Positions 1 through 35,476 of a DNA stretch of 35,476 nucleotides are shown piece after piece. The stretch is from the NCBI GenBank assembly GCA_002425225.1, contig DILV01000012.1:1-35476 (forward strand). Reading direction: 5' to 3'. Each line of letters starts with the position of its first letter. Position 1 is the first letter of the stretch. A program made the position numbers and the translations under genes. The stretch comes from Thiothrix sp. UBA5583. Its GTDB lineage: Bacteria > Pseudomonadota > Gammaproteobacteria > Thiotrichales > Thiotrichaceae. The notes under the pieces were generated by a model. That model worked only from the letters and a program-made list of their open reading frames with translations. It did not search any database and was not told where the DNA came from.

Positions 1-33
1 AGAGCATCACTTCCGGTCACACCCTTCAGGCGT

Positions 34-459
34 TTATTGGGCACTCTCTTTGAGCAGGTTCAAATAAGACTGTAATGCCAGTGTTCTTGCTTTGACCACA
101 TCGGTGCGTTTTCCCGCCATGACTGGAATCCACATCGTGCCTTCCATCTGCTCATTTATCACGTTGATCAGTTCAAATTCCTTGTCACGTTGGGCAATCC
201 AAGCGCGTTGCGCCTGTTTCAGCGCATCCTGCGCCTTGGGTTTGAGCTGACCTTGCAACTGCTTGTAAACGCGGTTGAGTTCACCATCCCACTCCCGTTC
301 AGCACGGGTGTAGCATTCCAGCATCCCGGCAGTTGAGGCATTGTTTTCCAGGCAGGTTTCGGTAGTCAGGTCAATCAGGTGCGGCTTTTCACGGGCACTG
401 ACTACAGTGCTGGACAAAGCCAGCAGCATTACAGCAAACAGGGCAATCCATCGGCGCAT
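34..459 (-). CDS. LprI-family (DUF1311) secreted protein
   Basis: Encodes 141 aa. The N-terminus (MRRW, hydrophobic run ending VVSA near residue 22) is a Sec signal peptide, so the product should be periplasmic. The mature part has Cys36 and Cys49 and a helical segment with an ERxWDxELNRVYKxL pattern followed by LKxAQRAWIAQRDKEFEL, typical of the LprI N-terminal domain (DUF1311), a family that includes lysozyme inhibitors. I chose the ATG at 459 because GGAG lies about 10 bases upstream and the signal peptide begins there; the longer form (from 504) would put 15 residues before the signal. It is divergent from the gene at 525. The family assignment is fairly sure; lysozyme inhibition itself is only inferred. 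Confidence 0.7.
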   Translation of the reverse strand: MRRWIALFAVMLLALSSTVVSAREKPHLIDLTTETCLENNASTAGMLECYTRAEREWDGELNRVYKQLQGQLKPKAQDALKQAQRAWIAQRDKEFELINVINEQMEGTMWIPVMAGKRTDVVKARTLALQSYLNLLKESAQ

Positions 460-524
460 GACTTGTGTCTCCAATTTGTTATCATGAGCAACAGTGTAGC
501 CCATTCATACAAGACAAACAGGCC

Positions 525-1268
525 ATGCTCATCATACAAAAAAAATTTGGCATACCCATCCGCAAATATTATTTCAGCCAGCCAGATTCGCCGGGCTGGG
601 CAGATTATTTGTTACCCACCGCGTACATGGATTGTTATTCCCCAACCTGTCCGCGTTTTTTTCAGACGGAATACCGTCATACTCTGCTGACTGACCTCAC
701 CCCTGAGGAAGAGCGCATTTTCCAGCATTTTTCCAAGGATGCTCGCAGCCAGATCCGGCGCGGTGAGCAGGATGGGCGTTTCAGCATCAATATGGCGACC
801 CGGCTGGAAGATTTCATACCGCTGTACAATGCCTTTGCCGATTCACGCGGCATGTCACTGTTTACGGTAAAAGACGCAGAAGCCATTGGCACAGGGCAGT
901 ACTGCCTGTTCAGCAGTGACTATCAGGGCAAACCTGTCATATGCCATTTGTATCTGGTGTCACCTGTAACAGGGACAGTCAACCTGCTGATTTCTGCCAG
1001 TTCGCTGGCATATCGGGATAATGAGGACATGCGTCGCGCCAGCGGGTTTGCCAACCGTTGCCTGCACTGGCAAGGAATGCGCCATTTCAAGGCGCACGGC
1101 TACCATACTTATGATTGGGGCGGCTATGTACAGAATGCCAGCGAGCCGATGATGCAGGGCATCAACCGTTTCAAGCGTACTTTCAATGGCAAATTGACAC
1201 CGATTTTTAATTACTACTCGCCTTGCTACGCTTTTATTGAAAAACTGCGGCACAAATTGCGAAGATAG
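525..1268 (+). CDS. GNAT/FemAB-like acyltransferase-fold protein
   Basis: Encodes 247 aa from the ATG at 525; an upstream in-frame ATG at 465 would overlap the divergent gene's 5' region, so it is less likely. The segment SKDARSQIRRGEQDG followed by LEDFIPLYNAFADSRGM resembles the BioF2/FemAB-type acetyltransferase domain (Acetyltransf_6), in which a basic helix precedes an 'F..LY..F...RG' motif. The later stretch ANRCLHWQGMRHFKAHGYHTYDWGG, then INRFKRTFNGKL, fits the C-terminal half of that fold. No signal peptide or membrane segment is visible. The substrate is unknown; members act in cell-envelope or polysaccharide biosynthesis, which is not shown here. Confidence 0.55.
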   Translation: MLIIQKKFGIPIRKYYFSQPDSPGWADYLLPTAYMDCYSPTCPRFFQTEYRHTLLTDLTPEEERIFQHFSKDARSQIRRGEQDGRFSINMATRLEDFIPLYNAFADSRGMSLFTVKDAEAIGTGQYCLFSSDYQGKPVICHLYLVSPVTGTVNLLISASSLAYRDNEDMRRASGFANRCLHWQGMRHFKAHGYHTYDWGGYVQNASEPMMQGINRFKRTFNGKLTPIFNYYSPCYAFIEKLRHKLRR

Positions 1269-1320
1269 GCAGTCCAATGACAAAATTTTTTAACCATGCA
1301 CTATAAAAGGAGCCAACAGA

Positions 1321-1788
1321 ATGAATCTGTTCCAAAAAACCCTGGCTATCACGCTTGCAGCCACCAGCATCGCTGTCGTTTCCACCGCTATCGCTGACGA
1401 ACAAAAATCCCCGGAAGAAATGGCTATCGAGTACCGCCAAGGTGCTTTTAGCATGATCAAATACCATTTCGGCCCGATGGCAGCGATGGTCAAGGGTGAA
1501 AAAGAGTTCAACGCGGAAGCCTTCGCCAAAAATGCCGAAGCGGTTGCAGCCCTGAGCAAGTTCCCTATCAATGGCTTCATTGAGGGCAGCGATATGGGCG
1601 AAACCGAAGCCAAGGATGCCATCTGGAAAAACATGGATGACTTCAAGAAGAAAATGGAAACGTTCCAGGTAGAAGCTGCGTCACTGGCTGAAGTTGCCAA
1701 AGGTGGCGACATGGCAGCCATCAAGCCGCAATTTGGCAAGGTTGGCGAATCCTGCAAGGCTTGCCACAAGGAATACAAGGAAGACTGA
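1321..1788 (+). CDS. cytochrome c' (c-556 type)
   Basis: Encodes 155 aa with a Sec signal peptide (about residues 1-25, cleavage after STAIA). The mature protein is a small helical domain with the haem-binding motif C-K-A-C-H at residues 145-149, nearly at the C-terminus, as in class II cytochromes c (cytochrome c'/c-556). An Arg/Gln-rich first helix (EYRQGAFSMIKYHFGPMAAMVKGE) is also typical. It should be a periplasmic single-haem protein; cytochromes c' bind NO or CO or carry electrons, but the role here cannot be read from the sequence. A strong ribosome binding site (AAAAGGAG) lies about 8 bases before the ATG. It is 52 bp downstream of the GNAT-like gene and may be cotranscribed with it. 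Confidence 0.88.
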   Translation: MNLFQKTLAITLAATSIAVVSTAIADEQKSPEEMAIEYRQGAFSMIKYHFGPMAAMVKGEKEFNAEAFAKNAEAVAALSKFPINGFIEGSDMGETEAKDAIWKNMDDFKKKMETFQVEAASLAEVAKGGDMAAIKPQFGKVGESCKACHKEYKED

Positions 1789-1953
1789 TTGTCTCGTCTG
1801 CCTCCCTCGCCCGTGGGGGAGGTATTCTCGACGAATCGGAGCGGGAACTGGTCGCCCGTGGATTTGTGCATCAACGCTACCAGCCCCGCCTACAGGGAAT
1901 CCCCAAAATAGGTGCAAACAAAAGTATGGCTCCCCCCTCTGCGGCTTCGCTGT

Positions 1954-2067
1954 TACCCCTCACCCAGCCCCCTGAGGGGGCGTCCCTCAAGGGGAGAGGG
2001 GCTAAGAGATCACTTTTCTTGTTCCCCCTCGCCCCTTGAGGGAGAGGGGGCTAGGGGGTGAGGGGTA
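1954..2067. repeat. dispersed GC-rich palindromic repeat, copy A
   Basis: About 114 bp bounded by terminal inverted sequence TACCCCTCAC / GTGAGGGGTA. Internal arms CCCTCAAGGGGAGAGGGGCTAA and CCCCTTGAGGGAGAGGGGGCTAG are inverted relative to each other, around a short AT-richer centre ending TTCTTGTTCCCC. Related copies are at 24259-24367, 28357-28464 and 30628-30733. It lies downstream of the cytochrome c' gene and could fold into a strong hairpin at RNA level. No transposase is attached. Confidence 0.85.
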
Positions 2068-2190
2068 GTTCGGAGTGGAATGGTTGGGGCAACACTACAC
2101 CAAGGAATGGGCAGCCCTCAAAAGTATTGCTGTCATCCAGCAGTGCGGTTTTAGCACGCATCGTCTGAATCAGCATGTTGCCAGAGCTGA
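2068..2190 (+). pseudogene. possible transposase C-terminal remnant (ISAs1-like)
   Basis: Directly after repeat copy A, one plus-strand frame reads a short peptide containing KEWAALKSIAVIQ and then runs to a TAA. The pattern resembles the 'W.GL.SI..V' segment of ISAs1/H-repeat transposases. There is no start codon, no complete domain and no second inverted repeat, so at most this is a decayed fragment. It may be coincidence. Confidence 0.2.
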
Positions 2191-2309
2191 ATAAAGCCGG
2201 GGAGTGAACGGAATTATGGCATATTTGTCATAAGGAAAAACAACCAGTCAAACGTTCCATACGCTGATAACATCACTGAAAATCCGGGCATAATCATAGG
2301 GGGAAAATC

Positions 2310-3059
2310 ATGCGCCAATTACCCATTCTGACGCTATTGCTGGCTTTGCTAGTGGGTGGCTGCAACACCCTGCCCGATGCCAGCGATGCCGGGTTGCAAG
2401 CCATTGCCCCCAACATCTACGTCGAACCGGCGATGGATACCATGACCCGCACCCGCCTGATTCAAACCCTAGCGGAAGCGGAACGTGCTATCAGCACAAT
2501 GTACGGCTCAGTGCGTAGCCGTCCGCCCGTTTACGCCTGCGTCACCGCCAACTGTTACATCCACCTAGGCGGAACCTATGGCTCCAATGCCGAAGCCCTC
2601 GACGACCGCATCCTGTTGTCACCTGCGGGTCTGAACTGGCATTTCATTGCCCACGAATGGGCGCATGTGGAACTGTTCAGCCGCATGACACCCCGCGCCT
2701 GGCAACAACTGCCGCAATGGTTCAACGAAGGGCTGGCAGTTGCCATCAGCCAGGAGCCGGAATATTCGGAAAATGCCTGGCAATACCTGCTGACGGCCAA
2801 CCTGCCCCGCCCCGGTGATGGCGAGTTGCAGGGTCTCCGCACCTTGCCGCAGTGGATGGATGCCGTCAATTTCTACCAACAACAAGTGCAAGCCAGACAG
2901 ATTGCAGGCGGGATGGGCGTCAGCCCGGTCTACACAGCCGCAGGTCATGCGGTGCGCAACTGGCTGGCGACAGCGGGAAATCAGGGGCTGTTGGTACTGA
3001 TCCAGCGCATGAATGCAGGCGAACCATTTGCAGCGGTGTATCCGGTTACACCACGCTAA
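2310..3059 (+). CDS. lipoprotein with HExxH zinc-peptidase motif
   Basis: Encodes 249 aa. Residues 1-18 form a lipoprotein signal peptide ending LVGGC, with Cys18 as the lipidated residue, so the protein is probably membrane-anchored in the envelope. Residues 115-119 are H-E-W-A-H, a zinc-peptidase HExxH motif, followed 21 residues later by the WFNEGLAV segment with Glu140, the expected third zinc ligand of a gluzincin (peptidase MA-like). The central region with two Cys (77 and 82) may form a disulfide. The start is supported by a G-rich ribosome binding site (TAGGGGG). It converges on dnaQ with only 7 bp between stops. The substrate is unknown. Confidence 0.65.
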   Translation: MRQLPILTLLLALLVGGCNTLPDASDAGLQAIAPNIYVEPAMDTMTRTRLIQTLAEAERAISTMYGSVRSRPPVYACVTANCYIHLGGTYGSNAEALDDRILLSPAGLNWHFIAHEWAHVELFSRMTPRAWQQLPQWFNEGLAVAISQEPEYSENAWQYLLTANLPRPGDGELQGLRTLPQWMDAVNFYQQQVQARQIAGGMGVSPVYTAAGHAVRNWLATAGNQGLLVLIQRMNAGEPFAAVYPVTPR

Positions 3060-3066
3060 CCACAGA

Positions 3067-3774
3067 TCAAGCCTCGAACAGGCACTTGCCCGCCGCTTTG
3101 GTAATCGCTGCCACCCGTTCCGCATGAGCCGCCAATTCTTCCGCACTGGCACTGATCACACGCAAACGGCTGACATCCTGAGTTATGCGGCGACCAGCAC
3201 TGCCCCCCCCGGACTGGGCAGTACGATCTTCCGCCCCCAGCAGCAGGCTGACCTGCCCACCGGTCATGGCAAGATAAACATCTGCCAGAATCTCCGCGTC
3301 CAGCAACGCGCCGTGCAGGGTACGGTGGGCGTTGTTGATTTCGTAACGCTTGCAGAGCGCATCCAGACTGGCACGTTGACCGGGGAACATCTGCCGCGCC
3401 ATCACCAGCGTATCCGTCACCGTGCAATAGTCGGTCATGGTCTGGTAGGCAGGGTCAACCAGTTGCAGTTCATGGTTGAGGAAACCAATATCGAAAGGTG
3501 CGTTGTGGATGATCAGTTCCGCCCCGCGTAAATAGGCCAGCAAGTCTTCCACAATGTCTTCAAAGCGCGGTTTGTCGGCAAGGAAAGCATTACTGATGCC
3601 ATGGACAGCCTCTGCTTCAGCATCAATGGTACGGTCAGGTTGCAGGTATTGATGGAAATTTTTGCCAGTCAGACGCCGGTTAAGCATTTCCACGCAACCG
3701 ATTTCGATGATGCGGTGGCCTTCTTTGGGGTCTAGCCCGGTAGTTTCCGTATCGAGGATAATCTGGCGGCTCAT
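3067..3774 (-). CDS. dnaQ: DNA polymerase III epsilon subunit (3'-5' proofreading exonuclease)
   Basis: Encodes 235 aa. Removes misincorporated nucleotides as the proofreading subunit of the replicative polymerase. DEDDh exonuclease motifs are all present: Exo [10 protein letters not shown] with Asp8 and Glu10, Exo [11 protein letters not shown] with Asp95, and Exo [15 protein letters not shown] with His154 and Asp159. The C-terminal tail after about residue 175 is low in similarity to the core and should contact the alpha subunit. The length fits the family. The start ATG overlaps the rnhA stop by four bases (ATGA), indicating translational coupling in a methyltransferase-rnhA-dnaQ operon. 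In Escherichia coli rnhA and dnaQ are neighbours but divergent; here they are co-directional. Confidence 0.95.
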
Positions 3775-4217
3775 GTTTTCTTCTCGTCAATCGCTTTGTT
3801 GGCAAGCTGGTCTACCCGCTCGTTTTCGTCGTGCCCACTGTGTCCCTTGACCCAGTGCCAGGCAACCTGATGACAAGCCGCCGCAGCATCCAGTCGTTGC
3901 CACAGTTCCTGATTCTTGACCGGCTTGCCTGCTGCGGTTTTCCAGCCTTTGCGTTTCCAGCCTGCCAGCCATTCGGTAATACCCTGCCGCACATATTGGG
4001 AATCGGTCGTCAGGCTCACCTGACAAGGGCGGGTCAGGGTTTCCAGCGCCTGAATAGCCGCCATCAGTTCCATCTGGTTATTGGTAGTATCTGGCTGATA
4101 ACCATACAGCTCGCGCTCCTGCCCGTTGTAACGCAGCAATGCGCCCCAGCCACCCGGCCCTGGATTGCCACGGCAAGCACCATCGGTAAAAATTTCAACT
4201 ACGTTATTCGGCATCAT
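3771..4217 (-). CDS. rnhA: ribonuclease HI
   Basis: Encodes 148 aa, the usual length for a bacterial RNase HI. Cleaves the RNA strand of RNA-DNA hybrids during replication. The catalytic residues are all visible: Asp12 in [16 protein letters not shown], Glu50 in [10 protein letters not shown], Asp72 in TTDSQYV, and His126 and Asp136 in [17 protein letters not shown]. The basic Trp-rich handle region (GWKRKGWKT, about 86-94) is present. Two consecutive ATG codons occur at the start (4217 and 4214). It overlaps the upstream methyltransferase gene by 14 bases and the downstream dnaQ by 4 bases. Confidence 0.96.
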
Positions 4218-5004
4218 TACGTTCCTGCGGGGAAATACGCCCTGCTCCCGGATTCACCACCATACCGGGGCGCAACACACGCGCAGGCATCCGGGAAGCA
4301 GGCAATAGCGTCATGTTGGAAACCTTTTTCTGGGCGTGAATAATATAAACATTACCCGTTGCCAGATGCCAGCGTGCGCCCAGACGCTCCAGCCAACGGG
4401 TACGCTGAAAGGTGCATTCACCACCCAACGCCGGGCTAAAACCGGCTGTCACTGTTGACCGCACTTCAAACCCCAGCACATGCAACCACTCGCGCACCCG
4501 ATAGGTGCTGTAGAAATGGCATGGTCCATCCTTGCGCTGGTGGAAATGGCGCAAACTACCCAGCCCCTTGAAACTGAACGGGTTAAAGCCAATCAGGATA
4601 CAGTGCCCTTCAGGAACCAGTACCCGCTCAATTTCACGCAAGACCTGATGCGGCTGGCGGGTACAATCCAGCGCATGGCTGGCAACCACCAGATCCAGAT
4701 TCTGGAAAGCAAACGGCAGTTGCTCGGGCGAGCCAAGCACACTGTTTTGTTCGCCTTGCACCATACCCAAAGCGAAACGGCTGGCAATGCGTGATTCTTG
4801 CAGGAAGGGCTGCATCCCGGTCAGGACACCCGTTTCCAGTGCATAATAACCAAACACGTCAGCCGTCATGCCTGTCACCAGTTCCTGTACCCGCGCCAAG
4901 GTAGCCTGACCGGAAACAGTGGCATACCAGTGCCTGCACGCTTGCACCCCGGCTGGCTTTGATGCTGTCTGGAAGATGACGTTCAGCGGTTTTTCCTTGT
5001 TCAT
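4204..5004 (-). CDS. class I SAM-dependent methyltransferase (YafS-like)
   Basis: Encodes 266 aa. The middle has a Methyltransf_11-like pattern: [49 protein letters not shown], where acidic and Asn-Pro-Phe residues correspond to post-motif I to III of class I methyltransferases. Its position next to rnhA and dnaQ matches E. coli yafS, a predicted methyltransferase of unknown substrate. The N-terminal glycine motif (Dx.GxG) is poorly preserved ([17 protein letters not shown] in its place). The ATG at 5004 lacks an obvious Shine-Dalgarno sequence, so the true start may lie downstream (an internal Met occurs at about residue 46). It is the first gene of a three-gene overlapping operon, and is divergent from mltD. 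Confidence 0.7.
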
Positions 5005-5155
5005 GAAGGGAGTAAGTATTATATTCGGCTCACATCGCCTGATTATAAAAAACTTATGGCTTGGCTGTTTGACCGAATGTACGGCATACCCGCCTAATTA
5101 TAGCGATGAAATCGGGGCTTACATAACAACAACAGGCTTACAGGGTAAAACAATA

Positions 5156-6478
5156 ATGAAAACCAGCACGTATGCGTTTCTTGCCACATCCGTTATTGCC
5201 ATGTTTACCGGTTCGGGCTGCTCCAGCAACATGACAAAAGCAGACGCACGAACCAGCACCAATAGCGACGATCTGCTTTTTGCCAATTTCAAACCCGACC
5301 ATGCAGACAAACGCCTGAACAGGGCAACCACAGCACAATATGGCTATAAATTCCAGAAAGCTGCCTTGCACAGACCTTCAACAGGCCAGGAACAAGCCCA
5401 ACCGGCCAGCGTCGCCCCTGATTTCAATACCTGGGATCGGGTTTTCCAAGGATTCGAGCTGAATGGTCACACTGGCAATCCACAAGTACAGCGTTTCATC
5501 CACTATTACGGGCAACACCCGGAAAAACTGACCATGCTGTCGGAACGCGCCAGCGTATTCCTGCACATGATTGTGCATGAACTGGATCAGCGCAACATGC
5601 CTACCGAACTAGCACTGCTACCCTTCGTGGAAAGTGCCTTCGACCCGGACGTATTTTCTCATGCCGGTGCTGCCGGTTTATGGCAGTTCATCCCCTCCAC
5701 CGGGCGGCTGTATGGCCTGCAACAATCCAGCGCTTATGATGCACGGCTCGACCCGTTTGCCGCCACTGGTGCTGCGATGGATTACTTACAAAAACTGAAC
5801 AAGGATTTCAACGGTGACTGGTTGTTGGCACTCGCTGCCTACAACTGTGGGGAAGGTCGGGTACAAAAAGAAATCGAGCGCAACCGCCGACAAGGCTTGC
5901 CCACCAGTTTCTGGCATTTGACCTCGCTGCCGCGTGAAACCCGTGAATACGTACCACGCCTGCTGGCTTTCAAGGAGCTGATTGGCAATGCCCAGCGCTA
6001 TGGCATTACCCTACCGGATACGCCCAACCACGCCCGCCTGGCATTCCTGCATGTCGACAAGCCGGTTGACCTGCAAGCACTGGCTCAGCAAGTCGGGCTG
6101 GACAGTCACCAACTGACGCACCTGAACCCCGGTTTCCGTACTGGTATCGCTATTCCCCAGTATTCCGGGCGCATCATTGTACCGCGCAGCCATGCCCAGC
6201 AACTGGTGGATGCGGTCAACGCCATGCCCGCTGCTTCCGTCAGTACACGCACACTGGCACGCAAATCATCCGGCGGCTATAACAGGCTGGCAACTACACG
6301 TACTGGCAAAAAAGCCCATTACGCCAGCAACAAGCACAAGACACATACTGTCCGCAAGGGTGATACCCTGCAAACCATTGCCATGAAACACGGCACAAGC
6401 GTACAGGCATTGATGAAACACAACAGCAAGCGTTCTACCACCGTCAAGGTCGGCGAGCGTATCAGTATCCGCGCATGA
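5156..6478 (+). CDS. mltD: membrane-bound lytic murein transglycosylase D
   Basis: Encodes 440 aa from the ATG at 5156, which begins a lipoprotein signal peptide (MKTSTYAFLA... GSGC, Cys22). The longer open frame upstream overlaps the divergent gene and is not used. The transglycosylase (SLT) domain starts around residue 135 with ELALLPFVESAFDPDVFSHAGAAGLWQFIPSTGRLYGL, where the Glu in ESAF is the catalytic acid, and ends with AYNCGEGRV. A C-terminal LysM domain (HTVRKGDTLQTIAMKHGTSV ... KVGERISIR) binds peptidoglycan. E. coli MltD has more LysM units; one clear copy plus a weaker LysM-like stretch near 6030-6190 is seen here. It should cleave glycan strands at the outer membrane. The FHA gene follows after 11 bp. 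Confidence 0.92.
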   Translation: MKTSTYAFLATSVIAMFTGSGCSSNMTKADARTSTNSDDLLFANFKPDHADKRLNRATTAQYGYKFQKAALHRPSTGQEQAQPASVAPDFNTWDRVFQGFELNGHTGNPQVQRFIHYYGQHPEKLTMLSERASVFLHMIVHELDQRNMPTELALLPFVESAFDPDVFSHAGAAGLWQFIPSTGRLYGLQQSSAYDARLDPFAATGAAMDYLQKLNKDFNGDWLLALAAYNCGEGRVQKEIERNRRQGLPTSFWHLTSLPRETREYVPRLLAFKELIGNAQRYGITLPDTPNHARLAFLHVDKPVDLQALAQQVGLDSHQLTHLNPGFRTGIAIPQYSGRIIVPRSHAQQLVDAVNAMPAASVSTRTLARKSSGGYNRLATTRTGKKAHYASNKHKTHTVRKGDTLQTIAMKHGTSVQALMKHNSKRSTTVKVGERISIRA

Positions 6479-6489
6479 GGTAACTTGTC

Positions 6490-7116
6490 ATGTCCCAACT
6501 GGTCGTCATACTGGAAAAACAGGTGATCAAACGGGTTCCGATCAAGGGAACCAGCCTTACGTTTGGACGCAACAACCACTGTGAAATCAGCCTGCCTGAC
6601 CGCACCATCAGCAACCGCCACGCCCGCATTACTGTGGTGCGCGATGATTGCTTTCTGGAAGACCTTGACAGTACCAATGGCACTTACGTCAACCAGCAAC
6701 TGGTTGACCGGCATTTGCTGGAAGACGGTGACACCATTGGGCTGGGCAAATACCACATCCAGTTCGAGTCTGACCAGAGTGTGGATAGCCAGATTCGCAG
6801 GCTCAGCGTACATCCCAAACTGATGGATGCGACCTACCAGTATTGGCTGCAAATCCTCAATGGCAAACGCTCGGGTTACATCATTCCCTTGCAACAGGAA
6901 CGGGTGGTATTGGGCAACCGGCGTAATGGGCAAATCCTGATTGAGCCAAATGCTGCGGGTCTTTATAGTATGCAGGAAATCGGCATGTCCAATTCCCGCC
7001 TGACACGTACCCTGATTCCGGGGGAAGAACTGCGGGTTGAAGATATTTCTTTCCGCTTCTGCCTACAAGACCCGAATGTCCCAGCCAGTTTCCAGCCCGG
7101 CGACACTACGCCGTAA
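6490..7116 (+). CDS. FHA domain protein
   Basis: Encodes 208 aa with no signal peptide or membrane segment. Residues about 20-90 form a forkhead-associated domain with the phosphothreonine-binding pattern LTFGRNNHCEISLPDRTISNRHARI and LEDLDSTNGTYVNQQLV: the GR, SxxH and NG core residues are all present. The second half repeats a related beta pattern (KRSGYIIPLQQERVVLGNRRNGQILI), possibly a degenerate second FHA domain. It should bind a phosphorylated partner, but no kinase or secretion gene is nearby to suggest which. It is probably cotranscribed with mltD (11-bp gap, GAGG ribosome binding site), and its 3' end overlaps the next gene by 41 bp. Confidence 0.82.
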   Translation: MSQLVVILEKQVIKRVPIKGTSLTFGRNNHCEISLPDRTISNRHARITVVRDDCFLEDLDSTNGTYVNQQLVDRHLLEDGDTIGLGKYHIQFESDQSVDSQIRRLSVHPKLMDATYQYWLQILNGKRSGYIIPLQQERVVLGNRRNGQILIEPNAAGLYSMQEIGMSNSRLTRTLIPGEELRVEDISFRFCLQDPNVPASFQPGDTTP

Positions 7117-7687
7117 CATCCGTCAGCAACGTGCTGCCTTGCCGGGCAAACAGCAACAACGGCTCTCGCAGCAGATTGCTCGTCACCTGCATGGCAACGC
7201 ACACTTCCGTAAAGCCATCCACATTGCCTTGTACATCCCGGTACGGGGCGAAGCTGATCCACGCAGCCTGCGCACCTGGGCACTACCCCGTCAGCATTTT
7301 TACCTGCCGGTTTTGTCCCCTTTCCGCGACCAGCGCTTGTGGTTTATCCACTGGGATCAACATACCCGCTTCCGCCACAACCGTTTCCAGATTCCCGAAC
7401 CCCGTATCTGCTACGCCCGCAGCCGACCCGCCCGCTGGCTGGATCTGGTCATTACCCCGCTGGTTGCCTTTGACCACACCGGCACACGCATGGGCATGGG
7501 CGGGGGATTCTATGACCGTACTTTTGCTTTCAAACGCACCCTCGCCCATCAGCCACGCCCACACTTGAGCGGTTATGCCTATGCTTTCCAGCAAGCTAAT
7601 GCCCTGTTGCGTCAGCCCTGGGATGTACCGCTGAATTCAGCCTGTACCGAGTCCGGTTTTTCGCTATTCAGTACTAGACAATATTAG
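7076..7687 (+). CDS. fau: 5-formyltetrahydrofolate cyclo-ligase
   Basis: Encodes 203 aa. Converts 5-formyltetrahydrofolate to 5,10-methenyltetrahydrofolate using ATP. The family signature is clear: an N-terminal LRRNIRQQRAALPGKQQQRLSQQI helix, ALYIPVRGEADP, and the nucleotide/folate-binding loop GMGMGGGFYDRTF near residue 140. The ATG at 7076 lies inside the end of the FHA gene (41-bp overlap). A slightly later non-ATG start cannot be excluded because the helix beginning at TLRRNIRQQ is where homologues usually begin. No 6S RNA structure, which sits beside this gene in many gammaproteobacteria, was recognised nearby. Confidence 0.88.
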   Translation: MSQPVSSPATLRRNIRQQRAALPGKQQQRLSQQIARHLHGNAHFRKAIHIALYIPVRGEADPRSLRTWALPRQHFYLPVLSPFRDQRLWFIHWDQHTRFRHNRFQIPEPRICYARSRPARWLDLVITPLVAFDHTGTRMGMGGGFYDRTFAFKRTLAHQPRPHLSGYAYAFQQANALLRQPWDVPLNSACTESGFSLFSTRQY

Positions 7688-7763
7688 AATATACTGATAT
7701 AGTATTTCCATGATCAGCCAGATGGTGAGCTGATACGAGATAACCGCACAGGAGAGCTTTGAG

Positions 7764-8243
7764 ATGAAAAAATTAATCGTTGGTTTGAGCCTGCTGGTAT
7801 TGTCTGCCACTGCAAGTGCAGGCGATTTCTTTGGTGGAAATAACGGCGAATGGAAAATGGGTCCTTACGGCCCTTACTATGAAGAAAGCGATTGGCCAGA
7901 ATGGACTCCCATGTACTGGATGGACGAAATGATGAACAGCTTCGATGACGATGACGAAGATTTCATGGGCGGTATGCCATTCATGGGTAACAATAACAAC
8001 TTCGGCGGTATGCCATTCATGGGCAACAACAACTACCCTGTTATGCCTTATGGCGCACCAGGGATGTCTCCAATGCCTTATGCACAGCAACCGATGATGC
8101 TTCCTCCTGGCATGGCTCCAATGCCGCCAATGGGTGCACCAATGCTGGCTCCAATGCCGCCAATGGGCGCTCCGATGATGGCTCCGCCTCCAGCTCCTGT
8201 TGCTCCAGCAGTAACACCTGGCCCGGCTGCAAAAACTAACTGA
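7764..8243 (+). CDS. putative sulfur globule protein (Met/Pro/Gly-rich)
   Basis: Encodes 159 aa. A Sec signal peptide (residues 1-19, ending ATASA) is followed by an aromatic/acidic segment (GPYGPYYEESDWPEWTPMYWMDEMM), an Asp run (DDDDED), and two tandem copies of GGMPFMGNNN. Two copies of a MAPMPPMGAPM unit follow, then a Pro/Ala tail. The mature part has no Cys. Composition and architecture resemble the structural envelope proteins of periplasmic sulfur globules (Sgp) in purple sulfur bacteria and Thiothrix. A good ribosome binding site (AGGAGAG) precedes the ATG. It is followed by a rho-independent terminator and a second protein of the same type. The role is inferred from composition; metal binding by the Met-rich part is an alternative. 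Confidence 0.6.
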   Translation: MKKLIVGLSLLVLSATASAGDFFGGNNGEWKMGPYGPYYEESDWPEWTPMYWMDEMMNSFDDDDEDFMGGMPFMGNNNNFGGMPFMGNNNYPVMPYGAPGMSPMPYAQQPMMLPPGMAPMPPMGAPMLAPMPPMGAPMMAPPPAPVAPAVTPGPAAKTN

Positions 8244-8267
8244 TTTCAGCCAGAACAGTTATACTCG

Positions 8268-8294
8268 ACAGGCCGGTTTATCCGGCCTGTTTTG
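8268..8294 (+). terminator. rho-independent terminator after first globule-type gene
   Basis: Perfect 9-bp stem ACAGGCCGG (8268-8276) / CCGGCCTGT (8282-8290), 5-nt loop, then TTTGTGTT. It lies between the two globule-type genes, so the second gene needs its own promoter or partial read-through. Confidence 0.85.
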
Positions 8295-8329
8295 TGTTAG
8301 CGAGACCGATTAGGAAGGGAACAGACACC

Positions 8330-9016
8330 ATGAAAAAAATGATCGCAGGCATTTTGCTGGCAAGCGCCGCAGGCAGCGTCAGCGCAGGTGGTTGGGGCTT
8401 TGACAACTTTGACTGGAGCCCTAACATGAACTGGGGTAACAACCAGTCGTGGGGCAATGGTCCTGGCAACGGCTTCAACTGGGGCAATGGCCCGTCCTGG
8501 GGTGGCGGCCCGAACATGGGCTGGAGCAATGGCCCATCCTGGGGCAATGGCTCGAAAATGCCATTCAACTGGAACAACGGCCCAGTATGGGGCAACAATG
8601 CGCCATGGAACAATGGCCCGAACATGCCATTCTGGGGCAACAACACCCCTTGGAACAACGGCCCAAACATGGGCTGGAACAATGGACCGTCCTGGAACAA
8701 CGGCCCGAACTTCCCCAATATGGGCTGGGGCAACAACAACTATCCGCGTCCTCCACGCCCGGTAGCACCATTCGGGATGCAACCCGGCATGAACTTGCCA
8801 CCTTCCATGCTGCCGCCAACACCACCAGCAGCACCTGTTGCACCAGGTACGACAGCACCTGCCAAGCCAGTAACCCCGGCTCCTGCTGCTCCGGCAGCAC
8901 CTGCGCCTGCTGCAACCCCAGCAGTACCAGCGTCTCCAGTAGCAGCTCCTGCACCAGAGGCTAGCAGTAATGCAGCCGCAACTGCTGCTCCAGCAACACC
9001 AGGGCCTGCCAAGTAA
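8330..9016 (+). CDS. putative sulfur globule protein (Trp/Asn/Gly/Pro repeats)
   Basis: Encodes 228 aa from the ATG at 8330, preceded by AGGAAGGGA. After a Sec signal peptide (about 1-19, ending SVSA), residues 20-145 are an irregular tandem repeat of N-G-P-S-W-G and N-G-P-N-M-G-W type units with 16 Trp and no Cys. Residues 150-228 are a Pro/Ala/Thr-rich tail with PAAPAP-like runs. This bipartite low-complexity build is like sulfur globule envelope proteins, which self-assemble around periplasmic sulfur. The Trp density is unusually high. The function is inferred from composition and the paired neighbour; a structural or surface matrix protein unrelated to sulfur is possible. Confidence 0.6.
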   Translation: MKKMIAGILLASAAGSVSAGGWGFDNFDWSPNMNWGNNQSWGNGPGNGFNWGNGPSWGGGPNMGWSNGPSWGNGSKMPFNWNNGPVWGNNAPWNNGPNMPFWGNNTPWNNGPNMGWNNGPSWNNGPNFPNMGWGNNNYPRPPRPVAPFGMQPGMNLPPSMLPPTPPAAPVAPGTTAPAKPVTPAPAAPAAPAPAATPAVPASPVAAPAPEASSNAAATAAPATPGPAK

Positions 9017-9029
9017 GCAGCACCCACCG

Positions 9030-9057
9030 CAGGGACGAATAAAATCCGTCCCTGTTT
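9030..9057 (+). terminator. rho-independent terminator after second globule-type gene
   Basis: Stem CAGGGACG (9030-9037) / CGTCCCTG (9047-9054) with a 9-nt AT-rich loop, followed by TTTCCC. It lies 14 bp after the stop of the Trp-rich gene and ahead of rlmJ. Confidence 0.75.
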
Positions 9058-9085
9058 CCCGTTTCTGTTTGCGGAATCCACTACC

Positions 9086-9931
9086 TTGCTCAGTTACCGC
9101 CACGCTTTCCATGCAGGCAACCATGCCGATGTTCTCAAACACCTAACCCTTAGTCTGACACTTGACTATTACTGTCAAAAAGACAAACCCTTCTGGTACA
9201 TCGACACCCATGCAGGCAGCGGTTTTTACCGGCTAAACAGTGCAGAAGCCCAGAAAAACCGTGAATTTGATGCAGGCATCCAGCCCATCTGGCAAGCAGC
9301 AGAAATCCCTGCATGTGCAAGCAGGTATATCGACCTGATCCGCCAAGCCAACCCGGACAACACTCTTAAACATTACCCCGGTTCACCTTGGCTGGCTGCA
9401 CAGCTACTGCGTAAAACCGATGCATTGCACTTGTTCGAGCTACACCCCGCCGACTATCAGCACCTGCATAAGCAACTGGGCGATGACAAACGGGTACGCA
9501 TCAACAAACAGGATGGTCTGACAGGGTTGATCGGCCTTCTTCCCCCTACTCCACGTCGTGCTGTCACTCTGATTGATCCATCCTACGAGCTGAAAACAGA
9601 CTACACACTGGTCATTGAAACCTTGCTCAAGGCATACAAACGCTTTGCTACCGGCACTTACCTGTTGTGGTATCCGGTGATAGATCGCCAGCGGGTACAA
9701 CAAATGAGCCGTAAATTACAAGCCAGTCAGATTCCTGACATCCTGCAAATCGAATTATGCCCACAGGAGGACAGCAACAAGCTGGGTATGACCGGCAGTG
9801 GCATGTTTGTCATCAATCCACCGTGGGTACTGGGTAAACAGATGCAGGAATTGCTACCCTGGATGGTAGAACACATGAATACAGGGGCTGCACGTTACAC
9901 CCTACAACAGATTAGCCCCGAGAAAACCTGA
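9086..9931 (+). CDS. rlmJ: 23S rRNA (adenine(2030)-N6)-methyltransferase
   Basis: Encodes 281 aa. Methylates N6 of A2030 in 23S rRNA using SAM. The N-terminus LSYRHAFHAGNHADVLKHLTL is the family hallmark, and homologues begin exactly there, so the start is the TTG at 9086 rather than an ATG. The SAM pocket motif YIDTHAGSGFY (about residues 44-54) and the catalytic TLIDPSYE (about 165-172, the D-P-P-Y equivalent with Ser) are visible, as is the C-terminal MTGSGMFVINPPW. The length matches E. coli RlmJ (280 aa). A weak GGA ribosome binding site lies upstream. The EVE-domain gene follows after 9 bp and is probably cotranscribed. Confidence 0.94.
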   Translation: MLSYRHAFHAGNHADVLKHLTLSLTLDYYCQKDKPFWYIDTHAGSGFYRLNSAEAQKNREFDAGIQPIWQAAEIPACASRYIDLIRQANPDNTLKHYPGSPWLAAQLLRKTDALHLFELHPADYQHLHKQLGDDKRVRINKQDGLTGLIGLLPPTPRRAVTLIDPSYELKTDYTLVIETLLKAYKRFATGTYLLWYPVIDRQRVQQMSRKLQASQIPDILQIELCPQEDSNKLGMTGSGMFVINPPWVLGKQMQELLPWMVEHMNTGAARYTLQQISPEKT

Positions 9932-9940
9932 GGGAGTTCC

Positions 9941-10393
9941 ATGCAATACTGGCTAATGAAAACAGAACCTGACGTATTTGGTATCGACGATCTGGCAACA
10001 GTGGGAACCGAGCCATGGGATGGGGTACGCAATTATCAGGCTCGCAACATGATGCGGGATCAAATGCAGATCGGGGATCAGGTATTATTTTACCACTCCA
10101 ACTGTGAAATGCCCGGTATTGTTGGTATTGCTGAAATCGCCACGGCAGGCTACCCGGATGACAGCGCCTTCGACCCCGAAGCCAAATACTACGACCCCAA
10201 AAGCGACCCAACCCAGCCACGCTGGTATCGGGTAGATGTGAAATTTGTACGCAAACTGCAACGTACCATCAGTCTGGCAGAACTCAAGGAAGAACAGGTA
10301 TTGGCAGATATGCCGCTGGTACGCAAGGGCAACCGGCTTTCCGTCATGCCCGTCGCCCCGTCAGAATGGAAGCATATTCTGGATATGGAATAA
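9941..10393 (+). CDS. EVE domain protein
   Basis: Encodes 150 aa, essentially one EVE domain (PUA-like fold). Key features are the start MQYWLMKTEPDVFGIDDL, the segment WDGVRNYQARNMMRDQMQIGDQVLFYHSNCEMPGIVGIAEI, and RWYRVDVKFVRKLQRTISL. These match bacterial homologues of thymocyte nuclear protein 1. EVE domains recognise modified bases in DNA or RNA; the ligand here is unknown and no restriction genes are adjacent. A strong GAGGGAG ribosome binding site precedes the ATG. The gene converges on the next one with only 12 bp between stops and no clear terminator. Confidence 0.9.
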   Translation: MQYWLMKTEPDVFGIDDLATVGTEPWDGVRNYQARNMMRDQMQIGDQVLFYHSNCEMPGIVGIAEIATAGYPDDSAFDPEAKYYDPKSDPTQPRWYRVDVKFVRKLQRTISLAELKEEQVLADMPLVRKGNRLSVMPVAPSEWKHILDME

Positions 10394-10405
10394 ACCCAGT
10401 ACTGC

Positions 10406-10798
10406 CTACTTGTCTTCTTTGTCTGGTTTGCAGGAAGCGGCTCCCGGCCCAAACAACGGGCAAACCCCCGGCGGCAATTGCACCCCAGGAGGCAAACCTG
10501 TTTCGGCATCAGTCGCGGGTATCTTGTCTGCACCACCTACAGACTGGGTGGCAGCAGCATCTTGTACGGGAGCATCCTGCACGGGCTTGTCTTGCTGTTT
10601 CTGTGAAACTGGAACATCGGCTGCGGGCTTGGCTGTTTCCGTCTTGTTACTGACTGTGCCCACCGACATATAAAAGGCAACCGCTGTCGACAAGACCAGA
10701 AAAACCAGTACAACAGGAAGAACCTTTTGGATAAGTGCTGCCAGCTTGTCCTGCGCAGATGGCGGTGGAAGCTGCTGTTTGATAACTAGTTTTGGCAT
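10406..10798 (-). CDS. single-pass membrane protein, unknown function
   Basis: Not assigned to a family. From the ATG at 10798 it encodes 130 aa. That start is preferred because GGAAAG sits about 5 bases upstream; an ATG at 10813 and a GTG at 10831 are longer in-frame alternatives. A short cytoplasmic N-terminus is followed by one transmembrane helix (LPVVLVFLVLSTAVAFYM), then a Thr/Pro/Ala/Gln-rich linker and a C-terminal piece GLPPGVQLPPGVCPLFGPGAASC with two Cys that could form a disulfide outside the membrane. The gene stands alone, convergent with the EVE-domain gene. Confidence 0.6.
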   Translation of the reverse strand: MPKLVIKQQLPPPSAQDKLAALIQKVLPVVLVFLVLSTAVAFYMSVGTVSNKTETAKPAADVPVSQKQQDKPVQDAPVQDAAATQSVGGADKIPATDAETGLPPGVQLPPGVCPLFGPGAASCKPDKEDK

Positions 10799-11120
10799 GG
10801 GGCTTTCCGGCATGATTATATTAGTTGACACCTGCGCATTATCGTGAACGCGCTACACCGAACCTCTAAACAATACGCAAGCACCATAACACATCTTTAT
10901 TTATCAGCCAGTAAACGACTGACAAAAAGGCAGTTTTCACCTTTATACGGGTAGCTTGCTACAAGTATCCGTTGAATTGCCCACACAGACAACCCACCCT
11001 TAACATATTGATACAAAAATTCACTTACTGTTGGATCAGGCAGACAACAGAATAGTTCAATCATATTGCAAACAAAAAAAAAGCCGGTTAAAAAACCGGC
11101 TTTTTGGTTGTTTTTTGTTC
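10799..11120. other. intergenic region, no gene seen
   Basis: AT-rich stretch upstream of the minus-strand membrane protein gene. It contains the terminator at 11073-11106 and alternative upstream start codons for that gene. No RNA gene or repeat recognised. Confidence 0.5.
11073..11106 (-). terminator. rho-independent terminator of the ppiD-mtaB-lipoprotein unit
   Basis: Stem GCCGGTT (11083-11089) / AACCGGC (11094-11100) with a 4-nt loop, A-run on one side and T-run on the other, so it can act in both directions. It lies 15-20 bp beyond the stop of the minus-strand lipoprotein gene and ends that transcript. Confidence 0.88.
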
Positions 11121-11708
11121 TTAAATTGCTTGTTTGCTTGAAGGCTCAGTGGGTGATGCTGGTTGTGGCGGTGGGGGAACTGTCAGATCTTTCTGCAACT
11201 GTTCAACCCCTTGCTTGAGGCTCTTGTTTAATTCATTAACACTATCGGACAATGCCTTGTCCAGATCACGCAAGCCTTCCTGCATGAAGGTGTTGAGCTG
11301 ATCAACGACAGCCCCCATTGCACCACTGACCATCGAACCCATGGTCTTTTGTACATCTACCTGCCATTTATCCTTCCCCCGCACCAGGATGGTACGCACA
11401 GGAATGACCATATCACCTTTCTCACCACCGTACAGGACAGTAGCAACTTCAGCCGTATTATCCTGAATCTTGATTTCGCCCGTCTCAAAACGCTGGGCAG
11501 CAATACTTTTGCTATCCAGATACTGAAGGTATTGGGCACTCTCCCATGTCACCAGATCCTTGGCTGTTTCCATGTCTTCGCTCAATACGGCCTGCCAGAA
11601 CTTGTCTGCCACATCGCGTGCCTGTTGTGATTCCGAAGAAAAGATACAGCCAGACAATAGCACTGTTAGTAATAACGCCTGCAATGTCAGCCACATACTA
11701 CGTTTCAT
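11121..11708 (-). CDS. lipoprotein of unknown function (NTF2/DUF4878-like N-terminal part)
   Basis: Encodes 195 aa from the ATG at 11708. The signal peptide MKRSMWLTLQALLLTVLLSGC ends in a lipobox, so the mature protein is lipidated. The longer open frame upstream is inside mtaB and is not used; GGAGG about 8 bases upstream supports 11708. The first domain (QQARDVADKFWQAVLSEDMETAKDLVT ... GKDKWQVDVQKTMGSM) has the helix-sheet layout of DUF4878/SnoaL-like (NTF2-fold) lipoproteins. The remainder is a long amphipathic helix (LRDLDKALSDSVNELNKSLKQGVEQLQKDL), then a Pro/Ser-rich tail. It overlaps the mtaB stop by 11 bp and ends at a strong terminator. Function not known. Confidence 0.65.
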   Translation of the reverse strand: MKRSMWLTLQALLLTVLLSGCIFSSESQQARDVADKFWQAVLSEDMETAKDLVTWESAQYLQYLDSKSIAAQRFETGEIKIQDNTAEVATVLYGGEKGDMVIPVRTILVRGKDKWQVDVQKTMGSMVSGAMGAVVDQLNTFMQEGLRDLDKALSDSVNELNKSLKQGVEQLQKDLTVPPPPQPASPTEPSSKQAI

Positions 11709-12999
11709 CGTCTTCCATCCTCCCGCAAAGAACACTCTCACTTGTATCCACACTTTGTAAGCGGGTTGAAGTGATTCGGTTTTCCAGCAACACATTATCT
11801 GCCACTGATACCGTAACCTTATAGTAGTTAGGAGTATAGCCGGTATAAATCCGCTGTCCGCCTGAAGTTTCACGGGCGTATTCCCACAAGACCGGAACCA
11901 CTTGCCCGACCTGTGCTTGCAACCAGTCCTGCTTCATGCGTTCCCCCACCACATGCAAGCTCTGGCTACGCTGTTTCTTGACAGCATCCGCTACCGGGTC
12001 TGGCAAGCGGGCTGCCTTGGTTCCTTCACGGGCCGAATAGGTAAAAATGTGCATGTGACCAAAACCAACTGACTCCACATAGGCCAGCGTTTCCTGCCAC
12101 TCTGTTTCGGTTTCACCTGGAAACCCGACAATAATATCCGTTGTTACATTAAACCCCGGCACAGCCCGGCGGGCTTCGGCGACCAGAGCAGCAAATTCGG
12201 CAGTCTTGCAACGTCTTGCCATACGCCGTAGCACGGAATCCGCCCCACTTTGCAACGGTAGGTGCATGTGTGGCATCAAACGAGGATTAGCAAACAGGCT
12301 GAAGAAATCATCCGGCAAATCCCACGGCTCAACCGAAGCAAAACGCAAACGCGGTATATCGGTTTCTTGCAGGATACGCTGCACCAGTGCATACAGTGAG
12401 CTACCGATGTCGCTGCCATAACCACCAACATGCACACCTGTCAGGACTGCTTCTTGCACACCTTGCTGATGTAATACATTGATCTCGTTGATGATCTCGG
12501 TTTCACTACGGCTGCGCTCGTCACCACGCGCAACCGTCACGATGCAGAAAGTGCAACGATAACGACAACCATCCTGAATCTTGATGAATGCCCGCTGCCG
12601 TCCACGCATAAAGAGTGGTGACTCACCCGGCTCGGTTGCCATGACAGGCATCACTGGCAGCTCGAAGCGCTGCATGACTGTCTGCGGCAAACGGTCTTTT
12701 TCGGCATTGGGAATAACCAGATCGACACCCATCGCATCTGCCACTTCGTTTGCTTGCAACGTGGCATAGCAACCGCTTACCACCAGTCGGGCTTGCGGAT
12801 TTTCCCGATACAACCGATGCATCAGGCGGCGTGATTTCCCGGAAGCATCGCTGGTCACTGCACAGGTATTCAACACCAGTACATCGGCATCAGGCACACT
12901 CGGGACAATTTCATGCCCGGCAGAACGGAACTCCTGTGACCATTGTTCGAGTTCTGCCTCGTTCAGGCGACAGCCCAGCGCTTTCAGATGGACTTTCAT
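11698..12999 (-). CDS. mtaB: tRNA N6-threonylcarbamoyladenosine methylthiotransferase MtaB
   Basis: Encodes 433 aa. A radical-SAM enzyme that adds a methylthio group to t6A37 of tRNAs to give ms2t6A. The N-terminal UPF0004 domain supplies three cluster Cys (KALGCRLN at 10, LNTCAVT at about 46, VSGCYAT near 80). The radical-SAM motif C-x3-C-x2-C is in DGCRYRCTFCIV (about residues 145-155), and a C-terminal TRAM domain (QVGQVVPVLWE ... GYTPNYYKV) binds tRNA. The spacing and the absence of MiaB-type motifs favour MtaB over MiaB or RimO. It is 6 bp downstream of ppiD and overlaps the lipoprotein gene, so all three look cotranscribed. Confidence 0.88.
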   Translation of the reverse strand: MKVHLKALGCRLNEAELEQWSQEFRSAGHEIVPSVPDADVLVLNTCAVTSDASGKSRRLMHRLYRENPQARLVVSGCYATLQANEVADAMGVDLVIPNAEKDRLPQTVMQRFELPVMPVMATEPGESPLFMRGRQRAFIKIQDGCRYRCTFCIVTVARGDERSRSETEIINEINVLHQQGVQEAVLTGVHVGGYGSDIGSSLYALVQRILQETDIPRLRFASVEPWDLPDDFFSLFANPRLMPHMHLPLQSGADSVLRRMARRCKTAEFAALVAEARRAVPGFNVTTDIIVGFPGETETEWQETLAYVESVGFGHMHIFTYSAREGTKAARLPDPVADAVKKQRSQSLHVVGERMKQDWLQAQVGQVVPVLWEYARETSGGQRIYTGYTPNYYKVTVSVADNVLLENRITSTRLQSVDTSESVLCGRMEDDET

Positions 13000-13005
13000 A
13001 CCCCG

Positions 13006-14886
13006 TTACAGGTTCTCAGGGTGCAGGACAATCTCGGCGGATTCCCTCAGTCCTTGCAGCATCGCACCCAATTCACGTTGTCCAACTGTTTGGTTGTAAA
13101 TGCTGTTGGCTCCAGCATCCAGTTTAGTGTCACCTGGTTTGACGGACTTGAGGGCAATCAGCGCATAGTCTCCATTACCCAAGGCAACACTTGCCCAAGT
13201 GGTCTTGCCAGCTTGCGGGTGATTCATGGCAAATGCCTGACTGGCAACTTCCGGCATCAATTTGTTGTCGGTGCGCCCCACCAATCCCAGTTTTTCGACA
13301 GCGGCTTCACTACCCAAAGCAGAAGCAGTAATGGCACTCCAGGCTTGCGTTTCCACCAGCTTTTTCAGTAGTTCTTCACCTTTTTGCGCAGTCAATTTGC
13401 GGGCTTCTGTAGCTAGCAGACTAGTACGGATTTCTTCACGCACAGCATCCAGTGGCTTCTGTGTAGCAGCTTCCTTGTTTACCGTGCGGATTACCGCAGC
13501 ATGACCATCCTCCAGTTCCAGCAGGTCAGAATTCTTGCCTGCTTGTACATCGGCATCAAAGGCTGCTGTACGGACTTTTTCATTTCCGGCAATACCCTGC
13601 CCGCTTGCACGAGTTACCCAGTCAGTTTGCTGGACAGACAACCCCAGTTCCTTGGCAGCGGGCGCAAGATCACCATCCTGTTCATAAGCCAAACGCCCCA
13701 GTGTCTCAGCCTTTTCGGTGAATGCCTTGTCAGCCTGTTCCTTGCGGTAATCAGCACTAACATCGGCACGAACTTCCTCAAAAGTTTTCTGGATGGCAGG
13801 TTTGATTTCCGTCACTTTGATGATTTCATAACCTGCTTCAGTCTTGACCGGCGCCGAAGTTTCACCCGCTTTCAAGGCAAACACGGCTTTTTCAAACTCG
13901 GCTCCCCACTCACCAGCAACCACACTACCGATCAAACCACCTTTTTCAGCGCTTGGTTTGTCATCAGAATCAGTACGGGCAATGTCTTCAAAGGTACGCT
14001 TGCCTGCTTGCAAATCAGCATACAAGGTATCAATCTTTTGTTTTGCGGCTGCATCCTTGGCAGGATCAGACACGCTGACCAGAATGTGACTGGTAACATA
14101 CTCTTCAGGTTTTATGTACTGGTCAGCATTATCTTCAAACCAGTTTTTCAAGGTGTTGTCATCAACCGTCACAGCCGATGCCAAAGCATCCCGCTTGATT
14201 TCCAGATAAGCCAACTGGACTTTTTCTTCGGTCATGAACGAAGCTTTGTTTTGCTCATAGTACTGGGCAATCTGCTCATCACTGACCTTGACCTGTGACT
14301 GAAAGTCAGCCGCTTTAAGGGTAAAAACTTCCAATTCGCGCTGCTGGTTGCGTAATGCCTGATACTGTTCAGCTTCAGCCTTGGGCAAGAATGCAGTATC
14401 CAGCACTGCACCGCGCAACTGTTGCTGGGAAAGGTCATCACGCACCTGGAACTCAAACCCGGCTTCATCACGGCGCTGCATTTTCAGGAAGTTTTTGTAT
14501 GTTTCCAGATCAAACTTGCCATCTTTCTGGAACGCAGGAATCTGTGCAATGGCTTCCTGCACTTCCTGGTTACTGGCACGGTAGCCGCCTTCGCGAATTT
14601 TTTGCTGGAGCAATGTCTGGTTGACCACAGACTCCAAGGCGCTGTTTTTCAGTACAGAATCATCCATACCGGGGGGAAGCTGCCCACCAAACTGTTGCTT
14701 CAGTTCCAACAGCGTATTCTGTACTGCCTGTACAGACACTTCTTCACCGTTAACCGTGGCAGCGACCAGCTTGCCGCCACCTTCAAAATACTGGTTGATG
14801 CCAAACAGAGCAAACGGAATCGCAATGAGACCTACGATAGTATAGGCAACCCAACCTTTGGCTTTGTCATGAATCGTTTGTAGCAT
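13006..14886 (-). CDS. ppiD: periplasmic folding chaperone PpiD
   Basis: Encodes 626 aa. An inner-membrane-anchored chaperone with a parvulin-type domain that helps outer-membrane and secreted proteins leaving the Sec translocon. An N-terminal cytoplasmic stub is followed by one transmembrane helix (about 15-34, VAYTIVGLIAIPFALFGI), a SurA-N-like chaperone region (about 45-200), and a PpiC/parvulin domain (about 265-360, EEYVTSHILVSVSD ... FEDIARTDSDDKPSAEKGGLIG ... YEIIKVTEIKP). A further C-terminal SurA-like region completes the protein. The length matches E. coli PpiD (623 aa). It follows hupB and the tRNA genes as in Pseudomonas and E. coli. Confidence 0.94.
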   Translation of the reverse strand: MLQTIHDKAKGWVAYTIVGLIAIPFALFGINQYFEGGGKLVAATVNGEEVSVQAVQNTLLELKQQFGGQLPPGMDDSVLKNSALESVVNQTLLQQKIREGGYRASNQEVQEAIAQIPAFQKDGKFDLETYKNFLKMQRRDEAGFEFQVRDDLSQQQLRGAVLDTAFLPKAEAEQYQALRNQQRELEVFTLKAADFQSQVKVSDEQIAQYYEQNKASFMTEEKVQLAYLEIKRDALASAVTVDDNTLKNWFEDNADQYIKPEEYVTSHILVSVSDPAKDAAAKQKIDTLYADLQAGKRTFEDIARTDSDDKPSAEKGGLIGSVVAGEWGAEFEKAVFALKAGETSAPVKTEAGYEIIKVTEIKPAIQKTFEEVRADVSADYRKEQADKAFTEKAETLGRLAYEQDGDLAPAAKELGLSVQQTDWVTRASGQGIAGNEKVRTAAFDADVQAGKNSDLLELEDGHAAVIRTVNKEAATQKPLDAVREEIRTSLLATEARKLTAQKGEELLKKLVETQAWSAITASALGSEAAVEKLGLVGRTDNKLMPEVASQAFAMNHPQAGKTTWASVALGNGDYALIALKSVKPGDTKLDAGANSIYNQTVGQRELGAMLQGLRESAEIVLHPENL

Positions 14887-14995
14887 GAGCTTGTTACGTT
14901 TTTGTCAGTATGTTAATGGATAAATATCGCGCACGCCCCACGAGCGCAGAGAGGCAATCATACAGGAAGAAAACAGGTGAGGAAATGGGAAAAGT

Positions 14996-15072
14996 TGGCG
15001 GAGCGGACGGGACTCGAACCCGCGACCCCCGGCGTGACAGGCCGGTATTCTAACCAACTGAACTACCGCTCC
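14996..15072 (-). tRNA. tRNA-Asp (GTC), distal copy
   Basis: 77 nt with encoded CCA. Acceptor GGAGCGG pairs with CCGCTCC, discriminator G, T-loop GGTTCGAGTCC, anticodon loop CTGTCAC with GTC. It differs from the second Asp gene only in the anticodon stem. Confidence 0.97.
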
Positions 15073-15089
15073 GAAGCAATGAGAGCAAT

Positions 15090-15117
15090 AAAAAAGATGC
15101 CACTGAGGCATCTTTTT
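15090..15117. terminator. bidirectional terminator between the two tRNA-Asp genes
   Basis: Stem AAAAAGATGCC (15091-15101) / GGCATCTTTTT (15107-15117), 5-nt loop. On the minus strand it follows the hupB-tRNA-Val-tRNA-Asp segment, so the distal tRNA-Asp would depend on read-through or processing. Confidence 0.8.
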
Positions 15118-15128
15118 CGAGAGAAAAG

Positions 15129-15205
15129 TGGCGGAGCGGACGGGACTCGAACCCGCGACCCTCGGCGTGACAGGCCGATATTCTAACCAACTGAACTACC
15201 GCTCC
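15129..15205 (-). tRNA. tRNA-Asp (GTC), proximal copy
   Basis: 77 nt with encoded CCA and the same acceptor, D and T arms as the neighbouring tRNA-Asp. Anticodon GTC in the loop CTGTCAC. Confidence 0.97.
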
Positions 15206-15227
15206 GCATAAGGAAAATTTTCAACGA

Positions 15228-15303
15228 TGGTGGGTAGTGAGGGGCTCGAACCCCCGACATTCGCCTTGTAAGGGCGACGCTCTACCAACTGAGCTAACTA
15301 CCC
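15228..15303 (-). tRNA. tRNA-Val (TAC)
   Basis: 76 nt with encoded CCA. Acceptor GGGTAGT / ACTACCC, discriminator A, T-loop GGTTCGAGCC, anticodon loop CTTACAA with TAC. It starts only 16 bp after the hupB stop, suggesting cotranscription. Confidence 0.97.
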
Positions 15304-15319
15304 GTCGTTGGAAAGGGCA

Positions 15320-15592
15320 CTAGTTTACTGCATCCTTTAGAGCTTTACCAGCTTTAAATGCAGGAATTTTTGCAGAAGCGATTTGAATGGATTCTCCAGT
15401 ACGCGGATTGCGGCCAGAACGCTCCTGACGCTCACGCACCAGGAAAGTACCAAAGCCAACCAGAGCAACCTGGTCATTTTTGGCCAATGCTTCAGAAATG
15501 CATTCGACGAACGCTTTAAATGCACGATCAGTATCAGCTTTCGTCAGGCCGGACTTAGCCGCTACTGCATCAATCAGTTCTGATTTATTCAT
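15320..15592 (-). CDS. hupB: DNA-binding protein HU-beta
   Basis: Encodes 90 aa, the standard HU length. Nucleoid protein that bends DNA. The N-terminal dimerisation helices ([30 protein letters not shown]), the sheet [17 protein letters not shown], and the DNA-intercalating arm [25 protein letters not shown] with the conserved Arg-Asn-Pro tip are all seen. The start is the ATG at 15592 with AAGGAAA upstream; the longer open frame is not used. It sits downstream of lon, as in other gammaproteobacteria, but has its own promoter (15691-15720). Confidence 0.96.
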
Positions 15593-15690
15593 AAAATCGT
15601 TTCCTTGTGAATTCATCGTTATAGAGGGAAAACCGAAACACCCCTGCCATCTCTTGACCAGCAGAGCCACCCATGCGGATACGCCCGACA

Positions 15691-15720
15691 GTTATACCAG
15701 TGACATCCAAAATATGTCAA
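15691..15720 (-). promoter_or_regulatory. sigma-70 promoter of hupB
   Basis: On the minus strand, -35 TTGACA (15720-15715) and -10 TATAAC (15696-15691) are separated by 18 bp, about 100 bp upstream of the hupB start. The elements match the consensus closely; use in vivo is inferred. Confidence 0.75.
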
Positions 15721-15771
15721 CAAAATGACGGACTTCACGCACGCAGGAGTATTTCATTCAATTGTAGCGTA

Positions 15772-18195
15772 TTAATGTGGTCTTGCAGGAGTAACATCCT
15801 CCTCTTCCACCACAGGTGCAGGTACTACTTGTGGGCTTCCCCCATCCTCATCATCCACATCTTCATCATCAGCCAATGGCAAGGGACTACGCTCCAATGC
15901 CAGGGATAATACTTCATCAATCCACTTGACAGGGTGAATTTCGAGACCTTTCTTGACGTTCTCAGGAACTTCCGCCAGATCTTTTTCGTTTTCACGCGGA
16001 ATCAATACCAGCTTGATGCCACCACGGTGTGCCGCCAACAGCTTTTCCTTCAATCCACCGATCGGCAACACTTCACCACGCAAGGTAATTTCCCCTGTCA
16101 TCGCCACGTCGGCACGTACCGGAATGCGGGTCATGGCGGAAACCATTGCTGTCACCATACCGATACCTGCACTGGGGCCATCCTTGGGCGTCGCACCTTC
16201 AGGTACGTGGATATGCACATTGTGCTTGCGCAGGAACTTGCGGGTAATCCCCAACTGGCGGGCGCGACTTTTCACCACAGTTTCAGCCGCATGGATGGAT
16301 TCTTTCATCACCTCACCCAGACGTCCGGTACTCTTGATCATGCCATTACCCGGCAACAAGGCACTTTCAATGGTTAACAGATCACCACCGACGGATGTCC
16401 ATGCCAGCCCGGTCACTTGCCCGACTTGATTGGACTTGTCGGCACGACCATAGTCGAAACGCTTTACCCCCAGATACTTTTCGATATTACGCGGTGTAAT
16501 GGAGGTTTTCTTGCGATCGTTGAGCAAATGATCCTTGACGGCTTTGCGGCACAGTTTGGAAATCTCCCGATCCAGATTACGCACCCCGGCCTCGCGGGTG
16601 TAATGACGGATAATTTCCAGCACCGCAGAATCACTGATTGCCAACTCGCCTTTCTTCAAACCATTGCTTTTGAGCTGTTTGGGGATCAGGTAGTTTTTGG
16701 CAATACTGAGTTTTTCATCTTCGGTATAGCCCGGAATGCGGATAACCTCCATACGATCCAGCAGCGGCCCTGGAATACGCATACTGTTGGAAGTTGCCAC
16801 GAACATCACGTCCGACAGGTCGAAATCCACTTCCAAATAATGGTCGGCGAAAGTGTGGTTTTGCTCGGGATCCAGCACTTCCAGCAAGGCAGACGACGGA
16901 TCGCCCCGGAAGTCGGTCGACATCTTGTCGATTTCATCCAGCAGGAACAATGGATTGCGAGTACCTACCTTGCTCAGGTTCTGGATGATTTTACCCGGCA
17001 ATGAACCAATGTAAGTACGGCGATGCCCACGGATTTCCGCTTCGTCACGCACGCCACCTAGGGCCATGCGGGTAAACTTGCGCCCGGTGGCACGGGCGAT
17101 GGATTGCCCCAAGGACGTTTTACCCACGCCCGGCGGTCCAACCAGACAGAGGATCGGGCCTTTGAGCTTTTTGACCCGTTGCTGAACCGCCAGAAACTCC
17201 AGAATACGTTCCTTGACTTCATCCAGACCGTAGTGGTCTTCATTCAGCACTTTCTCGGCTGCTGCCAGATTGTTGTTGACCTTGGACTTTTTCTTCCAAG
17301 GCAAACCAGCCAGCCAGTCAATGTAGTTGCGCACCACGGTGGCTTCTGCTGACATGGGCGACATCATTTTCAGCTTTTTCAGCTCGGTCTCAGCTTTTTC
17401 CCTGGCCTCTTTCGACATACCGGCAGCGTCGACCTTGCGGGCAAGCTCTTCCATTTCATTGGGTGCGGCATCATCCATTTCACCCAGTTCTTTCTGAATG
17501 GCCTTGATCTGTTCGTTGAGGTAATACTCGCGTTGGCTGCGTTCCATTTGTTGCTTGACGCGCCCACGGATTTTCTTTTCTACCTGCAACAGGTCAATTT
17601 CACCTTCCACCAATTCCATCAGGTACTGGATACGCTCTTCCACATCCAACATTTCCAGCACGCGCTGCTTTTCGGCAATCTTCAAGCCAAGATGGGCAGC
17701 GATGGTATCTGCCAAACGCACAGGATCGTCAATACTGGCAAGGGAAGAGAGGATTTCTGGCGGTACTTTCTTATTCAGTTTGACGTACTGCTCGAACAAA
17801 CCAACCAGTGAACGGCTCAGTACATCCACCTTGCGTTCATCACCGGGGATGGATGCCCGGACTTCCACGCGGGCTGCCGAAAAATCGCCGTCATTGTCGA
17901 TGGCAATGATTTCTGCACGCTCCAGCCCTTCAACCAATACTTTCAGAGTTCCATCTGGCAATTTCAGTAATTGTAGAATGGTTGCCAGTGTGCCAACCGT
18001 ATGCACGTCTTCCAAATCGGGCGCATCGACTTCAGCACTTTTTTGTGCAACCAGCAGAATTTGCTTGTCGTTATCCATCGCCATATCGAGTGCGTGTATG
18101 GACTTGTTCCGCCCAACAAACAGGGGAATTACCATATGTGGATATACCACGACATCACGTAACGGTAATACAGGGACAATAATAGTCTTAGCCAT
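15772..18195 (-). CDS. lon: ATP-dependent Lon protease
   Basis: Encodes 807 aa. Homohexameric cytoplasmic protease that degrades misfolded and regulatory proteins. The start is [21 protein letters not shown] at 18195, with a GAGAG-type ribosome binding site; the in-frame Met upstream is not used. Visible domains are the N-terminal substrate-binding LAN domain (about 1-205), a coiled helical region, the AAA+ module with Walker [10 protein letters not shown] (about 355) and Walker [12 protein letters not shown], and the C-terminal protease domain. The catalytic Ser is in [11 protein letters not shown] (near 677) and the Lys in [14 protein letters not shown] (near 720). An acidic tail ([11 protein letters not shown]) extends the C-terminus beyond the E. 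coli form (784 aa). Confidence 0.97.
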
Positions 18196-18223
18196 AACCA
18201 ATACTCTCTGTGGCATTAGAAGA

Positions 18224-18250
18224 TGTACCCTGCCTCGTTGACAGGGTACA
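18224..18250 (-). terminator. hairpin between clpX and lon
   Basis: Inverted repeat TGTACCCTG (18224-18232) / CAGGGTACA (18242-18250), 9-bp stem and 9-nt loop, followed on the minus strand by TCTTCT rather than a T-run. It may be a weak terminator or attenuator that partly separates clpX and lon expression. Confidence 0.4.
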
Positions 18251-18261
18251 CGGGAAATGTG

Positions 18262-19539
18262 TCACTCGCCTGCTGCTGCCTGCTGTTCGACATTTTCGTA
18301 GATGAGATATGGTGTGGATTCGCCATTGATGACGGCTTCATCCACCACTACTTTGCTGACATTTTGTAAGGAAGGCAGGTCGTACATGGTATCAAGCAGA
18401 ATCTTTTCCATGATGGAACGCAGACCGCGAGCACCGGTTTTGCGTTCCATCGCCTTGCGGGCTATGGCGTGCAGGGCATCTTCACGGAAAACCAGTTCTG
18501 AACCTTCCATTTCAAACAACTTGGCATATTGCTTGGTCAAGGCATTTTTCGGCTCGGTGAGGATTTGCATCAAGGCTTCTTCATCCAGCTCGTCCAAGGT
18601 CGCCACGACTGGCAAACGCCCGACAAACTCGGGAATCAGACCGTAACGCACCAGATCTTCTGCTTCGATGTCCTTGATGACTTCACCGAAACGACGGTTT
18701 TCATCCGGGGTTTTAACCTTGGCAGAAAAACCGATACTGCCCTTTTCGGTGCGGTTGCTGATTACTTTGTCCATCCCTGCGAATGCACCACCAACAATAA
18801 ACAGGATATGGCGGGTATCCACTTGCAAGAATTCCTGCTGCGGATGCTTACGCCCACCTTGTGGTGGCACCGAGGCAATTGTGCCTTCAACCAGTTTCAG
18901 CAATGCCTGTTGCACACCTTCACCCGATACATCACGGGTAATGGAAGGGTTGTCAGCCTTGCGGGAAATCTTGTCGATTTCGTCGATGTAAACAATACCG
19001 GTCTGGGCTTTTTCTACATCGTAATCGCATTTTTGCAGCAGTTTCTGGATGATGTTTTCCACATCCTCACCCACATAACCGGCTTCGGTCAAAGTGGTGG
19101 CATCCGCAATGGTAAACGGTACATTCAGCAACCGTGCCAGTGTTTCCGCCAGCAAGGTCTTGCCGCTACCGGTCGGCCCGATCAGCAAAATATTGCTTTT
19201 CGCCAGTTCGACCTCATCCTTGCCGCCCTTTTTGTACAGGCGCTTGTAATGGTTGTAGACAGCGACAGAAAGGACTTTTTTCGCTAGTTCCTGACCGATG
19301 ACGTAATCGTCCAGCTTGGCCTTGAGTTCGCGGGGAGTAGGCAGAGCCGCAGAATCATCCGTACCCTGCGTTGCGTGCATTTCTTCCTGAATAATGTCGT
19401 TGCAGAGATCGACGCACTCATCGCAGATGAATACCGAAGGCCCGGCGATCAGTTTGCGCACTTCATGCTGGCTTTTCCCGCAAAAGGAACAGTACAACAA
19501 TTTGCCGCTATCGTGGTCGCCTCTTCTATCTTTGCTCAT
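18262..19539 (-). CDS. clpX: ClpXP ATP-dependent unfoldase subunit ClpX
   Basis: Encodes 425 aa, the usual size. Unfolds substrates and feeds them to ClpP. The N-terminal zinc-binding domain has four Cys (CSFCGKS ... [10 protein letters not shown]). The AAA+ domain shows Walker A GPTGSGKT (about 120-127), Walker [11 protein letters not shown] and the sensor region. The ClpP-docking loop region lies near residue 270, where SIGFSAKV contains the IGF tripeptide. The start is the ATG at 19539 with AGAGG upstream; the further upstream Met is not used. It lies after a terminator that closes clpP, so clpX probably has its own promoter. Confidence 0.97.
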
Positions 19540-19720
19540 CAGAACCTCTATCCTGTGCCCGCTTTCAGGCACTTTACTATTATGACCAAGGGACTATGTG
19601 GTGTCCGCATCAATGTTTTCAAGTGTTATTATTGTGATTAATCCGCGTTGTGACAAGAACACCACGCTTTTAAGGTGTATTTTACGCTGTTTTTCCTGAA
19701 AAATACCTGTCCAGAGACAA

Positions 19721-19746
19721 AAACAGCCTGACAATGCAGGCTGTTT
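19721..19746 (-). terminator. rho-independent terminator after clpP
   Basis: Stem AAACAGCCTG (19721-19730) / CAGGCTGTTT (19737-19746) with a 6-nt loop, and TTTTTG following on the minus strand. It lies about 35 bp past the clpP stop and separates clpP from clpX. Confidence 0.85.
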
Positions 19747-19779
19747 TCGGACAAAAGGCTTAAGCAACGCCTAAAACCT

Positions 19780-20394
19780 TCATGAACGGGTGTACAACAC
19801 CTCGTCAATCAGGCCATATTCCTGCGCTGTGACAGCATCCATGAAGTTGTCACGATCAGTGTCCTGCTCAATACGATCCAGTGGCTGACCGGTATGCTTC
19901 GCCAACACACCATTCAACTCGGCACGCATCTTGAGGATTTCACGCGCATGGATTTCGATGTCGGAAGCCTGTCCACGGAATCCCCCCAAAGGCTGGTGGA
20001 TCATGACACGCGAATGTGGCAAGGCAAAACGCTTGCCTTTGGCTCCACCCGCCAACAACACAGCCCCCATGCTGGCTGCCTGCCCAATGCACAGGGTACT
20101 GACATCCGGCTTGATGAACTGCATGGTGTCATAAATCGCCATCCCTGAAGTAATAACACCACCCGGTGAATTGATATACAGGTGGATGTCCTTTTCCGGG
20201 TTTTCAGATTCGAGGAAAAGCAACTGTGCCACGATCAGGTTGGCCATGTAGTCTTCGACTTCACCCACACAGAAAATGACACGTTCACGCAACAAACGCG
20301 AATAGATGTCAAACGCACGCTCACCACGCGAAGATTGCTCAATGACCATCGGTACACCGACTGCACGCGGTTCGATCGGGTTTTTTCCAAACAT
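19780..20394 (-). CDS. clpP: ATP-dependent Clp protease proteolytic subunit
   Basis: Encodes 204 aa. Serine protease forming the tetradecameric chamber of ClpXP/ClpAP. Catalytic triad: Ser108 in GQAASMGA, His133 in [10 protein letters not shown], and Asp181 in the DTDRDNFMD segment. The short N-terminus ([20 protein letters not shown]) should be processed. The ribosome binding site AAGGTAGG lies just before the ATG. It is 26 bp downstream of tig, so the two are likely cotranscribed. Confidence 0.97.
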
Positions 20395-20420
20395 CGTTAC
20401 CTACCTTTTCATCAAGCAGA

Positions 20421-21725
20421 TCAAGCCTGTGCTTGCTGCTTACCGGGGTTCATTACGCTGTCAAAGCTGCGGTTCTCGTCGGTGACAGTGGCTTTGCCCA
20501 TGACCCACTCAACGATCATTTCTTCCATGACAGCCGCTTCAATGGTTTGCATCGCCTGACGATTGCCACGGTAGTAATCCATCAATGCCGCCGGTTCTTC
20601 ATACGTGGCAGCCAATGATTCCAGCATGGCATCAACCCGTGCCTGGTCACGTTTCAAGTCATGCTGGCGAATGATTTCGCCCACCAGCAAACCAAGTTTG
20701 ACGCGCCGTTCGGCTTGCGGTGCAAACAGTGCGTCCGGCATATTATCGGCAGAACTACCGGTATTTTGCGAAAACTCGTCACGAATGTAGCGGATTTCAT
20801 CGCTGATCAGCGCTTTCGGAATATCGAACACATGCAAATCAGACAAGCCATCCATCACCTGCTGCTTGAGCTGGGTCTTGATGGCATTACCCAATTCACG
20901 CGCCATGTTCTTTTTCACTTCAGCACGGAAATCTTCGACAGAGCCACTTTCCACCCCAAACTTGGTGATGAAATCAGCATCCACTTCCGGCAATACGGGG
21001 GCACGCACCTGTTTCATGCTCAGCTTGAACTGGGCAGTTTTACCCTTGAGGTCTTCTGCGTGATAGCCTTCAGGGAAAGCGACCTCAATTACCTTCTCTT
21101 CGCCCGCTTTCATGCCAACCAGACCTTCTTCAAAGTCTTTCAGCATCCGGCCCGCGCCCAGTTCCACAGAATAATCCTGTGCAGCACCGCCTTCAAACGC
21201 GACACCATCAATAGAACCATCGAAGTCGACCTTTACCATGTCACCGACTTCAGCCGCACGGTCAGTTTCCTGCCAGTCCTTGTTTTGCTTGCGGATAGTC
21301 TCGATCATGGCATCAAGATCAGCATCGCCGACTTCAGCAACAGGGCGAGTGATGCTCAGTGTTTCAACCCCTGCGATGGTAATGTCAGGGTAAACCTGGA
21401 AACTGGCAACAAACTCCAGATCTTTGCCCTCTTCCATGCTGGTCAGATCAATTTCAGGCAAACCGGCAACACGCAATTGCTCCTGGCTGGCAGCCTGCTG
21501 GAAAGTGGCTCCCAACAGCTTTTCCACGACTTCATAGCGTGTCGCTTCAGCATAACGCTTTTTAACCACATTGAAAGGGACTTTGCCGGGGCGGAAACCA
21601 TCAATACGGACACGTCCAGCCATGGATTTCAGACGTTTTTCGACTTCCTGGTCAACCTGGGCAGCAGGCAGCGCCACAGTCATTTTGCGATCGATGTTAC
21701 CAGTTGTCTCGACAGAAACTTGCAT
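20421..21725 (-). CDS. tig: trigger factor (ribosome-associated chaperone, prolyl isomerase)
   Basis: Encodes 434 aa. Binds the ribosome exit tunnel and assists nascent chains. The ribosome-binding N-domain contains GRVRIDGFRPGKVPFNVVKKRY (about 36-57), matching the G-F-R-x-G-K-x-P signature. A FKBP-type isomerase domain (about 150-240, GDMVKVDFDGSIDGVAFEGG ... GLVGMKAGEEKVIEVAFPEGY) and a helical C-terminal domain follow. The length fits E. coli Tig (432 aa). A GAGG ribosome binding site precedes the ATG at 21725. The gene comes after a tRNA cluster, an order known in Pseudomonas. Confidence 0.97.
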   Translation of the reverse strand: MQVSVETTGNIDRKMTVALPAAQVDQEVEKRLKSMAGRVRIDGFRPGKVPFNVVKKRYAEATRYEVVEKLLGATFQQAASQEQLRVAGLPEIDLTSMEEGKDLEFVASFQVYPDITIAGVETLSITRPVAEVGDADLDAMIETIRKQNKDWQETDRAAEVGDMVKVDFDGSIDGVAFEGGAAQDYSVELGAGRMLKDFEEGLVGMKAGEEKVIEVAFPEGYHAEDLKGKTAQFKLSMKQVRAPVLPEVDADFITKFGVESGSVEDFRAEVKKNMARELGNAIKTQLKQQVMDGLSDLHVFDIPKALISDEIRYIRDEFSQNTGSSADNMPDALFAPQAERRVKLGLLVGEIIRQHDLKRDQARVDAMLESLAATYEEPAALMDYYRGNRQAMQTIEAAVMEEMIVEWVMGKATVTDENRSFDSVMNPGKQQAQA

Positions 21726-21801
21726 GTAAAAAACCTCGTTTACGGGCCTGTCATCGTTTGGATGCAGGGCATTTCATCGTTAAATTCAAGGGGGATAAGG
21801 A

Positions 21802-21886
21802 TGGTGCGAAAAGAGAGACTCGAACTCTCACGCCTTGCGGCGCTGGAACCTAAATCCAGTGCGTCTACCAATTCCGCCATTTTCGC
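21802..21886 (-). tRNA. tRNA-Leu (TAG)
   Basis: 85 nt class II tRNA with encoded CCA. Acceptor GCGAAAA / TTTTCGC, discriminator A, anticodon stem CTGGA/TCCAG with loop TTTAGGT (anticodon TAG), and a variable arm. Confidence 0.96.
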
Positions 21887-21997
21887 ACGTATCTGTAAAC
21901 CGTGGATCCTGTTAGCAAGTAAGTGGCACAGAATCACGAAGGAGGCGATTATACACAGCAGTTGCGCTCTTGTATAACATTTGAAATAGGGAAAAAG

Positions 21998-22073
21998 TGG
22001 GGTGACTGATGGGACTCGAACCCACGACCACCGGAATCACAATCCAGTGCGCTACCAACTGCGCTACAGTCAC
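21998..22073 (-). tRNA. tRNA-His (GTG)
   Basis: 76 nt with encoded CCA. Acceptor GTGACTG / CAGTCAC, discriminator C and a genomic G at position -1 (22074), as expected for tRNA-His. Anticodon loop ATTGTGATT region with GTG. Confidence 0.97.
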
Positions 22074-22108
22074 CACTGAAAGCTGTACTGAGAACTGCGG
22101 GGCTAAAA

Positions 22109-22184
22109 TGGCGCGCCCGGCAGGGCTCGAACCTGCAACCTACGGCTTAGAAGGCCGTTGCTCTATCCGTTGAGCTACGGGCGC
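22109..22184 (-). tRNA. tRNA-Arg (TCT)
   Basis: 76 nt with encoded CCA. Acceptor GCGCCCG / CGGGCGC, discriminator G, anticodon loop CTTCTAA giving TCT, T-loop GGTTCGAGCC. Confidence 0.97.
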
Positions 22185-22202
22185 AGATTTTAAGAAAATG
22201 AA

Positions 22203-22279
22203 TGGTCGGAGTAGAGGGATTTGAACCCCCGACCACCTGTACCCAAAACAGGTGCGCTACCAGGCTGCGCTATACTCCG
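22203..22279 (-). tRNA. tRNA-Pro (TGG)
   Basis: 77 nt with encoded CCA. Acceptor CGGAGTA / TACTCCG, discriminator A, anticodon loop TTTGGGT giving TGG. It is the first gene of the tRNA-Pro-Arg-His-Leu cluster. Confidence 0.97.
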
Positions 22280-22324
22280 ACGTTGCAAGAGGTAGGATAG
22301 TTTGCTTCCATTCCTCAATCAAGA

Positions 22325-22359
22325 GCGCGAACTATACGGGGCTGGGCGGCTTGCGTCAA
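22325..22359 (-). promoter_or_regulatory. sigma-70 promoter of the tRNA-Pro-Arg-His-Leu operon
   Basis: On the minus strand, -35 TTGACG (22359-22354) and -10 TATAGT (22336-22331) have an exact 17-bp spacer. The bases right after the -10 are GC-rich (TCGCGC), the discriminator type linked to stringent control of stable RNA promoters. It lies about 50 bp upstream of the mature tRNA-Pro. Confidence 0.85.
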
Positions 22360-22379
22360 GCCCCGTATAGCAGTTTTTT
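22332..22379 (+). terminator. 12-bp inverted repeat with plus-strand T-run, overlapping the tRNA promoter
   Basis: CTATACGGGGCT (22332-22343) and AGCCCCGTATAG (22359-22370) are perfect complements around a 15-nt loop, followed on the plus strand by CAGTTTTTTG. No plus-strand gene ends here. It may stop antisense transcripts entering nrtD. On the minus strand the stem lies just past nrtD but lacks a T-run. Confidence 0.55.
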
Positions 22380-22381
22380 GC

Positions 22382-23290
22382 TTAGGCCGCCTTGGCTGAC
22401 AGCGTTTTCAGTTCAACCACATTACCCCTTGCGGGTTCGCTTTCCTCATCGGTCTTGGAGGCATTTACCCTGGCCTTGGGAGTAGCAGCCTCTTTGCGTC
22501 CGTGACGCTCATACAGGAAACTCAGCACCGCATGACGGCAACGGATGTATTCTGGCATTTCCGCCATTTCCACCCGGTTGCGCGGGCGTGGCAGATTGAC
22601 TTGCAGAATCTCGCCGACAGTCGCTGCCGGGCCATTAGACATCATCACAATACGGTCAGACAGCAACACTGCCTCATCCACATCGTGCGTGATCATGATC
22701 ACGGTATTGCCGAGGGTGGCCTGGATTTCCATCATGGAATCCTGCAAGTGGGCGCGGGTCAGGGCATCCAATGCGCCAAACGGCTCATCCAGCAACAACA
22801 CCTGCGGTTCCATCGCCAGGGCGCGGGCAATGCCGACACGCTGTTTCATGCCGCCGGAAATTTCATCCGGGCGTTTGTGCATGGCGTGATCCATATGCAC
22901 CAGTGTCAGGTTGTGTTCGATCCATTCCTTCATTTCGGCTTTGGTCTTTCTGCCCTTGAACACCTGCTTCACTGCCAGTTCGACGTTTTCATAGGCGGTC
23001 AACCATGGCAGCAGGGAATGGTTCTGGAACACCACTGCGCGTTCTGGCCCCGGCTCGTTCACTTCACGCCCGTCGAGGATGACGCCGCCTTCGGTGGCCT
23101 GATACAGCCCCGCAACGATATTCAGTACAGTCGATTTGCCGCAGCCGGAATGACCGATGATGGAAACGAATTCCCCTTTTTCGATACGCAGGTTCACTTT
23201 GTCCAGCGCACGGTACGGCCCTTTTGGGGTTGGAAAGTCGATGGATACTTGCGAAATCAGCAGGTGATCCGGGTGATTCTTGTTGGTCAT
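22382..23290 (-). CDS. nrtD: nitrate ABC transporter ATP-binding protein
   Basis: Encodes 302 aa. ATPase of the nitrate/nitrite importer. Walker A GHSGCGKST (about 46-54), Q-loop FQNHSLLPWLT, signature ISGGMKQR (about 145-152), Walker B LLLDEPFGALD and H-loop TVIMITHDVDEA are all present. The sequence is of the NrtD/SsuB/TauB branch, and the MPEYIRCRHAVLSFLYERH segment is typical of nitrate transporters. A Lys/Glu-rich tail of about 40 residues extends beyond it. Its job is set by the adjacent permease and Tat-exported nitrate-binding protein. It is the last gene of the nrt unit, 21 bp after the permease. Confidence 0.92.
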   Translation of the reverse strand: MTNKNHPDHLLISQVSIDFPTPKGPYRALDKVNLRIEKGEFVSIIGHSGCGKSTVLNIVAGLYQATEGGVILDGREVNEPGPERAVVFQNHSLLPWLTAYENVELAVKQVFKGRKTKAEMKEWIEHNLTLVHMDHAMHKRPDEISGGMKQRVGIARALAMEPQVLLLDEPFGALDALTRAHLQDSMMEIQATLGNTVIMITHDVDEAVLLSDRIVMMSNGPAATVGEILQVNLPRPRNRVEMAEMPEYIRCRHAVLSFLYERHGRKEAATPKARVNASKTDEESEPARGNVVELKTLSAKAA

Positions 23291-23311
23291 GTCTGTTCTC
23301 CTTGTAGCTGA

Positions 23312-24244
23312 TTAACGCAGAGCCATGCTCTTGTCCCAGGAAAAATGCCGTTGCAGGAACAACATGCCGCGATCCAGCGCAAAGCCGATCAGGCCGATGA
23401 CGATCACTGCCACCATGATGCGCCCTAGCGAATTGGAACTGCCATTCTGGAATTCATCCCAGACGAACTTGCCCAGCCCAGGGTTCTGCGCCAGCATTTC
23501 CGCCGCAATCAGCACCATCCACGCAATCCCCAGTGACAAACGCAAGCCGGTGAAGATCATCGGAATGGCGGAAGGCAGCACGATCTTGCGCACATGCGTC
23601 CACCAGCTCAGGCGCAGCACCTTGCTGACGTTCTGCAAATCCTTGCTGATATTGGCCACACCCACCGTGGTATTGATGATGGTCGGCCACAAACAGCACA
23701 GCAGCACAGTCAGCGCCGAGTTGACGAACGATTTGTCGAAGGTTGGGTCATCCGACACATACACAGCGCTCACGATCATGGTCACGATTGGCAGCCACGC
23801 TAGCGGCGAAACAGGTTTGAACAACTGGATCAGCGGGTTGATGGCGGAATACACCGTCTGGCTCAGCCCCGCCACGATACCCAGCGGGATGGCGATGAAA
23901 CCTGCCAGCACAAAGCCGGTCATGACGGTGACGATGCTCGTCCAGATTTGGTCAAAGAAGGTAGCCTTACCTGTGTATTTACGCATTTCGGTTTCAGCAG
24001 CCGGGTCTTCGGCTTTAGCCTTGGCGTTGCGTTCTTCCTGGCGTTGGTAGAATTCCACCTCTTTCTGGCGGGCAGCCTGATGCTCATCAATCAGGCCGGT
24101 GAATTGCTCGAACACCTGCACTGGCCCTGGTACTGCGCCAAGTGAGGTCACGATTTTGGGTGCGCCAACCTGCCAGATCGCCAGAAACAGCAGGATACCG
24201 AGGAATGGCGCTGCGAAGGTCTGGAATAATTGCTTGGTGTTCAT
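23312..24244 (-). CDS. nrtB: nitrate ABC transporter permease
   Basis: Encodes 310 aa from the ATG at 24244 (GGAG about 8 bases upstream). BPD_transp_1-type permease: TM1 near residues 12-32 (APFLGILLFLAIWQVG), then about 70 charged residues (RQKEVEFYQRQEERNAKAKAED, possibly coiled coil) before the core membrane domain. The EAA-like loop reads LQNVSKVLRLSWWTHVRKIVLPSAIPMIFTGLR (about 210-245), the contact site for the ATPase. The first Met upstream in frame lies inside repeat copy B and is not used. It forms the channel with NrtA and NrtD. Confidence 0.92.
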   Translation of the reverse strand: MNTKQLFQTFAAPFLGILLFLAIWQVGAPKIVTSLGAVPGPVQVFEQFTGLIDEHQAARQKEVEFYQRQEERNAKAKAEDPAAETEMRKYTGKATFFDQIWTSIVTVMTGFVLAGFIAIPLGIVAGLSQTVYSAINPLIQLFKPVSPLAWLPIVTMIVSAVYVSDDPTFDKSFVNSALTVLLCCLWPTIINTTVGVANISKDLQNVSKVLRLSWWTHVRKIVLPSAIPMIFTGLRLSLGIAWMVLIAAEMLAQNPGLGKFVWDEFQNGSSNSLGRIMVAVIVIGLIGFALDRGMLFLQRHFSWDKSMALR

Positions 24245-24258
24245 GGGAAACTCCGTTT

Positions 24259-24367
24259 TACCCCTCACCCCAACCCCTCTCCCTCAAGGGGAGAGGGGCT
24301 AAGATGGGAGGCAGTAATTCTCTTGTTCCCCTCTCCCCTTGAGGGAGAGGGGGCTAGGGGTGAGGGG
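24259..24367. repeat. dispersed palindromic repeat, copy B (nrtA-nrtB gap)
   Basis: About 109 bp starting TACCCCTCACCCC and ending GGGGTGAGGGG, with inverted arms CCCTCAAGGGGAGAGGGGCTAA and CTCCCCTTGAGGGAGAGGGGG. It fills nearly the whole gap between the nrtA stop (24372) and the nrtB start (24244), so nrt mRNA should carry a very stable hairpin directly after nrtA. That could protect the upstream message or reduce read-through into nrtB. Confidence 0.88.
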
Positions 24368-24371
24368 TTCT

Positions 24372-25775
24372 TTACACCTTCTCGTCTTTCTTCAGCCCGA
24401 TCTTGAACTGCTCGATGTACTCGTTCGGCTTTTTGCCGTCGTAAGTTGTGCCATCGATGAAGTCGCTGGTGGCAGGCTTGTAACCACTTTCTGCTGCGAA
24501 GTCAGGGAAATCTTCCTTCTTCAGCTTGCCTTCGGTAATCAGGGCTTCGGCTGCCACTTTGTAGATGTCAGGGCGGTAAACTTTTTTCGCGGTTTCATCG
24601 AACCACTTGTCATCCTTGGCTTCGCCAATCTGACCCCAGCGGCGCATTTGCGTCAGATACCAGACTGCATCGGAGTAGTACGGGTAAGTGGCGTTGTAAC
24701 GGAAGAATACATTGAAGTCCGGCACATCGCGCTTGTCGCCTTTTTCGTACTCGTAAGTGCCGATCATGGAATTTTCCAGCACCGCTTTATCCGCACCGAC
24801 GTATTCCGGCTTGGAGAGGATTTCTACCGCTTCCTTACGGTTGGCGTTGTTGTTTTCATCCAGCCAGTAAGCAGCACGGATCAGGGCTTTTACCAGACGC
24901 GCCGTGGTGTTCGGGTTCTTTTCAGCAAACTCCTTGGTGATGCCAAACACTTTTTCCGGGTTGTTTTTCCAGATTTCGTAGTCGGTAATGACCGGCACGC
25001 CGATACCCTTGGCGACGGCTTGCTGGTTCCACGGTTCGCCGACGCAATAGCCGTCAATCGTACCTGCTTCCATCGTCGCGGGCATTTGCGGTGGCGGGGT
25101 GACGGAAATCATCACGTCTGCACCGATCTGGCCTTTGATGTCATCTTTGGCAGGTGCGTAAGTACCAGGATTGATGCCGCCCGCTGCCAGCCAGTAGCGC
25201 AGTTCATAGTTGTGGGTGGAAACCGGGAACACCATGCCGAGATTGAACGGCTTGCCATCCTTCTTGTATTCCTCAATGACCGGCTTGAGGGCTTCAGCCT
25301 TGATCGGGTGGACGGGTTTGCCGTCTTTCATTTCCACGTGGGGTTTCATCTTTTCCCACACCGCGTTGGAAACGGTAATCCCATTGCCGTTCAAATCCAT
25401 CGAAAACGGGGTAATGACATCGGCTTTGGTACCGAAACCCACCGTGGCTGCCAGTGGCTGCCCTGCCAGCATGTGTGCGCCATCCAGTTGCCCGTCGATG
25501 ACGCCATCCAGCAGCACTTTCCAGTTGGCTTGCGCTTCCAGCTTGACAAACAAGCCTTCGTCTTCAAAGAAACCTTTTTCATAGGCAATCGCCAGCGGAG
25601 CCATGTCAGTCAGCTTGATGAAACCGAACTTGAGGTCGGTCTTTTCCGGCTTACCGATGTCTGCCTGCACCAGTGTGCTGGTGAACATGCCAGCACCCAG
25701 CCCTATGCTCAGTGCCAATGCCAACGTCGCTTTCCTGAGGAAAGTCCGGCGGTTTGTTGATTGTGTGTTGCTCAT
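24372..25775 (-). CDS. nrtA: nitrate-binding periplasmic protein, Tat-exported
   Basis: Encodes 467 aa from the ATG at 25775. The N-terminus [22 protein letters not shown] is a twin-arginine signal with cleavage near VQA-D (about residue 38). The rest is a CmpA/NrtA-type solute-binding protein: [48 protein letters not shown], and [41 protein letters not shown] are hallmarks of nitrate/bicarbonate binding proteins. It binds nitrate and nitrite for NrtBD. A ribosome binding site AAGG lies upstream. Transcription is preceded by a sigma-54 promoter and an attenuator leader (listed separately). The paralogue nasS lies just upstream. Confidence 0.94.
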
Positions 25776-25798
25776 CGTCAAAACCTTTTTTCGTAGCC

Positions 25799-25850
25799 AA
25801 AAAAAAGCCCTGACGCCTGTTGGTGAGGAGGAACCAACAGAGGTCAGGGC
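25799..25850 (-). terminator. leader terminator (attenuator) before nrtA
   Basis: Minus-strand stem GCCCTGAC (25850-25843) with GTCAGGGC (25814-25807), an internal 3x3 segment, then TGTTGGT/ACCAACA around an 8-nt loop, followed by eight U. It is 24 bp upstream of nrtA and downstream of the promoter, so it must be bypassed for nrtA expression. Confidence 0.92.
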
Positions 25851-25865
25851 AGCTTTACCCAAAAT

Positions 25866-25926
25866 TCCGCACTACGTCGCGCGGATAAGAGGAGGAGTCA
25901 CTTCAGTTGCAGTCGCCTTTGACTGC
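25866..25926 (-). promoter_or_regulatory. two-hairpin ANTAR target in nrtA leader RNA
   Basis: Hairpin 1 is GCAGTC-AAAGGC-GACTGC (25926-25909): a 6-bp stem with a hexaloop whose positions 1 and 4 are A and G, the pattern recognised by ANTAR proteins. Hairpin 2 is TCCGCGCGACGTAGTGCGGA (25885-25866), a 7-bp stem including one G-U pair, and hexaloop GACGTA with G at position 4 but G instead of A at position 1. Both lie between the sigma-54 start and the terminator. NasT binding should prevent terminator formation. The match to the ANTAR motif is direct; the function is inferred. Confidence 0.8.
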
Positions 25927-25939
25927 TTGTGAAGTATTA

Positions 25940-25956
25940 TGCAAGGGGTGTGCCAA
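25940..25956 (-). promoter_or_regulatory. sigma-54 promoter of nrtA
   Basis: Minus-strand TTGGCACACCCCTTGCA matches the -24/-12 consensus TGGCAC-N5-TTGCW exactly. The predicted start is near 25929, 3 nt before ANTAR hairpin 1. Confidence 0.9.
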
Positions 25957-26031
25957 CTGGGAGAAATGGCGGTTTTGCTAGGGATTTGGCGGGTGTTACT
26001 ACGCTCCACCCACCTCACGAATCCATTAGAA

Positions 26032-26079
26032 TGCACTTATATTGTGCTTGATGCCCTCACATGGCACGCAATTGATGCA
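26032..26079 (-). promoter_or_regulatory. two NtrC-like enhancer sites upstream of nrtA
   Basis: Site 1, TGCACTTATATTGTGCT (26032-26048), and site 2, GGCACGCAATTGATGCA (26063-26079), resemble the 17-bp NtrC consensus TGCACY-N5-GGTGCA with two to three differences each. Their centres are 31 bp apart, about 111 and 142 bp upstream of the predicted nrtA start. That arrangement is like the glnA enhancers of enteric bacteria. Site 2 lies in the last nasS codons. Confidence 0.6.
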
Positions 26080-27235
26080 GTGCAATATAATTACTGCCCA
26101 TCGCCATCGCTTGGCTGGCTTCAAGCAACACCCATGCAGTGGTGCAACCAGTCATCGGCAATTCATCCACCCTTGGGTATGGCAGGCACAGCACATCTGC
26201 TGCCAACCGATAAAAATCGGTGCGATACACCTTGGCAAGCAGTGCCTGCTCGCCAGCGACAGGCTGTTTGAGTTGCCCTGCTGCCTGCATCTGTTGCAGG
26301 AAATAACGCCCATGCGAATGCCACGGAAAATTGGCGGCATAGCGGGCAAATACATGAAAGTCCGACAGCAAGCGTTCCGGCTCAGCCGTCGCGTAACGGT
26401 AACGCCCCAACAGCGGCGCACGGATCAGTTCCACCGGCACATCCAAATACTGTGGACGCGCCAACAGTTCCGCCAACTGAGTGCGGTTATGTCCGTCATC
26501 AGTCCAACGGGCAGCCTCTAGCAACGCACATAACAGATTAAGGTGGGTTTCAGGGTTAGCTTCTGCCCACGTCTGGGTGACACCCAACACTTTTTCCGGG
26601 CCGTTGTGCCACAAATCGTAGCTGCTAACAGCAACACAACCAATACCACGCTGAACTGCCATTTGATTCCACGGCTCGCCTGCGCAATAACCGTCAATTT
26701 TGCCCTCAGCCAAAGCACTGACCATTTGCGAAGGTGGAATCACTTGAATCTCGACTTCACGCTCCAAATCCAGACCGCCATCTTGCAACCATGCACGCAA
26801 CAAATAATGGTGCTGGGAAAAGGGGTAGACACTGGCGAACACCAGTTTACGTCCTTGCTGCATGTCGAGCAGGGCTTTCAAGCCGTTGGCACGCAAGGGG
26901 CTGCTGCATAAATGTTGCGGAAACAGGTTACGTACCTCATCCATCAACTGACTGGCGAGGGTGATCGCGCTGCCATTCAAACCGAGGCTGAAAGCGGCTT
27001 GCATGGGCACACCCAAGCCATCAATCCCCAACGTTGCCGCCAAGGGCATCGGGGCAAGCATGTGCGCAGCATCCAACTCACCGAACGCCACCCGGTCGCG
27101 GATGTTTGCCCACGAAACCTCACGTTGCAAAGTGACACGCAAACCGTATTTTTCAAAGAAACCACGCTCCAGTGCTGCTACCAGCACAGCACAGTCGGTG
27201 AGAGGCAAAAAACCGATGCGCAGGTCTTGTTTCAT
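26057..27235 (-). CDS. nasS: nitrate sensor NasS (NrtA-like, cytoplasmic)
   Basis: Encodes 392 aa, a paralogue of NrtA without any signal peptide. It starts MKQDLRIGFLPLTDCAVLVAALERGFFEKYGL, then GELDAAHMLAPMPLAATLGI and EGKIDGYCAGEPWNQMAVQRGIGCVAVSSYDLWHNGPEKVLGVTQTWAEANPETHLNLL, matching the ligand-binding fold but cytoplasmic. In Paracoccus and Azotobacter, NasS binds nitrate or nitrite and releases NasT, which then prevents termination. The start codon overlaps the nasT stop by one base (TGATG), so the pair is translationally coupled in nasT-nasS order. The last codons carry an NtrC-like site. Confidence 0.88.
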   Translation of the reverse strand: MKQDLRIGFLPLTDCAVLVAALERGFFEKYGLRVTLQREVSWANIRDRVAFGELDAAHMLAPMPLAATLGIDGLGVPMQAAFSLGLNGSAITLASQLMDEVRNLFPQHLCSSPLRANGLKALLDMQQGRKLVFASVYPFSQHHYLLRAWLQDGGLDLEREVEIQVIPPSQMVSALAEGKIDGYCAGEPWNQMAVQRGIGCVAVSSYDLWHNGPEKVLGVTQTWAEANPETHLNLLCALLEAARWTDDGHNRTQLAELLARPQYLDVPVELIRAPLLGRYRYATAEPERLLSDFHVFARYAANFPWHSHGRYFLQQMQAAGQLKQPVAGEQALLAKVYRTDFYRLAADVLCLPYPRVDELPMTGCTTAWVLLEASQAMAMGSNYIALHQLRAM

Positions 27236-27819
27236 CAGAACTTTCCTCCCAATAGCGCCATTGCCGCGACGAAATTACGGGCGGCTTCACCGATTTTCAT
27301 GTTGCGATCCATTGCCATTTTGCGCAGGAGCTGATACGCCTCCTCTTCGGACAGATTGCGGTGCTGCATGAGGATGCCTTTGGCTTTATCCACATCCTTG
27401 CGGTCTTGCAGACGCGATTTGTAGTCTTCCAGCTCGTCTTTGAGCTTTTGATGCTCCTGAAAACGGGTAATCGCCACTTCCAGTACCGATTTCAAACGTT
27501 TGCCAGGCAGGTCGTCAACGATATAGGCGCTGACCCCGGCATTGATGGCAGCGCGGGTGGTGTCGAGGTCGCTTTGTTCGGCGAAAAACACGATCGGCTT
27601 GGGCATTTCGCGGCTGACATTACGCAGCGATTCCAGCGTGTCGCGGTCAGGGCTTTGCATGTCAATCAAAATGATGTCGGGTTGGTGAGTGCGCACCGCC
27701 GTGAGCAGGTTTTCACCCTGCCCGACACGTAGAATGTGGGAATAACCCGCAGCCAGCAGCGCCGCTTCGAGGCTGGCGGAACGTTCGGGGTCATGATCGA
27801 CCAACATCAGTTTGTGCAT
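27235..27819 (-). CDS. nasT: ANTAR-domain antiterminator NasT
   Basis: Encodes 194 aa from the ATG at 27819 (AAGG upstream). Residues 1-120 are a receiver-like domain (HKLMLVDHD, Asp53 in IILIDMQSPD). Residues about 125-190 are an ANTAR RNA-binding domain: a coiled-coil linker, then KAKGILMQHRNLSEEEAYQLLRKMAMDRNMKIGEAARNF, the family hallmark. ANTAR proteins bind tandem hexaloop hairpins and stop formation of intrinsic terminators; both leaders in this window (before nrtA and nirB) have that architecture. NasS should hold NasT inactive when nitrate is absent. It lies 45 bp after nasA, probably cotranscribed. Confidence 0.92.
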   Translation of the reverse strand: MHKLMLVDHDPERSASLEAALLAAGYSHILRVGQGENLLTAVRTHQPDIILIDMQSPDRDTLESLRNVSREMPKPIVFFAEQSDLDTTRAAINAGVSAYIVDDLPGKRLKSVLEVAITRFQEHQKLKDELEDYKSRLQDRKDVDKAKGILMQHRNLSEEEAYQLLRKMAMDRNMKIGEAARNFVAAMALLGGKF

Positions 27820-27864
27820 AAGAACCTTGTATGAGCAAACGCTAATACTGGGAGAATGCAAGAA

Positions 27865-30618
27865 TTACGCCAGCAATGCTTTCAGTTCTGGCACACACGA
27901 GCCGCAATTCGTACCTGCGTTCAGACACCGCCCGATGGCTTCCACGCTATCCAGCCCTTGTTCGGCAATCGCTTTGCGGATGGTCTTTTCCCCGACGTTG
28001 AAACACGCGCAAACCATGCGCCCTTTGTCCTCACCTACCACCGTGGGTTTGCCAGCCAACAGACTAATGCGGTCTTGCGGCTGTAAGGTTTCATGGGCAA
28101 ACAAACTGACCAGCCACTCACGCGCTGGCAATACATCGGCGGAGGCACTGATGAACAGACAGCTTTCCAGTTGCCCACCGACAAAACGGGCTGCACGGTA
28201 GGTTTGGCGGGCAGTATCGAAGTATTCCGTCCAGTTCACGGCATCATCGTTTTGGCACAGCAGCTCGCGGGCGAAGGCTGCCCAATCGGAACTGGGGGTG
28301 TTGCCGGAAAGCTCGTAACGCCAGGCGTTTTCGACTTTGATGATTGACCAGTAATACCCCCCCATCCCCAACCCTTCCCCCGCAAGGGGGGAAGGGAGCG
28401 AAGAGCAAGAAGGGCAAGTCTCTTGTTCCTTCCCCCCCTGCGGGGGAAGGTTAGGATGGGGGGGAAGCCCAACAGGGCTTAGCTTCCTTCGCGCAATCAA
28501 AAACCCACACCACCCTGCTGCAAACGTCACAATCGCCACCGTCGCGTGCTTGGCTTCCGGCTGCCCGGAAATCGGGTCTACCACCGCCGGAATCAGCCGC
28601 CCCACCCCCGCCGCCGCACTGAATTGCCCGCTCCAGTGCATCGGCACGAACAGGCTACCGCGCTGCTGCTCACGGCTGGTTTTTACCCGCACCAGCAGTT
28701 CGCCCAAGGGGTTGTGGAGGCGGGCAAGCGTGCCTTCCTGCAAGCCTTGGTCGCGGGCATCGCAGGGGTGCATTTCCACGTAAGGCTCGCTTTTGTGTGC
28801 CGACAAACGTGCGGAAATCCCGGTGCGCGTCAGCGTATGCCAATGGTCACGCACCCGCCCGGTGTTGAGGACGAAGGGGTATTCTGCACTGCGTAGCGAC
28901 TGCGGCAAACGCGGCTGCACCGCGATGAATTGCGCCTTGCCGGAAGCGGTGAAAAACTTGCCATCAGCAAACAGGCGTTGCGTCCCCTGCCCCGTGGCAT
29001 CCAGCGGCCACTGGGTCGGTGGCAAGGCATCGTATTCCAGCGCACTCAAATCCTGCCACGCACCGATATTGAAACAACGCCCGCCCGTGTTTTCAAACGT
29101 TGACAAGGCGGCGTGTTCGCAGAAAATATCATGTGCCGAGTCGTAAGGGAAATGCGCGGCATAGCCCATTGCCCACGCCACATCGCGGATGATTTCCCAA
29201 TCCTGTTTGGCTTCGCCCGGTGCGGGCAGGAACGGGCGTTGGCGCGAAATGGTGCGGTCGGAATTGGTGACAGTACCGTTGCGTTCGCCCCACGTCAGCG
29301 CAGGCAGGCGGATATGCGCCCACGCCAGCGTATCGGTATGGCGCACACAATCGGACACCACCACCAGTTCGCATTGCGCCAAGGCACGCCGCACTTGGTC
29401 ACTATCCGGCAAACTCACTACCGGGTTGGTCGCCATGATCCACACCGCTTTGACCTTGCCCGCTTCGATCGCCCGGAACAAATCCACCGCCTTCAACCCG
29501 GATTGTTGCGCCATGCGCGGCGATTGCCAGAAGCGTTGCACCAGGTCGCGGTGTTGCGGGTTGTCGATGTCCAGATGCGCGGCAAGCTGGTTAGCCAGCC
29601 CACCGACTTCGCGCCCGCCCATCGCATTGGGTTGCCCGGTGAAAGAAAATGCGCCTGCCCCCGGCTTGCCAATCCGCCCCGTGAGCAAGTGGCAATTGAT
29701 GATGGCATTGCCCTTGTCCACCCCGCTGGAAGACTGGTTGATGCCTTGCGAAAACACCGTGACCACCTTGTCGGTGCGGGCGAACAAATCGAAAAAGCGT
29801 TGCACATCTTCCACTGGCAGGCGGCATTGTTCCGCCACTGCCTGCACGTTGGGGGCAGTGGTTTGCGCCATCGCCACTGCCTGTTCCATGCCGTTGGTGG
29901 ATTGGCTGACGAAAGCGGTGTCGGTATGCCCGTTTGCCGCCAGCCATGCCAGCAAGCCGTTGAACAAAGAAGCATCCGTGCCGGGGGCAAGCCCCAGATG
30001 CAGGTCGGCAAGGTCGGCGGTCTGGGTACGGCGCGGGTCAATCGTCACCACTTGCAGCGCGGGGTTGGCTTTTTTCGCTTTGACCATGCGTTGGTAGAGG
30101 ACAGGGTGACACCACGCGGTATTGCTGCCCACCAGCACAATCAGTTGCGCCTGCTCCAAATCGGCGTAGCTGCATGGCACAAGGTCTTCACCGAACGCGC
30201 GTTTGTGTGCCGCCACCGCCGATGACATACACAGGCGTGAATTGGTGTCGATGTTCGCCGAGCCAATGAAACCTTTCATCAGCTTGTTGGCAACGTAATA
30301 GTCTTCGGTCAGGAGTTGACCGGAAACGTAGAACGCTACGGCGTCCGCGCCGTGTTCCTCAATGATGCTGCGGAAACGGTTGGCAATGGTGCGGGTGGCT
30401 TCATCCCATGACACCCGCTGCCCGTGGATTTCCGGGTACAGCAGGCGGTCGGGGTGGTCGAGCGTTTCTGCCAGTGCCGTGCCTTTGGAACACAGCCTGC
30501 CGAGGTTGGCGGGGTGTTCCGGGTCGGGCTTGACGCTGAACTTGCCGCTGGTGTCCTGTTGCACCAGTACGCCGCAGCCTACGCCGCAGTAGGGGCAGGT
30601 GGTTTTGGTTGTTTGCAT
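27865..30618 (-). CDS. nasA: assimilatory nitrate reductase catalytic subunit
   Basis: Encodes 917 aa. Reduces nitrate to nitrite with a bis-MGD molybdenum cofactor in the cytoplasm. The N-terminal [4Fe-4S] motif is CPYCGVGCGV with LGRLCSKGTAL (residues about 7-50), followed by the molybdopterin core and the molydopterin-binding C-terminal barrel (VLNTGRVRDHWHTLTRTG). The last 60 residues are a BFD-like [2Fe-2S] domain (GRMVCACFNVGEKTIRKAI ... AGTNCGSCVPELKALL). Residues about 719-754 are encoded by palindromic repeat copy C, inserted in frame between the barrel and the C-terminal part. The start ATG at 30618 is 10 bp from repeat copy D. No NasB-like reductase partner is present; the electron donor is unknown. 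Confidence 0.93.
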   Translation of the reverse strand: MQTTKTTCPYCGVGCGVLVQQDTSGKFSVKPDPEHPANLGRLCSKGTALAETLDHPDRLLYPEIHGQRVSWDEATRTIANRFRSIIEEHGADAVAFYVSGQLLTEDYYVANKLMKGFIGSANIDTNSRLCMSSAVAAHKRAFGEDLVPCSYADLEQAQLIVLVGSNTAWCHPVLYQRMVKAKKANPALQVVTIDPRRTQTADLADLHLGLAPGTDASLFNGLLAWLAANGHTDTAFVSQSTNGMEQAVAMAQTTAPNVQAVAEQCRLPVEDVQRFFDLFARTDKVVTVFSQGINQSSSGVDKGNAIINCHLLTGRIGKPGAGAFSFTGQPNAMGGREVGGLANQLAAHLDIDNPQHRDLVQRFWQSPRMAQQSGLKAVDLFRAIEAGKVKAVWIMATNPVVSLPDSDQVRRALAQCELVVVSDCVRHTDTLAWAHIRLPALTWGERNGTVTNSDRTISRQRPFLPAPGEAKQDWEIIRDVAWAMGYAAHFPYDSAHDIFCEHAALSTFENTGGRCFNIGAWQDLSALEYDALPPTQWPLDATGQGTQRLFADGKFFTASGKAQFIAVQPRLPQSLRSAEYPFVLNTGRVRDHWHTLTRTGISARLSAHKSEPYVEMHPCDARDQGLQEGTLARLHNPLGELLVRVKTSREQQRGSLFVPMHWSGQFSAAAGVGRLIPAVVDPISGQPEAKHATVAIVTFAAGWCGFLIARRKLSPVGLPPHPNLPPQGGKEQETCPSCSSLPSPLAGEGLGMGGYYWSIIKVENAWRYELSGNTPSSDWAAFARELLCQNDDAVNWTEYFDTARQTYRAARFVGGQLESCLFISASADVLPAREWLVSLFAHETLQPQDRISLLAGKPTVVGEDKGRMVCACFNVGEKTIRKAIAEQGLDSVEAIGRCLNAGTNCGSCVPELKALLA
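28357..28464. repeat. dispersed palindromic repeat, copy C (inside nasA)
   Basis: About 108 bp (36 codons) bounded by CCCCCCCATCC and GGATGGGGGGG, with arms CAACCCTTCCCCCGCAAGGG and CCCCTGCGGGGGAAGGTT and the same TCTCTTGTTCC centre as copy B. It lies within the nasA coding sequence and keeps the frame. The encoded segment is Pro/Gly-rich (PPHPNLPPQGGK ... SPLAGEGLGMGG). Confidence 0.88.
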
Positions 30619-30627
30619 GGTTGAAGA

Positions 30628-30733
30628 CCCCCTCACCCCAACCCCTCTCCCTCAAGGGGAGAGGGGCTAAAATAAATTTTTTTCTTGCGCCCCCTCTCCC
30701 CTTGAGGGAGAGGGGGGTGGGGGGTGAGGGGTA
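30628..30733. repeat. dispersed palindromic repeat, copy D (nirD end / nasA leader)
   Basis: About 106 bp from CCCCTCACCCC to GTGAGGGGTA. Arms CTCCCTCAAGGGGAGAGGGG and CTCTCCCCTTGAGGGAGAGGGG surround an AT-rich centre. On the minus strand its first part encodes the last 33 residues of NirD. Its end (GAGGGGG) lies about 10 bases before the nasA ATG and could serve as its ribosome binding site. Confidence 0.88.
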
Positions 30734-31037
30734 ACTGAAGAAACACCTTCCCGTCTTCCACCTTCACCGCAAACACATTGCTACAGCCTTCGTCGGGCGC
30801 AAGTGCGTTGCCGCTGGTGAGGTCGATTTTCCAGTTGTGCAGCGGGCAGGTGACAGTTGTGCCGTGCATGATGCCTTGTGACAGCGGGCCGCCCTTGTGC
30901 GGGCAGGCGTCGCGGATGGCGAATACCTGATCGTTGCTACCCCGGAATACCGCAATGCTTTGGTCACGGGTCTTGATGAGGCGCGAACCCAAGACCGGGA
31001 TTTTGTTCAGTTCGACCACTTCTATCCATTTGCTCAT
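30633..31037 (-). CDS. nirD: nitrite reductase small subunit (Rieske)
   Basis: Encodes 134 aa; family members are about 105-110 aa. Partner of NirB in NADH-dependent nitrite reduction to ammonium. Residues 1-101 form a Rieske-like [2Fe-2S] domain with C-P-H-K-G-G-P and C-P-L-H-N-W motifs (about 45-69), so cluster ligands are retained. Residues 102-134 (LTPHPPLPQGERG ... SPSPLEGEGLG) are translated from repeat copy D, an extra tail not expected in the family. The ATG at 31037 has a strong GGAG ribosome binding site; the upstream Met is inside nirB. It starts 14 bp after the nirB stop. Confidence 0.92.
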   Translation of the reverse strand: MSKWIEVVELNKIPVLGSRLIKTRDQSIAVFRGSNDQVFAIRDACPHKGGPLSQGIMHGTTVTCPLHNWKIDLTSGNALAPDEGCSNVFAVKVEDGKVFLQLPLTPHPPLPQGERGRKKKIYFSPSPLEGEGLG

Positions 31038-31051
31038 GGTTGTTACTCCTC

Positions 31052-33490
31052 TCAAGCGTCTACGGTAATCGGGGTAAATTCGAGGGCTTCCGCACCTTCG
31101 GCGCGGGCTTTCCACGGGTCGATCTGGGCAGGCTGCTGGGAAATCAGGAAGCGTTCGTACAAGGCTTTGCGCCCTGCGGCGTCTTCCAGTGCCTTTTTAA
31201 TTTTGTCCAGCCCGACGCGCTCAACCCACGGGGCGGTACGTTCCAGATAATGCGCATCTTCGCGGTAGAACTGGCAGAATGCACCGCAATATTCCAGCAC
31301 CTGCTCTTCGGTTTCGACCTTGGTCAGCAGGTCGGTGACACGCACCTTGATACCGCCATTGCCGCCGATGTGCAGCTCGTAACCGGAATCGACGCACACC
31401 ACGCCAAAGTCCTTGATGGTGGCTTCCGCACAGTTGCGCGGGCAGCCGGACACCGCCAGCTTGAACTTGTGCGGCATCCACGAACCCCATGTCAGCTCTT
31501 CCAGCTTCACCCCCAAACCAGTGGAATCCTGTGTACCGAAACGACACCATTCGCTGCCCACACAGGTTTTCACCGTGCGCATTGCCTTGCCGTAAGCATG
31601 GCCGGAAACGAAACCCGCATCGGTCAGGTCTTTCCACATCGCCGGAAGCTGTTCTTTCTGGATACCAAACATATCAATGCGTTGCCCGCCCGTGACCTTC
31701 ATGGTCGGCACTTGGTACTTGTCGGCAACGTCGGCAATGGCGCGGAGCTGGTCAGCGGTACACATCCCGCCAAACAGGCGCGGGACGACGGAATACGTGC
31801 CGTCTTTCTGGATATTGCCGTGGGCGCGTTCGTTGATATAGCGCGACTGCGCATCGTCCACGTATTCGGTGGGGAAGGCGCACAGCAGGTAATAGTTGAG
31901 CGCGTTACGGCAAGCCGGGCAGCCATCCGGGGTTTTCCACTCGAAATGCTCGCGCACGGCTGGCATGGTTTTCAGGCTGTACTGGATAATGCCGTGGCGG
32001 ATGTCATCGTGGGTGTAATCGGTGCATTTGCACAGCGGTTTGGTTTTGGGCGTGGCGGAATAGTCACCACCCACCGTATGCGCCAGCAAGGATTCGACCA
32101 GCCCGGTACACGAGCCACACGACGCTGAGGCTTTGGTGTGGGCGCGGACTTCATCCAGCGTGAACAGCTTTTTTTCGGTAATCGCCTTTACGATGTCGCC
32201 TTTGCACACACCGTTACAACCGCAGATTTCGGCAGAGTCGGGCAAGCTGGCAACACGGGTGTCGGGGTTATGCCCGGAATCGCCCAGATGCGCCTGCCCG
32301 AACAATAGGGTGTCGCGGAAGGCGGAAATATCCGTGCCGTCTTTCATCAACTGGAAATACCAACTGCCATCCACGGTATCGCCGTACAGCACTGCACCCT
32401 TGATCTGGTTGTCTTGCAGGACAATTTTCTTGTACGTGCCGGAAGCCGCATCCTTGAACACAATCTCTTCGGTTTTGTCGTTGCCGATGAAATCACCCGC
32501 CGAAAACAGCTCAATCCCGGTCACTTTCAGCTTGGTGGAAGTCACCGTGCCTTCATAACGGGCGATGCCGTGCTGTGCCAGATGGTTGGCGGCAACTTTG
32601 GCTTGCTCGAACAGCGGCGCAACCAACCCGTAGGCAATGCCACGGTGCTGCACACACTCGCCGATCGCGTAGATTTTCGGGTCGGTGATGGTTTGCAGGG
32701 TATCGTTGACCACGATGCCACGTTCGCAGTGCAGGCCAGCGGCTTTGCCCAGTTCGATATTGGGTTTGATACCAACTGCCATCACCACCAGATCAGCGGG
32801 AATTTCGGTGCCGTTTTTGAAGCGCACGCCAATGACGCGCTGGTTGCCAATAATTTCGGCGGTACTGTGTTCCATCAGGAATGTCATGCCGCGTGCTTCG
32901 AGCGATTTTTGCAGCATTTGCGCGGCGGGCTTGTCGAGTTGGCGTTCCATCAGGGTGTCGAGCAGATGCACCACCGTCACATCCATGCCTTGTTTCATCA
33001 AGCCGTTGGCAGCTTCCAGCCCCAACAAACCACCACCGATGACAACGGCGTGTTGGTGTTTGCGGGCGACTTCCAGCATGGTGTCCACGTCCTTGATGTC
33101 GCGGAAACCGATCACCCCTTCCTTATCCGCACCGGGCAAGGGCAGCATGAACGGCACTGAACCCGTCGCAATAATGAGACGGTCATAATGCGCAACTGTG
33201 CCATCGGTGGCGATCACTTCGCGGCGGGCGCGGTTGATTTCCTCGACCTTTTTGCCCTTGTGCAGGGTAATGCCGTTGGCGGCGTACCAGGCATCATCAT
33301 TGAGCATGATTTGTTCAATAGTCTTTTCACTCGCCAACACTGGCGACAGCATGATGCGGTTGTAGTTACCGTAAGGCTCTTCGCCGAATACGGTGATGTT
33401 GTAGTGGTCGGGGGCGAGCTTGAGCAGCTCTTCGAGGGTGCGTACCCCTGCCATGCCGTTGCCGATCAGTACCAGATTTTCTTTCAGCAT
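31052..33490 (-). CDS. nirB: nitrite reductase [NAD(P)H] large subunit
   Basis: Encodes 812 aa. Six-electron reduction of nitrite to ammonium in the cytoplasm. The N-terminal FAD/NADH module has GNGMAGVRTLEEL and the NAD-binding GGGLLGLEAANGLMKQG (about 150). A BFD-type [2Fe-2S] domain follows (CGCNGVCKGDIVKAI ... SCGSCTGLVESL, about 415-465). After that come the ferredoxin-like half domain and the sirohaem/[4Fe-4S] domain, with the ligands in TCVGSEWCRFG and SGCPRNCAEA (about 630-680). The start is MLKENLVLIGNGMAG at 33490, with GGAG about 9 bases upstream. Transcription begins at a sigma-54 promoter and passes an ANTAR-type attenuator. Confidence 0.96.
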   Translation of the reverse strand: MLKENLVLIGNGMAGVRTLEELLKLAPDHYNITVFGEEPYGNYNRIMLSPVLASEKTIEQIMLNDDAWYAANGITLHKGKKVEEINRARREVIATDGTVAHYDRLIIATGSVPFMLPLPGADKEGVIGFRDIKDVDTMLEVARKHQHAVVIGGGLLGLEAANGLMKQGMDVTVVHLLDTLMERQLDKPAAQMLQKSLEARGMTFLMEHSTAEIIGNQRVIGVRFKNGTEIPADLVVMAVGIKPNIELGKAAGLHCERGIVVNDTLQTITDPKIYAIGECVQHRGIAYGLVAPLFEQAKVAANHLAQHGIARYEGTVTSTKLKVTGIELFSAGDFIGNDKTEEIVFKDAASGTYKKIVLQDNQIKGAVLYGDTVDGSWYFQLMKDGTDISAFRDTLLFGQAHLGDSGHNPDTRVASLPDSAEICGCNGVCKGDIVKAITEKKLFTLDEVRAHTKASASCGSCTGLVESLLAHTVGGDYSATPKTKPLCKCTDYTHDDIRHGIIQYSLKTMPAVREHFEWKTPDGCPACRNALNYYLLCAFPTEYVDDAQSRYINERAHGNIQKDGTYSVVPRLFGGMCTADQLRAIADVADKYQVPTMKVTGGQRIDMFGIQKEQLPAMWKDLTDAGFVSGHAYGKAMRTVKTCVGSEWCRFGTQDSTGLGVKLEELTWGSWMPHKFKLAVSGCPRNCAEATIKDFGVVCVDSGYELHIGGNGGIKVRVTDLLTKVETEEQVLEYCGAFCQFYREDAHYLERTAPWVERVGLDKIKKALEDAAGRKALYERFLISQQPAQIDPWKARAEGAEALEFTPITVDA

Positions 33491-33509
33491 TTTTGCTTCT
33501 CCTGAAAAC

Positions 33510-33560
33510 AAAAAAGCCCTGAACCTCAAGGCCAGTGGAGATGGCGCGGAGGTTCAGGGC
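33510..33560 (-). terminator. leader terminator (attenuator) before nirB
   Basis: Minus-strand 12-bp stem GCCCTGAACCTC (33560-33549) / GAGGTTCAGGGC (33527-33516) with a 21-nt loop, followed by six U and ending 20 bp before the nirB ATG. The stem base GCCCTGA matches that of the nrtA leader terminator. Confidence 0.93.
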
Positions 33561-33581
33561 TTCGTTACCCGTCTATTGTGT

Positions 33582-33626
33582 CACGCTGCGGTGCGTGGTG
33601 GGGCTGCGGGCGGTCGCCGTTGACCG
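33582..33626 (-). promoter_or_regulatory. two-hairpin ANTAR target in nirB leader RNA
   Basis: Hairpin 1 is CGGTC-AACGGC-GACCG (33626-33611) and hairpin 2 is CACGC-ACCGCA-GCGTG (33597-33582): each has a perfect 5-bp stem and a hexaloop with A at position 1 and G at position 4, as required for ANTAR recognition. They lie between the sigma-54 start and the terminator. Hairpin 1's loop differs from that in the nrtA leader (AAAGGC) at a single base. Confidence 0.88.
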
Positions 33627-33648
33627 GGGCAGCGTATGGGGAGTGTTA

Positions 33649-33665
33649 TGCAAGGGTTGTGCCAG
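33649..33665 (-). promoter_or_regulatory. sigma-54 promoter of nirB
   Basis: Minus-strand CTGGCACAACCCTTGCA matches TGGCAC-N5-TTGCW exactly. Predicted start near 33638, about 148 bp upstream of the nirB ATG. Confidence 0.9.
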
Positions 33666-33674
33666 CATGAAGAA

Positions 33675-33708
33675 ACCCCTCCCGACCTCTCCTTATCAGG
33701 GGAGGAGC
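33675..33708. repeat. short GC-rich hairpin between the Fic gene and the nirB promoter
   Basis: CCTCTCC-TTATCA-GGGGAGG forms a 7-bp stem with one G-U pair, within a CCCCTCCC-rich stretch resembling common proteobacterial dispersed palindromes. It may end the Fic-gene transcript although there is no T-run. Confidence 0.35.
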
Positions 33709-33759
33709 AAGAAAAGCGTGCATGAACGTGCAGTGTGTTGGAGCGTTGGCGGGGAAGCG

Positions 33760-33776
33760 TGCACCGAAAAGATGCG
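33760..33776. promoter_or_regulatory. possible NtrC-like site upstream of nirB
   Basis: TGCACCGAAAAGATGCG resembles the NtrC consensus TGCACY-N5-GGTGCA with two mismatches, centred about 130 bp upstream of the predicted nirB start. Only a half site (CGTGCA, about 33727-33732) is seen elsewhere, so the pairing found at nrtA is missing here. Weak evidence. Confidence 0.35.
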
Positions 33777-33788
33777 TTGAAGGCTGAA

Positions 33789-34484
33789 TTACGGAGTTTC
33801 CCGCATGATGCGCAGCACCCGCTCATCCATGCACGAGCGCATGAAGGCATTCATCGGGGTTTCATCCCCAGACGCATAAAACGCCAGCATCAGGGTGTTG
33901 AATTCCAGTTGGCGTTTGGCTGGTAGGTTGATGGCGGGGTAGCCGTGCTGGAGCAAATGCCCGTTCATCATGAAACGCCCCATGCGCTTGTTCACATCGT
34001 AGAAAAACTGGCAACGCGCCATGGTCAGGAAGATATGGATGGCCTGATCGTAAATGTCGTCAATTTGGGCAAGGTCAGCCACCATGGCGTCGAACTGGGC
34101 AGGTAATTCGGCAGCAGGTGGCGGCAGGTAATCTGTTCCCGCAATCAGCACGCCGCCTGTACGGAATGCGCCCCAGGTCAAGGCTTCTTCCTTCGCCGCA
34201 ACAGCATGAAGTGCACAGGCTTTTTCTGCCGAGACGCTGAATGCGTTACGTTCGATCCATTCAAACAACAACCGCCATGCGTTGCCTTGGTTGACGGTGA
34301 TTTGCTGGTCGGAAAGTTTGTGCCCACCCACGGTGATGCCGTCCAGCAGGGTTTGGACTTCCGGCAGGGTCATGTTGATGCCTTCCAGATTGACCGCATC
34401 GCAGACGAATTCGCTGAGTTGGCGTTTTGCCAGCATCAGAGCTTTGGCGGGGTTGGGGGATATTTGCCAGTGGGTGTCGTGCAT
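33789..34484 (-). CDS. Fic-family protein with degenerate active site
   Basis: Encodes 231 aa. The N-terminal segment DAVNLEGINMTLPEVQTLL (about 29-47) corresponds to the autoinhibitory E-G motif and Fic_N region of class II Fic proteins (Glu34). The core motif, normally H-P-F-x-D-G-N-G-R-x-x-R, reads F-Y-D-V-N-K-R-M-G-R at 161-170 with Gln at the His position (159). So the catalytic His and both Gly are changed while Phe, Asp, Asn and two Arg remain. Canonical AMP transfer is therefore doubtful. An ACGAGG ribosome binding site precedes the ATG. No toxin-antitoxin partner was seen next to it. It follows the membrane protein gene by 19 bp. Confidence 0.72.
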   Translation of the reverse strand: MHDTHWQISPNPAKALMLAKRQLSEFVCDAVNLEGINMTLPEVQTLLDGITVGGHKLSDQQITVNQGNAWRLLFEWIERNAFSVSAEKACALHAVAAKEEALTWGAFRTGGVLIAGTDYLPPPAAELPAQFDAMVADLAQIDDIYDQAIHIFLTMARCQFFYDVNKRMGRFMMNGHLLQHGYPAINLPAKRQLEFNTLMLAFYASGDETPMNAFMRSCMDERVLRIMRETP

Positions 34485-34503
34485 GATTAGCCTCGTTGCG
34501 GTA

Positions 34504-35476
34504 TCACAACCAGTTTAGTAGCCAAACCGGAATAAATCGCCCCAGTTCCGCCGGGTAGTGTTGGTTTGCCAAATGCAGCACCACGGCGTAACCCAGCAGG
34601 ATAAAACTCACCACCAGAAACACATAAAGACGTTCCAGCCAACGGGAATGGGTGAGGAATAGCTGTTTGGGTTCGGGGTGCATCTCATAAATGGCATCTT
34701 CTTCCGCCAGTGTTTTCGGGCTTTGCTTTTGCACGTATTGGGAATAGAGCCAGACCAGCCCAACCAGACTGCAACACAGCCATAAGACGGCTTCAATCAA
34801 GCCGTTGGGGGGTGTTGCCAGAGCCAGCAGTTGTTCCAGCCACTTGCCAGCGTTTTCACCTGCCAGTCCTGCCCATGATTGCACGGTTTCCGGCGGGAAA
34901 TGCCCTGTCCCCAGCCACAATGCCACCACGATTGCCACCCACAGCAGCAGGTTACTAACCCAAATCTGGGTAACGGCATCCTTGCGCACCTTACCCACAT
35001 TGTCCGTCGCCTTATCCGGGCGCAGCAGCAACGCCAGCGGAAACCACAACCACAGCGTCGCCTTCAAACTCCACCGCCACAGCAACGCAGGCGGATACCA
35101 CAAAGCCGCAAGTATGGCTTTCTCCCACCAATTATCCCCCGTGCTTGTTTTCATTTTTGCTAACAACCCACCGACGGTTAGCGTATCATCCACCTGTGCC
35201 GCACCGGGCAATAGTTCCGGTGGATGAGTAAAGTCCACGACGGCAAGAGTTTCCCGCCAGTTTGCGGGCAGGTGGCGCAAACCAGCCGCCGGATGGAATA
35301 CCGTCGCCACCACCCGGATCAATAAACTACGCAGCCAGACTGCCACAGCAAACGCAGGTATGAACAGGGCTAACAGGATGAACGTGGCGGGCAGTTTTAA
35401 CCACGGATTTTTACTGTCCGCAACCGCAAACGCAAACGCAACCGCAACCGCAAACGCAACCGCAACCGCAAACGCA
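34504..35476 (-). CDS. multi-pass membrane protein, partial (5' end outside window)
   Basis: Family not recognised. The frame stays open from its stop at 34504 to the window edge, at least 323 codons; the GTG at 35346 is only an internal possible start. Visible segments from the N-terminal side: an Ala-Val/Ala-Phe repeat encoded by hexanucleotides (35419-35476), a transmembrane helix (LPATFILLALFIPAFAVAVWL), and a soluble stretch with PPELLPGAAQVDD. These are followed by Trp-rich membrane helices (LWYPPALLWRWSL ... LWLWFPLALLL; LWVAIVVALWLG; LIEAVLWLCCSLVGLVWLY) and a last helix near the C-terminus (YVFLVVSFILLGYAVVLHL). It is followed by the Fic gene. Confidence 0.6.
   Translation of the reverse strand, partial: AFAVAVAFAVAVAFAFAVADSKNPWLKLPATFILLALFIPAFAVAVWLRSLLIRVVATVFHPAAGLRHLPANWRETLAVVDFTHPPELLPGAAQVDDTLTVGGLLAKMKTSTGDNWWEKAILAALWYPPALLWRWSLKATLWLWFPLALLLRPDKATDNVGKVRKDAVTQIWVSNLLLWVAIVVALWLGTGHFPPETVQSWAGLAGENAGKWLEQLLALATPPNGLIEAVLWLCCSLVGLVWLYSQYVQKQSPKTLAEEDAIYEMHPEPKQLFLTHSRWLERLYVFLVVSFILLGYAVVLHLANQHYPAELGRFIPVWLLNWL
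35419..35476. repeat. hexanucleotide tandem repeat at window edge
   Basis: Plus strand reads CGCAAC/CGCAAA units in succession, grouped as a higher-order roughly 18-bp pattern (CGCAACCGCAACCGCAAA). It continues past the window end. On the minus strand it codes for Ala-Val and Ala-Phe pairs in the partial membrane protein, so unit gain or loss would keep the frame. Confidence 0.85.

Follow-up and report, generated by a model that had tools for sequence, protein, structure and literature searches.

In the genome of Thiothrix sp. UBA5583, a dispersed palindromic repeat lies in frame within nasA, which encodes the catalytic subunit of assimilatory nitrate reductase. Very probably it is a selfish repeat of the REP/BIME kind, free of stop codons in most frames, that persists within genes as a flexible linker of nearly neutral effect. 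The window analyzed is a stretch of 35,476 nucleotides from contig DILV01000012.1, part of a 3.55 Mb draft genome in 42 contigs. Comparison of sequences from sister species indicates that one and the same linker can hold unrelated repeat families, a matter beyond the reach of the earlier note that had drawn attention to the locus. Tentatively, core enzymes of this genus may have interdomain linkers that serve as revolving docking sites: unrelated repeats of types A, C, D and GTAG would come in, displace one another and be lost over the small distances that separate near-identical species. That unrelated repeats succeed one another in a single linker would be the most notable part; REPs in genes are already known from the portions of the literature compared here (PMC3733652).

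The nasA gene (27868-30636, minus strand) encodes a protein of 923 residues with Pfam matches to Molybdopterin, Molydop_binding, Molybdop_Fe4S4 and Fer2_BFD. The insert, a subfamily-A palindromic dimer of 108 bp (28357-28464, minus strand), was characterized by an inverted-repeat search, BLAST and AlphaFold2; the earlier note had placed it exactly to the base. It consists of two inverted imperfect hairpin repeats. On the coding strand the 108 nucleotides are flanked by AGCCCTGTTGGGCTT and TATTAC. They form codons 725-760 (PPHPNLPPQGGKEQETCPSCSSLPSPLAGEGLGMGG) when counted from the GTG start, or 719-754 from an ATG six codons later, and the open reading frame of 923 codons contains no inner stop, which bears out the claim of 36 in-frame codons. 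Half-element 1, a REP-like unit (28359-28401, minus strand), has a C-rich and a G-rich arm that form a hairpin around TTGC, followed by a G-rich tail; half-element 2 (28422-28464, plus strand) is inverted with respect to it. These scored 71.2 bits (E = 4.5e-13) and 51.2 bits, respectively, with the covariance model R1, which was built from sequences that included both of them. The arms of the whole element (28359-28395 and 28428-28464) are 37 nt each and 81% complementary, and thus have the character of the terminal inverted repeats of a MITE. The folding energy of the DNA strand is -44.5 kcal/mol, compared to -23.9 (sd 2.9) in 200 shuffled sequences, none of which was equally stable (z = -7.2). 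A role for G-quadruplexes was noted as a possibility.

Pfam limits place the insert after Molydop_binding (588-698) and before the C-terminal Fer2_BFD (874-923), in accord with the site between the molybdopterin and C-terminal domains proposed earlier. Since the length of the element is a multiple of three and it is open in the nasA frame, it would be translated as a disordered Pro/Gly-rich loop of 36 residues. By direct count 15 of the 36 are Pro or Gly, as the earlier description of the loop implied. AlphaFold2, supplied with an alignment of 50 NasA sequences, gave a mean pLDDT of 86.2 and values below 50 for residues 723-759, which are thus predicted to be disordered. In the proposed course of events, a REP/BIME-like dispersed element, composed of two inverted hairpins with an outward G-rich tail on each, would have landed in NasA, in the short linker that joins the molybdopterin-binding part to the C-terminal one. 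Copies of the family would insert widely, and those that survive in genes would be in frame, stop-free, and located in flexible linkers or surface loops. The insert is presumably translated and not removed, judging by its reading frame, and its effect on the enzyme would be near neutral.

The earlier note had suggested alignment of NasA with close homologues, and the insert is indeed absent from relatives. Linker length was taken with a single metric at 80 non-congener and 12 congener loci, a close NasA orthologue being present in 12 of 15 congeners. It was 5 residues in 68 of the 80 non-congeners, 3-15 in 11, and 40 in one (L082), where the letters are protein-like rather than repeat-like and an anchor was probably misplaced; in the present genome it is 41. 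Eight of the 12 congeners have a linker of 4 residues and four (G002, G012, G013 and G015) have one of 28, in which the extra part is an inverted pair of GTAG-tagged palindromes, a REP pair, at the same place. The count from RRK to AWRYE is 52 residues in the window protein, 15 in the 8 bare congeners, and 39 in the 4 others. The net gain is 36 codons relative to the usual non-congener and 37 relative to bare congeners. By eye, no target-site duplication was visible at nasA, polA or mutS in comparison with empty congeners, although nasA has one codon more than the 36 of the element relative to bare congeners. The GTAG repeat is itself dispersed, with matches at E up to 1e-6 in 8 of 16 genus genomes, including 48 rows on both strands in G012 and 47 in G013; the same search found none in the genome of UBA5583. 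The type-A copy in nasA was present in this one genome of the 16. With a subfamily-A dimer here and a GTAG pair in four congeners, the NasA linker has been entered by two unrelated repeats.

A BLAST search of the genome with the nasA element returned 79 rows, or about 40 places after strands were merged, and these copies, along with the folding result, uphold the description of a dispersed palindrome. Two subfamilies were recognized: A, which is nasA-like and has a half-unit near TTGCTCCCTTCCCCCCTTGCGGGGGAAGGGYTGGGGATGGGGG, and B, with ends of the form CCCCTCACCCC. At least 97 elements were catalogued in 366,616 bp around the sites, drawn from the best 40 of 53 element-BLAST candidates, 150 of 2138 from the R1 model, and 40 of 102 from a subfamily-B search. 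Forty belong to A (14 dimers and 26 halves) and 57 to B (41 dimers and 16 halves). Matches on both strands were found in 55 of the 97, in keeping with REPs and BIMEs, which are many-copy palindromes often arranged in inverted pairs. Three subfamily-B dimers lie in the window, all on the plus strand: one is intergenic (1953-2066), one lies between two genes and overlaps a gene start by 7 bases (24256-24376), and the third, between nirD and nasA (30624-30734), forms the C-terminal tail of the nirD ORF, which continues through it. Family C, a third related one, is represented by a half-element (33672-33713, plus strand) that is intergenic here and 93% identical over 42 bases to the polA insert of L185.

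Residence in genes was assessed with a home-made codon model that called 327 genes (87% coding) and missed some carriers confirmed by Pfam (ABC); a copy was considered inside a gene when coding signal was present on both sides. Of the catalogued A elements, 19 of 40 were in frame and strictly inside genes and 1 was doubtful; 13 were intergenic, and the rest lay at gene ends (5) or edges (2). Of the 57 B elements 36 were intergenic, 6 were strictly inside genes and 2 doubtfully so, and the rest lay at gene ends (6) or edges (7). The difference in gene residence is significant (Fisher p = 1e-4), with the proviso that subfamily A was seeded from the gene-borne nasA copy, which may enrich gene-dwelling relatives.

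Of the six reading frames, all are free of stops in the A half, four in the nasA dimer and one in the B dimer at 24256. Averaged over all copies, 4.7 frames are open in A and 2.0 in B, a difference that fits the difference in gene content in direction, although the ratio is smaller than that observed. Within A, copies inside genes have 4.75 open frames vs. 4.6 outside (p = 0.93); within B the values are 2.5 and 1.9 (p = 0.14). Since A copies in genes and elsewhere are equally open, openness alone does not decide which of them sit in genes. A stop-codon filter as the full reason for the presence of A in genes found only partial support, because A exceeds B by a factor of 2.4 in open frames compared to 3.6-4.5 in gene content, and no difference exists within A.

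The use of reading frames, which the earlier note had proposed to count along with the copies, is non-random. Forward A halves in genes are read in the PSPLAGEGLGMGG-like frame 12 times, in the LRGKGWGWGG frame never, and in the PCGGRAGDGG-like frame 4 times (p = 6e-4); reverse halves are distributed 9, 1 and 5 (p = 0.04). This tally, made by eye, covers the A inserts of the domain-test carriers described below and of an nSTAND-WD40 protein; it omits L040, which is inside a gene, in the PCGG frame, and has no Pfam match. The natural reading of this bias is selection at the level of the peptide.

Pfam matches were obtained for 27 of 30 carrier candidates, which are mostly conserved enzymes. Those that carry A include GcvP, Lpd, HypF, HsdR, PolA, a U32 peptidase, a FadJ-like protein, CobB, Wzt, HsdM, TmcA, MutS, NasA, oxoprolinase (two), nSTAND-WD40 (two A copies in one protein, together with one copy of a third family), a glycosyltransferase and, doubtfully, PrmC. 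B-type repeats occur in GcvP (a half), NuoG, Mfd, NadE, MetH, DnaX and, doubtfully, MalQ. Both subfamilies thus share with the Rickettsia palindromic elements (RPE) the trait of in-frame insertion in unrelated conserved protein genes. In PolA the insert (residues 293-326) lies between the 5' nuclease, which ends at 265, and the 3'-5' exonuclease, which starts at 334, and is situated ahead of the region matched by Klenow structures. In Lpd the insert (86-122) separates the lipoyl domain from the FAD domain.

Placement was evaluated with 28 inserts in 25 genes; nSTAND-WD40, a VWA protein (L057), and L040, L043 and L045, which lack Pfam matches, were omitted. The set includes six inserts that the gene caller had not called strictly inside (two in PrmC and one each in ABC, RND, ScpA and MalQ), of which that in RND is absent from the catalogue of 97, and for the FadJ-like protein the second 3HCDH stretch is an assumed interval, set against the authors' reading. 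Outside Pfam stretches there were 23 of the 28 inserts, where random placement within each gene would give 8.1. When each domain was extended to the full length of its profile, 12 were outside vs. 5.0 expected (p = 7e-4). At these conservative limits 16 of 28 inserts fall inside domains; junctions between domains are therefore favored without being obligatory. The inserts of MutS and HypF lie in loops within domains, and at these points the structure of E. coli MutS (1e3m) has 14 fewer residues and that of a HypF (3vth) about 27 fewer. The claim that the repeat colonizes coding sequence as a protein linker is borne out by this preference for junctions and loops and by the number of A copies in genes.

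PolA and MutS were aligned from 16 genus genomes, that of UBA5583 included, and repeat types were assigned by eye. The PolA linker holds A in 5 genomes (one copy partial), C in 5, D in 2, the GTAG type in 2 and no recognizable repeat in 2. Family C in PolA reads TPPNLPLSGEEQ...PPDKGELEGV and family D reads PPSPPFSKGG...PPFEKGG. Family C gave 27-69 rows in each of five genomes searched, and family D gave 9 in G015, 28 in G008, 52 in G010, 4 in the genome of UBA5583 and 1 in G012. In MutS an A half is present in 8 genomes, and is in frame in 7 congeners; D is present in 1 and neither in 7. The Lpd linker, also judged by eye, holds several kinds of repeat across congeners.

A tree was built from PolA, MutS and Lpd after removal of the linker regions. 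On it the types found in the PolA linker require at least 7 changes (the least possible being 4), compared to a mean of 9.3 when types were shuffled, with values as low in 7 of 200 shuffles. This indicates some clustering of types by descent. Yet the near-sisters G002 and G008 differ, with A and D in polA, respectively, and in the tight group G001, G012, G013, G014 and G015, whose inner order is unresolved, the fillings are A, GTAG, GTAG, none and D. Such mixtures, and the changes on the tree, could also have arisen by recombination, either through exchange of linker segments between species or through conversion between repeats with long C/G runs. This alternative, which is somewhat doubtful as an account of the different repeats in each linker, would explain why the non-sisters G008 and G015 have type D in common along with similar flanking codons. 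It still requires insertion for the initial arrival at each site, it is at odds with the partial clustering on the tree, and for the single type-A copy in NasA no donor was seen among the 16 genomes. At polA, fresh insertion, repeat conversion and interspecies segment exchange would each fit the patterns observed. If linkers do serve as docking sites, repeat turnover rather than point mutation would drive the evolution of their length and sequence and, through the C/G runs, even of the stability of the reading frame.

Less probable is an adaptive origin, in which longer flexible interdomain linkers were selected and repeats were a ready source of them. The PolA linker is filled by four repeat types in 14 of 16 genomes (by eye, one copy partial), those of Lpd and NasA are also filled by several types, half of the 16 genomes have the A half in MutS, and the frame avoided is the one rich in Trp, Arg and Lys. 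Hot spots of tolerance, however, predict the same recurrence, and bare linkers remain in close relatives (8 of 12 congeners for NasA and 7 of 16 genomes for MutS), while inserts are found in many unrelated proteins. That the insert is skipped or spliced out, as an intron or translational bypass element would be, is highly improbable in spite of its very stable hairpin and was set aside because the inserts keep frame: in aligned congeners those of PolA and MutS do so without stops, and so does that of Lpd, G009 aside, but for a break within the element in G012; moreover, the non-random frames would be needless under removal and Rfam matched tRNAs only across the window. An artefact of assembly or binning is equally improbable as a general explanation, for although the genome is a draft in 42 contigs, repeats are prone to misassembly and the nasA copy is found in one genome only, the flanks are contiguous within one contig and the same A element occupies the same codons in mutS of 7 and polA of 3-4 separately assembled congeners.

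For a selfish repeat kept as a near-neutral linker, the closest precedent is the intragenic REPs, already described and nearer than RPE (PMC3733652, 2013). According to excerpts of that report, GTAG and CGTC REPs are two super-families of short palindromes, mostly intergenic and often inverted dimers, which also occur in ORFs of several species, where they code for 20-30 residues. The genes entered include repair genes, among them that of DNA polymerase I, different REPs occupy about the same recB site in two Xanthomonas species, and flexible linkers or loops were suggested by the authors (PMC3733652). Similarly, A copies lie inside ORFs, including that of DNA polymerase I, and the NasA insert of four congeners shows GTAG by its palindrome. 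A and B differ from the REPs of these excerpts in having neither a GTAG/CGTC tag nor a linked RAYT gene, and in that about half of catalogued A elements are in genes. Relative to the same excerpts, the present analysis adds tests of domain position and frame, and the occurrence of several unrelated families in one linker across near-identical species.

RPE are palindromes of about 105-150 bp, found in frame in unrelated conserved protein genes with nearly half of the copies in ORFs, in the parts of the sources compared (PMC2229807, PMC10969869). Set beside these descriptions, A resembles RPE in its mode of in-frame insertion in unrelated conserved genes, so that the likeness in concept proposed in the earlier note stands, with the refinement that the architecture is that of a BIME-like REP pair. 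The host is gammaproteobacterial and the element consists of two inverted G-rich hairpins, unlike RPE. In the description of the Correia/NEMIS repeats of Neisseria excerpted from PMC2229807, an open-frame form is abundant in genes and a form with stops is almost exclusively intergenic; A and B are likewise two related forms that differ in openness and gene residence, in another organism and without the visible target-site duplication given there. PARCEL is also described as a palindromic coding repeat spread among genomes, but consists of tandem 25-residue amphipathic repeats (PMC2996958, in part), in contrast to the single linker inserts found here. The enterobacterial RU elements, MITE-like repeats in annotated genes that keep their own open frame (PMC2759123, in part), are comparable by description to the open copies in genes, although elements and hosts are different.

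In the open-licence literature no report was found of the G-rich family, of its presence within genes of this genus, or of a single linker in which several unrelated families of repeats alternate. Searches on the insert peptide gave nothing, those on the DNA motif gave only work unrelated by title among the matches listed, and titles and abstract starts on Thiothrix repeats included none on these elements. The findings suggest that mobile palindromes can be a bulk source of protein linkers in bacteria other than Rickettsia, with DNA polymerase I and MutS among the core enzymes concerned. With two subfamilies of unequal openness, and filled and empty sites in sixteen genomes, tests of tolerance vs. 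selection become possible. The inserts can also be viewed as a scanning experiment done by nature, in which each marks a point where a protein tolerates 15-40 additional residues.

The copies presumably spread by transposition, perhaps through an HUH/Y1 tyrosine transposase acting in trans. The sole Y1_Tnp (RAYT-like) gene found in the genome (G000:C36:50189-50515) is flanked by its own inverted ends, of the ATCAAAGGGGTCAGACTCGATT type with a GGGGTCAG motif. No A or B copy lies within 1.5 kb of it (best A match, E = 7), and a Y1 family search of the genome found no linked RAYT/TnpA-REP gene flanked by A or B repeats. Since its ends are unrelated to A and B and neither is nearby, no mobilizer was assigned to them. 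By eye, GTAG and CGTC are absent from the hairpin foot of aligned A halves, in which the tail is GGGGATGGGGG-like. A screen of 274 genomes drawn evenly across the class, with stricter filters that lose weak matches, found strong matches to the A model in two, that of UBA5583 and one of the same family. Plasmid records contained no match to A. Subfamily B matched 27 of them, including records from Azospirillum, Pseudanabaena, Vitreoscilla and two from Thiothrix, and in Pseudanabaena galeata a B-like copy lies in frame within annotated DNA methyltransferase genes on two plasmids.

The region between nirD and nasA is occupied by a B dimer, two inverted REP-like half-elements of subfamily B (window 30624-30734). 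The nirD open reading frame runs through the dimer, which in this reading supplies the C-terminal tail LTPHPPLPQGERG...SPSPLEGEGLG. Since the dimer ends 5 bases upstream of the likely nasA ATG at 30618, it may also influence the start of nasA translation.

In housekeeping genes, elements of this kind may act as slippage sites at their runs of C and G. In the lpd gene of a congener, G012 (locus L229), the frame is broken within the linker element; relative to locus L215, L229 is short by 1 base in each of two runs, one of C and one of G. In the nasA copy there are four homopolymer stretches of C or G, 6-7 bases long. A sequencing error may instead be the source of the frame break in lpd. A G-quadruplex motif, defined as four G runs with loops of 1-7, is present in 35 of 40 A elements (for example, window 28357-28401) and in 56 of 57 B elements; outside the elements there were 18 such motifs in total in the 355,098 bp examined.

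Elsewhere in the genome (G000), single A half-elements are found in opposed pairs spaced 0.2-2.1 kb apart (C3:36015-36234, C42:73294-73589 and C17:35137-37312), an arrangement that would fit either a dimer interrupted by DNA inserted between its halves or the arrival of two halves close to each other. A single RAYT/TIRYT-like Y1 transposase gene (C36:50189-50515; L213, 1380-2200) is flanked by the inverted ends ATCAAAGGGGTCAGACTCGATT, which fit the GGGGWSAS motif described in PMC3733652.

Three elements, two of them A dimers and the third a C element, lie in frame in an nSTAND-WD40 gene on contig C8 of G000 (L032, 2117-6001). The repeat peptide is also matched by large open reading frames of four congeners, G001, G002, G007 and G010, and is matched twice in three of the four. 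B-like elements lie in frame in DNA methyltransferase genes on plasmids of Pseudanabaena galeata (L231, 2501-2599; L233, 2501-2597), and one of them is adjacent to drmD of a DISARM system.
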